Source: an uncultured Pirellula sp.
Lineage (GTDB): Bacteria; Planctomycetota; Planctomycetia; Pirellulales; Pirellulaceae
DNA: 57,689 nucleotides
Direction: 5' to 3'
NCBI GenBank assembly: GCA_903930765.1
Contig: CAIYZV010000108.1
Coordinates: 1 to 57,689, forward strand
Below the pieces are notes generated by a model. The model saw nothing but the letters and a program-made list of their open reading frames with translations, had not been told where the DNA came from and did not search any database. The position numbers and the translations under genes were made by a program. Positions 1 through 57,689 of this stretch are shown here, in pieces; the first letter of the stretch is position 1, and each line of letters opens with the position of its first letter.

Positions 1-1098
1 GGTCCCTCGGATGCCATCGGCGTTCAAGTCACCGACAATATCCCTGATGGCCTTCGCATCCTGAGCGCCTCGGTCGCAGGCACACCGATCACGATCCCAG
101 CAAGTGCGTCCGACACTACACCAGCAAACCCAGATGACTTGATTTTCAGCGTGGGCAACCTTGCATCGGGAGCCAGCGTTGGCTCAATCCAAATTGTCGC
201 TGCGATCCTTCCTGGGACTGCTGCTGGTTCCCTGATCAATTCCGCGGTGGTCAGCACCACCGACACCTCCACCGTGGAGTCCCCGTCCACCAACAACTCT
301 TTTAGTGTCACTACCACGGTTTCATCGCAGAACGATGTTGCGATCACCAAGTCGGCGGCAGCGACGGTCTCGGCAGGGACCGAATTGACTTACACGCTGA
401 ACGTCACGAACTCCGGACCATCGACAGCCACCAATGTGCAAGTCAGCGACGCTTTGCCGGCGGGATTAACCTTTGTCAGTGGCACCTCGCTCATCGGTTC
501 GACCACCGCGGGAACAGTCTCAGCCACCAGCGGCACCGCATCGGTAACGATCCCAACCCTTAACCCAGGCGAAACAGCCGTCGTTACGATCCGAACTTCC
601 GTCGGAGCCAGTGTGCTTGGTAATATTTCCAACACGGCGACGGTTACCGCAGCGAACGATTCCAACAACGCCAACAACTCGAGCGCTGCCATTACGACCA
701 ACGTTACCCCACCACCCTTGGTGAGCTTCGCTGGAAAAGTCTACATCGACAGCAACCGAAACAGCACCAATGACACGGGAGATGGATCCATCGCTGGTGT
801 TACCGTCACACTCACGGGAACCCCGCTCAACACGGCGTCCCCAGTGACCCAAACCACGACAACGGATGCGAGCGGCAATTACTTGTTCAATAACGTCAGC
901 CCAGGCAACTATACAGTTCGGGCTGGATCTCCAACCGATTTCGTCTTCAAGGCAACGAACCCCGGGACCACCGCAGGAACCGCTGGCAATCAAGAGATTT
1001 CGAACATCACTGTGAATGCCAACTCGACAAGCAACAACGTTGGATTCACACGCGTATTCAGCAAGCGACTGTTCTTGGCCTCTTCGCCACGGCCGTAA
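1..1098 (+). CDS. Surface/secreted DUF11 and SdrD-B-like repeat protein, 3' part only
   Basis: The reading frame is open from the first base, so the 5' end lies outside the window; about 365 codons are present. Residues about 1-110 and 111-235 are Ser/Thr/Asn-rich DUF11-type beta domains (the second begins NDVAITKSA and contains TYTLNVTNSGP). Residues about 240-350 match the SdrD B-like/Cna-B fold: GKVYIDSNRN, then a GVTVTLTG strand and GNYLFNNVSPGNYTV. The last dozen residues form a basic-hydrophobic tail (SKRLFLASS). Proteins of this kind are normally very large and exported to the cell surface, with a role in adhesion or the envelope. A strong hairpin terminator follows at 1147-1184. The family call is secure; the specific role is unknown. 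Confidence 0.85.
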   Translation, partial: GPSDAIGVQVTDNIPDGLRILSASVAGTPITIPASASDTTPANPDDLIFSVGNLASGASVGSIQIVAAILPGTAAGSLINSAVVSTTDTSTVESPSTNNSFSVTTTVSSQNDVAITKSAAATVSAGTELTYTLNVTNSGPSTATNVQVSDALPAGLTFVSGTSLIGSTTAGTVSATSGTASVTIPTLNPGETAVVTIRTSVGASVLGNISNTATVTAANDSNNANNSSAAITTNVTPPPLVSFAGKVYIDSNRNSTNDTGDGSIAGVTVTLTGTPLNTASPVTQTTTTDASGNYLFNNVSPGNYTVRAGSPTDFVFKATNPGTTAGTAGNQEISNITVNANSTSNNVGFTRVFSKRLFLASSPRP

Positions 1099-1146
1099 TC
1101 GGAACTCGCAAACTTAGTTCCACCGCTCCGCGGTTGAACACGCGTT

Positions 1147-1184
1147 CACTGATGGCTCGCCCTAAATGTGGCGAGCCATCAGTG
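1147..1184. terminator. Bidirectional intrinsic terminator hairpin
   Basis: A perfect 15-bp stem (1147-1161 with 1170-1184) and an 8-nt loop lie between two convergent genes. On the plus strand it is followed by TTTT. The TAG stop codon of the minus-strand DHDPS-like gene sits in the loop, so the last codons of that gene form one arm. It probably terminates both genes. Confidence 0.8.
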
Positions 1185-2112
1185 TTTTCACAGCCGCATC
1201 GATCTCGTGCCGCTGATCCTTCGTGAGCGAACTCAGCAGTGGCATCAGGGGTCCGGGGTCCAAAACACCCGATGCCGCGACCGCTTCGTGCAAGACGCGT
1301 ATCGGCGAGGTTTTGTTCCTGAGATCTTCCAGCGGCTCAAATAGCTTCCGGCATGAATCCGCCGATTCGATGTCACCGCGCTGGATATGTCGAAGCATCT
1401 GCGTCGAAAGGCTCGGATCGATGCAAACACAACCACTGGTGAAACTAGCCATTCCGAAATCGCGCATGTGAACAATGGCGGGCTGCTCACCCATCCCGCT
1501 GACCATCAAGTCCGCCGGAACAACCTCGAGCAGTTCTCGGAGATACGGATCGTTGCTCGCATCTGGGAGCACCACCGCATACTTGATCCAACTGACCAAC
1601 CCATCGCGCACCAAACGGGCCACCGTATCCGGAGGAAGCCATCGATCGATTTTTAAATACAACACAACAGGCTTGCCCATACGTTCAACAACACGTCGTA
1701 TGCCCAACTCGATCCCTTGAGGATCGGTGATATCTTTTTGAGGCAAAACCATCGCGGTATCGATCGGCATCGAAGCCAGCAGTTCCGCTTGATCGAGCAT
1801 GGTGCCGAACGCAGGCCCGATCGACGGGATCATCCACATCTCCTCGCCGGCTTCTTCGAGCAGCATCTCGACCGTTGCGGCGTATTCGGAGGGGCGGATA
1901 TGGTAGAAGACAGCATTGCCTCCATAAAGCAAGGTTCGCACTCCGCCTTGCTTCAAGTACTGAATCATCTTAGCGTTCTCCGAGCGAGACACGCGGAGAT
2001 CGCCGTGGCGCGAAAGCGGTGGAACTGCGATCACGCTCTCCCTAAGACGGGACACGACCGCGTTGTACTGTACAGATTCATTGCTCGACTGGCTCATGGA
2101 ACAATCACTCAA
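1162..2112 (-). CDS. DHDPS/N-acetylneuraminate lyase family aldolase or dehydratase
   Basis: A 316-residue (beta/alpha)8 Schiff-base enzyme of the DapA/NanA/KDG-dehydratase superfamily. The substrate-carboxylate loop is GGNAVFYH (about 64-71), the family tyrosine is in LYLKID (Tyr152), and the Schiff-base lysine is in WIKYA (Lys177). The loop resembles 2-keto-3-deoxy-sugar-acid dehydratases more than true DapA, which has a GTTGE motif. It lies 18 nt downstream of an IlvD/Edd sugar-acid dehydratase. From established pathways, such a pair would convert an aldonate to a 2-keto-3-deoxy acid and then cleave or dehydrate it, as in non-phosphorylative pentose or hexose oxidation. The exact sugar cannot be read from the sequence. 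Confidence 0.8.
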   Translation of the reverse strand: MSDCSMSQSSNESVQYNAVVSRLRESVIAVPPLSRHGDLRVSRSENAKMIQYLKQGGVRTLLYGGNAVFYHIRPSEYAATVEMLLEEAGEEMWMIPSIGPAFGTMLDQAELLASMPIDTAMVLPQKDITDPQGIELGIRRVVERMGKPVVLYLKIDRWLPPDTVARLVRDGLVSWIKYAVVLPDASNDPYLRELLEVVPADLMVSGMGEQPAIVHMRDFGMASFTSGCVCIDPSLSTQMLRHIQRGDIESADSCRKLFEPLEDLRNKTSPIRVLHEAVAASGVLDPGPLMPLLSSLTKDQRHEIDAAVKTLMARHI

Positions 2113-2130
2113 TTCCCATTGAATTAACGC

Positions 2131-3891
2131 TTAAAAGATGTCGGGTTCTTTTCCCGAATCGTGACCTTCTAAGAAGTCAAAGTCGCAGCCTTCGTGGGCT
2201 TGGGTCACGTGTTGGCTGTAGAGGTAAGTATAACCGCGCGTCGCGGTACTTGCGGGAGGCTTCCAAGCCGATCTGCGTTGCTCCATTTCCTCGGGGGAAA
2301 TGCATAATTCCAACCGCCGATTAGGAACATCCAACGCGATCACGTCTCCTTCACGTACCAGCGCCAATGGCCCACCCGCCGACGATTCCGGAGATATGTG
2401 CAAAACGCATGTGCCGTAACTGGTACCACTCATGCGTGCATCCGAAATACGCACCATGTCACGTACGCCTTGCTTGAGAAGTTTTTCCGGTATGGGAAGC
2501 ATCCCCCACTCGGGAAATCCCGGAGCGCCGATGGGGCCGCCACTTTTGAGGACCAATACCGAGTCTGCCGTCACATCGAGATCCGGTGAGTGGATCCGTT
2601 TCTTCAAGTCGGCATAGTTCTCGAATACCACCGCGAGCCCGCGATGTTGCAGCAGTTGCCCCGTCGACGCCGACGACTTGATCACACAACCCATGGGTGC
2701 CAAATTCCCCCGAAGAACGCAGGTGCCGCCATTGGCATAGACGGGATTATTTCGGGGACGAATCACGTCTTCATCGATGATTCTGGCCCCATCGATGGAG
2801 GCCCGCAATGTCCTGCCATCGATACTCCTAGCATCCAGATGCAGTAAATCCTGCAAGCGAGACCAAAGGGCAGGCAAGCCTCCCGCGTGATGAAAGTCCT
2901 CCATCAGATACTTGCCGCTAGGACGCAGATTGAGAAGGACCGGAACGCGTTGAGACAAGCGATCGTAATCCTCGAGCGCAATTCTTTGCCCCGACCGACG
3001 AGACATGGCGATCATGTGGACAATCGCATTGGAAGAACCTCCGATGGCCAACTGCGTCGTCATCGCATTCTCGAACGACTCCCGTGAAAGGATGCTGCAC
3101 GGTTTGCGATTCTCCCATGCGATCTCTACCGCCATGCGTCCTGTCGCAACCGCGAGTCGACTGTGTTCGGCGACAACCGCCGGTACGGAACTAGCACCCG
3201 GCAGGGTGAAGCCTAGAGCTTCGGCGATGCAAGCCATCGTGGATGCGGTCCCCATGGTCATGCACGTCCCCGCCGAACGCGCGATGCAATTCTCAATCTC
3301 AGTCCAATCCCCATCGCATAGATTGCCGGCACACCTCTCCGCCCAGTACTTCCACGCATCCGTCCCACTCCCCAGGGTCACGTCGCGCCAGCGAGCATTG
3401 AGCATCGGTCCGGCCGGAAGAAAAACCGACGGAACATCAGCAGAGATGGCTCCCATGAGGAGCCCGGGCACGGTTTTGTCACAACCACCCATGAGCACCG
3501 CAGCATCGATGGGGTGACTGCGAAGCACCTCCTCGGTTTCCATCGCCAGTAGATTTCGGTAGAGCATTGTGGTCGGCTTCATCAGCATCTCACTCAGGCT
3601 CAGAACCGGTACCTCCACCGGAAACCCACCCATCTGAAGCACGCCCCGTTTCACCTCCTCCGCCCGCTCGCGCAGATGGGAATGGCATGTGCTGAGATCG
3701 CTCCACGTATTGAGCAGACCGATCACCGGCCGGCCTCGGTAATCCGCATCGTCGATGCCCATCCCTTTGAGACGCGAACGATGCCCGAAGCTTCGAAGAT
3801 CATCCGGACCGAACCATCGATGGCTCCGCAATTGAGACGGATCCCGATCCCTCGACCGTGCATCTGGATTCAAATTGGAATCATGCGCCAT
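2131..3891 (-). CDS. IlvD/Edd family dehydratase, probable sugar-acid (arabonate-type) dehydratase
   Basis: An iron-sulfur dehydratase. With the start at 3891 the three expected cluster cysteines are in STCHSH (Cys69), MGGCDKT (Cys137) and SAGTCMTMG (Cys210), followed by the C-terminal small domain with KSGGPIGAPGFPEWG and SDARMSGTSYG. The sequence style fits the sugar-acid branch (L-arabonate/xylonate dehydratases) better than branched-chain IlvD. I chose ATG 3891 because GGAGAGGGGGG precedes it; the frame stays open to 3963 but would then overlap upp. It lies between upp and the DHDPS-like gene on the same strand, with 31 and 18 nt gaps, consistent with an operon. Product dihydroxy-acid dehydratase activity is not excluded. 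Confidence 0.85.
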   Translation of the reverse strand: MAHDSNLNPDARSRDRDPSQLRSHRWFGPDDLRSFGHRSRLKGMGIDDADYRGRPVIGLLNTWSDLSTCHSHLRERAEEVKRGVLQMGGFPVEVPVLSLSEMLMKPTTMLYRNLLAMETEEVLRSHPIDAAVLMGGCDKTVPGLLMGAISADVPSVFLPAGPMLNARWRDVTLGSGTDAWKYWAERCAGNLCDGDWTEIENCIARSAGTCMTMGTASTMACIAEALGFTLPGASSVPAVVAEHSRLAVATGRMAVEIAWENRKPCSILSRESFENAMTTQLAIGGSSNAIVHMIAMSRRSGQRIALEDYDRLSQRVPVLLNLRPSGKYLMEDFHHAGGLPALWSRLQDLLHLDARSIDGRTLRASIDGARIIDEDVIRPRNNPVYANGGTCVLRGNLAPMGCVIKSSASTGQLLQHRGLAVVFENYADLKKRIHSPDLDVTADSVLVLKSGGPIGAPGFPEWGMLPIPEKLLKQGVRDMVRISDARMSGTSYGTCVLHISPESSAGGPLALVREGDVIALDVPNRRLELCISPEEMEQRRSAWKPPASTATRGYTYLYSQHVTQAHEGCDFDFLEGHDSGKEPDIF

Positions 3892-3922
3892 CGCCGCCCC
3901 CCTCTCCGCTCTTGAACGGCCG

Positions 3923-4657
3923 TTAGCGAATCGTGTTAAACATCCGATCGCCAGCATCGCCAAGCCCCGGCACGATGTACTTGTGCGAGTTCAACTCCTG
4001 ATCGACGGAAGCGACATAGACCGTGACGTCCGGGTGCTCTCGATGGAACAACTCAATACCCTCCGGAGCAGCAATCACACTCAAAACGCGAATGTTTTTA
4101 ACACCCCATTTCTTCAATGCGAGAACCGCCGCTCGAATGGATCCGCCAGTCGCGAGCATAGGATCGAGAACCATTCCGACGTGAACCGGATTTTCCACAG
4201 GGAGCTTGCTGTAGTACTCGACCGGCTGCGCGGTTTCTTCATCGCGATACATTCCCAAATGCCAGACTTCAGCATCGGGAAGCAATCGCAACACAGGATC
4301 GACCAATCCTAATCCCGCTCGCAGGATTGGCACGAGCGCTATTCGCTGAGAAATCCGTTGACCATCCATCGAGCACAACGGCGTCTGCAATCGATACCGT
4401 TCCAACTCCAGATCTTCAGTCGCTTTCACGGCTAACAACATCGACAACAACTGCACTTGGTTTCGAAACTGCGACGACGTTGTTTTCGTATCGCGAAGTA
4501 TCGAGAGGTGGTGAGCGGCGAGCGGATGGTTCAGTTCGACGACTCGCGATTTACCAGTTTCAGGCACCGCAAAAACTCCCATGGATTGACTGTTTTGAAT
4601 AGAGCCCAGTTTGAATACAGCCGTCCCAAGACGACTGCCGGACGACGCATGAAGCAC
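3923..4657 (-). CDS. upp: Uracil phosphoribosyltransferase
   Basis: Makes UMP from uracil and PRPP in pyrimidine salvage; cytoplasmic. The PRPP-binding signature DPMLATGGS is at about residues 165-173. The family N-terminal motif VVELNHPLAAHHLSILRD and the C-terminal uracil-binding part (YIVPGLGDAGDR) are clear. I chose GTG 4657 because AGGAG lies 8 nt upstream; this gives about 40 residues before the conserved HPL motif, longer than the usual few. An alternative start is ATG 4582, which has no good ribosome site. It is followed 31 nt later by the IlvD/Edd gene. The function is secure and the start uncertain. Confidence 0.93.
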   Translation of the reverse strand: MLHASSGSRLGTAVFKLGSIQNSQSMGVFAVPETGKSRVVELNHPLAAHHLSILRDTKTTSSQFRNQVQLLSMLLAVKATEDLELERYRLQTPLCSMDGQRISQRIALVPILRAGLGLVDPVLRLLPDAEVWHLGMYRDEETAQPVEYYSKLPVENPVHVGMVLDPMLATGGSIRAAVLALKKWGVKNIRVLSVIAAPEGIELFHREHPDVTVYVASVDQELNSHKYIVPGLGDAGDRMFNTIR

Positions 4658-4773
4658 TCCCCGAACTCCTATTCGCTTAGAAAGCTAATTCTGGAGGTAC
4701 TTCGGCTTCCATCGTACACGCAAAGCGGCTAGAGCGTGAGTGTTGTTCGAGAGGCGAATGCACTTCCGGGTAA

Positions 4774-4789
4774 CCCGCATTACTGCGGG
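4774..4789 (-). other. Small hairpin at the VWA gene stop codon
   Basis: CCCGCA-TTAC-TGCGGG is a 6-bp perfect stem. The TAA stop codon of the VWA gene (minus strand) begins inside the 4-nt loop. No U tract follows, so this may be a 3'-end stabiliser or attenuator before upp rather than a full terminator. Confidence 0.4.
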
Positions 4790-5826
4790 CTCAACGAGAG
4801 GATATCGACATATCGGTACGTGCCGCGATTCATCTCAGCCAAGTCTCGGATCCAGCCACCGTCATTGGTGGCTTCTCCCCGATTGAACTGGATTGTATGG
4901 ATCGTTGTCATCGATCGTTCCGCTCGACTTTGGATCTCGACCAACTGCGACTCGGATAATGCAGGCTCCGCAGCATCCGTCAGGAAAAACAGAACATCGG
5001 GCGAAAAGGAGAGTCCCATTTTGAGGCCAGGGATATGCTCGGTACCGCCCAAGGGCGTAATCGCTTTGACGAACTTCGAAGCCCGATCGCGGTTGATCTC
5101 GTTTCCGACCAGCATTTTCCCCCCCGTTGTGCTTGGGGTGAGGGAACCAGGGGACTCGTTGTAAAAGACAATTTGAAACTGGTGATTTTCCTTGAGTGAA
5201 TTGATGCTTCGCAGCAATTCATTCTTCGCAAATTTCATCGGTGCTCCATCGAACTCGCTCATTGAAGCGGACCGATCGAGAACATAAACAAACGAAGCCC
5301 CTGAACCTTGGACCCCCATGAATGTCGTGGTCGTCCTACCTGTACCGCTACCGCTCCCCTGACCCGCGGTACCGGTCCCTGATAACCCGTCTCCGAGCCC
5401 AGACCCATTCGTGGCTTCCGTCCCCGTCTCACCGGCGTAACCCGCCACATCCTTCATCAGTTCGGAAATCGAAACAGGTGGTCCCGCGTCGCTCGTCGCG
5501 ACCGATGACGCGGCCGCAGAAACGCCAGTCGACTCCCCGGATCCAGCCGCCCCGCCGCTTAAAAAGTACTCGCTTCCCTCGCTCGTTGGATGGAAAACCG
5601 CGATTCCCACCGGTCGATCTACCACATCCCCGGTGCCACGCGTGCGGGGTTGCCACAGCAAACCCAGGATCACAACGACAGAGACATGGGTCACGAAACT
5701 GACAAACCAAGCTCGGTAATCGCGCCACCCCGAAATGCCAGGCGGAGGAACTTTCGTCTCGCGTCGTTCCATCAAGTCCGGTTTTATTGAGTCCGGTTTT
5801 GTCAAGTCCGGCTTTATCGTGGCCAT
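4780..5826 (-). CDS. Membrane-anchored von Willebrand factor A domain protein
   Basis: About 348 residues from ATG 5826. One transmembrane segment (about residues 39-59 from that start: FVSFVTHVSVVVILGLLW) is followed by a long low-complexity Gly/Ser/Thr linker, then a VWA domain at the C-terminus. The MIDAS metal site is visible: DRSAS, a later GGTEH threonine and LTDAAEP. The layout (cytoplasmic tail, membrane span, linker, extracytoplasmic VWA) fits an envelope scaffold or adhesion protein; the partner is unknown. The N-terminus contains an in-frame 15-bp triplication encoding IKPDL-like repeats. A GTG start at 5868 is possible but has no clear ribosome site. Confidence 0.75.
   Translation of the reverse strand: MATIKPDLTKPDSIKPDLMERRETKVPPPGISGWRDYRAWFVSFVTHVSVVVILGLLWQPRTRGTGDVVDRPVGIAVFHPTSEGSEYFLSGGAAGSGESTGVSAAASSVATSDAGPPVSISELMKDVAGYAGETGTEATNGSGLGDGLSGTGTAGQGSGSGTGRTTTTFMGVQGSGASFVYVLDRSASMSEFDGAPMKFAKNELLRSINSLKENHQFQIVFYNESPGSLTPSTTGGKMLVGNEINRDRASKFVKAITPLGGTEHIPGLKMGLSFSPDVLFFLTDAAEPALSESQLVEIQSRAERSMTTIHTIQFNRGEATNDGGWIRDLAEMNRGTYRYVDILSLSPQ
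5772..5816. repeat. 15-bp tandem repeat, 3 copies, in-frame in VWA gene N-terminus
   Basis: Three head-to-tail copies of a 15-bp unit (TCAAGTCCGGTTTTA and variants) start at 5772, 5787 and 5802. In the minus-strand gene they encode a five-residue KPD-type repeat just after the chosen start codon. Confidence 0.8.
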
Positions 5827-6043
5827 CGGCTGTACCCGCAAGGCATATTTCGAACCTCCAAAGTTCACGCGAGCTTCATCAGGGAGCCAACGACCCTACA
5901 CGACCCCCGAACAGTTCTGTTACGATATATATATCATACCAAGTGGAGGGGGCCCCGGGTACTCTTTCCCCGGTACCGCACCTGTACGGTGCGACTCCGG
6001 TTTCGCTATCCCTCGAGCCAGGAATCAAGCATTTTAGATTGGA

Positions 6044-6628
6044 ATGACCATCATGTACCTACGAAATCCTATGTTGCTCGCAGCCATGCTCGGTGTATGC
6101 GCGATTTCTCAAGCGATTGGTGCTCTGCAACAAGAATCAACAAAACAAACTTCGCAAAAGCCAACGGTTGAAAACCAAGGGAAAGAAGCGAAGGAAGAGT
6201 CGATCGTCGCAACGGTCACTAAAGTCATCGATGGCGACTCGCTCAAGGCGAAAACGAAGGAGGGGAAGGAGTACGAAATCCAAGTCGAAGGAATCGACGC
6301 GCCCGAGTTGAAGCAGCCTCATGGCAAGGAAGCAACCGAAGCCCTAAGCAAGATGGTTATGGGCAAGGAAATCAAAGTGACCTGGACGAAGAAAGACAAT
6401 TTCGACCGATTGCTCGCCCAAATCCACGTCGACAATACTCATGCCAATCAGGAAATGCTCCGAACCGGGCACGCTTGGCACTTCAAACGCTACAACCAGT
6501 CGAAGGAATTAGCAGAGCTCGAGGAAGAGGCGAAAAAGGCCAAGCGAGGACTCTGGGCGACGGAAAACCCCCAGGCTCCTTGGGATTTTCGCAAAGAGAC
6601 TCGCTCGCCCGAAAAGCCTGACCGGTAA
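6044..6628 (+). CDS. Exported staphylococcal-nuclease-like (thermonuclease family) protein
   Basis: 194 residues. A signal peptide covers about residues 1-28 (hydrophobic core LLAAMLGVCAISQAIGA). A Gln/Lys/Glu-rich spacer follows, then an SNase OB-fold at about 53-175. The metal and catalytic motifs VIDGDS, GIDAPE and DRLLAQI are present, with GHAWHFKRY and GLW near the end. The residue that is normally arginine in the R-L-x-G-I-D-A-P-E strand (Arg35 of the S. aureus enzyme) appears to be glutamine (EIQVEGIDAPE), which may lower activity or change specificity. The stop codon falls at the junction of a 14-bp duplication. Role: hydrolysis of extracellular or periplasmic nucleic acid, with catalysis uncertain. 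Confidence 0.85.
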   Translation: MTIMYLRNPMLLAAMLGVCAISQAIGALQQESTKQTSQKPTVENQGKEAKEESIVATVTKVIDGDSLKAKTKEGKEYEIQVEGIDAPELKQPHGKEATEALSKMVMGKEIKVTWTKKDNFDRLLAQIHVDNTHANQEMLRTGHAWHFKRYNQSKELAELEEEAKKAKRGLWATENPQAPWDFRKETRSPEKPDR

Positions 6629-6640
6629 AGCCTGACCGAT
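6613..6640. repeat. 14-bp tandem duplication across a stop codon
   Basis: AAAGCCTGACCGGT at 6613-6626 is repeated at 6627-6640 with one change. The nuclease TAA stop codon is formed by the last T of copy 1 and the first two bases of copy 2. Confidence 0.75.
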
Positions 6641-6864
6641 AAAAACGGGGACGATTATGCCCGTAAGGGTTGCGAATGCACTGCCCAGAGATTGAATCGC
6701 TCACTAAACTAAGGCATTGCAGAGGTGATGGTAGCCCGACGTGGAAGCCATACCCCAACGATAATCAGCGGGTAAGATCCCCAGACCAGTTGGCGACGAC
6801 ACGCTCCTGCACCGCGCAGGTTCCGACAGGTTGAAGGGTTTCCCCGGCAGTTGAGGAGTTTTTT

Positions 6865-7617
6865 GTGAGGCAGGCACTGATCAGTGATATCCATGGAAAC
6901 TTGGAGGCACTCCAAGCAGTCCTTGCCGATATTTCAGGCCAGAGTATCGACCAAGTCGTTTGCTTGGGGGATATCGTCGGTTACGGACCGAATCCGAATG
7001 AGTGCCTCGATATCGTCAGCCGCAAGTCTTCGCTGACGATTTTGGGGAATCACGACCAAGCCGCACTGATAGATCCGGATGGATTCAACCCAGTCGCCCT
7101 GCGGGCCATCTACTGGACCCGGGACCAACTCGACACCGGAAGCAACCAAGTTGTGAATCGCCGCTGGGATTTCCTGAGCGAACTTCCCAGGATGCACGTC
7201 CAAGACAAATTCCTTTTTGTCCACGGATCTCCGCGCGACGCGACCAATGAGTACGTCTTTCCCGAGACAATCTACGACAAGAACAAAATGGAGAGCATGT
7301 TTCAAAAGGTGCCCCAATATTGCTTCCAAGGGCACACCCACATGCCAGGAGTCTTCACACCCGACCTAGAATTTATTCGCCCCCATCAGTGCGATTTTGT
7401 ATTTGCGCTCGGAAAAGAGAAACTGATGGTCAACGTCGGTAGCGTCGGACAACCCCGAGACGAAGACAATCGCGCCTGCTACACGATTATCGACCATTCC
7501 GAAAAGAAGATTTATTTTCGGAGGGTCCCGTACAATTTCGAAGACACGATCAAGAAGATCTACGCGGCGGATGAGCTCGACAACATGCTCGGCGATCGGC
7601 TTAGGACAGGACGGTAA
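6865..7617 (+). CDS. Calcineurin-like metallophosphoesterase, copy 1
   Basis: 250 residues from a GTG start; GAGGAG lies 6 nt upstream. All motifs of a YfcE/diadenosine-tetraphosphatase-type phosphoesterase are visible: D8-x-H10 in SDIHGN, GDIVGYGPNP with Asp36, GNHD at 61-64, FVHG with His120, and GHTH at 156-159. It is a soluble two-metal phosphodiesterase or phosphatase of unknown natural substrate. It is followed after 6 nt by a paralogue with the same motif layout, so the pair arose by tandem duplication and is almost certainly co-transcribed. A 236-bp region without a gene precedes it. Confidence 0.88.
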   Translation: MRQALISDIHGNLEALQAVLADISGQSIDQVVCLGDIVGYGPNPNECLDIVSRKSSLTILGNHDQAALIDPDGFNPVALRAIYWTRDQLDTGSNQVVNRRWDFLSELPRMHVQDKFLFVHGSPRDATNEYVFPETIYDKNKMESMFQKVPQYCFQGHTHMPGVFTPDLEFIRPHQCDFVFALGKEKLMVNVGSVGQPRDEDNRACYTIIDHSEKKIYFRRVPYNFEDTIKKIYAADELDNMLGDRLRTGR

Positions 7618-7623
7618 GACAAC

Positions 7624-8370
7624 GTGCGTACGGCAATCGTAAGCGACATACATGGCAACCTCGAAGCGCTCGAGGCGGTTCTCTCCGATATCGAAAACCA
7701 GAAGTGCGATCGCATCGTCTGTTTGGGAGACGTCATCGGTTACGGCCCCAACCCCTGCGAATGCTTGGACAGCGTCATGAAAATGGACGCCTGCGTTCTC
7801 GGAAACCACGACTATGGTGCCTTGATCGACCCCGAAGGCTTCAGTGCCGCTGCCGAACAAGCGATTTTTTGGACGAGAACGCAACTCGAGGGAGGCAGCG
7901 ACAAAGAAGGCTCCCGCGCCCGGTTGGCATTCCTTTCGAAACTTCCCCGCACCATCATGGAAGAGAAAGTCCTATTCGTTCACGGCTCAGTCCGAAACCC
8001 TGTGAACGAATACGTTTTTCCTGAGGACATCTACAACCGCAGGAAGATGGAAAAACTCTTCTCCATGATCCAGTTCTACAGCTTCCAAGGACACACCCAT
8101 GCCCCTGGTATCTTTACGCTGAACATGCAGTTCCTGCGCCCGGAAGAGCTGAACTATCGCTATACGTTGCCCGACGAGAAAACCATGATCAATGTCGGCA
8201 GTGTCGGCCAGCCCCGCGACGGCGATTGGCGAAGCTGCTATGTGATCATGGACCAAGACCAACTCGAGTTTCGACGCGTGGAGTACGATATCGATTCCAC
8301 GGTGAACAAAATCTTCGCCATTCCCGAACTCGATAATTTCTTGGGAGAACGGCTCCGAGAAGGACGGTAG
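7624..8370 (+). CDS. Calcineurin-like metallophosphoesterase, copy 2 (paralogue)
   Basis: 248 residues from GTG 7624, 6 nt after the stop of copy 1. Motifs match copy 1: SDIHGN, GDVIGYGPNPCECLD, GNHD, FVHG, GHTHAPGIF and NVGSVGQPRDGD. The ends are also alike (ELDNFLGERLREGR against ELDNMLGDRLRTGR). By eye the two are clearly paralogous over the full length. All metal ligands appear retained in both, so neither is a decayed copy; they may act as a heterodimer or on different substrates. Substrate unknown. Confidence 0.88.
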   Translation: MRTAIVSDIHGNLEALEAVLSDIENQKCDRIVCLGDVIGYGPNPCECLDSVMKMDACVLGNHDYGALIDPEGFSAAAEQAIFWTRTQLEGGSDKEGSRARLAFLSKLPRTIMEEKVLFVHGSVRNPVNEYVFPEDIYNRRKMEKLFSMIQFYSFQGHTHAPGIFTLNMQFLRPEELNYRYTLPDEKTMINVGSVGQPRDGDWRSCYVIMDQDQLEFRRVEYDIDSTVNKIFAIPELDNFLGERLREGR

Positions 8371-8418
8371 GCATCCCGCAACCTCTGTACAACGGCATCC
8401 CGCAACCTCTGCAAAACC
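8371..8418. repeat. 24-bp tandem duplication after phosphoesterase copy 2
   Basis: A 24-bp unit starting GCATCCCGCAACCTCTG occurs at 8371-8394 and again at 8395-8418 with about four mismatches. It begins directly after the TAG stop codon and fills most of the gap to the next gene. Confidence 0.75.
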
Positions 8419-8439
8419 TCGCGTGCTCCGGAGAAGTTA

Positions 8440-9006
8440 ATGATTGTCGAAGGGATCCTCACGACGGAATCCGAAGACGGAAGCATGCACGTGGCACCGA
8501 TCGGTCCGCACGTCGATCGCGCGATGTCCTCGTGGACCCTGAAACCTTTTCAAACCTCGAGAACCTTCTCCAATCTGCATCGCCAATCGCGAGCCGTCTT
8601 TCATGTCGTCGATGATGGACTCCTCATGGTCCAAAGCCTACTCGGCATATGCAATTCGCCGGAACATGCCCCAACTGCGCGATTTGAGGCCAGGGCGGGC
8701 TGGATACTCCAGGAAGCCTGTCGCGCAATCCCCCTCCGTGTTTCCGCATGGGACCTGTCCAGCGAACGGGCTACCGCAACGTGTCTTGAAGTCGAACGCA
8801 TCGAGCTAAAACCATTCTGGGGCTGGAATCGAGCCAGCAACAGCTTGCTCGAACTATCCATCCTCGTCAGCCGAAAACATCTTTTGGACCGGGATTACTT
8901 GCTGCAACAACTAGAACATCACCGGACCATCGTTCAAAAAACAGCCGGAGATCGCGAGTTGCAGGGCCTGCAACTCCTTGAAAAGGCACTGCTGCATTCG
9001 GATTAA
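8440..9006 (+). CDS. DUF447-family protein, flavin-binding split-barrel type
   Basis: 188 residues. GGAGAAG precedes ATG 8440. The N-terminus MIVEGILTTESEDG and the block PIGPHVD match the DUF447 family. The C-terminal block has the family features PFWGWNRASNSLLEL and later KTAGDRELQ. DUF447 proteins are predicted FMN-binding split-barrel proteins, common in archaea; from memory, the bacterial members are mostly in organisms that also carry H4MPT genes. This window also has fae and mtdB, which fits. Enzymatic role unknown. It follows the metallophosphoesterase pair and may share their transcript. Confidence 0.75.
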   Translation: MIVEGILTTESEDGSMHVAPIGPHVDRAMSSWTLKPFQTSRTFSNLHRQSRAVFHVVDDGLLMVQSLLGICNSPEHAPTARFEARAGWILQEACRAIPLRVSAWDLSSERATATCLEVERIELKPFWGWNRASNSLLELSILVSRKHLLDRDYLLQQLEHHRTIVQKTAGDRELQGLQLLEKALLHSD

Positions 9007-9264
9007 CACGAACGCCCCCTTCCAAGGTGCGTTTTCGCTACGTTGATGCGTTTTTACAACTTTCTTCGTTGATTTTTTTCATCGCCTGCTTCCGGTCTGC
9101 TAATTAACCGGCCACAGCATTTCCAGCGAATTCCCAGGTCGAAATTAAAAAATTTCGCAATTCTCTTTTTCGGCACGCGTCTCGCATCTGTCTCCTCTCA
9201 AGATCCGCCGGAACCCATCGATTCCAGCGGGAATCCAAGGACTCACAGCCGAGAGAAAGCAGTC

Positions 9265-10920
9265 ATGCCAAAACGAGCCACCCGCCGCCCTGCCAATCGA
9301 AAGTCCCGAGCCAACGAGTTCGAATACCTGGATGACGACCGTATGATCACCGACGAGCTGGCGAATGGCCTCGTGTACGAAGAAGAAGAGGAAGAGGATG
9401 TCGATGCCGACGAAGTCGCCTCGATCGATGACGTATTCGACGAAGAAGATGGTGACGACGACCTGTTCGGCGACGATGATGATGAAGTGGTCGACGCCAC
9501 CGAAGATCCCGTTCGGATGTACTTGATGCAGATGGGCGAGATCCCCCTCCTGACCCGCCAGCAAGAAGTCTCAGCCGCCCGCAAGATTGAACAAACCCGG
9601 TTTTTCTACCGCAACTGGATGCTCGCCTCGGATTTTATGCTCCAGGGAGCTACCAAACTCCTCGAACAAGTCCGCGATGGCAAGTTGCGATTGGACCGAA
9701 CCATCGAAGTGAGCGTGACCAACGCTACCGAGAAAGTCGCAATCATGCGACGCATCGGCCCCAACATCAAAACACTCCGCCACTTGCTCTTGAGAAACCA
9801 CGGCGATTACTACACCGCGATCAACAAGAAAATCGACCGTCAAGAACGCCATGCAGCATGGAAACGATTGGTCTGCCGCCGAAATAAAGCGGTCCGATTG
9901 ATCGAAGAAATGAACCTTCGTACCAACCGCCTCGAACCTATCTTCGCCAAGCTAACGATCATTCAGAGCCAAATGGCCACCTTGAAGGGACGTATCGCCG
10001 AAGCACAAATCAATGGTTACGCAGAAGGCACGACCATTGAAAAGATGCTCAAGGAACTCCGTTACCTCATGCGAATCACCTACGAAACACCGTCAACCCT
10101 GGCACGGCGAATCGATCGAGTTCGCACCTACCGACTTCAGTACGATGCGGCCAAACGAGACCTCTCCGCAGGAAACTTGCGATTGGTCGTCTCCATCGCC
10201 AAAAAGTATCGCAATCGTGGACTGAGCTTCCTCGACCTCATCCAAGAAGGCAATACCGGCCTGATGCGGGCTGTTGATAAATTCGAATACGAACGTGGAT
10301 TCAAGTTTTCGACCTACGCAACATGGTGGATCCGCCAAGCGATCACTCGGGCTATCGCCGATCAAAGCCGAACCATTCGAGTTCCCGTGCACATGATCGA
10401 CACCATGAGCAAAGTTCGCCAAGTGACCCGAGACCTGATCCAGGAACTCGGCCGCGAACCCTCCGTCGAAGAAACCGCACAACGCGCTGGGCTCTCCCTC
10501 GATGACGCTCGAGTCGTGATCAAGATGGCCCGCCAGCCTCTGTCCCTCGATCAACCCGTCGGCGATCACGACGATAGCTTCTTCGGGGAATTCCTCGAAG
10601 ACTACCGCGATCATGATCCCCTCTACGAAACCAATCAGCAAACCCTCAAGCATCAAATCCAGGAAGCGATGCAAACGCTCAACTATCGCGAACGCGAGAT
10701 CCTCAAGCTTCGTTATGGTTTGGCCGACGGATATGCTTACACACTCGAAGAAGTTGGGAAAATCTTCCAAGTAACCCGGGAACGCGTTCGACAGATCGAA
10801 AGCAAAGCAGTGAAAAAACTACAGCATCCACAACGGAGCAAGTCGCTCATGAGCTTTGTCGATGGGGTAGAAATGCCTAACTTCCCAGAAACCGCTGGCT
10901 CCGGCGATCGTCCTCTGTAA
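9265..10920 (+). CDS. Sigma-70 RNA polymerase sigma factor with acidic N-terminus (second primary-like factor)
   Basis: 551 residues. Residues about 37-80 are almost all Asp/Glu. Region 1.2 starts at about 81 ([16 protein letters not shown]). Region 2 ([17 protein letters not shown], then the [15 protein letters not shown] block) starts near 302; region 3 includes [12 protein letters not shown]; the region 4.2 helix-turn-helix ([19 protein letters not shown]) is near 493-519. Regions 2 and 4.2 are almost identical to those of rpoD at 31824-33497, so the promoter consensus should be similar. The typical region 1.1 is missing and replaced by the acidic segment, suggesting a group 2 factor or an alternative housekeeping factor. 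A 258-bp gap upstream should hold its promoter. Confidence 0.93.
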
Positions 10921-10940
10921 ATCGCTCGTCCTCGGTAATG
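10905..10940. repeat. 18-bp imperfect tandem duplication at sigma factor stop
   Basis: Two 18-bp copies (10905-10922, 10923-10940) match at about 14 positions and share CGTCCTC and GTAA. The first contains the TAA stop codon of the sigma factor. Weaker than the other duplications in this window. Confidence 0.5.
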
Positions 10941-11014
10941 AGTCAACTGCGATCGGCAATCAGCATTCTCAGACAAGTCGGCAACGCGTGGATTCCTCGC
11001 GCTGCCGTCTTGCG

Positions 11015-14000
11015 TCACTCGAGGCCATAAGCACCCGCCGGCGGAATGACTTGACCGCCGATCACTCCCAATCCTCGCGTGGGGAGGAACCGTGGTTCCA
11101 AAGCGAATTGGATCGAGGTGTTGTCACGGCTCAAGTCATAATTGATGCCGAGACGTAACAAGAAGGACTCACCAATCCTAGTGATTCCCAACGTCTGCCC
11201 CCGGTTCCCAGATGCGTTGAAATCGTAACTGGTTCCTCCATACGCCGCCCACTTGTCGTTCATCCGATAATTGAACGCGGCAGTGAGAAGATCGGATGTC
11301 ATCGGACCATCTAGGGTGGTGAACCCGATATACATGTCGCCACGACCTGGTCGCGATAACGAGCCACCAAGGGTCGTCGCATGCAACCCGCTCTCAAAGA
11401 GGTCGTAGTACCCGTCGCTCAGCAAAGTCACGCGATCGCCGATGTGATACCGGAACGCGTAGTTGATCCCGCCGACGTTTTGGCCGAAATTATCTCGGTC
11501 GGGGTTGTAGAAATAGATGCCGTCGACATCGAACTCCACCACGTCCGCAATGCGCTCGCGCCCGGGGACTCCCCGCTTCGTTTGCCATCGCTGATGCAAC
11601 CCCATGCGGCTTTGCATCTGATCCGCCACAATGATCGAACTCGCAGCGGAAACATAACGCTGCATCCCTTGCCGGGCTGCAAAATTATTGGACTCGAATT
11701 GCGCAGGCAACGTGCCACCAAAGGTATTGATGATCAACCGTCGGCGAAAGTGCTCTTGCGAATTATCGTCGATAGGATCGTAGAGAGGGAGTTGATCAAG
11801 ATTCTTCGAGGAATCTGCGTACCACGTGTCCCCCTCGATCGATACCTTGTGCGCTAGTCCATTCAAATTGAGCAGCGAACTTTGAACGTCGGGAAAAACG
11901 TTCCAGAAAGGAGTCGACGACCTGACACCCGCTTGCCCCGTCAATCGACCAAGTGAATCCCCGTTGAGGTCTTCTCCCCAATAGGCCGCTTCCCCTGCGA
12001 TGTACGGAGTCACCTTGGAATACTTCAAATCGACAGGCATCGCTAGTTCCTGTCGCGTTATCGCTTGAATCCCCGATGAAGGGACTTCCCAAGGCTGATA
12101 AATCCATTTTGCAGCGTCCTCGGGCGCCGTCGGAAAGGACGCCTTTTGGAGCTTGGCATACCCGACCTGGGAATGCGAGTACCACGTCATCACATTTGCA
12201 ACGTTCTTACCGAGCCAGTAGTGATCAGCACGCGGAAGCCATTCCGTTTCGGTAAAGAAATCATTGGTTCGGACCGCCCCCCAGATATCCAGCATCTGTT
12301 GCTCAGCGAAATAATGCCGATAGCGAAGCGCCGTCGCTCGATCTTTCCATGTATCCCATTCGTTCTCGAAATACTGCTCCAAAAAATTACGGTCGGTAAT
12401 GTAACCCACCTCGGCCCATAACTCTTGATCCGGGGATAAGAGTTGGCGATGCTGGAGGAATACCTTTGCTCGGGACGTCGCTTCCGGCACCATATCCTTG
12501 CGGTCGCTACCCAACGTGTCCAAGCCGCGATCGCTCAAACCCCACGCATCCAACCAGCCGTAGGCCGGTCCACATCCCCATAAACTCGGCAGGTTGTAGT
12601 TGTAATTGGTCCCCATCGCAAAACCGCGTTTGCTCAGGTAGTCCGTGGATAACCCCCAACGCGTCCCATCGAGCGCATTGATCCCAAGAATCTGATAAAG
12701 ATCCCAATCGACCATAGCAACAGTTCCAAACAACGTATCCTGACGTGCTTGGAAACCAGACACATAGAAACTGGGACTCTCAACATTCGAATTAAGCACA
12801 GGCCAGTAGAAAACGGGAACCCCTTCGACATAAACGAAGTTGCTCCTCGCTTTGGCTTTCATCCCAGTTTGATCACCGGATGGTGCAAGGATACCGAAAC
12901 CGAGCAAGCCCGTATTGACCGATTGACGTTGGTCATTCAACTCGATTCGGTCCGATTGCAGCCAATAGCGAGGTACCCCCAATCGACTGCTCGTCAGCGC
13001 GGCTCGGTTCGCTAAAAGATTCTCACGAGATCGCTGCTGAATCACGTCAGCCTTAAGACGCAGGATCCCTTCGTACTGAGGGACCGGTGTCAGAACCTCG
13101 GCCCCGAGAATCATCCCGTACTCGGACTGCACGTTGTAGTACATGCGGTCTGCAAAAATCCGCCGTGCACCTTGCTGAAAGACGATATTCCCCTCGAGAT
13201 AAAGTTCCACTGGCAAATCGTCGATGCGACTCGACAAAAGCTTGCTCATATCACTGGTCCAAATAACGCAGCGGTCCGCTTCGATCAGAATCGTTCCAAC
13301 GTCGAAGAGACCACCGCTCGTCTGAACCGCAGCATCACCGAACCGCAAACGGATTCCGCGCGAGATCGTGACCACGGTATCTCCGCGCTCCGGTCGATTG
13401 TTCACTTGAATTTTCGGTTCCACCCCGCCTCGCCCAGTAAACATGAACGTCCGCGCCCCGATTTTCTGGCCGGTTTTAATATTAGGAGTCGACGCAGCTA
13501 CCGGCGCTGCGATCGGCGCAGGGCCAGAATCAATGATCAATGGAGTCGCCGGTGCCGCGGGAGGTGGAAGCTGGAACGATTCCACAGAACGAGCAGGGGG
13601 TACCCCATCGTTGGGCAGAACGGTATTCGCCGGGGGGGGAGCAGCAACCCCCGATGGAGGTGGCGCAACGCTCTCAAACAACTGCATGGAACCAGCGTCC
13701 AAGACCGTACCTCCCAACGATGCATTACCCACCTGCATCGAATTTGGCAGAGGCTGCGCGCCCGGATTCGAAACTCCCTCCTGAAGTTGCGACGCCAGTC
13801 GCAGATAACTGGCATCATCGTCATGGGTCCAGTGGATGGCTGGATCCGCTGACCCGCTCGCAACCATGCTAGACGCCTCTCGACGATGATCACGGGCCCA
13901 ATCGACCGCTGGAGAGGGCGTGGTGCTCTCCTTCCATACCTGAACGGAGACCTCGAGCTCATGCTTGGTAAAGAGTCGGCCCATCCAATGGTTGTCTTGA

Positions 14001-14437
14001 AGTCGCTGATCTTCGTTCCACCGAACGTCACATGCACCTTCGGTTTCAACAATCAAACGATAAAACGTTTCCCCCTCCACATCCTCGGTATGTACCCAAA
14101 CAGTGGCCTGCTCGCTCTGCGAGACAAACGCACCTTGGTAAATGCGGCAGCCCCCATCCAACTGATAAACAGTAGCTGACCCCCGTTGGGATTTGATTCC
14201 CGAATGCGCGAAAATAGCAACCGGGAATTTAGGATCCGATAACGGCACCCCAATTTCAATGCCTTGTGTTTGACCATAAAGCCGCCCGTCCGAAAGGAGT
14301 CCAACCCAAATCGATCCCAAGAGCAGATGCAAGCAGAGCATCCCCACAGACAACCTACGGCACTTTTGAACTCGCACACGCCATGCTGGTGGCGGATGAT
14401 GCGCGAGATTGGATACGGTATTGGGATTCCGTTCCAC
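11015..14437 (-). CDS. LptD/OstA-like outer-membrane assembly protein
   Basis: 1140 residues from GTG 14437 (AGGAG about 14 nt upstream). A hydrophobic export signal lies at about 30-52. Residues about 60-190 are an envelope domain, then a Pro/Ala-rich linker to about 325. An OstA/LptA-like beta-jellyroll lies at about 330-480 (EADRCVIW, ELYLEGNIVFQQGARRIFADRMYY). The rest is an aromatic-rich beta-barrel (YVEGVPVFYWPVL, WAAYGGTSYDF, LRLGINYDLSRDN). LptD proteins insert lipopolysaccharide into the outer leaflet. LPS-type export in planctomycetes is inferred from such genes. It is longer than the roughly 780-residue E. coli LptD because of the N-terminal part. Convergent with the upstream sigma factor. 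Confidence 0.8.
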   Translation of the reverse strand: MERNPNTVSNLAHHPPPAWRVRVQKCRRLSVGMLCLHLLLGSIWVGLLSDGRLYGQTQGIEIGVPLSDPKFPVAIFAHSGIKSQRGSATVYQLDGGCRIYQGAFVSQSEQATVWVHTEDVEGETFYRLIVETEGACDVRWNEDQRLQDNHWMGRLFTKHELEVSVQVWKESTTPSPAVDWARDHRREASSMVASGSADPAIHWTHDDDASYLRLASQLQEGVSNPGAQPLPNSMQVGNASLGGTVLDAGSMQLFESVAPPPSGVAAPPPANTVLPNDGVPPARSVESFQLPPPAAPATPLIIDSGPAPIAAPVAASTPNIKTGQKIGARTFMFTGRGGVEPKIQVNNRPERGDTVVTISRGIRLRFGDAAVQTSGGLFDVGTILIEADRCVIWTSDMSKLLSSRIDDLPVELYLEGNIVFQQGARRIFADRMYYNVQSEYGMILGAEVLTPVPQYEGILRLKADVIQQRSRENLLANRAALTSSRLGVPRYWLQSDRIELNDQRQSVNTGLLGFGILAPSGDQTGMKAKARSNFVYVEGVPVFYWPVLNSNVESPSFYVSGFQARQDTLFGTVAMVDWDLYQILGINALDGTRWGLSTDYLSKRGFAMGTNYNYNLPSLWGCGPAYGWLDAWGLSDRGLDTLGSDRKDMVPEATSRAKVFLQHRQLLSPDQELWAEVGYITDRNFLEQYFENEWDTWKDRATALRYRHYFAEQQMLDIWGAVRTNDFFTETEWLPRADHYWLGKNVANVMTWYSHSQVGYAKLQKASFPTAPEDAAKWIYQPWEVPSSGIQAITRQELAMPVDLKYSKVTPYIAGEAAYWGEDLNGDSLGRLTGQAGVRSSTPFWNVFPDVQSSLLNLNGLAHKVSIEGDTWYADSSKNLDQLPLYDPIDDNSQEHFRRRLIINTFGGTLPAQFESNNFAARQGMQRYVSAASSIIVADQMQSRMGLHQRWQTKRGVPGRERIADVVEFDVDGIYFYNPDRDNFGQNVGGINYAFRYHIGDRVTLLSDGYYDLFESGLHATTLGGSLSRPGRGDMYIGFTTLDGPMTSDLLTAAFNYRMNDKWAAYGGTSYDFNASGNRGQTLGITRIGESFLLRLGINYDLSRDNTSIQFALEPRFLPTRGLGVIGGQVIPPAGAYGLE

Positions 14438-14871
14438 TACCTACTCACTTCTCCTAGGGAATTAGCACACACTCCCCTTTCCGTTGGAAAGGAATACTCA
14501 CTTCGCGCTTGAAGGCCGGCCAACGCTCAGCGATACCGTGTGTTCTGGGCGGAGTATAGAAGTCGAGAAATTTGGCCTCAAGATGAAGGTTCCGCTAAAG
14601 CCACGGAAAGTGAACTGCCGATACCAAAAAGCTACCTAACTTGACAAGCGGTCAGCGAACCGGAACCCTTTCCAGTTACTCTATCCGCTGCAATTTACCC
14701 AGTCCCCGGCCTTCCCCTTCGACAACAAGTGGAAATGCCGGAGCCAAACCGCATCAGACGCCATCCTAGCTGGCCCACACACGGCTAGCAGGGCTGGCCC
14801 ACACACGGCTAGCAGGGCTGGCCCACGCACGGCTAGCAGGCACACTAAGGACGCGAGAGAATCCAAAGAGC
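14438..14871. other. Intergenic region between lptD-like gene and small membrane protein gene
   Basis: A 434-bp divergent region. It holds the likely promoters of both flanking genes, which I could not place with confidence, and a 24-bp triplication at 14769-14840. No open frame here has the look of a gene. Confidence 0.5.
14769..14840. repeat. 24-bp tandem repeat, 3 copies
   Basis: The unit begins GCTGGCCCACACACGGCTAG. Copies at 14769-14792 and 14793-14816 are identical; the copy at 14817-14840 has one substitution. The array ends 31 bp before the start codon of the 80-residue protein gene, so it lies in its promoter or leader. Confidence 0.9.
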
Positions 14872-15114
14872 ATGTCGAATCTTGATTCGCTAGCAATTCA
14901 TTTGATTCGAGAAGGGTACTGGTCCGAGGCAGTGCGATTGTACCGAGATGAACTCGGGGTTTCGTTAATGCAAGCCGAAGCAAAGGTCGCATCGCTAGCG
15001 GAGGAATATGGAGTCAACCATCCGGAGCGATGGACTTCGTGGCTCGCAATTGCCTTCGCTGGTTTGTCCCTTTTCGTACTCGTCGGTCTGCTGCAACTGA
15101 TCTTCACGCAGTAG
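14872..15114 (+). CDS. Small membrane protein with bL12 C-terminal-like domain
   Basis: 80 residues. Residues about 5-45 (LIREGYWSEAVRLYRDELGV, then LMQAEAKVASL) resemble the helix-turn-helix part of the ribosomal bL12 C-terminal domain, which occurs outside ribosomes in small proteins. One transmembrane helix lies at about 56-79 (WLAIAFAGLSLFVLVGLLQLIF). It would be anchored by its C-terminus with the small domain in the cytoplasm. It converges on the transaldolase gene with a 22-bp gap. Function unknown; the coding character looks real because domain, spacing and hydrophobic tail are coherent. Confidence 0.65.
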   Translation: MSNLDSLAIHLIREGYWSEAVRLYRDELGVSLMQAEAKVASLAEEYGVNHPERWTSWLAIAFAGLSLFVLVGLLQLIFTQ

Positions 15115-15136
15115 ATGGGCCACCACACCCAACCTG

Positions 15137-16192
15137 CTAAGAAACAAGCGCGGCTCGCTTGTCGCGAATGGTCTGCAACAGTTGCTTCTGCGGCGCAACA
15201 AACTTGTCGATCCCTTGCTTCATCAACGTTCTCTCCAAATCCTCGATCTGCACGACACGATCCAAGATCGCACAGGTATCCTGTGGAGGCAGAGAACGCA
15301 CGTTGGATGTGAATTGCTGATCGCTAGCAGCAACAGCAGCGTTGGTCTCGGGAGGGTTGGTTTGAATATCCGACCCCGCTAACGCGGAAACATACTTCCA
15401 AGGTGGGTCGTTTGGGTTCTTTGTCCCGGTGCTGGCAAAAATGATTTCTTGTTGCAACGGTGTTTTCTTCGATGCCCAAAACTCGGCGTTCGCACTCCAA
15501 ATACGCTTGGCATTTAGGATCCCAAAGAGTCCTTGAACGGCGACCGGCAATTCTGGATAACGTTCCGACGTGAACTGATCAATTCGGGATACAAAGATAC
15601 TATAGACACTCTTGAAATGGGCCAGTGTGGCCCTTCGCTGAGCCCCACGCCACACGGCATCTCGAGCGAGCAAATACTGACGCATGGTAAAGATCAATGT
15701 CACGTTCAAGGTGACTCCGTGTGCCGCCAATTCCTCGAGCGCATCCAAACCCGCTGGCGTCGCAGGTACTTTGATCATGCGGTTGTCATGCCCCTCCGAC
15801 CATTGCTTGCCCAACGCAATGTACTTCGCAACTCGATCCGCATGAGGAAGATCCACCGTTGGATCTTCGATGAGCGGATCGAGTTCAAAACTGACCCATC
15901 CCGCGTTTCCTTGGTTTGTTGCCCAAATGGCATGGAATCTATCCTGCGCGGACGCGACCAACGTATCGGTAACTTTCCAGCAGATCGCATGATCGTCCAA
16001 CCCTGAACGGATCAGTTCGGTAATCATAGGATCGAAACGTCCCGTTCGGATCAAATTCGAGATGATGATCGGATTGCTCGTGGCACCAACAGCCCCCCAT
16101 TCCATGTTCTGAACGACGAGATCCGGGTCGATCGAATCCAAATAGAGCTTGGTTCCAGTTTGGATAAGGGATTCAATCGGCGCTGGACGCAT
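15137..16192 (-). CDS. tal: Transaldolase family protein
   Basis: 351 residues. Transaldolase moves a dihydroxyacetone unit between sugar phosphates in the non-oxidative pentose phosphate pathway and, in some methylotrophs, in the ribulose monophosphate cycle. The Schiff-base lysine is in MIKVPAT (Lys141), the family N-terminal LYLDSIDPD supplies the aspartate, and GVTLNVTLIF follows. The length matches the roughly 350-residue class. Neighbours are unrelated (convergent small membrane protein; divergent threonine aldolase). A link to the HPS-like gene elsewhere in the window is possible but not shown. The gene symbol is by family. Confidence 0.85.
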   Translation of the reverse strand: MRPAPIESLIQTGTKLYLDSIDPDLVVQNMEWGAVGATSNPIIISNLIRTGRFDPMITELIRSGLDDHAICWKVTDTLVASAQDRFHAIWATNQGNAGWVSFELDPLIEDPTVDLPHADRVAKYIALGKQWSEGHDNRMIKVPATPAGLDALEELAAHGVTLNVTLIFTMRQYLLARDAVWRGAQRRATLAHFKSVYSIFVSRIDQFTSERYPELPVAVQGLFGILNAKRIWSANAEFWASKKTPLQQEIIFASTGTKNPNDPPWKYVSALAGSDIQTNPPETNAAVAASDQQFTSNVRSLPPQDTCAILDRVVQIEDLERTLMKQGIDKFVAPQKQLLQTIRDKRAALVS

Positions 16193-16414
16193 CTTACAGT
16201 CGTTTCGTTGTAGGTCACACGGAGCGGGTGGATCCGATGTGACTGGGTGATGGGATCGATCGAATGATGTTCGTGAATACGGATATTCCTAGAATTTTAT
16301 CGCGATAGGAACAGCGATGAACGAGTACCCGTCGGGATGGTCCCATGGTAAGCTTTCGCGGGATGTTTTGCAGCCTACATCGAACGAAGAGTCCTATTTT
16401 TCATCAATGCTTTC

Positions 16415-17440
16415 ATGATTGACTTACGAAGCGACACTGTTACCAAGCCGACCCCGGGAATGCTCGATGCCATGATGCGGGCACCCGTCGGCGATGATGT
16501 GATCGACATCGACCCAACCGTGGTTGATTTGCAGGATAAAACCGCGGACCTGCTGGGCAAAGAGGCCGCGATTTTTATGCCCAGCGGGACCATGACCAAT
16601 CAGATAGCATTGCGTGTTCATTGCGTTCCAGGGGAGGAGTTCATCTGCGAAACGGAATGCCATATTTACAACTATGAGCAGGGAGCATTTGCTCAGCTAA
16701 GCGGGCTGGTGGCTAGAACCGTTCCAGGTGTGCAAGGAGTCTTTGATCTGGACCAAATCCGAGAATGGATCCGAACCGAAAACGACCACACCGTCCGGAC
16801 ACGTTTGGTTTGCTTGGAGAACACGCATAACCGAGGTGCAGGAAAAGTATTCCCGATCGAAAAGAGTCGAGCGATTTGCGACTGGGCGCACGCGGCGGGT
16901 TTGAATACGCACCTGGACGGGGCTCGACTGTTCAATGCGCAAGTCGCCACGGGGAAATCGCTTCGAGAACTCTCCGAACCATTTGACTCGGTAAGCGTCT
17001 GCTTCAGCAAAGGCTTAGGAGCCCCCGTCGGCTCATGCTTGGCAGGCTCGGAAGAGTTCGTCGCCAAAGCTCGACGATGCCGCAAGCTATTCGGTGGGGG
17101 AATGCGACAAGCCGGGATCATCGCTGCCGGAGCCCTCTACGCTCTCGACCATCAAATCCAGCGGTTGGCAGAAGACCATCAGCATGCAAAATTGCTTGCT
17201 CACGCCCTCCTCGGTTCGAAACACTTCCAATTGCTAGGAACCGATGTCGAAACCAACATCGTGATTTTCAAAGTAGATCCCTCGGTTGGCACCGCTTCGG
17301 ACATTGTCCAGAAACTCCGAGTCGAAGGGATCCTCGCAATGGCTTTTAGCAAGCAAAGTATTCGGATGGTAACTCATCTCGATGTTGGCCGATCCGAAAT
17401 TGAACGGGTTTGCGATACCCTAGCTAAACTGGGTGGGTAG
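16415..17440 (+). CDS. ltaE: Low-specificity L-threonine aldolase
   Basis: 341 residues, PLP fold type I. It begins with the family signature [17 protein letters not shown]. His83 in ECHIYNYE should stack on [12 protein letters not shown] carries Asp168, and the PLP lysine is Lys199 in [12 protein letters not shown]. The enzyme cleaves L-threonine or L-allo-threonine to glycine and acetaldehyde, and can act on other beta-hydroxy amino acids. Length and motifs are complete. Divergent from transaldolase across 222 bp, and followed by a hairpin at 17441-17466. Confidence 0.9.
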
Positions 17441-17466
17441 GGGGGACATCATCCCAGAGGTCCCCC
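17441..17466 (+). terminator. G/C-rich hairpin after threonine aldolase gene
   Basis: GGGGGAC (17441-17447) pairs with GTCCCCC (17460-17466) across a 12-nt loop, directly after the TAG stop codon. There is no U tract after it, so termination is likely but weaker than at the other hairpins. Confidence 0.5.
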
Positions 17467-17743
17467 CTCAGCCGAGTGGGTGCGCAACCGTGAAAATGGA
17501 ACTGCTAGCAAAATCCGAAGCCTTTCTAGGCTGCTAAATCGATTGAAATCTGCAGAAAGATGTCAAGATTTGCGGGTTATGCGTCCGAAATCATTTCTAT
17601 CGATTCTCTGGAATGTACCTAGTGAAGGCCCAAGCAGTTGCTTGTGCGTCTTGACGGGAGCGACTCAGTCCCATAGACTTCGATGCAGTAAAGTCTATTG
17701 CACAAACGACTTAGGTTGCATTGAAGTTTGTAGGAGTTCGGTC
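17467..17743 (+). other. Leader and promoter region of the HU gene
   Basis: This stretch is formally open in the HU frame back to 17480, but the translation is unlike any HU extension. A GTG at 17744 preceded by TAGGAG fits the conserved protein start. I see no other gene in this roughly 280-bp region. Confidence 0.5.
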
Positions 17744-18145
17744 GTGACAAAGAAAGAGATCGTGAAAACGATTTCCGACGAGACGGGACTCAACCAGCAG
17801 CAGATCAAGCAGATCGTCCAAAAGACGTTTGATTCGATCGTAGCGACGCTGGTCGAGGAAGGCCGGATTGAGTTGCGGAATTTCGGGGTATTTCAGGTCC
17901 GTCCTAGGGCGGCACGAAAGGCTCGCAATCCGAGAACCGGCAAGCAGGTTGAAGTGCCCGAGAAATTCGTGGTCAGCTTCAAACCTGGCAAGATCATGGA
18001 GGAGCGTGTGAACTCAATCGAGGGAACACCGCTCGCTCAAAAGATTCGCGACGCAGCGGCATCAGGAGATCTGGATGTCGGGCTAGACGCGGACCTGGAT
18101 AGTGATCTAGACACCTTCTCCGAAGGAAACGATTCCGAAGGCTAA
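17744..18145 (+). CDS. HU/IHF-family DNA-binding protein with acidic C-terminal tail
   Basis: 133 residues from GTG 17744, chosen because TAGGAG lies 8 nt upstream and the translation [15 protein letters not shown] is the classic HU start. The DNA-binding arm is [20 protein letters not shown], then [11 protein letters not shown] closes the roughly 95-residue HU core. Beyond it is an unusual tail of about 40 residues that becomes strongly acidic ([16 protein letters not shown]). HU bends and compacts DNA; acidic tails on such proteins can modulate DNA binding or make protein contacts. It is followed 22 bp later by a small lipoprotein gene on the same strand. Confidence 0.9.
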
Positions 18146-18167
18146 ACAGTTCACGGAGTAAGAACAG

Positions 18168-18389
18168 ATGCGACGTCGAGTCATGATGGGTTTGTTGCTA
18201 TCGTTGGCTGCACTTCCTACGGTTGGTTGCGCCTTGCCGATTTATTCGGCCCTTCCCTCGCGTCGAGCGGAGCAGCTGATTTTTACCTCGGAAAACCTCC
18301 GGGCATTGGTTCAGGAATGGGAGCGCTTTTGGTTCCTTGACCAACCTGACCACATGACCCCCTACCGTACTCACGGCGGTGTGATCTAG
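18168..18389 (+). CDS. Small putative lipoprotein
   Basis: 73 residues. GGAG lies about 10 nt before ATG 18168. The N-terminus is a lipoprotein signal (MRRRVMMGLLLSLAALPTVGC) with a lipobox cysteine at about residue 21, leaving a mature part of about 52 residues. The C-terminal half is rich in aromatic and charged residues (EWERFWFLDQPDHMTPYRTH), suggesting a conserved surface. I recognise no domain. It follows the HU gene by 22 bp and may be co-transcribed. Function unknown. Confidence 0.65.
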   Translation: MRRRVMMGLLLSLAALPTVGCALPIYSALPSRRAEQLIFTSENLRALVQEWERFWFLDQPDHMTPYRTHGGVI

Positions 18390-18504
18390 GATCCAACCGT
18401 TGCCGAACGGGCAGGGTTCTTCATCCAGGGAAACCCTCGGTTCGATGCGGGTGTCAGGATCGACGAGCTTCGCTTTCGCCGAGGCAACGACCGCGATCCG
18501 CCGA

Positions 18505-21500
18505 TCATTCCACACGACAACTAACCCGATTCGCCAATTCCTGAAGGCTTGGAGTCGGGTGGTAGACCCGCTCGAGAACCGTGTCTAGGTCCAACCGTTC
18601 CCCGACCGACAAGACGGTGCAGTTGGTTGAAATCGGGTCTGAAATCACGGTCGCACTCTTTTCGTGCGCTTGTTTGAAGTGTCGATCCTGGAGCAACTGG
18701 CTCAACTCGTCGCTAATCATCAAGACATTACGCAACAGCCCACCGTAGTCGAGAAGCTTCGATCGAACACGATCGAACTCTTCACCGATGTCTTCGTTCT
18801 CGACTTCAAGTATACGACGAACTCGGAAAATGCTGCTGCTCGCTTCCACTCTCTGCGATGGAAGCACGGCCACACCGACATCGCCCTTGGCAGGATTTAC
18901 CTCGTCGGACGTCGACCCCATCGAGGACAGAGTCGTGGACGGCGACTCCGGGCCGTCCTCCTTGTAGGATTCCACATACTGGCTTTGCCTTTGCGTCGCC
19001 TCAATAATTGCTTTGACGCAAGGGAACAATTCCTTCAGTTCCACGCGCTCACTTCGCTTATAGCGTTGTGATTCTTCCTTGATGCTCCATGCGTGAAGAA
19101 GACGGATATGGGTGTGATCGAGCAGGTAGGAGCTAGCGGCATGAGTAAAAGCGTCCTTGCCTAGCTTTGCGAAGTCCGGCGTTTTCGAATTGAAGTCCTT
19201 ATCCGCGATTTGCATCTTGTCCAGGATGGGTTGCGACAAACTCATCAGATCCTTGGACAGCTGTTTCGCGTGATTCGCCCACAATATACCTAAGTACTTG
19301 ACATGTCCGGCGAGGCGATTGAGCATTTGAGAGGCGAGCGAGTAAATGCGAGCCTCCAGCGCGAGGGCTTCGAGCTTCAACTCCAATTCATGGGAAATAA
19401 TGTCTTTTCCTTCGTATGCGGTCTCGAGAACCTGATCGTGCTTACTGCAATGATCGGCAGCGATTCCAAGGAGTTGATTCGCATTTTCGAGCAACCTCTC
19501 ATACACGGTCTTCATGATGATGCCAAAATGCATCCAGCCATGCGTATCCCCGAGCAGATTTCGATCTATCCATTGAAAAAACTTCTTTCGCGAAGACTCT
19601 AAAAGATCGCAAACCGCTTGCGTCCCCTCATTGTTGTCGATCGCGAGCTTTTCGGCGATCGCATCGAGATCCGATTGCTCTTGCTCAAGAATACGAGAGC
19701 CAAAGATATTCTGAGCAGTTTTTCTATCTGGATAAATTGGCGTACTCGCAGGTTCCTGCTCTGCCTTTCCGCTTTGCGAGGAAATCGTCGCCATCAACTG
19801 CTTGACCCAAGCGTCAGCACTCCAACCGCAGGCACTAAACAGATTCGAAACCCAAAACAAATCTGTTTGTTCGTGTTTCTTCTCACTACCCGGATCGCAA
19901 TTCTGCAACTCTCCTAAATCCGCTATCGTGCGATTGAGGAGGGATGTCCACGCCTGGATTGCCAGCAAACAGCATCGGTTGGCGGAGCCCTCGCTATCGG
20001 AAAAGGAAGCCAGATCCAGCGACGCCAGACCGATCGTTCCTAGCCATGGCAACCCCTGAGTATCATGTGTTTGATCCAGCCGTTTTTTGTCCCGCAAACG
20101 CATCCATGCCAGCCGGTGTCCTAAATCCGTGTGATCTTGTCCCCACGCGTACGCCACGGCTTGGTCAACCCCATATTGCCAATCGCGTTGCTCGCCCAAA
20201 ACTCCACCTGGGACCAAAGTGACATAGTCAAACGGTGGTTGATCCACTGCGATCGATGCAGGAAGCGAGGCGAGCGAAGTGTGAAGCCCTCCCGACTCAA
20301 AGTACTCGCTGATTTCCTTGAGGCATGAGTACGCTGAAGCGGCGGCCAGATCGCCGTTATTGTGTTGCGATGTATCCGCGCAAAGAAGTATCAGTTCGGT
20401 ATGCAGGTCGATCTCCATCGCGGCGGAAATCTGGCGAAGCATGAATCCCAACTCCGAAACCATGGCGCTTCCAGTACCACCGTGGGCCGATGCAATCAGA
20501 TACACCGTCAACGAACGCCGCCCCGACTCTTCGCCTACCAACTCATCAATCGTGTCCACCAACCTGTCGAAACATATTCGAGCTTGGTCTAAAAATGCCA
20601 ACAATCCCAATGGCCTTACCCCTTCGGTCTTCTGTGACCTTGGAATATTGTAGATCCATCGACGGCTGATTCGGAGCAGGTCTGGCGACGTGGATTGCCT
20701 GTAATACTGAGATGAGTTGAGTCGCAACGGGAGAACCGCGGAATGGGGTAATGGGATCGGCTGCGATGCGTCTAGTATCCGCTCAATAGCATTGTTGTCC
20801 GTGTCCAGATAAAGGCATTGTGTCCGCTTGTCGTCCTTGCGAGCATCATCGGAATCCCGATACTCGCACCGTCCAACAATCTGTTGCACTGCAACACCCC
20901 CCGTACCGCCAATACCCAGATAGAGGATCCGCTTGGAACGGTGCATCTGGTCTGGGCCAATCGGAGGCATGGCGGTCTGCAATTCGATCGGACGAATCTC
21001 CCGCTCGAACTTCGGCATCTCCTCGGCGACCTGTTCGTTTGCGGATTGACGGAGGCTGCGCCCCGAAAATCGCCGAGCCGCCCCCCGATTCGCCGGACTT
21101 GCCGGACTCGCCGTGCTTTGCTTTTCCGCAACCGGTGATGCCAGCTTAACCTCTTGCCGCGTTTCAGATAGGGCACGAATAAACTCGCGGCAGTCCCCAT
21201 AACGCATGTGTGGTTTTTTCGATAAGGCCTTGCTTAGAATTGGCCGTTCCAGCAGTGGAACAGCTTCCAAGTTCGGCGCTTTGTGCAGATGCTCGTTCGC
21301 CAGCTGCGCCGCAGTCCTACCTCGAAACGGTAGCGTTCCCGTCAATAGCTCTTGGTAAACGATCGCCAACGAGTACTGATCGCTATAACGCCCCGGCCGC
21401 CCATCGAATAACTCAGGGGCGGCATAGGTTGGTGTCATTCCGCTCATCATGGACTGGGAATTGGATTCCAATTCCTTGATCAACCCAAAGTCGGCGACCT

Positions 21501-21963
21501 TCACCCGGTCTGCGATCAAAAGCAAATTACCAGGCTTCACGTCCAAGTGTTGCAAGTCATGCTCTTGGCACAAAAAATCCAGTCCGTCAGCAGCATCACT
21601 GAGATAGCGCAGTAAGCGATCTCGGGCGATACCGATAAACCCCTTTTGTCGGTACTCGTTGTACTTGTCATGCAAGGAACCTTGCGCGAGCTCCGTTACG
21701 ATTGCTAATTGACCTTCGACAATCTCAACACGCTCAAGGGACAGAATAAAAGGGTGATTGAGCTTACGGATGCGATTTAAACTTTTCAGTTCCGTGGTAG
21801 CGCGGTTATCGTCGATGTTACCAAACACGAACTTGATCGCTTTCCGCAACCCACCGGGAGCATCAGAAAGCCAAACCTCTCCGTATCCCCCAGCACCCAC
21901 CTGCTTCCGGAGTATGTACCCTGGTATTGGTTCGTATCCAGGTTGAATGAGAGATCTGTTCAT
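18505..21963 (-). CDS. Ser/Thr protein kinase fused to tubulin/FtsZ-like GTPase domain
   Basis: 1152 residues. Residues about 16-270 form a Hanks-type kinase: G-loop VGAGGYGEVW (22-31), Lys44 in KAIKF, catalytic loop HLDVKPGN (139-146, with HLD in place of HRD), DFG (158-160) and YAAPELFDG. A Ser/Ala/Pro/Arg-rich linker runs to about 340. After it come ILYLGIGGTGG, a Rossmann-like first loop, and ASAHGGTGSAMV near 490, the glycine-rich GTP-binding signature of the tubulin/FtsZ superfamily (Tubulin_2-like families). The last 500 residues are helical and unrecognised. No transmembrane segment is obvious. It starts 3 nt after the AAA+ gene, so the two are translationally coupled. Confidence 0.8.
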   Translation of the reverse strand: MNRSLIQPGYEPIPGYILRKQVGAGGYGEVWLSDAPGGLRKAIKFVFGNIDDNRATTELKSLNRIRKLNHPFILSLERVEIVEGQLAIVTELAQGSLHDKYNEYRQKGFIGIARDRLLRYLSDAADGLDFLCQEHDLQHLDVKPGNLLLIADRVKVADFGLIKELESNSQSMMSGMTPTYAAPELFDGRPGRYSDQYSLAIVYQELLTGTLPFRGRTAAQLANEHLHKAPNLEAVPLLERPILSKALSKKPHMRYGDCREFIRALSETRQEVKLASPVAEKQSTASPASPANRGAARRFSGRSLRQSANEQVAEEMPKFEREIRPIELQTAMPPIGPDQMHRSKRILYLGIGGTGGVAVQQIVGRCEYRDSDDARKDDKRTQCLYLDTDNNAIERILDASQPIPLPHSAVLPLRLNSSQYYRQSTSPDLLRISRRWIYNIPRSQKTEGVRPLGLLAFLDQARICFDRLVDTIDELVGEESGRRSLTVYLIASAHGGTGSAMVSELGFMLRQISAAMEIDLHTELILLCADTSQHNNGDLAAASAYSCLKEISEYFESGGLHTSLASLPASIAVDQPPFDYVTLVPGGVLGEQRDWQYGVDQAVAYAWGQDHTDLGHRLAWMRLRDKKRLDQTHDTQGLPWLGTIGLASLDLASFSDSEGSANRCCLLAIQAWTSLLNRTIADLGELQNCDPGSEKKHEQTDLFWVSNLFSACGWSADAWVKQLMATISSQSGKAEQEPASTPIYPDRKTAQNIFGSRILEQEQSDLDAIAEKLAIDNNEGTQAVCDLLESSRKKFFQWIDRNLLGDTHGWMHFGIIMKTVYERLLENANQLLGIAADHCSKHDQVLETAYEGKDIISHELELKLEALALEARIYSLASQMLNRLAGHVKYLGILWANHAKQLSKDLMSLSQPILDKMQIADKDFNSKTPDFAKLGKDAFTHAASSYLLDHTHIRLLHAWSIKEESQRYKRSERVELKELFPCVKAIIEATQRQSQYVESYKEDGPESPSTTLSSMGSTSDEVNPAKGDVGVAVLPSQRVEASSSIFRVRRILEVENEDIGEEFDRVRSKLLDYGGLLRNVLMISDELSQLLQDRHFKQAHEKSATVISDPISTNCTVLSVGERLDLDTVLERVYHPTPSLQELANRVSCRVE

Positions 21964-21966
21964 GGA

Positions 21967-23682
21967 TTACCTCGTTGGCCGATCATAACTCGACGGCGAC
22001 TTCGGCGTCTCGGGTGGAATTTGAGCATTCGTCGGTCGTGGAATTTGCCCAGCAGGAACCGGACGGATTTTTCCTTCGGGTGCCATCTCACTGAGGATTT
22101 CCGAGATACCAAAGGGAGTACTTGCTACCGACGGTTTGGGTGCCACCGGCTGATGGACTCCATTCCCCCCAAGCCCTGAACGATTCGATATATTCAAAAC
22201 GCTGGTAAGTGGTGTGCTCGATGGAATAGGAGACACCGCAGACATAACCTGCGTCCCTTCCCCCCCCCCTAAATTGATCGGATTGTCGTTTCGATCTTGT
22301 GCGGTTTTATCCACCTCGGCGGCGTCTTTATTGCCTTTATCCAAAACATTGCCAGTACCAAAGTAGTTCCGGCAAACTTGGTCAATGAACTCATTCCTCA
22401 GTTCACAACGCTCGCCTCGGTAAGCCGCCAAGCACTGGATTTGATGAAGGAGATCCCTAGCATGGCAACGCCGGAATGACCTGCCTAATTTCCGATAATG
22501 CGTGTCGATCATTCGATCGATGATCTCGGGCCGCCAGACGATATCCATCGATTCGCAAGCGGCACGAAACAATTCAGTAAACTCCTCGACACTCGGATCC
22601 GCGATCTGGATCTTGAATGGTACACGTCGCATGAACGCTTCATCCACCAAAGATTCAGGATCCAAATTGGTCGAAAACAACACGATCTGCTCAAACGGAA
22701 CCGAGATTTTTTTACCCGTGGGTAACGTCAAGTAATCAACGCGATTCTCAAGTGGGATGATCCAGCGATTCAGAAGTTCCGCGGGAGCAATCCGCTGTCG
22801 GCCAAAGTCATCAATCAGCAAACATCCGCAATTGCTCTTGAGCTGCAATGGGGCTTCGCAGGTATTGCTTCGGGGATCGTGACGGATCTCTAAACTATCC
22901 ATCGTCAACTCACCACCGACAACTACGGAGGGACGCCGTACGCGAACCCATCGACGATCGTGTTCCTGATTGGCCATGACCCGATCGTTGGTCGATTTAT
23001 TGGTCGATCCGACATGATAGGTCGCATCGTAGAATTTGATGATCATCCCGTCATCGATAATCGCATGCGGGATCCAGATGTCTTGCCCACGGCACGCTGG
23101 TAAGCACTTTGCAATTGTGGTCTTGCCGTTTCCTGGAGGCCCGTACAAAAATACCCCCGAATTGCTATTCACCGCGGGACCGAGAAAATCGAGCCATTGC
23201 GGGTCATACGTCACATTGGACAGCGCAGCGCGAAGCTGGTTTTCCGTGATCGGCTCAAAACACCCAGCTTGGGCCTCAACGCTCAATACGTAATCCATCA
23301 AGGGTACGGGAACAGGGCCCGAATACGACATCGATTTCTGATAATGAAATGCGCGGTTTTGGCCGCTTTCCGTGACGCTGTAATAAAAATCATTCAGCGG
23401 CGCTGGCCTTGCATGCGTGATCAATTGACGCATGCGCAACTGCCCCAACTGCTGTTCAACGATCGGAAAAGGAATCCTCATCCGGTCACTGAGATTCCTC
23501 CCGGTCAAGGTGCCGACGTTTAAGAAAATCTGCAGCATGATCGATTCGATCACGATCTCGGAAACGCCACACTCTTCGAGAGTCTTCGGCTCAAAGGGCC
23601 AAAACGCATCTGTGTTGAGGACCGCCGGCAGAACGGTATTGTCCAAAGACATCGTATCGCGCATGTTCAAAAACGAACTCAT
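21967..23682 (-). CDS. AAA+ ATPase with N-terminal winged-helix-like region
   Basis: 571 residues from ATG 23682, chosen because GGAGG lies 6 nt upstream; the frame is open to 23769. Residues about 40-105 (VIESIMLQIFLNVGTLTG, SDRMRIPFPIVEQQLGQL) look like a winged-helix DNA- or protein-binding domain. The AAA+ core has Walker A GPPGNGKTT (about 182-189), Walker B CLLIDDF (about 287-293), sensor STNLDP and an arginine-rich lid (AFMRRVPFKIQI). The C-terminal 120 residues are Pro-rich and disordered. No HD-GYP, protease or helicase domain is visible. It is the first gene of a two-gene operon with the kinase-tubulin fusion and probably acts with it. Confidence 0.8.
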   Translation of the reverse strand: MSSFLNMRDTMSLDNTVLPAVLNTDAFWPFEPKTLEECGVSEIVIESIMLQIFLNVGTLTGRNLSDRMRIPFPIVEQQLGQLRMRQLITHARPAPLNDFYYSVTESGQNRAFHYQKSMSYSGPVPVPLMDYVLSVEAQAGCFEPITENQLRAALSNVTYDPQWLDFLGPAVNSNSGVFLYGPPGNGKTTIAKCLPACRGQDIWIPHAIIDDGMIIKFYDATYHVGSTNKSTNDRVMANQEHDRRWVRVRRPSVVVGGELTMDSLEIRHDPRSNTCEAPLQLKSNCGCLLIDDFGRQRIAPAELLNRWIIPLENRVDYLTLPTGKKISVPFEQIVLFSTNLDPESLVDEAFMRRVPFKIQIADPSVEEFTELFRAACESMDIVWRPEIIDRMIDTHYRKLGRSFRRCHARDLLHQIQCLAAYRGERCELRNEFIDQVCRNYFGTGNVLDKGNKDAAEVDKTAQDRNDNPINLGGGEGTQVMSAVSPIPSSTPLTSVLNISNRSGLGGNGVHQPVAPKPSVASTPFGISEILSEMAPEGKIRPVPAGQIPRPTNAQIPPETPKSPSSYDRPTR

Positions 23683-23983
23683 GGGTACCTCCGTGCTGGG
23701 CGTTATAGATGGTACAACCGTCACCATCGAAATGATCATCGTTGCGAATCGACTCCGACTCGGTCTCATAATCGGCTACGAAAGGAACAGCCTGCACGAA
23801 CAAACTTTATGTGCCGTTTATTCCGGGAAATATCGGATTGGCACCCCAGTTCACTCCCTTTGAGTGCCGATTCCGTAACCTACGATTCGGATGCGCGGGG
23901 TCTGTAGGTACGGACCAAACTCATGTCTGAATCAAAACATCCAAGCCATTTGCTGCATCCTTTTTCAACAGAAGTCTGGCGAG
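23683..23983. other. Divergent promoter region between AAA+/kinase operon and FHA-EAL gene
   Basis: About 300 bp between two divergent start codons. It must contain both promoters, so the two transcripts could be co-regulated. I could not assign -35/-10 boxes or an operator. The open frame across part of it (23769-23682) lacks a ribosome site. Confidence 0.5.
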
Positions 23984-25126
23984 ATGAGCAATCCTCCCTC
24001 CTCCATGAAAACCCCATTGTCGTCGATGGCCCGCCGGTTCGGCGTGGGAGAAAACAGGTCCGTATGGATTCTCGCCAGTGTCGGTCAACAAACCACTGAC
24101 AATCTGACCGTCATCCACCCTATGCCTTTCTCGGTTGGCCGCAAAGTCGGATGCAGCTTGCAACTTCCCTCGAAGACAGTTTCAGGTCATCATGCCGATC
24201 TCGTCGTTCGCGATGGAAAGCTGGTCGTGTTCGATCGCGAGAGCACCAACGGCACCTATGTCAACGGTCGTCGCGTGAAGGGGGAATGCGATCTCAACGA
24301 AGAAGACATGCTCCAGTTTGCAGACTTCGCCTTCCGCTTGAAAAAGGACTCCCACGCGTCAGCCATCAATACCGTCTGTGAAGACCTTTGCGACCAAGCT
24401 CTCGCGTTGGTCCAGTTCGACCGGTTGATGGAAAAGCGATTGGTAACCCCATTCTTCCAACCGATTATCCGACTCTCCGATTCCAAAACCCTCGGCTATG
24501 AAATCCTGGCCCGCAGTCGGATGTACGGCCTCGAAACTTCCGCCGCTCTCTTCGGAGCCGCCTCAAAACTGAGCATGGAAGTGGAACTGAGCCAAATGCT
24601 CCGCTGGGAAGGTATCCGGGAAGGATTGTCCCTCCCGCAACCCGCTGCACTCTACGTCAATACCCACCCCCTCGAACTCTCTCGCACCGGGCTCATCGAT
24701 TCGATGGTCCAAGTCCGGGAATTAGCACCCAACATTCCAATCACTCTCGAGATTCACGAAGCAGCGATCACAAAGCCCCATGAGATGTTCGAACTCCGAA
24801 AAGAACTTCGAGCCCTCTCCATCCAAATCGCCTACGATGACTTCGGCGCCGGCCAAAATCGACTCGCTGAACTTTGCAGCGCCCCGCCCGATGTTCTCAA
24901 ATTCGATATGGGACTCATTCGAGATATCGACAAAGCACCCGTCGAGAGGCTTAAAGTCCTTCGCTCCCTGGTCCAAATCGTTCTTGATCTAGGCGTGAAA
25001 GCCCTTGCCGAGGGGATTGAGACCGAAGCAGAAGCGAAGGTCTGTGCTCAGTTAGGTTTCACCCTCGCCCAAGGCTATTACTTCGGCCGCCCCTCTCCCC
25101 CGGCAAAGTTTGTTCCGGTAAGCTAA
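23984..25126 (+). CDS. FHA domain plus EAL domain protein (c-di-GMP phosphodiesterase-like)
   Basis: 380 residues from ATG 23984; the frame is open upstream to 23891. The FHA domain spans about 35-125 with the phosphothreonine-binding signature: VGRKVG (51-56), SGHH (67-70), STNGTYVNG (87-95). The EAL domain runs from about 145 to the end. Its catalytic residues look complete: E in YEILAR (EIL in place of EAL), N in YVNTHP, E in LEIHEA, the DD pair in YDDFGAGQN, K in LKFDMG, E in AEGIET and the QGYYFGRP end. Predicted to bind phosphothreonine proteins and to hydrolyse or sense c-di-GMP. A Ser/Thr kinase is encoded by the adjacent divergent operon, an obvious possible partner. Confidence 0.88.
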   Translation: MSNPPSSMKTPLSSMARRFGVGENRSVWILASVGQQTTDNLTVIHPMPFSVGRKVGCSLQLPSKTVSGHHADLVVRDGKLVVFDRESTNGTYVNGRRVKGECDLNEEDMLQFADFAFRLKKDSHASAINTVCEDLCDQALALVQFDRLMEKRLVTPFFQPIIRLSDSKTLGYEILARSRMYGLETSAALFGAASKLSMEVELSQMLRWEGIREGLSLPQPAALYVNTHPLELSRTGLIDSMVQVRELAPNIPITLEIHEAAITKPHEMFELRKELRALSIQIAYDDFGAGQNRLAELCSAPPDVLKFDMGLIRDIDKAPVERLKVLRSLVQIVLDLGVKALAEGIETEAEAKVCAQLGFTLAQGYYFGRPSPPAKFVPVS

Positions 25127-25180
25127 TCTGCTACGCGAAACCTTACGCACGCCCACGGATCCACATACACCCTCCCATCC

Positions 25181-25603
25181 ATGTTTTCACAGACCGTCGA
25201 GTACGCTTTGCGTGCAGTGGCTCATCTCGCCCTCAATGAAGGCACACCGCAAAAGACCTCCGTTATCGCCGAGAAGACCAAAGTTCCTGTCGCTTATCTC
25301 TCCAAGATTCTCCAAGAACTGCAGCGCAAGGAACTCGTATCTCTCCAACGTGGGATCGGTGGTGGCGTTTCCTTGACCCATTCCGCCGAAGTCTTAACCA
25401 TTCTCGACGTGATCAACGCGGTGGATCCTATCAAACGAATTGAGTACTGCCCGTTAGGACTCAAGTCCCATGGCGAGCGACTTTGCTCTCTGCATAGCCG
25501 CGTGGATGATAGCATCCAACACATGGAAAAGTCCCTCGGCGGAACCACGATCAGCGAGCTACTGAAAGAACCGAACCCCAGCCGGGCGCTCTGCGACTCG
25601 TAG
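25181..25603 (+). CDS. Rrf2-family transcriptional regulator
   Basis: 140 residues. The N-terminal winged helix (MFSQTVEYALRAVAHLAL, PVAYLSKILQELQRKELV, RGIGGGVSL) is typical of Rrf2/NsrR/IscR. Many members carry three cysteines that hold an iron-sulfur cluster in the region after the helix. Here that region has two cysteines 11 residues apart (EYCPLGLKSHGERLC) and another near the end (ALCDS), so a cluster is possible but not certain. It lies 54 bp after the FHA-EAL gene on the same strand and converges on the sulfatase. Target unknown. Confidence 0.88.
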   Translation: MFSQTVEYALRAVAHLALNEGTPQKTSVIAEKTKVPVAYLSKILQELQRKELVSLQRGIGGGVSLTHSAEVLTILDVINAVDPIKRIEYCPLGLKSHGERLCSLHSRVDDSIQHMEKSLGGTTISELLKEPNPSRALCDS

Positions 25604-25633
25604 CCGGCTCTTCCTCAGCCCCCTTTCGTTGGC

Positions 25634-27295
25634 TCACTCATTCGGCAACCGCAGAACCAACGGTTCCCCGCTACCTCGGTCCACAGGTAATAGGGCCGAC
25701 TCTTCGTTCAGCCGCGTCTTCATCAACCCCAGCATGGAATGAACTTTGTCCGGTTCCACCATCGCCAAATCACTCTGCTCGAAGGGATCCCGCCTCAAGT
25801 CAAACAATTGGTAGCGATCCATCCCATCCTTTGGCGTTGGCAGGTAGTGGTAGATCAACTTCCAATCCCCTTGTCGATACACCGTGAAGTAATCGCTCCG
25901 ATGGGGCGAGTGGGGATAGTGCATCAGAAAATCGGAACGGTGGCTTGGATCCGGTCCACCACGCAGTAAAGTTGCCAGCGATTGCCCATCCAACACATGA
26001 GCCTCTGGCAACCCAATACCCGCTTGCTCGAGGATCGTTGGAAAGAGATCGTAAATAGCCGCCATCTGCGATTGAACCACCCCCTTAGCGATGGGTAGTT
26101 TGCTCTGCCATTCATTGTCGCCCGTCGGCTTTGCCCACGCTGCCATAAAAGGGACTCGCATTCCACCCTCGTAGTGCGAGCCTTTTCGACCCCGTAATGG
26201 AGCAGCACATGCAACCTCATGAGCCCCACCCAACGGCGCATCGGAACCATTATCCCCAAGGAAGAACACCAGCGTTTCCTCCGCCACGCCCAATTCCTCA
26301 ACGCACTTGAGCATATCCCCAAGCGACTTGTCGATCCCCTCGACCAACGACGCAAACGCAGCAGCTTCTTTGCTCGGCCAAACACCTTCACTCTGGTATC
26401 GAGGATCCTGCTGGAATGGAGCATGCACCGCGTAATGGCAGAAATTCAGAAAGAATGGCCTCTCCTCCCGAACCGCCTCTGCGACATGCCGTTTTGCCTC
26501 GAGCGTCAATGCTTCGGTTAGGAATATCCCTTGGCCAAAATAAGCATCTAACCCAGGAACCGCATGAGTCGCTTTCGGTCCACTCGCTCCATAGTTTTTC
26601 TCGCCGAAATAACTTCCCGGTTGCCCAATCGATGAACCGCCGACGTTGATATCGAACCCCAAATTCAAAGGACTCTCCCCATCCATCCCCCGCGGCCCAA
26701 AATGCCCTTTCCCGATGTGAATGGTCCGATATCCATTCGCTTGAAGCATTCGCGCGAGCGTCAAACTTTCTCGCGTTAAACCTCGCCAGTTCCAATCAGG
26801 AGGACCATTCGGCCCAGCATTGTTTGCATCGGGATTGATCCAATTCGTCGTCCGATGCCGCGCACCATTCTGCCCCGTCATGATCGATATCCGCGAAGGG
26901 GAACAAACGCTCATCGCATAGAACTGACTAAACCGAATCCCTTGCGCCGCCAACCGCTCCATGTTGGGCGTTCGGTACTTCTCATTGAGCGGATAGCGAA
27001 CAGGTTGGCCCTCCCCATCCAGTAAAAATGGTACCGATGTGTCCATAACCCCCATATCGTCGATCAAGAACACAACGATATTCGGACCTCTGGGCTTACT
27101 CTGGGTCTTACTCTGGGGATGGCCGTAAGGCTCGATGCCCCATAACATCCCCGTCCCCAAGCAAACCAGGGCCACGCCCAATATCATGGAAGCTCTAGGA
27201 ATCGATACGTGCCGGGAAAACCGCATACTCCCCACGCTCGCTCTCCGATCCAAGGGTCGCCTAGTTCGAAATCGAAGCACGAAAAAATTACCCAT
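25634..27295 (-). CDS. Exported sulfatase, FGly (Cys) type
   Basis: 553 residues. A signal-like hydrophobic segment at about 30-53 suggests export. The alkaline-phosphatase-fold sulfatase signatures are complete: metal ligands in FLIDDMG (Asp79, Asp80), C-S-P-S-R at 131-135 where Cys131 is converted to formylglycine, and LGDNGSDAPLGG with the C-terminal metal ligands. It removes sulfate esters, likely from sulfated polysaccharides, which planctomycetes are rich in. The start could be the later Met at 27226. Divergent from the spermidine-synthase-like gene. Confidence 0.9.
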   Translation of the reverse strand: MGNFFVLRFRTRRPLDRRASVGSMRFSRHVSIPRASMILGVALVCLGTGMLWGIEPYGHPQSKTQSKPRGPNIVVFLIDDMGVMDTSVPFLLDGEGQPVRYPLNEKYRTPNMERLAAQGIRFSQFYAMSVCSPSRISIMTGQNGARHRTTNWINPDANNAGPNGPPDWNWRGLTRESLTLARMLQANGYRTIHIGKGHFGPRGMDGESPLNLGFDINVGGSSIGQPGSYFGEKNYGASGPKATHAVPGLDAYFGQGIFLTEALTLEAKRHVAEAVREERPFFLNFCHYAVHAPFQQDPRYQSEGVWPSKEAAAFASLVEGIDKSLGDMLKCVEELGVAEETLVFFLGDNGSDAPLGGAHEVACAAPLRGRKGSHYEGGMRVPFMAAWAKPTGDNEWQSKLPIAKGVVQSQMAAIYDLFPTILEQAGIGLPEAHVLDGQSLATLLRGGPDPSHRSDFLMHYPHSPHRSDYFTVYRQGDWKLIYHYLPTPKDGMDRYQLFDLRRDPFEQSDLAMVEPDKVHSMLGLMKTRLNEESALLPVDRGSGEPLVLRLPNE

Positions 27296-27556
27296 CGTTC
27301 GCTCAACTCACCGATAACAATTCAAGACAAAACACGATGCTATCTCGCACACTACGACCTGGGGTATCCAAGGGATTCGAGCACATAAGTGAGCCCAACC
27401 GAAGCCGAAGGAACAACCGACATAACCGTTAGATCTTTCCCGTTCGGAAAAAAATGCGAATCAACGTGCTCGACCACTCGGGGCACAACTCCGCCCAGGT
27501 GGTACCGTTTTCAGCCAACGTAACGTATCCGCGCGCTCGTCGCTACAAGGACCACG

Positions 27557-29647
27557 ATGAATCCTACCTTCTCCACCGATCAATATTCTTCAGAAACCAA
27601 CACCCGCAGCCTAAGAGTTGCAATTGTTGCCTGCACGATTTTTCTCGGTGCCTTCTTGCTCTTTCAAGTCCAACCGATCATGGGCAAGTACATTTTGCCT
27701 TGGTTCGGCGGTAGCCCCGGAGTATGGACCACCTGCATGCTGGTCTTCCAATTGCTCCTCTTCGGAGGATATGCCTACGCGCACACCCTCTCCAGCCTGT
27801 TCGGGCTTCGAACCCAAGCTACCATCCACGCGAGCTTGCTAATCCTTGCCGCTTGCACCCTCCCGATTACTCCGGACGTTTCCTGGAAACCCACCGGCGA
27901 TGAATCCCCGAGCCTTTCGATCATTCTGCTCCTCCTGGCCAAGGTTGGAGCACCTTACTTCATGCTCTCTTCCACTGGTCCGCTGTTACAATCCTGGCTC
28001 GGCCAGACCCGCTGCATCGACCAACCGTATCGACTTTACTCCCTGTCGAATTTCGGCTCGCTCCTCGCCTTGCTCTCGTTTCCTTTTCTGGTCGAACCGA
28101 ACTTATCCTCCTACCAGCAATCTGTTTTGTGGTCCTCATCCTTTATCCTCTACGCAGTGCTCTGTGGGATCATTTCCTACCTGGTTTCCCGCAGTGAGCG
28201 CACGTTGGATCAAAAAGCACTTCCAACCGTCCATGAGAAATACCTGACCCGCGCTCCATTTCCAATCCAAGCGGGTTGGTTCGTCCTAGCTGCCATCGCT
28301 TCGGTTCTGCTCCTGGCTACCACGAATCAAGTCTGCATGGATACGGCGGTGGTGCCCTTCTTGTGGGTTCTCCCGTTAGCGATCTACCTCGTGACTTTCA
28401 TCCTCGCCTTTGAACATGAACGCTGGTACCAACGCCGCCCTTATATCATGCTGGGCTGCATCAGCTTTATCGCTCTCTTCGCTATCAAAGGACTGAATCT
28501 CGAAGTCGATTTGTGGGTTGAAGTCACCGCATATTTTTCTGGACTCTTCTTCTCGTGCATGGTTTGTCACGGCGAGTTGTACCAGCGCCGCCCGCAACCA
28601 CACGAACTTACTCGGTTCTACATCACCATCGCCGCTGGCGGCGCTTTCGGTGGAATCCTGGTCGGCATCATTGCGCCGAGCATCTTTCGGACATTCCTCG
28701 AATGGCAGATTGGCTTACTGAGCGTCATCGCTATCTTCGTCTGGACCTATCTCGATGAGTCGCAAGCATGGAAGAAACGATTCTCCCTCCCCCTCCGATT
28801 AGCAATTGTAACTTTGGTGGTATGCATCACCGTCGCAACAGTGTCCTGGTCGAGCCATCGACCTGGCACACTGAAAGAGACGAGGAACTTTTTTGGGGTA
28901 CTCACCGTGGTAGAGACATCCGATTCCAAAACACATCAACCGATCCGAAAATTGGTCCATGGACGAATCGTCCACGGCAGCCAATTCCTCAACCCAGAAC
29001 TCTGCGCAACCCCGACAACCTACTATTCACGCAACTCTGGGGTCGGGCAACTGCTCCTCTCCTTAAAAACCACGGGTCGAAAGATTGGAGTTGTGGGATT
29101 GGGGGCTGGAACACTCGCAGCCTACGGCCAACCCGGAGATACATTTCGGTTCTACGAAATCAATCCGGACGTCATCGATTTGGCGAATCGCTATTTCCAT
29201 TATCTCCCAGGATGCCCAGCGAAGACAGAAACCATCGTCGGCGATGCGAGACTCCTCTTAGAACGAGAACCAGACCAAGAGTTCGATTGCTTGGTCTTGG
29301 ATGCTTTCAGCGGCGATGCGATCCCCGTTCACTTGCTCACCAGCGAAGCGATCGACACCTATCAGCGACACCTCAAAGATCGAGGTGTATTAGCGATCCA
29401 CATATCCAACCTCTACTTCGATCTTCGTCCGATCGTCGCAGGACTTGCACATCGAGCAGGCATGGAACTGATCGTTATTGAGAACAAGGGAACCACGGAC
29501 AATGCACAAGACTCAACATGGGCGATTCTATCGCGAGATCCGTCCGTTATCGCAAGACTCGATCCAAAGGTACAAAGCGCGAAACCACAGTCTCGATTCG
29601 TTATCTGGACCGATGATCGCAGCAATCTTTTGGAAGTGCTGCGGTAA
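27557..29647 (+). CDS. Fused membrane protein/spermidine synthase-like protein
   Basis: 696 residues; AAGGA lies 5 nt before the ATG. Residues about 15-440 contain about ten to twelve hydrophobic segments with little else recognisable (the MFS-like part of fused MFS/spermidine synthase proteins). Residues about 480-680 are an SAM-dependent spermidine synthase-like domain: GVVGLGAGTLAAYG, then EINPDVIDLA, GDARLLLE and LDAFSGDAIPVHLLT. True spermidine synthase would transfer aminopropyl from decarboxylated SAM; membrane-fused members have unknown substrates. Divergent from the sulfatase across 261 bp. Confidence 0.8.
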   Translation: MNPTFSTDQYSSETNTRSLRVAIVACTIFLGAFLLFQVQPIMGKYILPWFGGSPGVWTTCMLVFQLLLFGGYAYAHTLSSLFGLRTQATIHASLLILAACTLPITPDVSWKPTGDESPSLSIILLLLAKVGAPYFMLSSTGPLLQSWLGQTRCIDQPYRLYSLSNFGSLLALLSFPFLVEPNLSSYQQSVLWSSSFILYAVLCGIISYLVSRSERTLDQKALPTVHEKYLTRAPFPIQAGWFVLAAIASVLLLATTNQVCMDTAVVPFLWVLPLAIYLVTFILAFEHERWYQRRPYIMLGCISFIALFAIKGLNLEVDLWVEVTAYFSGLFFSCMVCHGELYQRRPQPHELTRFYITIAAGGAFGGILVGIIAPSIFRTFLEWQIGLLSVIAIFVWTYLDESQAWKKRFSLPLRLAIVTLVVCITVATVSWSSHRPGTLKETRNFFGVLTVVETSDSKTHQPIRKLVHGRIVHGSQFLNPELCATPTTYYSRNSGVGQLLLSLKTTGRKIGVVGLGAGTLAAYGQPGDTFRFYEINPDVIDLANRYFHYLPGCPAKTETIVGDARLLLEREPDQEFDCLVLDAFSGDAIPVHLLTSEAIDTYQRHLKDRGVLAIHISNLYFDLRPIVAGLAHRAGMELIVIENKGTTDNAQDSTWAILSRDPSVIARLDPKVQSAKPQSRFVIWTDDRSNLLEVLR

Positions 29648-29694
29648 CCCGCACGTCTGTTATCGCGCGGAATCGCCAAACAAGACCTAACGGG

Positions 29695-30411
29695 TTAGGC
29701 CCTCGACTCGCACTTCACCGGCACATCGCCGTAAGCGTGAACTTCATCGCAGATCCGCTTGAGAACAGCCATAGGATCGTTGGAGGCTTGTGCGAATCGA
29801 TCGCTGTCGATCACCAGCGGAGCTCCGATCACAACCAAGGGAGCTCCATAACTCGGGGTGCTGATGGCTTGCTCGAGCGACAGCCCTCCGACCGCTTGAA
29901 CGGGAACGGATACGGCGTCAACAATCTGCCGAAGCTCATCCAACGGATTCGGCGGGCGTTTTCCCGCGGCAGCAATCCCTCGTCGCTCGTCGTAGCCGAT
30001 GTGATGGATGATGTAACCGCAGCCGAGCTCCTCAAGCCGTTTCGCTCCATCGACCATCGAGATGTACCCCAAATTGTCTCCCATGACTCCGATCCCGTAA
30101 TCTCGCCCGGCCTTCACAACGCATTTGATCGTCTCTTCATGTGCTCGGGCCATCACAACGACATGCGTCGCACCCGCCTGGGCCATCATCTCGGCTTCTA
30201 AGTAACCACCGTCCATGGTTTTTAGGTCGGCGACGATGGGGGTATTCGGAAACCGCTCCCGCAATCCGCGGATAGCTCGCAGCCCCTCTGCTAGGATCAA
30301 TGGCGTTCCCGCCTCGAGCCAGTCGATCCCAACTTTCATGGCTTGCTCGGCCGTCGCCAACGCCTCATCGAGATTGGTCAAATCTAACGAAATCTGAACT
30401 TTGGTTTTCAT
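29695..30411 (-). CDS. 3-hexulose-6-phosphate synthase-like, OMPDC superfamily
   Basis: About 238 residues from ATG 30411. The OMPDC/HPS/KGPDC beta-barrel motifs are present: VQISLDL, WLEAGTPLIL, VADLKTMDGG (metal and proton-transfer residues) and IIHHIGYDER. It resembles HPS, including archaeal Fae-fused HPS, more than orotidine decarboxylase. HPS joins formaldehyde to ribulose 5-phosphate, or works in reverse to make ribulose phosphate from hexulose phosphate. No PHI isomerase is seen nearby. It lies 17 nt downstream of the AlaC-type gene on the same strand, so they are probably co-transcribed. Activity assignment is tentative. Confidence 0.75.
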   Translation of the reverse strand: MKTKVQISLDLTNLDEALATAEQAMKVGIDWLEAGTPLILAEGLRAIRGLRERFPNTPIVADLKTMDGGYLEAEMMAQAGATHVVVMARAHEETIKCVVKAGRDYGIGVMGDNLGYISMVDGAKRLEELGCGYIIHHIGYDERRGIAAAGKRPPNPLDELRQIVDAVSVPVQAVGGLSLEQAISTPSYGAPLVVIGAPLVIDSDRFAQASNDPMAVLKRICDEVHAYGDVPVKCESRA

Positions 30412-30428
30412 GCTACACCGACTGTCAT

Positions 30429-31655
30429 CTACGACACGGACTGAAATTGAGGGGAGGATTTTTTGTCGAGACAAACTGCGATCTGCCGTACGGCCTGCCG
30501 TAACCGAGCTTCATTCTCGACCAAGGACATCCGCAGATACCCTTCGCCCGCGGGACCGAATCCACCGCCTGGACTGACCGCCACGTTGCCTTGCTCCAAC
30601 AAATGCATTGCAAAATCGATGGAGTTCATCTGCGATGCCCATGGCTCAGGAATTTTTGCCCAGACAAACATGCCCGCGCGCGGCACCGCCGCTTCCCAGC
30701 CCAAACGGTGCAGCCCTTCGATCAATACATCGCGCCGACCTTGATAGATCAGACTCTGCTTCTCAACCGTCGCTTCCGTGTCTCGCAATGCAACAATCGC
30801 TGCGATCTGAATCGCTTGAAACATCCCATAGTCGTAGTACCCCTTGATCGTCGCCAACCCGCGGATCATTTCGGAATTGCCCGAGCAAAAACCAACACGC
30901 CAGCCAGCCATGTTGTACCCTTTGCTCATGGTCGTGAACTCAACCCCGACATCCTTGGCCCCAGGTGCCGACAAAAAGGAGGGTGGTACGTATCCATCGT
31001 AAGCCACATCCGCGTACGCAAAGTCGCTGATGACCATCAACCCGTAACGCTTGGCCAACTTCACGACATCGACGAAGAACTCCGGCTCCACCGTGACTGT
31101 GGATGGGTTGTGAGGATAATTGATGATCAGGAGTTTCGGTCGCGGATAAAAATGCTCGCAGGTGTACGCGATATTCGACAAGTACTTCTCTGTATTCGCC
31201 ACATCCAGCGACACAACGTTTCCCGATGCCAAAATAACCCCATACATGTGCACAGGGAAAAATGGCGCAGGAATGATCGCCGTGTCACCGGCTCCCATCA
31301 ACGCCAAAAGCATATGTGAGAAACCTTCTTTCGAGCCCAAGCAAGTAATCGTTTCTGTCTCAGGATCCAACCGCACGCCGTACTTGCGCAAATACTTGCT
31401 GGTCAACTCGCGGCGAAGATTCAGAATGCCGTTGCTCTTGGAGTACCCATGGTTCCGAACATCATGCGCAGCCTCAGACAGCTTTTCGATCACCATCGGA
31501 TCGGGTGGGTCCGACGGGTTCCCCATCCCCAAGTCGATAACATCCTGCCCCGCTCGCCGCTTCTGATACAACAGCCCATTGATCCGACCAAAAAGGTAAG
31601 GTGGAAGCCGGTGAACGCGAGGAGCAAACTCAACTCGGAAGGGTACTTCAGTCAT
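30429..31655 (-). CDS. alaC: AlaC-type alanine/branched-chain class I aminotransferase
   Basis: About 408 residues from ATG 31655 (the frame is open to 31700). It closely follows E. coli Ala[49 protein letters not shown], the PLP lysine in [13 protein letters not shown] (about 245) and WAKIPEPW. The enzyme catalyses PLP-dependent transamination, usually pyruvate and glutamate to alanine, with some activity on other amino acids. It precedes the HPS-like gene by 17 nt. I do not see a metabolic link between them. The function class is secure; the gene symbol is by similarity of motifs. Confidence 0.88.
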
Positions 31656-31823
31656 TTCGAATCCAAACGTCGGATCAAGGTGCACAGGGCAGATAGCCAT
31701 ACTATTGAGAAACCGGTCGCCGAAATTGCGACCGGTTTCTACCTCATAAGATACGCTTCAGAGCGACGCAACGGAAGATACGACCATCGGCCGACCCCCT
31801 CCGACGCTCTCTATCCCCAAAGC

Positions 31824-33497
31824 TTATGCAGCCTGTTTCAGAAACCCTTCGAGCATTTTGGCTCGAACAGGATTCTGGAGTTTCGCAACGGCTTTGGCTT
31901 CGATCTGCCGCACTCGCTCCCGGGTAACCTTGAAGATCCGCCCGACTTCTTCCAATGTGTAGGAATATCCGTCGGTTAGCCCGTAACGCAAACGGATAAT
32001 TTCACGCTCTCGATACGTCAATGTTTTCAGCAAGGAATCGATTCGATCGCGCAGCACACCGTTCCCTGCATTGCGAACTGGATTATCGCTCGACGGATCT
32101 TCGATGAACTCGCCGAACGCATTGTCTTCTCCCTCGCCAACCGGACGGTCCAAACTGATCGGATGACGCCCGATATCGAGAACTCGTTGCACTTCCTCAA
32201 CGTTGATCTCCGCCACCTCAGCGATTTCATGCACGCTCGGTTCGCGCCGTAGTTGCTGCGTTAATCGCTTTTGAATATTCCGCAACTTAGAAAGAACATC
32301 GATCATGTGAACTGGGATACGGATCGTGCGAGCTTGGTCTGCGATCGCCCTTGTGATCGCTTGTCGGATCCACCATGTCGCATAGGTGGAGAACTTGAAT
32401 CCGCGTCGATACTCATACTTATCCACAGCGCGCATAAGTCCCGTGTTGCCTTCTTGAATTAGGTCCAAGAAACTCAAACCTCGGTTGCGGTACTTCTTTG
32501 CGATGGAAACGACCAAGCGTAGATTTCCGCTCGACAACTGCCGCTTGACCGCTTCGTATTCCTTGAAGTTACGTCGGAACTCTTCAACGCGGGCTCGAAG
32601 AGAACGAGGACTCTCTTGCGTCGTCATGATCAAGTGACGCAATTCCGAGCGAAATCGATTCAACTCCGTCGGGTTGGATTGCGTCTGCTGCAGGTATGCG
32701 ATTCGAGCTTGCAAGAAATCCATTCGCTGCGAGTACTGTTCCAACTGCCGCATCAATGGAATCACACGACGCGACCGAAGCGATAATTCCTCGACGAGCA
32801 CGAGCGACTTCAACCGTCGTCGCTGATAACTCCGCCGAGCCGTGTTTCGATCCGTTTCCGAAGTACTCTTTCGCACAATGGCTTGGAAGTCGCGTCGATT
32901 GTCATCCATGAGCATATCGAGCGTTCTCAAGTTATGCGGCATCCGCGCGCTGACCTGCTCCTTGGTCAATCGCTCCGTCAACGAAACCTTGATGGTACGA
33001 TCGAAAGGCAGAATACCCGCAGCAACCTTGCGCAGAATCTCTACGGTATGACGGAGAGAAAAATCATTTCCGAGGACCGCTCGACGGAATTTTCGGCGAG
33101 TGATTTCAATCTTTTTTGCCAACGAGATTTCTTGCTCGCGGCTCAGCAAAGGAATCTCGCACATTTGGCTCAAATAAAGCCGAATGGGGTCGTTGGTGAG
33201 GCGACTGTTCTCGCTGGTGGTAAGTGGCGCGCTGGAGGCCACCATTCCATTCTCCGTATCATCCATCGCGGCATCCGTATCGCCGCCGCGAAAAATACGA
33301 AGATGGGGAGCCTGAGCAATATCCGCTTGGTCAATGATCTCCACGCCGGCTTGTTCGAGCGCCACGAGCATCTCGTCCAATTGCTCCGCGGTGTTGGCTT
33401 CATCGGGCAAATAGCCGCTGACCTGTTCGTACGTCACGTAACCTTGCTGACGGCCGAGCGCGACCAATTGCTGCAGATCGAGAGATTGCAATTCCAC
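31824..33497 (-). CDS. rpoD: Primary RNA polymerase sigma-70 factor RpoD
   Basis: About 557 residues from GTG 33497, chosen for AAAAGGAG about 9 nt upstream (the frame is open to 33542). The N-terminal 55 residues ([28 protein letters not shown]) are a typical region 1.1. Region 1.2 is [16 protein letters not shown], region 2 is [17 protein letters not shown] with the [15 protein letters not shown] block, region 4.2 is TLEEVGRIF and [10 protein letters not shown]. The 31-bp gap after dnaG is the conserved macromolecular-synthesis operon order seen across bacteria. Compared with the sigma factor at 9265-10920, only this one has region 1.1, so it is the likely essential sigma. Confidence 0.95.
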
Positions 33498-33583
33498 GTG
33501 TTCAACTCCTTTTGACAACAGTGCGATGAGCGTTGACGGCACTCACATCCAATGCGGTACCGCTGGGTCAACAACTCGAAAAA

Positions 33584-35551
33584 TCATTCTTCCATACGGA
33601 TAATTCCGTGACGGATTTTGGCATCCTGCAGAACGCTTTGCAGCAGTTCCAACTCCGACTGCGGATCGAGATCCTTCTTCTCGAGCGTTCGAAGCCGCGA
33701 GCGATGATGGGCGACATCTTCTTGATTCCCCAAATGCTCGCACAAGGAATGTAATCGTTCTTCTGCAGTCATTGTCGATTTCGCAGCCTTCCTCGCCGCT
33801 TGATCTTCCAAACTGACTAACAGACTTTTCAGTCGTGGCTCCTCGGTCGCTGACATCACGCTCGGAAAATCGAGCGGATGACCGTCCAACTCCAAATCCA
33901 AATAGAGTTGAAATACATACTTTGCGGTTGAACTTTGAAGCTTGTCCACCGGGAATCGCTCAATCGCGAAGGAGACCAACTCTGGATGGAGCACCAATAT
34001 CTCAAGCAATTCGCATTCGATCGGGAGCAATTCGCTATACCGATACTCTACCGATGCCACGTCGGAAACCGTGCTCGATGGAATACGATCCCCTGCGGGT
34101 ACGTCACGCCGAACCTGTTGCGGCACAGAATTTGAACCAGAAGCTCCCGACGCGCTCTGCGTCGAAGTTGTTCCCTGGTTGGCTTGCTTCCTGAATTGCT
34201 CGATTTGCTTGGCACGCTGGCGAATCGCGTCAAGCCTCAGCCGAATCTCTGTTTGCTCAATCCCGAACTGGCGTCCCAACCGGACCAAAATTTGGTCCTG
34301 ACGCAGCCGAGCCCCATCATTCTCCAGCAGACCTTGTTGGGACACGCGAGCCAGCGAGGAAAGGATGTCTTCGAGAGCTACGTTGGCGCGATGCGTATCG
34401 AGCAACGGATCAAAGCCTTTGCAAACCGTTCGGATCTTATGCTCCAATGCGTCGATGGCACCCGCAATCAACCCTTTTAGGTTTTCACCACCGAATCGGA
34501 GCAGATAATCGCACGGGTCCAAGCCATCCGGCAAAGTGAGTATTCGCAAATCCATCTGCGCTGCTACGAACAGTTCAAGAATCTCGCTGGTGCGACGCTG
34601 ACCCGCTTCATCCCCATCGAGAAGCAGAACCACCGAATCGCAATACCGCTTGAGCAACTTAATGTGGTTTTCCCCCAGCGCAGTACCGCAACACGCAACC
34701 GTATTGGTAATCCCATGCTGAAAGGCCATGATGACGTCGGTGTAACCTTCCATCACGATCGCCTGCCGCGTCTTGCTCATGGTGTCCCGAGCATGATCCA
34801 AGGCATAGAGCGTCTGGTTCTTGTGGTACAACCGGGTCTCATTGCAATTGATGTACTTTGCGCCTTCGTTGGTGGCGCCTGGCAAGATCCGTCCGCCGAC
34901 GGCAATCGGCCGCCCCTGAGGATCGTTGATCGGGAAGATGACCCGCCCACGAAAACGGTCAAACCGCGTCCCTCGTTCACTGCGAGCCGCTAAACCCACG
35001 GATTCCAAATGCTCCATCGACTCGCCAGCACTCGCCCCACGATCGAGCAACCATGACCACGACTCGGGAGCAAACCCGAGCTGAAACTTTTCAATCATTC
35101 CAGACTCGATACCACGCTCCCGAATGTAATCTCGAGCAGCTGCGGCCTCAGGCGACTCGGCAAAGCTCCTATGGTACTCGGCAACAGCCCATTGCATCGC
35201 ATGGTACAGCCCACGCTTGTCCTCGCCAGAATCCCGGCTCCCCTTTCCTTTGCGCTCCTCGAGCGTGATCCCCGCTCGATCCGCCAACATCCGGAGCGCT
35301 TCAGGAAATGTCACACCTTCCTTCTGCATCAAAAAACTAAAAACATCGCCACCCAGATCGCACACCCAGCACTTCCAACTCTGCCGGTCCGGATTGACCT
35401 GCATGCTCGGATGCCGATCATCGTGCCAAGGGCACCTGGCCACAAAACCACGACCCTGCCGGCGCAGCTCCAAGTAGCTGCCGACGACATCGACAATGTT
35501 GACCGCAAGGCGAACGCGATCTTTCGTAGCGTTGTCGAAGTGGATTACCAC
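33584..35551 (-). CDS. dnaG: DNA primase
   Basis: About 655 residues from GTG 35551 (TAGGAG 5 nt upstream). The zinc-binding domain is CPWHDDRHPS and WKCWVCDLGGDVF (Cys40, His43, Cys61, Cys64). The TOPRIM core follows: VMEGYTDVIMAFQHG with its glutamate and LLLDGDEAGQRR with the DxD pair. The C-terminal helical part (about 430-650) would bind the replicative helicase. DnaG makes RNA primers for replication. It is immediately upstream of rpoD. Complete and ordinary; the start is not the longest frame (open to 35590). Confidence 0.95.
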   Translation of the reverse strand: MVIHFDNATKDRVRLAVNIVDVVGSYLELRRQGRGFVARCPWHDDRHPSMQVNPDRQSWKCWVCDLGGDVFSFLMQKEGVTFPEALRMLADRAGITLEERKGKGSRDSGEDKRGLYHAMQWAVAEYHRSFAESPEAAAARDYIRERGIESGMIEKFQLGFAPESWSWLLDRGASAGESMEHLESVGLAARSERGTRFDRFRGRVIFPINDPQGRPIAVGGRILPGATNEGAKYINCNETRLYHKNQTLYALDHARDTMSKTRQAIVMEGYTDVIMAFQHGITNTVACCGTALGENHIKLLKRYCDSVVLLLDGDEAGQRRTSEILELFVAAQMDLRILTLPDGLDPCDYLLRFGGENLKGLIAGAIDALEHKIRTVCKGFDPLLDTHRANVALEDILSSLARVSQQGLLENDGARLRQDQILVRLGRQFGIEQTEIRLRLDAIRQRAKQIEQFRKQANQGTTSTQSASGASGSNSVPQQVRRDVPAGDRIPSSTVSDVASVEYRYSELLPIECELLEILVLHPELVSFAIERFPVDKLQSSTAKYVFQLYLDLELDGHPLDFPSVMSATEEPRLKSLLVSLEDQAARKAAKSTMTAEERLHSLCEHLGNQEDVAHHRSRLRTLEKKDLDPQSELELLQSVLQDAKIRHGIIRMEE

Positions 35552-35948
35552 GTGGTCTCCTAAAAATATGGGTTTACTGCGAATTTGCAATTTGATATCA
35601 GTTCGCGTTGTCCCAAGCCTCTCGGCGGTGAACTGCGGCTCTGTGGCCGCAATCGAACGGCAAGAGGATTATACCCGTGAGATGCCAAAAGCCCGAACAA
35701 TCTCGAAAGACTGCAACGAATCTTCTGTGCAGGTTTGCGGTAAATAAGTTTGCTGGATTGGTTGCAGAATTGGGTCCGTCCGCGTCCAGCGCCGAGCCAT
35801 CCATAGCTCGGGCAAAGAGTATGCCCAACGCCTAGGGGGACCGTCAACTCCACTTCCGCCATTTTATCGAGATTCCGGAAACTCTATAAACCGCCCATTT
35901 GATGGCATTGCAGCTCTAGCGCATCGCTCATCAAGGAGCCTCACGACT
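35552..35948 (-). other. Upstream region of dnaG
   Basis: A gap of about 400 bp between the dnaG start and the stop codon of the zinc-ribbon protein gene. An overlapping frame (35560-35862 minus) would give a Cys/Arg-rich 100-residue protein, but it has no ribosome site and no recognisable composition. I see one small hairpin near 35635 and nothing else I can name. Confidence 0.4.
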
Positions 35949-36917
35949 CTACTTCGCCCCAGAAGCTTTCCCGGAAGAAGCGCCCGTCTTCCACGCTCCC
36001 GGCTGAATACTCTCGCCTCCATTCGGCGTCACCAGTGCATCAAGGACACTTTGCGGCGTTGAGATGGGGAGCTTCAACTCATTCTCGTCGGTGTCGACCG
36101 CTAACACTACATCGCCGTGCAAGCCTCCGATCGACTGCATCGGTTTCTGCAAGACCTTGAGGCCATAAACCGAGATGTCGATGTCACTCGGTTGCGTCCA
36201 TGAGGCTCCGCTATTTCGAGTCTCCACAACCAGTATCGTGGGCTTGTCCTTCGCATCTGCTTTCCCCAATGGGCCTTGAGGGGGAAACAGAGTCCCAGCT
36301 CCCAAAAGTAGACTGTAGTTGGATTCGAAATTGGCCAAGGCATCGTTGGAGTTATCGCTTGCGAATACAGGGGGCATTCGCGAGATCAGCGACGCGTTCG
36401 CGGGACTATCCCACGCCTGATCCTTTTGGAACAATTCGTACTCCGACTCATACCCGAGGAACGGAAGAATGAGAACACGCCACGAATACAACTTGACCCC
36501 ATTCGCGTCAGTCACCGCAGGCGTTGGATAAGTCCCATAGCGTGCACAATACGCATTCAAGGCTTCTGCAATCTGCCGCATGTTGTTCAAATCACGTCGC
36601 TGCGACGCTTCTACAATCGCACTGCGAAACCATGGCACCGCGAAAACACCGACGAGAACACCGGTAAAAACCATGAGCGTCAAAACCGACATGCCAATCG
36701 CAAGCTTGAGATATTTGGGATACGAGCGGGTATCGACCTTTTCTTTGGCAAGTGCCGGTACGCCCGTCTGAATCGATGCCACCAAAGCTCCGCGTGCATC
36801 GCGCGTCGGCATCACAACGTGCCGGCCACAATTCGCACATGGACCGCTCTGGCCCAAGTACTCATCACCCACCTTGGTACGGCTCAAGCAAAATGGGCAA
36901 ACGAACTCGAACGGCAT
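35949..36917 (-). CDS. Zinc-ribbon/transmembrane/DUF1559-like (pseudopilin-like) protein
   Basis: 322 residues. Residues 1-35 hold a zinc ribbon (CPFC at 7-10 and CANC at 27-30). A transmembrane segment lies at about 70-95 (LKLAIGMSVLTLMVFTGVLVGVFAV). The rest (NNMRQIAEALNAYCARYGTYP, then SWRVLILPFLGY) matches DUF1559-like/pseudopilin-related domains that planctomycetes have in large numbers. The ribbon faces the cytoplasm and the pilin-like part lies outside. Role unknown. A 16-bp duplication (36932-36963) lies in its leader. Confidence 0.75.
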   Translation of the reverse strand: MPFEFVCPFCLSRTKVGDEYLGQSGPCANCGRHVVMPTRDARGALVASIQTGVPALAKEKVDTRSYPKYLKLAIGMSVLTLMVFTGVLVGVFAVPWFRSAIVEASQRRDLNNMRQIAEALNAYCARYGTYPTPAVTDANGVKLYSWRVLILPFLGYESEYELFQKDQAWDSPANASLISRMPPVFASDNSNDALANFESNYSLLLGAGTLFPPQGPLGKADAKDKPTILVVETRNSGASWTQPSDIDISVYGLKVLQKPMQSIGGLHGDVVLAVDTDENELKLPISTPQSVLDALVTPNGGESIQPGAWKTGASSGKASGAK

Positions 36918-36931
36918 TTTCGATTCCCCTG

Positions 36932-36963
36932 TCTTCTTGCTCTACTATCTTCTTGCTCTAAAA
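36932..36963. repeat. 16-bp tandem duplication in the leader of the zinc-ribbon gene
   Basis: TCTTCTTGCTCTACTA (36932-36947) is repeated as TCTTCTTGCTCTAAAA (36948-36963). It begins 15 bp upstream of the ATG of the zinc-ribbon protein. Confidence 0.75.
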
Positions 36964-37030
36964 CGACGCATCAATAAAATCCCCGCCACCAATAGATAAT
37001 CTGCGGGAAGATAATCTATGGCACGTTCCA

Positions 37031-37081
37031 ATGGGTAACCCTGTCCAATGGGTAACCCTGTTCAATGGTTAACCCTGTGCA
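37031..37081. repeat. 17-bp tandem repeat, 3 copies
   Basis: ATGGGTAACCCTGTCCA and two close variants follow head to tail at 37031, 37048 and 37065 (the third has GGTTAACC). The array lies just downstream of the stop codon of the methyltransferase gene (minus strand), between that gene and the zinc-ribbon gene's leader. Confidence 0.85.
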
Positions 37082-37084
37082 GCA

Positions 37085-37828
37085 TCACCGCAAGTCCGAC
37101 AGAGGCTTTCGCCCTATGAACTGGTAAAAGGGAGTACGGATCAACGGAAGGTAAGGAACCTTGGCCCTCTGCTCCTCCAGCATGACCGTCTCGAAGTGGC
37201 GCTGCAAGTAGGGCAAATGATCAGGATTCGGGAAGACATTATCGCTCGAAAACCAGACCGGCCAAAAGGACCGGGTCGCCCACCCATGCTTTTTCAGCGA
37301 TGCCGCAGGGTACTTCCTGGCTACATAGAAATCGACAACCCCAATTTTTCCACCCGGCTTCAAGATTCGCAACGCATTGTCGATCGCGGCGAACCAATCG
37401 GGAATCATCGTCAACGAGTACGAAAACGTCACCACATCGGCACTACCCTCAGGTGGCGTCCACGTGGTTGCATCGGCTGTAACCGCGTCAACATTGGACC
37501 AACCATTCTTCGATACGCGTTGCTGCACGACATCCAGCAAACTGGTCGCAAGGTCCACAACGTACACGTGCTCGAACTTGCGGAGAGGGTCCCCCACGAA
37601 CTCGAGATTGGCACCAGTCCCTCCCCCGAAATCAACCCAAGTCCCCTCCCCGGTCTTTCCTAGCGTCTCGTAAACCAACTCCCGACCTTTGAGCAACCGC
37701 TTCCTGAAGTCATCATAATGGGAGGCTTGCCCAGCATAAAAATTCTCCATCCGCTGCGCATGGTCCTTGCCTCGCACAGGTCGCAGAACCAAGTGGTACA
37801 AAATCTTCAGGTCTTTAAGAAAGGACAT
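37085..37828 (-). CDS. SAM-dependent methyltransferase, class I
   Basis: 247 residues. Motif I VDFGGGTGANLEFVG (about 64-78), motif II VVDLATSLLD, DVVTFSYSLTMIPDW as motif IV, and LKPGGKIGVVDFY near 160. The C-terminus (VPYLPLIRTPFYQFIG) is aromatic-rich. It is like enzymes that methylate a lipid head group; the betaine-lipid enzyme BtaB is one candidate, but no BtaA partner is in this window, so that is a weak guess. It lies 94 bp downstream of a membrane protein gene on the same strand. Substrate unknown. Confidence 0.7.
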   Translation of the reverse strand: MSFLKDLKILYHLVLRPVRGKDHAQRMENFYAGQASHYDDFRKRLLKGRELVYETLGKTGEGTWVDFGGGTGANLEFVGDPLRKFEHVYVVDLATSLLDVVQQRVSKNGWSNVDAVTADATTWTPPEGSADVVTFSYSLTMIPDWFAAIDNALRILKPGGKIGVVDFYVARKYPAASLKKHGWATRSFWPVWFSSDNVFPNPDHLPYLQRHFETVMLEEQRAKVPYLPLIRTPFYQFIGRKPLSDLR

Positions 37829-37922
37829 ATTCGCTCGATAAGGCTCGGTTTCGTTGGCGAACCACGCCGTGGTTCTGACCGCAATCCTATCGAATATATC
37901 CGACCGGACCCGAATTGCGAAC

Positions 37923-38831
37923 TCAACCTCGATCCCTGACTCCTACCCACCCCATCGAACGAATGGCGAGCCCGAGCAGAATTTGCCCCACCACAAAACC
38001 CAACGACAACATGGCAAAATCCCACTCCAAATAGCCAACGGTGATGCTGAAATTGGAAAAGTATCGACGTATCCCCTCGAGCCCTCCCGCAAAACTAGGA
38101 ATCAAAACCCACCAAGCCCACCGAACACCAGGCTTCAGCGTCGCGACAATCACCAAGCCATGCACGGCTACCCAAAAAAGGAATCGCACTAGCAGATTGA
38201 TCGGCGACTCCATCAAAAATCCTCGTATATCCCGAAACGCTACCGCATTCATGGTCGCTGCCGATTTCCAAAGGGCAACTCCGATCGCTACCAACGTTAT
38301 CCAAGCGAACAGGGACCGCAACCGAAATGTCAACCCGCCGTCGATAGCATTCTCAGCGTTTCCGTGCTCTCCCCGCTCTCGTTCACCAACGGCACCAGGA
38401 ATGCCGGGCTGTAACACGATGGATAACCCCGAAACCCGGCCCACCCAGTAATCGACAACCCAAAAGACAAACGGGGGGACGAAGACGGAAACCATAAAGG
38501 CCATGGCATCGTCTCGACTCGCAGGCCCCGAAATCAGGAAACCGAGCCAAGCCGAGCCAATGCAACAAAGCGCCATCGCAGCGGCCAACAAAAGCCGATG
38601 CTCCAACGAACCGACCTTCCATAAACTAAGCCAACCTGGAACCGATAACTGGCTCAAGAATAATCCGCCGCAAAACCACAACCCAACATCCGAATCGCGC
38701 ACCCATAGATCGGACACCAACGGCGGAACGAGGCAATTCCCGATCATGCAGAACATCAACGAGACCAAACCGAAATGCCACAAAGTAACCAGCGGTTTTC
38801 CAGAGACATCCGATCGTTCCACGCGAACCAC
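37923..38831 (-). CDS. Multi-pass membrane protein of unknown function
   Basis: 302 residues from a GTG at 38831. About eight hydrophobic segments are visible (for example LVSLMFCMIGNCLVPPLVSDL, LLLAAAMALCCIGSAWLGFL, MVSVFVPPFVFWVVDYWVG, LFAWITLVAIGVALW, MLSLGFVVGQILLGLAI). A Glu/Gly/Asn-rich loop in the middle separates two membrane halves. I recognise no family. It precedes the methyltransferase gene by 94 bp and is preceded by a 17-bp duplication at 38844-38877. Confidence 0.6.
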   Translation of the reverse strand: MVRVERSDVSGKPLVTLWHFGLVSLMFCMIGNCLVPPLVSDLWVRDSDVGLWFCGGLFLSQLSVPGWLSLWKVGSLEHRLLLAAAMALCCIGSAWLGFLISGPASRDDAMAFMVSVFVPPFVFWVVDYWVGRVSGLSIVLQPGIPGAVGERERGEHGNAENAIDGGLTFRLRSLFAWITLVAIGVALWKSAATMNAVAFRDIRGFLMESPINLLVRFLFWVAVHGLVIVATLKPGVRWAWWVLIPSFAGGLEGIRRYFSNFSITVGYLEWDFAMLSLGFVVGQILLGLAIRSMGWVGVRDRG

Positions 38832-38843
38832 CTCTTCTCAACG

Positions 38844-38877
38844 CGTCAACTTGGGGGCAACGTCAACTTGGGGGCAA
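38844..38877. repeat. 17-bp perfect tandem duplication upstream of membrane protein gene
   Basis: CGTCAACTTGGGGGCAA occurs at 38844-38860 and again at 38861-38877 with no mismatch. It starts 12 bp upstream of the GTG start codon of the membrane protein, so it overlaps its leader. Confidence 0.9.
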
Positions 38878-38920
38878 CGACGTTTGTTCCCCATAGCCCG
38901 CGCTTTGCCGTGAGGGCAAT

Positions 38921-38960
38921 AAAAAAAGCCCAGGAGTCACTTCGTGAACAAACCTGAGCC
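38921..38960 (-). terminator. Terminator after fae
   Basis: On the minus strand GGCTCAGG pairs with CCTGGGC (one G-U pair) enclosing a second stem GTTCAC/GTGAC, followed by seven T. It lies about 100 bp downstream of the fae stop codon and fits a strong intrinsic terminator for that gene. Confidence 0.7.
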
Positions 38961-38988
38961 TTCAAATTTCCAATCCCCGCCGGCAGAG

Positions 38989-39030
38989 CTACAGACAGCC
39001 CGATGCTACAGACAGCCCGATGCTACAGAC
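38989..39030. repeat. 17-bp tandem repeat, 2.5 copies, downstream of fae
   Basis: CTACAGACAGCCCGATG at 38989-39005 is repeated exactly at 39006-39022 and partly at 39023-39030. It lies between the fae stop codon and its terminator. Confidence 0.9.
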
Positions 39031-39063
39031 GTGAGAAGCGTAAGAGATCGGCAATTCCAGCGA

Positions 39064-39561
39064 CTAGAAGCCTCGGAATGGGTGCGCCGCCGAATCCTTC
39101 TTAGCGATCATTTCATCGGCAGTTGGCAATCCCTTCATCGCGTTGGCGATCGCATCCACAGTTGCCTGGTGGTTGTATTCGTAGATCTTGCGATCGTCGG
39201 CTGCTGCTGGATGGATAAAGACGCCGCAAACAACGACGAGGTTTTCCGCTTGGTCCTTTGGAATCACTCCGCTAGCGACGCTGTCCGCAACAGCCTTCGC
39301 AACAGCAGCTTGGGCAGGTCCAAACATTTGAACAGCTTGCTTCATCCCCTTGATCGTTACCTTGGTGATCATGACCGTGGCTGGCTTTACGGCCACGTTT
39401 GGCGCGAGCACTGCGAGCAAATTGCTGTGACCGCTGCTTTGGGTTGCCAAGGCGTTTGCAAATGCAACACCGACCGGGCCATCTTTGCTGCCGATCATCA
39501 AGTCGATGTGAGCAATTTCGTTACCTTCGCCGACCAAGGCTTCGCCGACATACATAGACAT
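39064..39561 (-). CDS. fae: Formaldehyde-activating enzyme
   Basis: 165 residues from ATG 39561 (AGGTAGGGAA upstream; the frame is open to 39654 but earlier codons are unlike the family). It matches Fae along its whole length: YVGEALVGEGNEIAHIDLMI with the catalytic His18, LLAVLAPNVAVKP, QAVQMFGPAQAAVAKAVADS and VGVFIH-like VVCGVFIHPAAADD. Fae condenses formaldehyde with tetrahydromethanopterin to methylene-H4MPT, the first step of H4MPT-dependent formaldehyde oxidation. mtdB, for the next step, lies at 50183-51067. An intrinsic terminator and short repeats follow. Confidence 0.95.
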   Translation of the reverse strand: MSMYVGEALVGEGNEIAHIDLMIGSKDGPVGVAFANALATQSSGHSNLLAVLAPNVAVKPATVMITKVTIKGMKQAVQMFGPAQAAVAKAVADSVASGVIPKDQAENLVVVCGVFIHPAAADDRKIYEYNHQATVDAIANAMKGLPTADEMIAKKDSAAHPFRGF

Positions 39562-39976
39562 AAACAGATTCCCTACCTGATGGATGGAGAGTTGTGGATA
39601 CGTTCCGCGAAACAAACGCGTTCTTGAACACCAGAGAGTAGCAAACCGCAACATTTCTGCAACGCGACTCCCCCTCAGAAACCCCTCCGCGGACCGATTT
39701 TGCCGTTTACAACGAACCCTAGGGGGATTTTTCAGCCGGTTTTACGTTGGATTTTCCATCCGGACGGATTAGTTTAGGAAGTTGAGAATGCGATTTTTCC
39801 ATCCGGCATGGCAGTTGCTATACTTGTTCAAGCGATAGGACTGAGGCGATGGAATCGGTCGCCTCCGAGGGTATCCCGTAGGGGAGCCCTGTCGGGTTGT
39901 CAGGGCCAATAGGCCCTCCAATGCGTTTTCTAGTCCCCAAGTCGATTCGATGTTCACAATCACAGGGTTCATTCCG
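39562..39976. other. Divergent region between fae and the Gly/Met-repeat protein
   Basis: About 415 bp with the promoters of two outward-facing genes. A small hairpin AGGGCC-AATA-GGCCCT (39902-39917) and a TATACT sequence near 39819 are visible; the latter could be a -10 box for the plus-strand gene, but no good -35 is present. No gene recognised. Confidence 0.4.
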
Positions 39977-40996
39977 ATGAAACGATTTCTTCGCAATTTC
40001 GCCATGTCCATGACTATCGTGGGCGCTATCGCTGTCCCAGTTACGGCGGACGAAGCCAACGGCAACGACGGGACAACCAAATCCAACACTCGTGCTCAGG
40101 TCATCCAAAAGAAAGGGAAGCTCGCGGGTACCAATCCAACCAAAGCGACTCCTAAACGCGTGGAAATGTTTTCAGCGATGGACGATGGTTTGATCACTGT
40201 CGACTACATCGGTAAAGACTCCACGGAAGCCAACCTCATCTTCCGAAACAAAGGCAACGAACCTATTGACATCGTGCTCCCTGAAACGTTCGGTGCCGTT
40301 CCTGTCGTAGCCCAAGGCATGGGTGGCGGTGGCATGGGCATGGGCGGCGGTGGAATGGGCGGCATGGGCGGCGGAGGTATGGGTGGCATGGGCGGCGGTG
40401 GAATGGGTGGCGGCGGCATGGGCGGCGGCGGCAATCAAGGGATGGGCGGCGGCATGGGTGGCGGCGGCATGGGTGGCGGTGGTGGAATGGGTGGCATGGG
40501 CGGCGGCGGTATGGGTGGCATGGGCGGCGGCGGCATGGGGATGGGTGGCATGATGCGTGTTGAACCCGATCGTCCTCGTCGCATGACCGTTGCAACGCTC
40601 TGCCTCGAGCATGGCAAACCCGATCCTAACCCACGCGTAAAGTACCGAGTCGTTCGATTGTCCGAAGTGAACGCGGCTCCTGAAATCGCCGAGCTTTGCA
40701 AAGCAGTCGCGCGTGGCGATGTTCCTCAAAACACAGCCCAAGCTGCCGCGTGGCACATCGCGAACGGATTGACTTGGGAAGAACTCACCAACAAGCCTCG
40801 GATGATCTCGGAATACACCGGTATCGAGTACTACTTCAATCGCGTGGAAATCCAGAACGCACTCCGAGTCACCGCATTGGCTCAACGAGCTGCCGAAAAT
40901 ACAGCGGCAACGACTACCAGCCCCGGCGACACCATTCGCTCCACGGGCGAATCAGCCTTGCTCAAGTCCCCTGGCGAATCCGCTCAACCTGAGTAA
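39977..40996 (+). CDS. Exported Gly/Met-repeat protein
   Basis: 339 residues from ATG 39977 (the frame is open to 39950). A signal peptide (MKRFLRNFAMSMTIVGAIAV, end near residue 25) is followed by a beta-rich domain to about 115. A low-complexity block of about 79 residues (40318-40554) consists of GGGGM/GGMG units. A conserved C-terminal domain (PRVKYRVVRLSEVN, DVPQNTAQAAAWHIANGL, ISEYTGIEYYFNRVEIQNA) follows. The Met-rich glycine block could bind metal or act as a flexible spacer. Family unknown. A shared terminator with aroA follows. Confidence 0.75.
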   Translation: MKRFLRNFAMSMTIVGAIAVPVTADEANGNDGTTKSNTRAQVIQKKGKLAGTNPTKATPKRVEMFSAMDDGLITVDYIGKDSTEANLIFRNKGNEPIDIVLPETFGAVPVVAQGMGGGGMGMGGGGMGGMGGGGMGGMGGGGMGGGGMGGGGNQGMGGGMGGGGMGGGGGMGGMGGGGMGGMGGGGMGMGGMMRVEPDRPRRMTVATLCLEHGKPDPNPRVKYRVVRLSEVNAAPEIAELCKAVARGDVPQNTAQAAAWHIANGLTWEELTNKPRMISEYTGIEYYFNRVEIQNALRVTALAQRAAENTAATTTSPGDTIRSTGESALLKSPGESAQPE

Positions 40997-41085
40997 TTCC
41001 CCCAACGACTGAGCAGCTTCCCAAACGACTTTGCTGAGTATCGCTGGCACACCCAACCCGGTGTTCCAACGCGAAGAGTTCGATT

Positions 41086-41114
41086 AAAAAGGGACCTGAA
41101 CTAGGTCCCTTTTT
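41086..41114. terminator. Bidirectional intrinsic terminator between Gly/Met protein and aroA
   Basis: Perfect 12-bp stem AAAAAGGGACCT (41086-41097) with AGGTCCCTTTTT (41103-41114), loop GAACT, followed by more T. On either strand a U tract follows. The aroA TAG stop codon (41101-41103) starts in the loop. Confidence 0.9.
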
Positions 41115-42486
41115 TCATGGACTCATCCGACTCGAAACGGTACTCGGGAACCCTACCTATCAACCGCCCGAAATCCTCAAAAAACCCGGGGTATGTTTTC
41201 TCGGTGCATCTCGGATCGAGAATCTGGGTCCCCGGAACACACATTGCAATCAACGAGAAACTCATCGCCATGCGATGATCCCGATACGTTTCCAACATCG
41301 CTGGCTTCAGCACTTGCGGGTGAATGGTCAAGCCATCGTCGTACTCGTCAACCGTCGCACCCAACCGTCGCAACTCTCTGGCTAAATCTCCGATGCGGTC
41401 GGTTTCTTTATGCCGGTTATGGGCCACCCCGCGAACCCGCGTCGGTGACTTCGCAAAAAGCGCCACCGCAGCCAACGTTTGAACCGTATCGCTGATCGAG
41501 TTCATATCCACGTCGATCCCTTGCGAAGCACGCCCCTCGACCTCGATGTAGTCATCACCACTGCGAAGGACACATCCCATCCGCGCTAGTACCCTCGCAA
41601 AGTTCACATCCCCTTGCAACGCATCCATCGACAACCCTTCGACCCGCACACATCCTCCTGTGATCGCCGCCGCAGCCAAAAAGTAACTGGCTGCAGACGC
41701 GTCTGGCTCGATCGAGTACTCAACCCCCCGATACCGCTGAGGTGCCGAAATCTGATACGTGTTCGCGGCCTCCTCCAAAACGCGAACGCCGAAACTCTCC
41801 ATCACTCGCGCCGTCATCGCAACATACGGCTTAGATACCAATTCCCCTTCGACTTCCAATCGCACGGGCTCTCGGCAATACGGCGCCGCCATCATCATGC
41901 CACTGAGGAACTGGCTCGACACATCCCCTCGCACTCGCGCAACCCCACCCGCCAGCCCAGAGGCTCTCAAGTGCACCGGCGGACAGTCCGGTCGCTCGCG
42001 ATTGCGGCTTTCAACATCAGCCCCCCAATCGTTGAGCCCTTGGATCAAATCCCCAATAGGACGCTCTCGCATTCTGGGGACGCCATCGAGCGTGTACTCA
42101 CCATTTGTCGCAGCCAGCGCAGCCGTCAAAAAACGGATTGAGGTGCCACTGTTCGCAACGAAAAGCTTTCCGTGCGGAGAATTGGGCTGGCCACCGCACC
42201 CTCGCACCGAAATCACCGCCGCATCGCGATCCCATTCGATCGCCACACCTAATTGACGCCACGCATCCACCATCACGATGGTGTCTTCGCTCTCAAGTGC
42301 ACCACGCAGCACCGAAGTACCCTGGGCCATCGCCGCACAAATCAACGCTCGGTTGGTGATGCTCTTGGACCCAGGTACACGCACCCGCCCGACGATTCCA
42401 TCGGTTACCGACGCAAACGCGACCGAATATGGCCTGTTCCCACGGGGACTAGGATGGCTGGAACTCACTCGCTTGCAATCTTCCAA
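41101..42486 (-). CDS. aroA: 3-phosphoshikimate 1-carboxyvinyltransferase (EPSP synthase)
   Basis: 461 residues. Makes EPSP from shikimate-3-phosphate and PEP in aromatic amino acid synthesis. Motifs: VPGSKSITNRALICAAM, FVANSGTSIRFLTAAL (PEP-binding loop), RMRERPIGDLI, GDVSSQFLSGMMMA, IEPDASAASYFLAAAA, SDTVQTLAAVALFA and KETDRIGDL, then YRDHRMAMSFSL. Its start overlaps the stop region of the upstream PQQ-like gene by 22 bp, so translation may be coupled. Length is near the usual 430-450 residues, slightly longer at the N-terminus. Stop codon lies in a terminator loop. Confidence 0.95.
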   Translation of the reverse strand: MEDCKRVSSSHPSPRGNRPYSVAFASVTDGIVGRVRVPGSKSITNRALICAAMAQGTSVLRGALESEDTIVMVDAWRQLGVAIEWDRDAAVISVRGCGGQPNSPHGKLFVANSGTSIRFLTAALAATNGEYTLDGVPRMRERPIGDLIQGLNDWGADVESRNRERPDCPPVHLRASGLAGGVARVRGDVSSQFLSGMMMAAPYCREPVRLEVEGELVSKPYVAMTARVMESFGVRVLEEAANTYQISAPQRYRGVEYSIEPDASAASYFLAAAAITGGCVRVEGLSMDALQGDVNFARVLARMGCVLRSGDDYIEVEGRASQGIDVDMNSISDTVQTLAAVALFAKSPTRVRGVAHNRHKETDRIGDLARELRRLGATVDEYDDGLTIHPQVLKPAMLETYRDHRMAMSFSLIAMCVPGTQILDPRCTEKTYPGFFEDFGRLIGRVPEYRFESDESMKKGT

Positions 42487-43730
42487 AGGCTAGTTGCTCC
42501 CCGGACATACATCGCATTTCCAACCACTGCCGGGGAACCGAGCACTTCATCTCCCAACTGGTTTGTTTCGACGATTCTACCCTCCTCGCCCGAGATATCG
42601 ACCACAAAGCATGCTCCCTCCATCGAGAACAGATAAAGCCTATTCCCCGCGATCACTGGCGACGACCAAATTTGCTTCGCATCCGGAATCCGCAATTGCC
42701 ACAACACCTTGCCCGTAAACGCATCGCCACAGACCAGAACCGTTCGGTTCACGACGTAGACTTTGTCGTTGGCAACCACCGGTGAACACGCATTCGGATT
42801 GAGCTTGTTCTCTTTCCAAAGCTGGCTCGGAGCCCCAGCGCTCGACAGATCCAAAACCGTCAATCCACCCGACGGAACAATCAGCCGATTTCCGTCTGCG
42901 ACTGCAGATGGAGTCGTCGAACATCCCATCTCCATTTTCCACATCGCTTTCCCGTCGCTCGGCGAAACAGCGACCAAATCCTCGCTGGACTGAAGAATCA
43001 CGCCGCTCTTACCGCTAGGCATCTTTACCAGCGTCGGCGATGACCAATTCGCTTTCCGTGGTCGATCCATCAACCATGCCGTGGTACCGTCGACAATGTT
43101 GATGCCGATCGCAAAGGAATCCCCTTGGCACTCCACTTGGACGATGACCACTCCGTCAACAATCACCGGAGAACTGCTCATCCCAACATCGTTCCCAGCC
43201 TTCGGAAAATCGGTAGCCAGGGAACGGTACCAAACCAAGTTGCCTTGTAAATCCACACACGCTAAATCGTTGGAACTAAAGAACGCAACCACATGCTCCC
43301 CATCCGATGCCGGCGTCGGTGCAGCATTGGCGCTGGTCGGATGGCAATAAGGCCTTCCCCGTGCAACCAATTGCTGCTCCCATCGCTGCTTGCCAGTTTT
43401 CGTGTCATAGCTCAAGAGCCGAATGCGACGCTGATCCATGCCATCCCCCGTCGTCGTGATCACTTGATCCCCGACCACGATCGCACCACCCACGCTGCGT
43501 CCCGGAATCGGCGTCTTCCACACGACATTCTTCAGCGTCGCACCATCGAACTGCTCGGGAAGTTTGCTGCTGACCGAGGCACCCAACGCCCCCGGTCCTC
43601 GAAACTGCTGCCAGTCATCGGCCGCACACAGCCCAACCCCCAGCGGTACCGACAACCCGATCGAAAAAAATGAAAACACCCATCTTCGCATAGCATTCCG
43701 CGACAATCTGCAGTTGGATAATGAGGTCAT
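42465..43730 (-). CDS. Exported PQQ-like beta-propeller protein
   Basis: 421 residues from ATG 43730 (GGAAAG upstream; the frame is open to 43814). A signal peptide covers about 1-38 (VFSFFSIGLSVPLGVGLCAA). The rest consists of PQQ/BamB-like blades: WQQFRGPGALG, VVWKTPIPGRSVGGAIVVGDQVI, YDTKTGKQRWEQQ, GNLVWYRSL, SWSSPTLV-like NWSSPTLVKM, FTGKVLWQLRIPD and VDISGEEGRIV. It is a periplasmic or outer-membrane protein, not an enzyme by what I can see. It follows the gene at 43883-45004 and precedes aroA by overlap. Confidence 0.8.
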   Translation of the reverse strand: MTSLSNCRLSRNAMRRWVFSFFSIGLSVPLGVGLCAADDWQQFRGPGALGASVSSKLPEQFDGATLKNVVWKTPIPGRSVGGAIVVGDQVITTTGDGMDQRRIRLLSYDTKTGKQRWEQQLVARGRPYCHPTSANAAPTPASDGEHVVAFFSSNDLACVDLQGNLVWYRSLATDFPKAGNDVGMSSSPVIVDGVVIVQVECQGDSFAIGINIVDGTTAWLMDRPRKANWSSPTLVKMPSGKSGVILQSSEDLVAVSPSDGKAMWKMEMGCSTTPSAVADGNRLIVPSGGLTVLDLSSAGAPSQLWKENKLNPNACSPVVANDKVYVVNRTVLVCGDAFTGKVLWQLRIPDAKQIWSSPVIAGNRLYLFSMEGACFVVDISGEEGRIVETNQLGDEVLGSPAVVGNAMYVRGATSLWKIASE

Positions 43731-43860
43731 AATGAACTTTCCAGGCTTGGTCGTCGCCAAGCTTCGTGATTGAGTTTTTGTTTCAGGACTGTAGGGTGTT
43801 GAGTGCTCGCCCACGTGTCGTCACGTGGAGCAAACCAGTGGAATCATCACTAAAAATCGT

Positions 43861-43896
43861 TCGATTACTTCGTCGAAATCGATTACTTGGTCGAAA
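43861..43896. repeat. 18-bp tandem duplication at end of the exported HEAT-like protein gene
   Basis: TCGATTACTTCGTCGAAA at 43861-43878 is repeated at 43879-43896 with one change, and a degenerate third copy follows. It overlaps the last codons and the stop codon of the minus-strand gene starting at 45004. Confidence 0.8.
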
Positions 43897-45004
43897 TTGC
43901 TTTTCCGGTCGAATCACAGAGGCGGGCTTGAAAAACATACCGCTGTGCCCAAGCTTCTTTCTGCTCATTCTGACAAACCTTGATCAAGATTTGGTTGGTC
44001 CCGGCTCGCAGTTTGACCGGAGCAACATACTGGTCGATCTGCATGCCAGTGTGATAAACCTCGTTCGCAATCACGAGTTTTCCATTCACCCATACCTTCT
44101 GCGCATTGATGCATCCAACCCGAATTTCGCAGTCCAGGTCAGCAGGTAGCTCCACTGTAGCAACGCCGTAAACGATGCACCCTTTCTCGTTGCTGAAGAC
44201 CTTGGCCAGGTCCACAACCCCCTCTGGATCAGCGGTTGTCTCAGTAACCCATTGAACAGCCGCTGACTTGCCGTCGTACCCCCCGGCAAGACTCTTTCCT
44301 GCGGCGTAGTCCGATTCCACAGCGTACTCTTTATCGAAACTCTTGCTGCCGACATTGTCGAACGGGCCGATCAAATTCCACGTATCCAGAAACCCAAAAT
44401 GCTTGGACTGGTTGACCGTTACTCCTTGCTTCCCCAACCGTCCGATGATCGCGACGACTTGCTCTGGTTGCCGCGATGCATCGAGCAACGACTGCAGCAC
44501 CCCCGTCTCCAAGTTCTCGGATGAATTGAGAACCTTGGCCACCGCTTCAAATCGGAGTTCCGGACTCGAATCCTGAAGCATGCCATCCAGCATCTTCGCC
44601 TTCAACTCGGCATCATTGTCGGTCAACCAGCGAAAGACCGTGTACCGCGCTTCAGGATCTTGCGAGGCATCCATAAGGAACGTCCGCAAGGAATCATTTT
44701 TCGATTCTGGGGATTTTCGGTGCAGCGAGTTTGCAAGTCCCAACAACCAGTTCTTTCCGAGCGGAGAGGCCCCCTTCATGGACTTGAGCACATCGATCAA
44801 ACCTACATCGCCACTCTCCGACAACTGCTTCACCACCGACGAAGCAGTCTTCACATCGGTATCGTTGTTGGGGCGGATGGTTCGAAGCGTTCCTAGTTTT
44901 TCTGCATTGGTATCTGCCAACAATGCCGTAGGGGTCCCCAAAACCAAGGACGCCAAGAACGCCCCGTTCATGGCTGACCGCCCCCAAGATAATTTCATGT
45001 CCAT
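43883..45004 (-). CDS. Exported protein with HEAT-like repeats and a galactose-binding-like C-terminal domain
   Basis: 373 residues. A signal peptide ends near residue 32 (GAFLASLVLGTPTALLADTN). Residues about 45-190 are alpha-helical HEAT-like repeats (SVVKQLSESGDVGLIDVLKSM, AKMLDGMLQDSSPELRFEAV). Residues about 200-370 are a beta-sandwich with WNLIGPFDN and VWVNGKLVI, as in carbohydrate-binding or PA14-like envelope domains. Possibly a cell-surface or polysaccharide-binding protein. It is the first gene of a run ending in aroA, and a short tandem repeat (45022-45098) lies in its leader. Confidence 0.65.
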   Translation of the reverse strand: MDMKLSWGRSAMNGAFLASLVLGTPTALLADTNAEKLGTLRTIRPNNDTDVKTASSVVKQLSESGDVGLIDVLKSMKGASPLGKNWLLGLANSLHRKSPESKNDSLRTFLMDASQDPEARYTVFRWLTDNDAELKAKMLDGMLQDSSPELRFEAVAKVLNSSENLETGVLQSLLDASRQPEQVVAIIGRLGKQGVTVNQSKHFGFLDTWNLIGPFDNVGSKSFDKEYAVESDYAAGKSLAGGYDGKSAAVQWVTETTADPEGVVDLAKVFSNEKGCIVYGVATVELPADLDCEIRVGCINAQKVWVNGKLVIANEVYHTGMQIDQYVAPVKLRAGTNQILIKVCQNEQKEAWAQRYVFQARLCDSTGKAISTK

Positions 45005-45021
45005 CGCTTTGGCCGCTCTGT

Positions 45022-45098
45022 GTTAATGGGTTGAAAGGTTAACGGGTCGAAAGGTTAACCGGATAAAAGTTAACCGGTTGAAAGTTAACCGGTTGAAC
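45022..45098. repeat. 15-16-bp tandem repeat, 5 copies
   Basis: Five head-to-tail copies of a 15-16-bp unit, GTTAACCGGTTGAAA and variants, start at 45022, 45038, 45054, 45069 and 45084, with a decayed sixth nearby. The core GGTTAACC is palindromic. The array begins 18 bp upstream of the ATG at 45004, in the likely leader of the exported HEAT-like protein. Confidence 0.9.
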
Positions 45099-45260
45099 GT
45101 GGCTAATGGTTTGAAAGCGTATCCACATGGATCAAAACATACCGCGTTTCAACTTGGATCGCTCCAGCATCGCCACCGGAGATCTCGCATTATGGCCCCA
45201 TTTGCGATTGCCGAACAGTTGGGTAACGTCGGTTGCTCTCAGCGGTTTTTCAGCAGTCTG

Positions 45261-46550
45261 CTAAGCGTTCAGCACCCGCCAAAGCCTTTCTGCGTGAGTT
45301 TCAATGTCGATTTCTCGCAAAGTGCGGTCGCTAGGATTCTCCCGCGCGGGCCGTGTATCGCAGGCTTGCTCCAAGGTCCCGATTAAGTCCGACATAGAAT
45401 CATGCTGGTACAACCATCCATGCTGCAGCCTCTGATGAAGTTCGGGAAAAGCTCCGTGATCTGGCGCCACATACTTGAGCCCGAGTGCGGCGGCCTCGAG
45501 CAAAAACAAGCCCTTCGGTTCCGCATAGGTCGTAGGCACGCAGAACAAATCGAGGGATGACAGAAACTCCATCTTCCCAGTACGATCCACGGCTCCCGTA
45601 TAATCCCAACGGCCATCGAGCCCCGCAGCTTTTAACTTTCGTTGCTGTTCCGCCCAAAAGGCCTGATGCTGTGGCCCCATCCAACCCGCCAGCCGCAACA
45701 CGTAACGAATGTCCGGCCTTCGCTCGCACAGCGCGATAAACCCATCCACGATCTGATGCAATCCCTTCTCGGGAGCCATCCGCGCCAAATAACCAATCGT
45801 GTACGACGGAGGTCTCCCTCGCTTGATCCCGATCGGCTCTCTTGCTCCCCAAGTCGAGAAATCACTCGCAGCAATCCCGAGCGGAACAACATGGATATCC
45901 TCGTCCCGGATACCGAGCAACGCACCCATCTTCGCTCCATACGCCTTCGAATGGACGATGAACCCAGCCACCCCCGGAACCAAACCCCTCATCAACTCAA
46001 TGCATCGCTTTCGGTTCGCGTCAGGAAGCGAATCCAAAAAGATGTCATCCCCCTGAAGCGTGACGAACACATCGGCTTGGAGTGACTCCCGCAACTGGGG
46101 GATGCAGCCCCCGATCAAAAGGTTGGTCAAAAGCACTCGGTCCGGCTTAATGTCGCTCTTTAACCAAGCCACCAAACGTTCGAACTCTTTATGCTGCTGC
46201 CCTCGATACCCTTCCAGCATCGACACTGCTAATGCCCCTAACAGCTTTGGGGATGTTTTGCCCGCGTTCTTAGTCAACCATCGGATTAACCAAGGTGCGT
46301 TCAAGAACGCATCGACAGCACCAGGCAGCTTGCCAAACCAGCTGAACTTCTGCTGCAAGTAGACATTGACCCCACCCAGAAAGACTTTATCCACACTGAC
46401 GTCTTCTTCGTCGGTTCGAATTGGGGTGTATACCGGGACCAGCACACAGTCATGCCCTAGCCGATTGAGAGCGCGGGCTACCGCGTTGTCGTTCATGCAG
46501 GAACCGCAAAACATTCCCGCCGCGCCCGCCGTCAAGTATGCAATCTTCAC
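45261..46550 (-). CDS. GT4-type glycosyltransferase
   Basis: About 429 residues from GTG 46550, chosen because the family start VKIAYLTAGAAGMFCGSCMN begins here (the frame is open to 46595). Two Rossmann domains: the N-terminal acceptor-binding half and a C-terminal donor half with IGYLARMAPEKGLHQIV, DYTGAVDRTGKMEFLSSLDLFCVPTTYAEPKGLFLLEAAALG (the E-x7-E region). Likely transfers a sugar to lipid, polysaccharide or protein in the envelope. A structured region lies upstream at 46637-46743 and could be its leader. Substrate unknown. Confidence 0.85.
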   Translation of the reverse strand: MKIAYLTAGAAGMFCGSCMNDNAVARALNRLGHDCVLVPVYTPIRTDEEDVSVDKVFLGGVNVYLQQKFSWFGKLPGAVDAFLNAPWLIRWLTKNAGKTSPKLLGALAVSMLEGYRGQQHKEFERLVAWLKSDIKPDRVLLTNLLIGGCIPQLRESLQADVFVTLQGDDIFLDSLPDANRKRCIELMRGLVPGVAGFIVHSKAYGAKMGALLGIRDEDIHVVPLGIAASDFSTWGAREPIGIKRGRPPSYTIGYLARMAPEKGLHQIVDGFIALCERRPDIRYVLRLAGWMGPQHQAFWAEQQRKLKAAGLDGRWDYTGAVDRTGKMEFLSSLDLFCVPTTYAEPKGLFLLEAAALGLKYVAPDHGAFPELHQRLQHGWLYQHDSMSDLIGTLEQACDTRPARENPSDRTLREIDIETHAERLWRVLNA

Positions 46551-46636
46551 GCTCTCTGGTACTCCCTCGTTTGGAACCGCATTGCAAAGGTCCACCGGAC
46601 TCCGCTCGGCAGGGAGCAGCCTCCCGTAAGCTGGGC

Positions 46637-46743
46637 CAACTTTGCGGATACCGCAGAATGATCCTGCCGCGTTGGTAACTTAGGAAAACCTTGCGGTGGA
46701 GTAACCGTCACATACCAGCCACGGTATCCAACCCGCAAAGTTG
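46637..46743. repeat. Long inverted repeat upstream of the GT4 gene
   Basis: CAACTTTGCGG plus ATACCG at 46637-46653 pairs with CGGTATCC plus CCGCAAAGTTG at 46722-46743 around a 5-nt insertion in the second arm. About 68 nt separate the arms. The structure lies about 90-190 nt upstream of the glycosyltransferase start, in its likely 5' leader. Confidence 0.6.
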
Positions 46744-47088
46744 ACGTAAGTTATTGATAGGCTGCATTTTTCGAAAAATGCCGGTGGATGCTCAAGCCAA
46801 TTTAACCCGTCGGCCGATACGTTCGCATGCCAACGCATCTTACCTCGGTTACAAGTGTAGCCAAGTGCCAGGTGCAGAGCAAAATTGCCGGTGACCCAGA
46901 ACTGATCGGGCCAATGGATGGCCCGGCCGGCAGCCGTCTCTCATCTCCTCTGTGCTGAGGGGCCGGAGGGACGTCATCAGCCATGGTAGGTTGAAACTCA
47001 ACGTAGGAAGAGTTCAACCGTGGAAATGGGGCTTACGAAGTCACGGGAGCACTTCCAACGAGGTGCTCAACAGCCACGCCGTAGAGGG

Positions 47089-47121
47089 CGATTTCGGCGG
47101 CGACTTCGTGCGCCGAAATCG
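47089..47121. other. Strong hairpin in the structured intergenic region
   Basis: CGATTTCGGCG (47089-47099) pairs with CGCCGAAATCG (47111-47121) around an 11-nt loop, a perfect 11-bp stem. It is about 76 bp before the Cys-rich protein start codon and has no U tract. Confidence 0.5.
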
Positions 47122-47196
47122 GTCTCAACTCCACCATGGTTCGATTGATGCAGAGTGACGGTCAGTGACCCAATGTACATAGGGAGATATGGTTCG

Positions 47197-48000
47197 ATGA
47201 AGTGGAACATTCTTGTTGGATCGATGGTTTTGGGTGCTAGCCTTTGCGGACAAAGCTTCGGCGGCGACCTGTTGCATCGACTGTTGGGTGGTCATGGTTG
47301 CGGAGCTGCTAGCTCCTGCTGCGATACCACCGTTGCTGATCCATCGTGCGGAGCTGAAATGGCTGCTCCATGCGGAAATGGCTGTGGACAAGGTCCAACA
47401 TGCGGAGCGGAAATCGCTGCTCCAGCATGCGACCCATGTGCAGCTGCTGCTGGCCCAAGCTGCGGCGTTGAAAGTGGTTGTGGTCCTGTGTGCCGCACTC
47501 CAGTTCTTGACAAGCTCAAGGGCCTGAAGTGCAAGCTGCACAATGCTAAAGCCAACATCGGCGCTCACATCAAAGGCAAGTTCGCTGCTCTGAAGGCTCG
47601 TGGATGCGATTCGGGTTGTGGCGCTGGCCCATCCTGCGGCGCTGAAATCGCTGGATGTGGCGCTGGCCCAACCTGCGGTGCTGAAATCGCTGCTCCTTGC
47701 GGAAACGGCCCAACCTGCGGCGCTGAAATCGCTGCTTGTGACCCATGTGCAGCTCCAGCTTGCGACAGCGGCTGTGGCCTGAAGAAGCGTCATGCTGGCT
47801 TGCTCAGCAAGATTTTCAAGCACAAGGGCGGATGTGATTCGATCGCTTGCGATGCAGCTCCAGCTGGTTGCAGCTCTTGCGGAGGCACCACAGTAGCTCC
47901 TGCTGCTCCTGCCGCCGCTCCAGCTCCAGTGGTCGATCCACACGCTTACATGAACACCAATCGCCGTGTCATTCAAGCTAGCAGCACCCGAGTTCGTTAA
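47197..48000 (+). CDS. Exported Cys-rich repeat protein
   Basis: 267 residues from ATG 47197 (GGGAG upstream; the frame is open to 47155). Signal peptide at about 1-22 (MKWNILVGSMVLGASLCGQS). The mature part contains a repeated motif such as GPTCGAEIAAPCGNG, with pairs of cysteines about every 6-12 residues, separated by a Lys/Ala-rich helix-like middle block (KGLKCKLHNAKANIGAHIKG). The ending is Pro/Ala-rich. Such a protein could form disulfide-linked surface material, in line with Cys-rich envelope proteins of planctomycetes. No catalytic domain is seen. A terminator follows. Confidence 0.75.
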   Translation: MKWNILVGSMVLGASLCGQSFGGDLLHRLLGGHGCGAASSCCDTTVADPSCGAEMAAPCGNGCGQGPTCGAEIAAPACDPCAAAAGPSCGVESGCGPVCRTPVLDKLKGLKCKLHNAKANIGAHIKGKFAALKARGCDSGCGAGPSCGAEIAGCGAGPTCGAEIAAPCGNGPTCGAEIAACDPCAAPACDSGCGLKKRHAGLLSKIFKHKGGCDSIACDAAPAGCSSCGGTTVAPAAPAAAPAPVVDPHAYMNTNRRVIQASSTRVR

Positions 48001-48041
48001 TCACGACTTGGACCGCTAGGGTTCAGATACGAGCGAAAAAG

Positions 48042-48075
48042 AAAATCGGCCCGTCAGAAATGGCGGGCCGATTTT
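48042..48075 (+). terminator. Intrinsic terminator after Cys-rich protein gene
   Basis: AAAATCGGCCCG (48042-48053) pairs with CGGGCCGATTTT (48064-48075) around a 10-nt loop, and more T follows. A perfect 12-bp stem. It lies between convergent genes and may also stop transcription from the minus strand. Confidence 0.9.
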
Positions 48076-48138
48076 TTCTATTTATAGACTTGCAAATACA
48101 GGCGGCGAACACGATGTGCCCCCTGCCATCGTTCGCTA

Positions 48139-49392
48139 CTACTGGGGCAATCGCGACTCGTTGACTTTAGGCAACGGACCACTCAACGCCTTCATGAACG
48201 CTACCAAGTCGGCTTTGTCTTGCTCGCTCAAGTCCAACTTCTTGATCTTGTCGCTCAAGTTTGGATTGGGATGCCCACCCTTGGCGTACCACTCGACGAC
48301 TTCTTCCAAGGTCTTCTGGCTACCGTCGTGCATGTACGGCGCATTGAACTCAATGTTGCGAAGGGTCGGGGTCTTGAACGCCCCCTTGTCCTTCTCCAAC
48401 TTTGTCTGCTCATAACGCCCCAAATCCGGCTTGGCCGCCTCCATGCCTACCCCGAGATTGTGGTACTGCTCATCGGTGAAATTCGCCCCAACATGGCACG
48501 CGGAACAGTTCGACTTGGCACTGAAGAATAAATCGCGACCACGCTTGGCAGAGTCGCTCATCGGGTGCGACTCGCTCAGCTTCTTGAGCTCGGTGTACTT
48601 CTTGAAGTTATCTGCGTCGTCCGTCTTGAAACTGTCCAAGTCGGTAATCTCTTCCTCAAACGCTTCTTCGAACTTGCGAAGAGGCTCGTAGTAATCATAC
48701 GGACTCGATCCGGTCACGATGCTTCGCTCGAACGCCGCAATCGCTTTGCCCACCTGATCGATGTTCGGAGCTCCACCAAACACCTTCGCGAACTGCAAGC
48801 GATACCCTTCGTTCGCTGCAACAAATTTTACGACTGCATCATGGGTGTTCCCCATCTCAATCGGATTGGCGATCGGCCCAACCGCCTGCGCCTCCAAACT
48901 CCCAGCTCGACCATCCCAAAACTGCGCCTTGCTCAATATCCGATTGAACGATGTCGGTGAATTGCGGTTCCCCGTTTGGCCCTTGACTCCAACTCCAAAC
49001 TGAGTGTTGGCCCCGTAACCAGCCGAAGGACTATGGCAGTCGGCACAACTTACCGTCGCGTCCTTCGACAATCGACGATCGAAATACAACTGCCGCCCTA
49101 ACTCGATCTTCGCTCGCGTCAGCGGATTGTCGCTCGGAATGTAGATCGCTTCCTTGCCCGCGGACAACCCCTCGGGCAATTCGACCGCCAGCTCCACGTG
49201 ATTGGCAGGGTTTTCCAAATACTTTTTAATGTCGGCCACGGTCAATGGACCAGCACCAGAAATACCACTGGTCAACGCCGGATCCCCTAATCGAACCGTC
49301 TCTGCACCCAACGCTGTCGTACCGCCCAACAAGCCAGTCACTCCAACGCTCGACGCTACGAAACCGAACAAATAGCGAGCTGTCGCTCTCAT
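48139..49392 (-). CDS. Di-haem cytochrome c peroxidase family protein
   Basis: About 417 residues from ATG 49392 (GGAG about 9 nt upstream; the frame is open to 49497). Exported by a signal peptide at about 1-30. Two c-type haem sites are present: CADCH (about 116-120) and CSACH (about 296-300). The sequence between them has the bacterial CcpA/MauG layout (GAGPLTVADIKKYL, LYFDRRLSKDATVS, TPTLRNIEFNAPYMHDGS). It reduces hydrogen peroxide, or could act as a MauG-like oxidase, in the periplasm. It lies 215 bp downstream of two tatA-like genes; haem c proteins use the Sec route, so they may be unrelated. Confidence 0.88.
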   Translation of the reverse strand: MRATARYLFGFVASSVGVTGLLGGTTALGAETVRLGDPALTSGISGAGPLTVADIKKYLENPANHVELAVELPEGLSAGKEAIYIPSDNPLTRAKIELGRQLYFDRRLSKDATVSCADCHSPSAGYGANTQFGVGVKGQTGNRNSPTSFNRILSKAQFWDGRAGSLEAQAVGPIANPIEMGNTHDAVVKFVAANEGYRLQFAKVFGGAPNIDQVGKAIAAFERSIVTGSSPYDYYEPLRKFEEAFEEEITDLDSFKTDDADNFKKYTELKKLSESHPMSDSAKRGRDLFFSAKSNCSACHVGANFTDEQYHNLGVGMEAAKPDLGRYEQTKLEKDKGAFKTPTLRNIEFNAPYMHDGSQKTLEEVVEWYAKGGHPNPNLSDKIKKLDLSEQDKADLVAFMKALSGPLPKVNESRLPQ

Positions 49393-49606
49393 GTCAGGAA
49401 CTCCAAAGGGTGGGATTAATGCGGAAGGATGATTGATTTGATCGTGCCCACAGGCGATTCCCGCCTGGACACGCATGATATTGTAACAACTAGGCAAGTT
49501 TTCCTAGCCTGGAAATTCGAGCCGCCATCGCGGAAAAAACCCTCGGCAACAGAAATCCGCCGAGGACAGAAATGCCCGAACAAGATGTCCCAACCACAAA
49601 ATAGGA

Positions 49607-49876
49607 TTAGACAGGTTGGTCATCTTCCGGAGGGGGTACAAACTTGGGTGCCGTCGTCTCCAACGTGCTCGGCTCCTCGGAAATCCTGGGTGCCTTCGGT
49701 TTGGGATCGTAGTTCTCAACCGCCTGAAATTCCCGCTTGAACTCGTCCACGTTCTTCTTCAGACCGCGATAGGTGCCGCCAAGATTCCGAGCCACCTCGG
49801 GCAACCTAGAACCAAACAACATCAACGCCAAAACGCCAAATGCCACCATCTCGAAAGTACCGATGCCACCAAACAT
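49607..49876 (-). CDS. tatA: TatA/TatE-type twin-arginine translocase subunit, longer copy
   Basis: 89 residues. GGGAG lies 6 nt before ATG. The TatA shape is clear: a short N-terminal region, a hydrophobic helix (GTFEMVAFGVLALMLFG), the phenylalanine-glycine hinge (FGSRLPEVARNLGGT), an amphipathic helix (YRGLKKNVDEFKREF) and a charged, Pro-rich tail. TatA forms the export channel for folded proteins. Its start codon is 18 nt after the stop of a second, shorter tatA-like gene at 49895-50071. Which one acts as TatB cannot be told from sequence. Confidence 0.85.
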   Translation of the reverse strand: MFGGIGTFEMVAFGVLALMLFGSRLPEVARNLGGTYRGLKKNVDEFKREFQAVENYDPKPKAPRISEEPSTLETTAPKFVPPPEDDQPV

Positions 49877-49894
49877 GGTTCGCTCCCACCCCGT

Positions 49895-50071
49895 TTATGA
49901 CTTGTTCGCGTCGGTCGGTGTCGGTTCCTCTTCATCATCCCGCATCCCCTTCTTGAACTCGACGGCACTCCGTCCCAGATTCCGCATCAGCGACGGGAGA
50001 CGCGCACTGCCAAAAAGAAGCATGGCGACGACCAAGAAAATCATCAATTCCGTAGTGCCTATTCCAAACAT
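49895..50071 (-). CDS. Small TatA-type protein, missed by length filters
   Basis: 58 residues from ATG 50071 to TAA 49895: MFGIGTTELMIFLVVAMLLF and then FGSARLPSLMRNLGRSAVE followed by charged residues. It has the TatA hydrophobic helix, FGS hinge and amphipathic helix, but a very short tail. It comes immediately before the longer TatA-like gene, 18 nt apart, on the same strand. Two adjacent tatA-like genes could supply TatA and TatE, or TatA and TatB-like functions. No tatC is in this window. Confidence 0.75.
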   Translation of the reverse strand: MFGIGTTELMIFLVVAMLLFGSARLPSLMRNLGRSAVEFKKGMRDDEEEPTPTDANKS

Positions 50072-50182
50072 GGATTTGATTTCTGACGTGGAGGGATTGG
50101 CGGGGAGTCGCCGCTTCGAAGAAACGGCTTCCCTTCCATCTTATTGGATCGCCCGTTCATGTCAAACCAGCGTTTTGCCGGT

Positions 50183-51067
50183 TCAAGGCATTTCCTTGGC
50201 CAAAATATCGCGTCCCACCCCCAGCATTTCTTGGCAATCGAGCCTCTTCCCATTGCTTTCGAACAACGCAGCCACCGAAGCCTTGTGGATTTTCATCTTG
50301 AGACCACCCACCCCCAAAGCCCCATAATCGTAACGACCGTTACGTTCGACACCTTTGTCGGTCAACCCAATCCCATCGATCCCCAGCGGAGGAACCGCGT
50401 TCAAATCGATCGCGACCTTCAACTTGCTGGCCGCCGCCAATGGCTCCCCATGGAGCAACCGCACCCCAGCCGCCCCGCACGCAAACACCATCTCCGACTC
50501 CGCTAAAGACTTGGCCACCCACGCCTCATCGCTCGTCGAAATGGCGACCAACCTCGAAACATCAACCCCCAACTCACGCAATCGCTCCACGGTCTCCTCC
50601 GAGCGTTCCATCGAACGGGACGAAACGTAAACCTTGCACTTCTCATTTGCCAGAATTCGGCAAATCCTCTGCCCCACCGGCCCCGTCGCAGCCAACACCA
50701 ACGCAGTCGATCCTTCCAACGTCAAATGCCGCGACGCACTCAGCACCGCCGCAGCAGCCGTACTATTGGATCCATTGCAATCGAGCATCACCGACACGCG
50801 AAACGGATCGAACATGGTTTCTTGGGCGATCGCAAAAATTTGCTCGCCATGAGCCACGTTGCTCCCACCCACAAAGATCGCCGTGCTTTGAAGATCCTGC
50901 GGGCCACGCGTGTACATCGCACCATGCACCAAATCACGAACCTGCTCAGGCTTGACGTTGCTGTACTGCAACAAATGATCAACCCCTGCATCCACCGCAA
51001 CCACTGCGTCGAACACGCTCGCTTGCGGATCGGTATCGAACTGAATCAATATGCGTTGCTTTGTCAT
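50183..51067 (-). CDS. mtdB: NAD(P)-dependent methylene-tetrahydromethanopterin dehydrogenase
   Basis: 294 residues. The N-terminus ILIQFDTDPQASVFDAVVAV and AGVDHLLQY, then LVHGAMYTRGPQDLQSTAIF and VGGSNV, match MtdA/MtdB proteins. The mid-section NGSNSTAAAAVLSA and the Rossmann segment ATGPVGQRIC follow. MtdB oxidises methylene-H4MPT to methenyl-H4MPT using NAD(P)+, the step after Fae. It lies 79 bp downstream of a zinc alcohol dehydrogenase gene. Family well supported; cofactor preference (MtdA or MtdB type) not proven. Confidence 0.93.
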   Translation of the reverse strand: MTKQRILIQFDTDPQASVFDAVVAVDAGVDHLLQYSNVKPEQVRDLVHGAMYTRGPQDLQSTAIFVGGSNVAHGEQIFAIAQETMFDPFRVSVMLDCNGSNSTAAAAVLSASRHLTLEGSTALVLAATGPVGQRICRILANEKCKVYVSSRSMERSEETVERLRELGVDVSRLVAISTSDEAWVAKSLAESEMVFACGAAGVRLLHGEPLAAASKLKVAIDLNAVPPLGIDGIGLTDKGVERNGRYDYGALGVGGLKMKIHKASVAALFESNGKRLDCQEMLGVGRDILAKEMP

Positions 51068-51146
51068 CGCCTTGAACCGGACCTATTTGAAGTTCTATCG
51101 AATGAGAAACCCTAACTACACGGAAGCGTTCGGCTTTGGAACCACC

Positions 51147-52193
51147 TTAGCCGGCAATGTCCGGCTGCACCTCGAGCACCGCCTTGGCAATTTTCCCCGA
51201 ATGCATGGTCTCGAATGCATCATGCCACGACTCCAAACTCCACGCACCGCCAACAATCTTCTCCACGTCGATCGCTTTGCTGGCCAAAAGGGACAGCACG
51301 CGTTCCCAAATTGCCCACGTGTGCGAAAAACTACCCTGCAAGGTTACGTTCTTCTGAACCAATGGATCGATGGAGAACCCGACTGGATCACGCCCCCAAC
51401 CCACTTTGCTGATCCATCCCGCCGGCCGAACGATGTCAATCGCGGTCTTGAGCGTTGCCGATACTCCCGCTGCATCCACCACCCCATCACACCCTAACCC
51501 ATCACGAGCATTGGCCCAGGCCTTCAATTCTTCATTGAGCAACGGCGTGCAACCCAACTCTTTTGCTAAATCCAATCGCACCCGATCCTGAGGCAATCCG
51601 ACCACAGCGACGTCCGCCCCGCGAAGCCTGGCAACCGCACCACACAACAATCCGATCGGTCCTGGTCCCAATACCGCCACGCGATCGCCTGGCAGAATGT
51701 TCACATTCGTGACCACAGCGCTAAACGCTACGCAACACGGCTCGGTCAACGCTGCGTACCGCAGTGGCAGCGATGCCGGTACATGATGCAAACATCGCGC
51801 CGGCACCTTCACAAAATGGGTCATCGCGCCATGCGTTCCATACCCAAACCCCTTGCGGTTCGGGTCCAAGTTATACCGTCCGATCCGTGTCATCGGAGAA
51901 TCGGGGTCAATGATCGCCGCTGTCTCGCTGCAAACACGATCCCCTTCCTTGAAACCAGTCACGCGCGATCCAACCCGAACCAGTCGCCCCGCGAACTCGT
52001 GACCGAGCGTCACCGGATAATTCACGGGCCAACTATGAACACCCGCCCATTGATGCAAATCGCTCCCACACACCCCGACCGCTGCTACCTGCATCAAGCA
52101 ATCCTCGTCGCCGATCTCCGGGACCGGAATCTCCCGAATCTCTACGGACATGGGGGCCGAGGAATAATTGATCACTGCGGGTTGAGTTTGCAT
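51147..52193 (-). CDS. Medium-chain zinc-type alcohol dehydrogenase family protein
   Basis: About 348 residues from ATG 52193. GroES-like N-terminal domain with the catalytic zinc ligands GVCGSD (Cys42) and GHEFAG (His65, Glu66), and EPCCVA later. The Rossmann nucleotide site is LGPGPIGLLCGA. The four-cysteine structural-zinc lobe is not visible where it should be (VCSETAAIIDPDSPMTR), as in sorbitol-dehydrogenase-like members. It could oxidise a primary alcohol or polyol. It precedes mtdB on the same strand by 79 bp, so a C1 role is possible but not shown. Confidence 0.8.
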   Translation of the reverse strand: MQTQPAVINYSSAPMSVEIREIPVPEIGDEDCLMQVAAVGVCGSDLHQWAGVHSWPVNYPVTLGHEFAGRLVRVGSRVTGFKEGDRVCSETAAIIDPDSPMTRIGRYNLDPNRKGFGYGTHGAMTHFVKVPARCLHHVPASLPLRYAALTEPCCVAFSAVVTNVNILPGDRVAVLGPGPIGLLCGAVARLRGADVAVVGLPQDRVRLDLAKELGCTPLLNEELKAWANARDGLGCDGVVDAAGVSATLKTAIDIVRPAGWISKVGWGRDPVGFSIDPLVQKNVTLQGSFSHTWAIWERVLSLLASKAIDVEKIVGGAWSLESWHDAFETMHSGKIAKAVLEVQPDIAG

Positions 52194-52276
52194 AAATAGA
52201 CTGCCGTCGTGCAAAGAATGGTTCAAAAAGAATTGGTTCAAGCCGTCAAACCAATTGCGAATCGAATGCAAACTGG

Positions 52277-52306
52277 TGTTCGGCTCCCCTCTGTTCGGTT
52301 CCCCTC
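52277..52306. repeat. 15-bp tandem duplication upstream of ADH gene
   Basis: TGTTCGGCTCCCCTC at 52277-52291 is repeated at 52292-52306 with one change. It lies about 84 bp upstream of the alcohol dehydrogenase start, between it and the ABC permease gene. Confidence 0.75.
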
Positions 52307-52407
52307 ACGAAACAATCCGCGGGGAAGATTCCAAGATAAGCGTTCGACGGCCCGTTGGAAAGACAGCCCTTTAGAAACAAACGGTTCGTCGCTAACTACA
52401 AAACCAA

Positions 52408-53733
52408 CTATTCGTGCCGCAACGCTTCAATCGGATTCATCTTGGCCGCCCGAGTGGCAGGGTAAATCCCAAACACCAACCCAACGACGAGCGAAATGAA
52501 AAACGCACCCGGAATGCTCTCGGGTACAATGGATGGCTGAACGGTGCGGACGACCTCAGGCAAGTCCATCATCTGCTTTTCGAACCATGTGTTGGCAAGT
52601 GTTCTCGCCATGGTCACCGCTGGCCCACAAAGCAATCCGAACAGGATGCCGGTAATACCACCCGTCAAACTCAATACGCTGGTCTCCACGAGGAACTGTC
52701 GGATGATGTCCCGTCGCTTCGCACCGAGCGCCCGTCGAATCCCGATCTCTCGAGTCCGCTCGGTCACTGTGGCGAGCATGATGTTCATGATCCCAATCCC
52801 ACCGACGAGCAACGAAATGGCCGCAATCATCCCCATGAACAGCATGAACATCGCTCGCGTCGTTCTGGCTTGCTCGAGCAACTCGAGCGGTACCACCACG
52901 GCGATGTCTTCCATCTTCGAATGACTGTCGAGCGCCGCACCAACCAGCTCCGCCGTCTTCTTCACTTCGGTCACATCGCGGCATCGCAAGGTAATCTGAT
53001 TGAGCTCGATGATCTCTCCTTCGCGAGACCCAGACCGCATGGTCATGATCGTATCGCCGATCCGCTGTTGCAGCGTTCGAATAGGAATGTAGACGTCGTT
53101 CGAAAAGTCTTGCGCCGCCATCGATCCGCCGATCGCCGCCGTCGCACCCTTGGGCTTGAGCACACCCACCACCAAATAGAAATCTTGATTCTCCGGCATG
53201 TAAATACGCTGACCTACGGGGTCTTCGTAGGGGAACAATTTCTCGGCCACCTTCGCCGATAGCACGCAATGGCAATCCCTCGCGAAATTCTCGGCGTCCG
53301 TGATGAAGTGCCCCGAGGTCAACTCCAACTTCGTCACCTCGGCATACTCCGGCGTGCAACCCACGAGCCGCCCGTCGAGCTTCCGGTTCTTGAATTGAAA
53401 CTGACGACGCATCTCTCGAATCGGAATCGCACTTCGAACCGTAGGAATCGTTGCGACCAGCATGTCGTATTCTTCACGGGTCAATCCATAAGGCGTAAGC
53501 CCTTGACTCGACATCTTTTCGCTCGGAGGCTTTACGGTCCGAATCATGATCGTGTCGGCACCAAGGCTTTCGATCTGCCGCTGCGCCTCGTCACCGATCC
53601 CTTTACTGATCGCGAGCAGCCAAATAACGCTGGCCACGCCGATAAAAATACCGAGCACGGTCAAAATCGAACGCATGGGGTGGAGCCACAAGCTCTTCAC
53701 GCCGAGTTGGATCGTACCTAGCCATAATCCCAT
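52408..53733 (-). CDS. MacB/FtsX-type ABC transporter permease
   Basis: 441 residues. N-terminal membrane segment (RSILTVLGIFIGVASVIWLLAI), a large periplasmic domain (about 45-285), then three more segments near the C-terminus (FMLFMGMIAAISLLVGGIGI, GGITGILFGLLCG, FFISLVVGLVFGIY). This is the MacB/FtsX topology, with the ATPase encoded separately. The gene follows the ATPase by 2 nt and the MacA-like adaptor, making a three-gene efflux or lipoprotein-export system. Substrate unknown. Confidence 0.88.
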   Translation of the reverse strand: MGLWLGTIQLGVKSLWLHPMRSILTVLGIFIGVASVIWLLAISKGIGDEAQRQIESLGADTIMIRTVKPPSEKMSSQGLTPYGLTREEYDMLVATIPTVRSAIPIREMRRQFQFKNRKLDGRLVGCTPEYAEVTKLELTSGHFITDAENFARDCHCVLSAKVAEKLFPYEDPVGQRIYMPENQDFYLVVGVLKPKGATAAIGGSMAAQDFSNDVYIPIRTLQQRIGDTIMTMRSGSREGEIIELNQITLRCRDVTEVKKTAELVGAALDSHSKMEDIAVVVPLELLEQARTTRAMFMLFMGMIAAISLLVGGIGIMNIMLATVTERTREIGIRRALGAKRRDIIRQFLVETSVLSLTGGITGILFGLLCGPAVTMARTLANTWFEKQMMDLPEVVRTVQPSIVPESIPGAFFISLVVGLVFGIYPATRAAKMNPIEALRHE

Positions 53734-53735
53734 GA

Positions 53736-54503
53736 TTAAACCTCCACCGGCATGTTCTCGAGGGCATACCGCGCGGCCTCGTCACGCACCTCTTGGGAGT
53801 TGATCTTATCCCACTGCAACCGACCGTCCTTCAGCCTCACGACTCGCTTCGCCCGCTTGGAAACTTCGTCTTCGTGTGTCACCAAAATAATTGTTCGACC
53901 TTCATTGTTGAGCCGCTCAAACAACTGCAGGATCTCCTCGGTCGTTCGGGAATCCAAATTCCCCGTCGGCTCATCGGCCAAAATGAAGTAGGGATCATTC
54001 ACGAGTGACCTCGCAATCGCAACCCGCTGCTGCTGACCACCAGACAATTGCGTCGGTCGGTGGTCAAGCCTATCTCCGAGACCGACCATCTTGGCCAAAT
54101 CATGACAACGCTTTCGCTGCTCAGGACTGAGCGGGCGGCCTTGATAAAATAAAGGAACCTGAATGTTCTCCACGACGGTTAACTGCTGGATCAAGTTGTA
54201 CGCCTGAAAGACGAACCCGATCCGCTGCGATCGGATGTCAGCTAACTCATCGTCGGACATCTTGGCCGCATCGTCATTCCCCAGCCAGAGACTGCCCGAG
54301 GTCGGCTGGTCGAGACAACCCAACACATTCAGCAACGTACTTTTGCCAGAACCCGAAGGCCCCATGATGGCCACGTAATCACCGACCGGTATATCGAACG
54401 TTACACCCCGCAACGCGCGCACCGTTTCGCTCTTCAGCACATACTCTTTTTTGAGATCGACGACGCGACACGCGTAACCGTCGGTTTCCATCGTTTCGGA
54501 CAT
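53736..54503 (-). CDS. MacB-type ABC transporter ATP-binding protein
   Basis: 255 residues. Walker A GPSGSGKST (48-56), the Q-loop VFQAYNLIQ, signature LSGGQQQR (153-160), Walker B FILADEPT with Glu178, and the switch histidine in VTHEDE. It is the LolD/MacB type (fusion-free ATPase). It is 2 nt upstream of the permease gene and 119 bp downstream of the adaptor gene. Energy-coupling unit for the efflux operon. Confidence 0.92.
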   Translation of the reverse strand: MSETMETDGYACRVVDLKKEYVLKSETVRALRGVTFDIPVGDYVAIMGPSGSGKSTLLNVLGCLDQPTSGSLWLGNDDAAKMSDDELADIRSQRIGFVFQAYNLIQQLTVVENIQVPLFYQGRPLSPEQRKRCHDLAKMVGLGDRLDHRPTQLSGGQQQRVAIARSLVNDPYFILADEPTGNLDSRTTEEILQLFERLNNEGRTIILVTHEDEVSKRAKRVVRLKDGRLQWDKINSQEVRDEAARYALENMPVEV

Positions 54504-54622
54504 TAAGGAATTTTCCGGTGTTGGGGATGTTGAAGGTAGGCACGCTTAGCGTCATTGACCCGCGGTGCTCACGACCGCGCGAGAGCCAAAGGCGGCCAGA
54601 CCAACGACGAGACCGAAACTCT

Positions 54623-56452
54623 TTAGTTGGAAGGCGCTCCCGCCCCCGGACCGCGACCACCACCTCCTGCTCCCATCGCAGCCATCCTCTTCTTCATCCC
54701 TGCTGCCAACTCCGCCTTGTCCACCGAACCATCCTTGTTAGCGTCGTAGTCGCCGAACGCAGTTTTCATCCGCTCGTCGCTGGCCACTTCCTCTTGACTT
54801 AACTTGCCATCGGAATTGGTATCCATACGCCCCATGATCATGCCCGCTATCGCATCTGGATTCATGCCGCCGGCAGCACCACCTGCACCCGGCCCACCTG
54901 CACCACCAGCGCCCGGCCCACCTGCACCTGCAGGGCCTCCCGCACCAACCGGTGGCTTGGGCATCGGCTGGTTGGAAAGGGCGACCATCTTAGCTCGATC
55001 GTTTTCCTCGCGAATCTCAGGAATGTCCATCCTATCGAGATGGTTGCGGGGATCGAGAACGACATTGTCGCTCTGGGCTACACCCGTTTTCACCGTGACG
55101 AACTTGTCGTTCGTCGCGCCGATTTCGATCTCCTGAGTCTTCCAACTGTTCCCGTCCTTTAGCAGAACGAAGTGATGACGCTTGGTCTCATAAACCGCAT
55201 GCACTGGAACCTGAACCGCCGATTCAATTTGCTCGACGAAGATCCGGACCTCGGCAGTCATGCCGGTTCGAATGGTCTCGGGTGGCTCCATGATCTGGAT
55301 GTAGGTCGCGTACTCTTTCACGTTCGACCCCCACCAATTCCCGGGCTCCGCGTACTTGTTCACTTTGATCACTCGGCCTAAAAGCTCATCCTCGCCGGCA
55401 TTGACCCGAATCTTCACCGGCATCCCTTCGCGGATTAAACTGATCCGCGATTCATTGATCTTTGCTTTGACCTGCATCCGAGTCGGATCAGGGAGCAGGA
55501 ACACGGTTTGTTGCTCACGCACCAAAGCCCCAGCCTCGACGACGAAATCTCCACCACTTCGACCACCCGACTTGTTGGCGTACACGACCTGACCGTCCGC
55601 CGGTGCCTTGATCGTGCATGCCTTGACCTGGGTCTGAATCTCTTCCAGCTTGTTCTTCTCTTCGACCAGCGTGTTCTTGTCCGATTCGAGCTTGGCCTTC
55701 GTCGTTTCGATATCGGCGTCGAATTGCACCAGCATCTTCGCCTTGGTCAACTCATCGAGAACCTTCAATCGCCCCTGAGCCGACTCGAGATTGCTCTTCG
55801 CGTTTTCGACCGAGAATTGCTCGGCTTCAATTTGCAACGGCTTGAGAGTGCCTTTGGCGGCGAGCCGCTCCGCACTTTCGAGAGACAGTTCTGTTTTTCG
55901 AAGCGACTGCTGAGCCACAGCGATCTCGCTGACGATGGCCTTGCGCTCGGTCAGGAACGTCCCCTCGAGATACTCTTGGCGAGCGATCACCGCTTTGTTG
56001 ACGGCCGCTTCACTGCTGATCACGGCCGACTCCGCGCCGCTGACGACGATCCGCTGATTCTTTGCTTCTTGCTCAAGAGCCGAGGCATCCAGCTGGCAAA
56101 GCTGATCCCCCTTTTTCACCAAAGTCCCCTCCGCGACCACGCTCAGGATCGGCGTCCCGCTACCACCGCGACCTTTGACTTCGCACTTCACTTCATTGTT
56201 GCTGCTGCTCTCGATCTCACCTTGCTCCAGCACAATGTGATCGAATGGCCCTTGGGTTACCACGTGAAGCAACGGTTCCGAAGCCGATCCAGCCGACCCG
56301 GAACGCCCCCCCGAACTCCACCACCAGTACCCAGCACCCACCGCAGCCGAGAGCCCCAAAAGGGCCAAAATGCTTCGCTGAGCAGAACCGCGACGCCTCA
56401 TTCGGGCAAGTCGTGAAAATTGGCGTTTTGAAGAATGCATGTTTTTTTTCAT
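54623..56452 (-). CDS. MacA/HlyD-type membrane fusion protein with C-terminal EF-hands
   Basis: 609 residues from ATG 56452. N-terminal membrane anchor at about 25-50 (ILALLGLSAAVGAGYWWW). The middle is a membrane-fusion protein: lipoyl half (LLHVVTQGPFDHIVLEQGEIE), a long coiled-coil (SAERLAAKGTLKPLQIEAEQ), and barrel parts (APADGQVVYANKSGG, VKAKINESRISLIREG, TGMTAEVRIFVEQIES). The end is unusual: a Gly/Ala/Pro-rich linker and then two EF-hand calcium loops (DTNSDGKLSQEE, about 544-555; DANKDGSVDKAE, about 570-581). Works with the ABC genes that follow. A 20-bp tandem repeat is in the leader. Confidence 0.88.
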   Translation of the reverse strand: MKKNMHSSKRQFSRLARMRRRGSAQRSILALLGLSAAVGAGYWWWSSGGRSGSAGSASEPLLHVVTQGPFDHIVLEQGEIESSSNNEVKCEVKGRGGSGTPILSVVAEGTLVKKGDQLCQLDASALEQEAKNQRIVVSGAESAVISSEAAVNKAVIARQEYLEGTFLTERKAIVSEIAVAQQSLRKTELSLESAERLAAKGTLKPLQIEAEQFSVENAKSNLESAQGRLKVLDELTKAKMLVQFDADIETTKAKLESDKNTLVEEKNKLEEIQTQVKACTIKAPADGQVVYANKSGGRSGGDFVVEAGALVREQQTVFLLPDPTRMQVKAKINESRISLIREGMPVKIRVNAGEDELLGRVIKVNKYAEPGNWWGSNVKEYATYIQIMEPPETIRTGMTAEVRIFVEQIESAVQVPVHAVYETKRHHFVLLKDGNSWKTQEIEIGATNDKFVTVKTGVAQSDNVVLDPRNHLDRMDIPEIREENDRAKMVALSNQPMPKPPVGAGGPAGAGGPGAGGAGGPGAGGAAGGMNPDAIAGMIMGRMDTNSDGKLSQEEVASDERMKTAFGDYDANKDGSVDKAELAAGMKKRMAAMGAGGGGRGPGAGAPSN

Positions 56453-56470
56453 AGCAAGAACCGGCGATGG

Positions 56471-56590
56471 GTCGGGTGAATGAAGGCAGGGTTGGGTGAA
56501 TGAAGGCAGGGTTGGGTGAATGAAGGCAGGGTTGGGTGAATGAAGGCAGGGTTGGGTGAATGAAGGCAGGGTCGGGTGAATGAAGGCAGG
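56471..56590. repeat. 20-bp tandem repeat, 6 full copies, in leader of the efflux operon
   Basis: GTTGGGTGAATGAAGGCAGG and its variant (C in place of T at base 3) are repeated at 56471, 56491, 56511, 56531, 56551 and 56571, with a partial seventh. The first and last copies carry C and the four inner copies carry T. It ends 18 bp before the start codon of the MacA-like gene. It has no spacers, so it is not CRISPR. Confidence 0.95.
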
Positions 56591-57239
56591 GTCGGGTTGC
56601 AGGACTGCCGAGGACTCTCGATTTCCGGCCGCCACGGAACGCAAATCCGAAGGCCGACGGTAAAAAGACTCTTCCAGTAGTATCGAATCAGGTCAATTGC
56701 CCTCGGGTTTGGATAAACTCTCGGTTTTCCTGATGGACGGCGTTTTCCTGGGAAAAATCTTGCCGACACGACCGACAGACCTGCCGGAGACCTCGGAATT
56801 GATCTTCGCCATGAACACACGTCCACCCCTATTCTAGCTAGATCCGCCAGGAAATCTCTAGAACGGTTTCGGCCGAGTCGGATTAGGCATGGCTCCGTCT
56901 GGCGTCGATCTGCTCGATTAGCCCCTTTGATAACACGAAAGAGAACCAAAAGTTCCCTCAGCCGAAGGCGGAATCCTAGCCGATAAACTCGGGAGATCGG
57001 GTTAGGTTTGGGGATGAGCCCCGAAATGCCAGCGAAACTAGTTGAACGGCCTAGACTGACGGTCCGGGTGCCGTTACAATTCTGGCCCTTCTGAGCAGGT
57101 TAAGGTACGCTGGTTTCAGCGTGTTGTAGCTGGATCAGCATGGAAATGACTCGCCGGAGATTTTTCTCAGCAAAGTGCTGGAAATTCCGGACAAAGGTAC
57201 GACGGATAGCCAAGATTGAATGATTTTCGGAGGTAGTGC
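56591..57239. other. Intergenic region between efflux operon and rpsU
   Basis: About 650 bp without a recognised gene, holding the promoters of the efflux operon (minus) and rpsU (plus). A 166-residue frame on the minus strand (56449-56949) overlaps the 20-bp repeat but its translation is Arg/Pro-rich, with no ribosome site, so I do not call it a gene. No confident promoter. Confidence 0.45.
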
Positions 57240-57434
57240 ATGGTTAGGTTGCTCGTCCGCGATCGTGAAACGATCCAAGAAGCGGTGCGACGCTTTCGTA
57301 AGTTGGTAGAACGAAGCGGTCTGAAAAAGGAAATGCGTCGTCGCGAGTTTTACGAAAAGCCGAGCGAGATCAAGCGACGGAGCAAGCAACGGGCAGAGCG
57401 TCGATCGCGCCGCATGCGTTTGTTGGGCATCTAG
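57240..57434 (+). CDS. rpsU: 30S ribosomal protein bS21
   Basis: 64 residues, very basic. The sequence [21 protein letters not shown] and [13 protein letters not shown] matches bS21; the rest is Arg/Lys-rich. A strong ribosome site CGGAGG lies 6-7 nt before the ATG. bS21 helps mRNA binding to the small subunit near the anti-Shine-Dalgarno. It is a stand-alone gene here, followed by a terminator and tRNA-Val. Confidence 0.95.
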
Positions 57435-57580
57435 TCGTCCTTGCAAGATTGGCGAAAATGTTTGCTGATTTCTTGCAGGAAAAGCGCGGGTCCATTCGAA
57501 TTAACTGGACACGGTTGCGATAGCGTGACCGGCCAGCGATAGAATCTACGACGAGGCGGATTTCGACCTCGAGCGAACAA

Positions 57581-57601
57581 AAGACGCACTCAGTGCGTCT
57601 T
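57581..57601 (+). terminator. Hairpin between rpsU and tRNA-Val
   Basis: AAGACGCAC (57581-57589) pairs with GTGCGTCTT (57593-57601) around a TCA triloop, a perfect 9-bp stem. It lies 147 bp after rpsU and 14 bp before the tRNA. Only a short T-rich run (ATTAAG) follows, so it may be a weak terminator or a processing signal. Confidence 0.55.
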
Positions 57602-57615
57602 ATTAAGAAGACAAA

Positions 57616-57689
57616 GGGCGAATAGCTCAGTTGGTTAGAGCGCTACTCTTACAAAGTAGATGTCGGGGGTTCGAGTCCCTCTTCGCCCA
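57616..57689 (+). tRNA. tRNA-Val(TAC)
   Basis: 74 nt, complete up to the discriminator base, which is the last base of the window. The acceptor stem GGGCGAA pairs with TTCGCCC. The anticodon arm CTACT/AGTAG encloses loop CTTACAA, giving anticodon TAC (reads GTA and wobble valine codons). The T-arm GGGGGTTCGAGTCCCTC is typical. A genomic CCA cannot be judged because the window stops. Confidence 0.95.

Follow-up and report, generated by a model that had tools for sequence, protein, structure and literature searches.

The closest described relatives of the protein examined here are the FtsZl1 proteins, the Tubulin_2 family (PF13809) of Makarova and Koonin. The sections of their 2010 paper considered here (PMC2875224) report an N-terminal protein kinase on four planctomycete members, and similarity to tubulin in the C-terminal region was not found. 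A referee pointed to one neighbour of the FHA-EAL type, a point that the authors set aside. The fusion of kinase and tubulin is mentioned again in papers of 2023 and 2024, as far as the portions considered extend; the latter (PMC11032199) contains cytoplasmic Ser/Thr kinases of planctomycetes that bear a tubulin-like domain, an architecture identical to that described below, and in the portions considered neither partners nor structure are mentioned. The part of PMC5147048 (on planctomycete division) covered here does not mention such a fusion. In the open literature, no tested function was found for Tubulin_2/FtsZl1 proteins.

The closest structural match to the tubulin part of the fusion is archaeal CetZ, a chain of 360 residues that is 15% identical and lacks both a kinase and a large insertion. 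Going by the title of a 2015 paper, CetZ reportedly controls archaeal cell shape. FtsZ, TubZ and eukaryotic tubulin have the fold (Foldseek, VIA-align) and the glycine loops in common with the fusion; unlike them, it falls below the PF00091 cut-off, has loose T7 acids and carries both a kinase and an insertion of approximately 350 residues. In the conflict systems of PMC7159879, NTPases are likewise accompanied by tubulin-family proteins whose C-termini are coiled or helical. However, in the sections considered these are firmicute and actinobacterial loci with GAP1 GTPases and vWA proteins, and neither a kinase fusion nor FHA-EAL is mentioned there.

The locus analysed here lies in a window of 57,689 nucleotides from an uncultured Pirellula sp. 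(contig CAIYZV010000108.1). Its fusion resembles FtsZl1 in a Tubulin_2 score above the cut-off, a GTPase-like domain and long helices; it differs in its recurrent partners, which are an AAA+ ATPase and an FHA-EAL protein as opposed to the vWA, GTPase and OmpA proteins of FtsZl1.

Results

A Ser/Thr kinase and a Tubulin_2 domain are joined in a single open reading frame, as the earlier note had proposed: both score above their Pfam cut-offs (Pkinase, aa 18-243, 99.7 bits, E 2.4e-28, cut-off 31.7; PF13809, aa 347-587, 57.2 bits, E 2.2e-15, cut-off 27) and the motifs quoted in that note are present in the translation. PF00091 (Tubulin) remained under threshold at 16.6 bits against a cut-off of 33. 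An ORF check placed an ATG at the start of the 1152-residue frame and returned the same coordinates and strand. The features of the gene are as follows.

18505..21963, minus strand: kinase-Tubulin_2 fusion gene, 1152 aa (ORF, Pfam; fused relatives in the family)
21235..21912, minus strand: Hanks-type Ser/Thr kinase domain, aa 18-243 (Pfam; conservation in 94 sequences)
20950..21150, minus strand: linker, aa 272-338 (lengths and Thr content in 94 proteins)
19903..20937, minus strand: tubulin-fold GTPase-like core to about strand S7/helix H9, aa 343-687 (PF13809, model, Foldseek, VIA)
20896..20916, minus strand: glycine loop T1, GIGGTGG, aa 350-356 (conservation)
20464..20481, minus strand: glycine loop T4, GGTGSA, aa 495-500 (conservation)
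18799..19857, minus strand: helical, partly disordered insertion, aa 703-1055 (predicted model)
18508..18789, minus strand: alpha/beta subdomain at the C-terminal end of the tubulin fold, aa 1059-1152 (model, VIA)

Conservation was assessed in 94 full-length proteins (93 homologues and the window protein), four of 98 loci having been dropped as partial. The catalytic kinase residues are kept (K44 and N146 in 94/94, D141 and D158 in 93/94). HLD replaces HRD, with L140 in all 94 proteins, so that the Arg preceding the catalytic Asp is absent and the kinase is of the non-RD type. Kinases of this type are usually considered independent of activation-loop phosphorylation. The HLD motif had been read previously as a hint of unusual kinase control; it is instead the norm of the family, and since it is invariant in the compared sequences it does not mark the fusion protein as unusually controlled. 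The linker varies from 30 to 134 residues and is enriched in Thr (mean 8.2%, against 5.2% for whole proteins). T..[DEILV] sites in it number only some 1.2 per protein, and thus no docking site could be pinned down.

Residues 338-1152 are predicted to adopt the tubulin/FtsZ fold, a statement on fold alone and separate from function. The predicted structure (pLDDT 79.9) gave 16 Foldseek matches at E<=0.001, and by their descriptions all 16 are chains of the tubulin/FtsZ superfamily or of microtubules. The best VIA match was CetZ (3zid), with a Z score of 26.8 and an rmsd of 3.4 Å over 299 aligned residues. A PDB sequence search with the homologue alignment returned mostly helical chance matches, together with CetZ at E 0.018. 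The VIA alignments extend to model residues 806-815, that is, into the C-terminal subdomain, in which R1146 is invariant and R1150 nearly so (74 rows). In the model this subdomain is set apart from the core by the insertion, with long helices at aa 807-851 and 858-917 and low confidence at aa 961-1055; across the 94 aligned proteins the region from aa 660 to 1054 measures 229-396 residues. The names S7 and H9 for core elements follow from element order and are correspondingly approximate. For the kinase-fused branch, the 2010 description as considered here should therefore be qualified: where it found no C-terminal similarity, the predicted model shows a tubulin subdomain behind the helical insertion.

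Within the core, we take GIGGTGG to be the T1 loop and GGTGSA the T4 loop, using the loop names of FtsZ and tubulin. G352 of the first is present in 94/94 proteins, as is G495 of the second, with G496 in 93/94; the rest of the GGTGSG pattern is variable (T497 in 65/94, G498 in 77/94, and G at position 500 in 83/94, where the window has A). A DxD motif, a candidate for T2, is kept, and an RRWxYNxP patch is invariant. In the region of T7 (588-648; 74 rows) no acid is strictly conserved and the exact position of T7 is uncertain: D or E occupies position 604 in 56/74 and position 619 in 49/74, the window having A at both. An absent fold or an unconserved motif had been named beforehand as grounds for abandoning the fusion claim; both were checked, and the fold was recovered by Foldseek and the loop glycines were found to be kept.

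A scan of positions 18150-25200 found no promoter-like sites (4.7 in shuffles) and six terminator-like sites (7.3 in shuffles). A phage origin was considered and rejected: matches fall in 17 phage records, and those among them that are listed, five in number, span the kinase alone. A PHROGs search with residues 338-1152 gave nothing at E<=0.01.

The fusion is flanked upstream by two genes that hold most of the functional information about it and to which the earlier note makes no reference.

21967..23769, minus strand: AAA+ ATPase of 600 aa, separated from the fusion gene by 3 bp (ORF, model, Foldseek)
23891..25126, plus strand: FHA-EAL gene encoding 411 aa, oriented divergently to the ATPase gene (Pfam; neighbourhood)
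24131..24319, plus strand: FHA domain, aa 81-143 (Pfam E 2.1e-15; phospho-Thr reader by family)
24419..25093, plus strand: EAL domain, aa 177-401 (Pfam E 8.4e-35; phosphodiesterase residues present)

The ATPase scores slightly under the Pfam AAA cut-off (17.3 against 21.2 bits). Its Walker A and B motifs and its predicted fold nevertheless place it in the AAA+ class: G.PGNGK and DDFG are invariant in 55 aligned sequences, and Foldseek with the model returned Lon, RuvB, BchI and NorQ. As regards the MoxR clade, NorQ and CbbQ stand among many AAA+ matches of which none is dominant. We read the N-terminus of the model as a putative winged helix. Open frames of 1517-1624 aa in a few genomes raised the prospect of a triple ATPase/kinase/tubulin fusion; in the 98 loci, an ATPase beside the fusion is always a separate ORF (440 aa in L109, for example), and the triple fusion was therefore dropped. 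For a paralogue of the ATPase, six loci (L237-L242) have no neighbour common to more than two of them.

In the FHA domain, G83, R84, S98, H101 and N120 are invariant in the 37 sequences compared, of 66 available. The three FHA positions tested across arrangements are intact in all 57 divergent, all 8 downstream and all 22 same-strand genes. The EAL positions, judged against what we take to be the phosphodiesterase motif set, are kept in 56-57 of 57 divergent and 7-8 of 8 downstream genes, the misses being gaps; in the same-strand group they are mostly lost (kept in 2-9 of 22). Thus FHA is retained where EAL has decayed, and since EAL is mostly degenerate in this group, enzymatic turnover of c-di-GMP is not a universal output. 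The FHA-EAL gene of the same-strand group adjoins a gene with receiver, degenerate GGDEF and CBS domains.

The neighbourhood sample comprised 98 loci (97 fetched regions and the window), 85 of them with at least 3.5 kb upstream. Among these 85, the ATPase is adjacent to the fusion on the same strand in 63, and 77 have an FHA-EAL relative in the 3 kb upstream (58 divergent, 19 on the same strand); four have the ATPase without a nearby FHA-EAL gene (L103, L110-L112) and four have neither. In other lineages FHA-EAL lies downstream of the fusion, in 8 of 80 named loci. When neighbours were clustered, the two partner families occurred in 81 and 79 of the 98 loci and the next family in 19. At one locus (L243) some 28 kb separate the fusion from a divergent ATPase/FHA-EAL pair on the same contig, and in four more (L241, L244-L246) the ATPase is away from the fusion. 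Across 149 genomes, with bit thresholds chosen after viewing the lists and kinship uncorrected, the ATPase (>435 bits) is found in 90/97 genomes with the fusion against 1/52 others, and FHA-EAL (>200 bits) in 81/97 against 6/52, leaving 7/97 and 16/97 fusion genomes below threshold respectively. In a second family, the fusion was found in three genomes, and in all three GGDEF, FHA-EAL, ATPase and fusion genes run in one direction, each with an intact GGDEF motif. Neither partner is present at eight unfused Tubulin_2 loci of the window's family. The partnership of fusion, ATPase and FHA-EAL is therefore well supported.

An operon partner with a vWA domain is frequent though not universal among FtsZl1 proteins. 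No vWA domain was detected by Pfam among the scanned window neighbours, and no vWA, OmpA or P-loop GTPase among the identified neighbour families present in at least 8 of 98 loci, one family of ten loci being unscanned. By comparison, vWA/PKD genes adjoin unfused Tubulin_2 genes at 3/3 scanned loci, with weak vWA matches. The identified recurrent neighbours of the fusion include no division genes, and the HU and Rrf2 genes next door belong to no family present in at least eight loci. A family that we read as sulfatase-like is present in 16 loci at varied positions.

Of 149 genomes sampled from the family to which the window belongs, 97 carry fused relatives, the window's own included. The suggestion that a single kinase-tubulin chain is uncommon does not hold for its own lineage, given this count and the three genomes of the second family, and the fusion has been in print since 2010: the window protein is of the kind represented by the four kinase-bearing members of that paper. 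The fusion itself is not novel; its recurrent gene company is the new part. The titles and abstract openings of the open-licence papers listed, a scope outside which the 2010 supplementary neighbourhood tables fall, include none that describes a fusion/ATPase/FHA-EAL module. Of 107 near-complete genomes, 33 are without a PF13809 match; two of these (G105, G123) belong to the genus of the window, with completeness of 96 and 99%. The tubulin branch of this genus is diverged and PF13809 scores are low. PF00091 matched in two of the 149 genomes, each time at a Tubulin_2 gene, so that this search revealed no canonical FtsZ in the set. The 2010 argument from a co-resident FtsZ is consequently inapplicable here.

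Discussion

We propose that the fusion is the hub of a three-gene planctomycete signalling module, acting as a scaffold that depends on phosphorylation and nucleotide and steers c-di-GMP signalling; we consider this reading about as likely to be right as wrong. The steering mechanism would run as follows. Binding of GTP by the tubulin part may drive assembly or a change of shape, bringing kinase domains together. The gathered kinases would phosphorylate a Thr either within the fusion, for which the Thr-rich linker is a candidate, or on a neighbour, and the FHA-EAL protein could dock onto that phospho-Thr through its FHA domain. Docking would place or gate the EAL phosphodiesterase and, in the second family, also the GGDEF cyclase encoded in the operon, such that local c-di-GMP would track the state of the tubulin scaffold. 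By analogy with AAA+ proteins acting on other assemblies, the ATPase would most likely remodel or disassemble the complex. In its complete form, whereby a GTP-responsive, self-phosphorylating scaffold recruits FHA-EAL through phospho-Thr and, in the second family, GGDEF, is reset by the ATPase and converts a cytoskeleton-like state into second-messenger levels, the proposal is tentative, and possible rather than probable.

Several of the same observations can be read differently. The retention of T1, T4 and the possible T2 DxD alongside loose T7 acids would suit a nucleotide-gated kinase, in which the tubulin part is a non-polymerising sensor of GTP or an effector, FHA-EAL is substrate or adaptor and the EAL fold is a c-di-GMP receptor. 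The same-strand group, which keeps FHA and loses EAL beside the receiver/degenerate-GGDEF/CBS gene, points in this direction as well. That the RRWxYNxP patch is invariant and the helices long, however, suggests protein-protein assembly, and we hold a gated kinase to be somewhat unlikely. Assembly of another kind is envisaged if filaments of the fusion shape membranes under the control of their own kinase, the c-di-GMP genes being mere co-regulated neighbours. This is consistent with the predicted tubulin-like fold with its C-terminal subdomain, with the long insertion helices of the model, with the absence of canonical FtsZ from the PF00091 search of 149 family genomes, and with the membrane remodelling proposed for FtsZl1 in the sections of PMC2875224 considered. 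Yet the vWA, OmpA and P-loop GTPase partners behind that proposal are unseen among the identified recurrent neighbours, vWA/PKD genes adjoin the unfused Tubulin_2 genes instead (3/3 scanned, vWA matches weak) and the T7 acids are not strictly conserved. We judge membrane-shaping filaments to be unlikely.

With canonical FtsZ unseen and a tubulin-fold protein carried by 97/149 genomes, the fusion might be taken to replace FtsZ for division in budding planctomycetes. However, the absence of a Tubulin_2 match from 33/107 near-complete genomes, including congeners G105 and G123, makes the protein look dispensable and a general division role unlikely; division genes are also unseen among the identified recurrent neighbours, and we regard this replacement as very improbable indeed. 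An anti-phage or conflict function, with the kinase and NTPases as a stress trigger, comparable to the GTPase-centred systems with tubulin described by Kaur et al. 2020, draws on matches of the kinase to the PADLOC models mad6 (E 4.1e-36) and PD-T4-6 (E 2.3e-34), on a weak match of the ATPase to IetA (E 2.4e-8) and on the tubulin domains of GTPase-centred conflict systems in the sections of PMC7159879 considered. Against this, the PADLOC matches do not extend beyond the kinase domain and short stretches of the ATPase, no PADLOC model is matched by FHA-EAL, and the partners are fixed over much of the family, with no changing effectors. Such a function is improbable.

The reading as a c-di-GMP-steering scaffold thus remains the one that we prefer. 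Budding planctomycetes alternate between swarmer and sessile stages in their life cycle. The company of FHA-EAL, joined by GGDEF in the second family, gives the kinase-fused Tubulin_2 branch a concrete and testable role. If the proposal is right, a tubulin-fold scaffold would be linked to c-di-GMP through phosphorylation in budding bacteria.

The kinase-tubulin fusion protein

All results reported here are computational. The feature under study is a single open reading frame:

18505-21963, (-) strand: kinase-Tubulin_2 fusion ORF, 1152 residues

Pfam placed Pkinase at residues 18 to 243 (99.7 bits) and Tubulin_2 (PF13809, the FtsZl1 family) at residues 347 to 587 (57.2 bits, cut-off 27), while PF00091 reached only 16.6 bits. 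The two matches in one ORF bear out the proposal of an earlier note that a kinase and a tubulin-type domain share a chain. This is the sole PF13809 match of its own genome; the records nearest to its tubulin region derive from a planctomycete (89%) and an uncultured Pirellula sp. (94%).

Kinase residues K44, E58, D141, N146 and D158 are kept in 93 to 94 of 94 full-length proteins. The HLD motif had been singled out as a peculiarity of the window protein; L140 is however invariant (94/94), and HLD is thus a trait of the whole family. Threonine averages 8.2% in the kinase-tubulin linker versus 5.2% in whole proteins.

All 94 proteins carry both G352 and G495 in the tubulin part. Across 74 aligned rows, R450 and E550 are invariant (74/74 each), a DxD at 387/389 is retained in 71 and 67 rows, and the patch RRWxYNxP is also conspicuously conserved. 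No strictly conserved acid was found in these rows where T7 is expected; the best columns are 604 (D/E in 56/74) and 619 (D/E in 49/74), and the window protein has alanine at both. Judged by sequence, binding of GTP is likely and hydrolysis in the usual style uncertain. By their Pfam scores, the fused tubulins of the window's genus are a diverged branch, its five genes scoring 46.6 to 72.9 bits against PF13809 and other family members up to 150.5.

Predicted tubulin fold

Residues 338 to 1152 were aligned with 73 relatives that the genome scan had supplied, and structure prediction gave a model with mean pLDDT 79.9 and pTM 0.64. Foldseek returned 16 matches at E <= 0.001, all described as tubulin/FtsZ superfamily members and headed by CetZ, with modest E-values and TM scores for this predicted model (TMt up to about 0.5). 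VIA-align matched CetZ (3zid) to the model over 299 residues at 3.4 A (Z 26.8). Both comparisons support the suggestion of a tubulin-type fold in the second domain, predicted as:

aa 343-687: tubulin-fold core
aa 1059-1152: C-terminal tubulin subdomain

Since the VIA-align alignments reach model residues 806 to 815, the C-terminal subdomain is present in the model as well. A helical, partly disordered insertion separates it from the core in the model and, from the order of elements, would sit between H9 and S8. Makarova & Koonin (2010; PMC2875224) describe T6-H7 of the FtsZl1 family as not confidently identifiable and its C-terminal domain as without detected similarity. Among titles and abstract openings of the open literature, we found no description of this fold with its insertion.

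Distribution of the fusion

PF13809 matches were present in 100 of 149 sampled Pirellulaceae genomes; among the 107 with completeness of 90% or more and contamination no higher than 5%, 74 had one. Kinase and tubulin occupy the same ORF in 97/98 loci (97 genomes including the window's, one with two loci), the exception, L119, being interrupted by a contig end. The fusion, held in the earlier note to be uncommon, is therefore widespread in the family, and is itself already known: Makarova & Koonin described it in 2010 for four planctomycete proteins, and papers of 2023 and 2024 (the latter PMC11032199) also mention it. Three other family genomes are PF13809-positive: G021 and G051 are unfused, and in G132 the ORF leaves the contig with a tubulin score resembling that of fused genes.

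In a phylum-wide sample, 21/343 genomes contained PF13809. Sixteen loci (15 genomes) lay outside the family, short and with several ORFs cut; a kinase was found in the same ORF in three and not in 13. These three fusions (G436, G452 and G460) all come from one other family of the class. A scan of named loci, picked by a clade-specific pattern and hence biased in its count, gave a kinase in frame in 78/80 and an ORF open at the 5' end in two. One contig labelled Candidatus Nealsonbacteria (L137) carries a planctomycete fusion and is most likely mis-binned.

A conserved module of fusion, ATPase and FHA-EAL genes

Two partner genes lie beside the fusion:

21967-23769, (-) strand: AAA+ ATPase
23891-25126, (+) strand: FHA-EAL protein

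Of the 98 loci (97 regions around fused genes plus the window), 85 had at least 3.5 kb upstream. The ATPase adjoins the fusion on the same strand in 63/85 and lies within 5 kb in 75/85, while an FHA-EAL relative occurs within 3 kb upstream in 77/85 (58 divergent, 19 directly upstream on the same strand). The exact gene order of the window recurs in 58 loci, and four have neither partner nearby. By arithmetic, if each 6.5-Mb genome had a single FHA-EAL gene, chance alone would put it into such a 3-kb window at fewer than 0.1 of the 85 loci. All-against-all clustering of neighbours over the 98 loci recovered the ATPase in 81 and FHA-EAL in 79; no other family came up in more than 19. Across the 149 genomes, with bit thresholds set post hoc, kinship uncorrected and some of the 52 fusion-negative genomes incomplete, the ATPase (>435 bits) occurred in 90/97 fusion genomes versus 1/52 others, and FHA-EAL (>200 bits) in 81/97 versus 6/52. 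These data bear on a point raised with the 2010 paper (PMC2875224), for which a referee had drawn attention to one neighbour of this kind that the authors then left aside. No description of the conserved module was found among titles and abstract openings of the open literature.

G063, which already has one module, carries an apparent second FHA-EAL/ATPase/kinase copy (contig C1244, 1098-2180, 2412-3692 and 4014-4607), perhaps cut by a contig end. In the window, about 88 residues precede the HU domain as called in the HU-family gene at 17480-18145, and its true start is probably internal.

The ATPase model (mean pLDDT 70.4, lowered by disordered ends) places the AAA+ part at residues 157 to 470 and, on our reading, a putative winged helix at 46 to 132. 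Its Foldseek matches were an uncharacterised Pyrococcus protein, Lon, RuvB, BchI and NorQ, and neither Walker A nor Walker B shows any variation across 55 rows. Many family genomes have a second, more distant copy (~44% identical); in six such loci (L237-L242, e.g. L237:3963-5888) no neighbour was common to more than two.

The association persists through changes of gene order and strand. FHA-EAL lies downstream of the fusion on the same strand in 8/80 named loci (e.g. Lacipirellula, Botrimarina). In a second family, all three fused genomes found carry GGDEF, FHA-EAL, ATPase and fusion in one direction, with ATPase and fusion overlapping by 4 bp in two. The GGDEF motif is intact in all three genes heading this operon:

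L221:4190-5350: GGDEF gene
L222:13798-14850: GGDEF gene
L223:13696-14727: GGDEF gene

Where the FHA-EAL relative lies upstream on the same strand in the window's family, three FHA positions are kept in 22/22 proteins and EAL positions in 2 to 9 of 22; Pfam at E<=0.01 found FHA in 20/20 of those scanned and EAL in 15/20. Going by sequence, the phospho-reader (FHA) is the part kept by all groups, as expected if the fusion's kinase writes its mark. In 19 loci a receiver/degenerate-GGDEF/CBS gene (e.g. L085:5017-6450; domain make-up scanned in one locus) stands divergent beside the FHA/degenerate-EAL gene, and the GGDEF motif was found in 0/19; the two c-di-GMP enzymes that these loci keep together both look inactive.

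Beside unfused family Tubulin_2 genes, neither ATPase nor FHA-EAL was seen in eight loci (L225-L230, L232, L233). In 3/3 loci scanned, the unfused gene has as its neighbour a PKD gene that matches vWA weakly (E 7e-4 to 4e-7), an arrangement resembling the vWA/FtsZl1 loci described in 2010.

Division and a proposed mechanism

No canonical FtsZ was seen in the 149 family genomes by PF00091 (positive in 13/14 control genomes), its two matches both falling at Tubulin_2 genes. The fusion cannot be the family's general division GTPase, because PF13809 has no match in 33 of the 107 near-complete genomes.

The observed parts, predicted fold, conservation and linkage of the module can be accommodated in the following scheme. 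The tubulin part would assemble or switch with GTP, the fusion's kinase would be active, and the FHA domain would dock on the mark that it makes; the AAA+ protein would reset the complex. The output would be c-di-GMP, the weakest step, as the EAL domain looks dead in one group. In that group, the EAL fold may instead be a c-di-GMP receptor.
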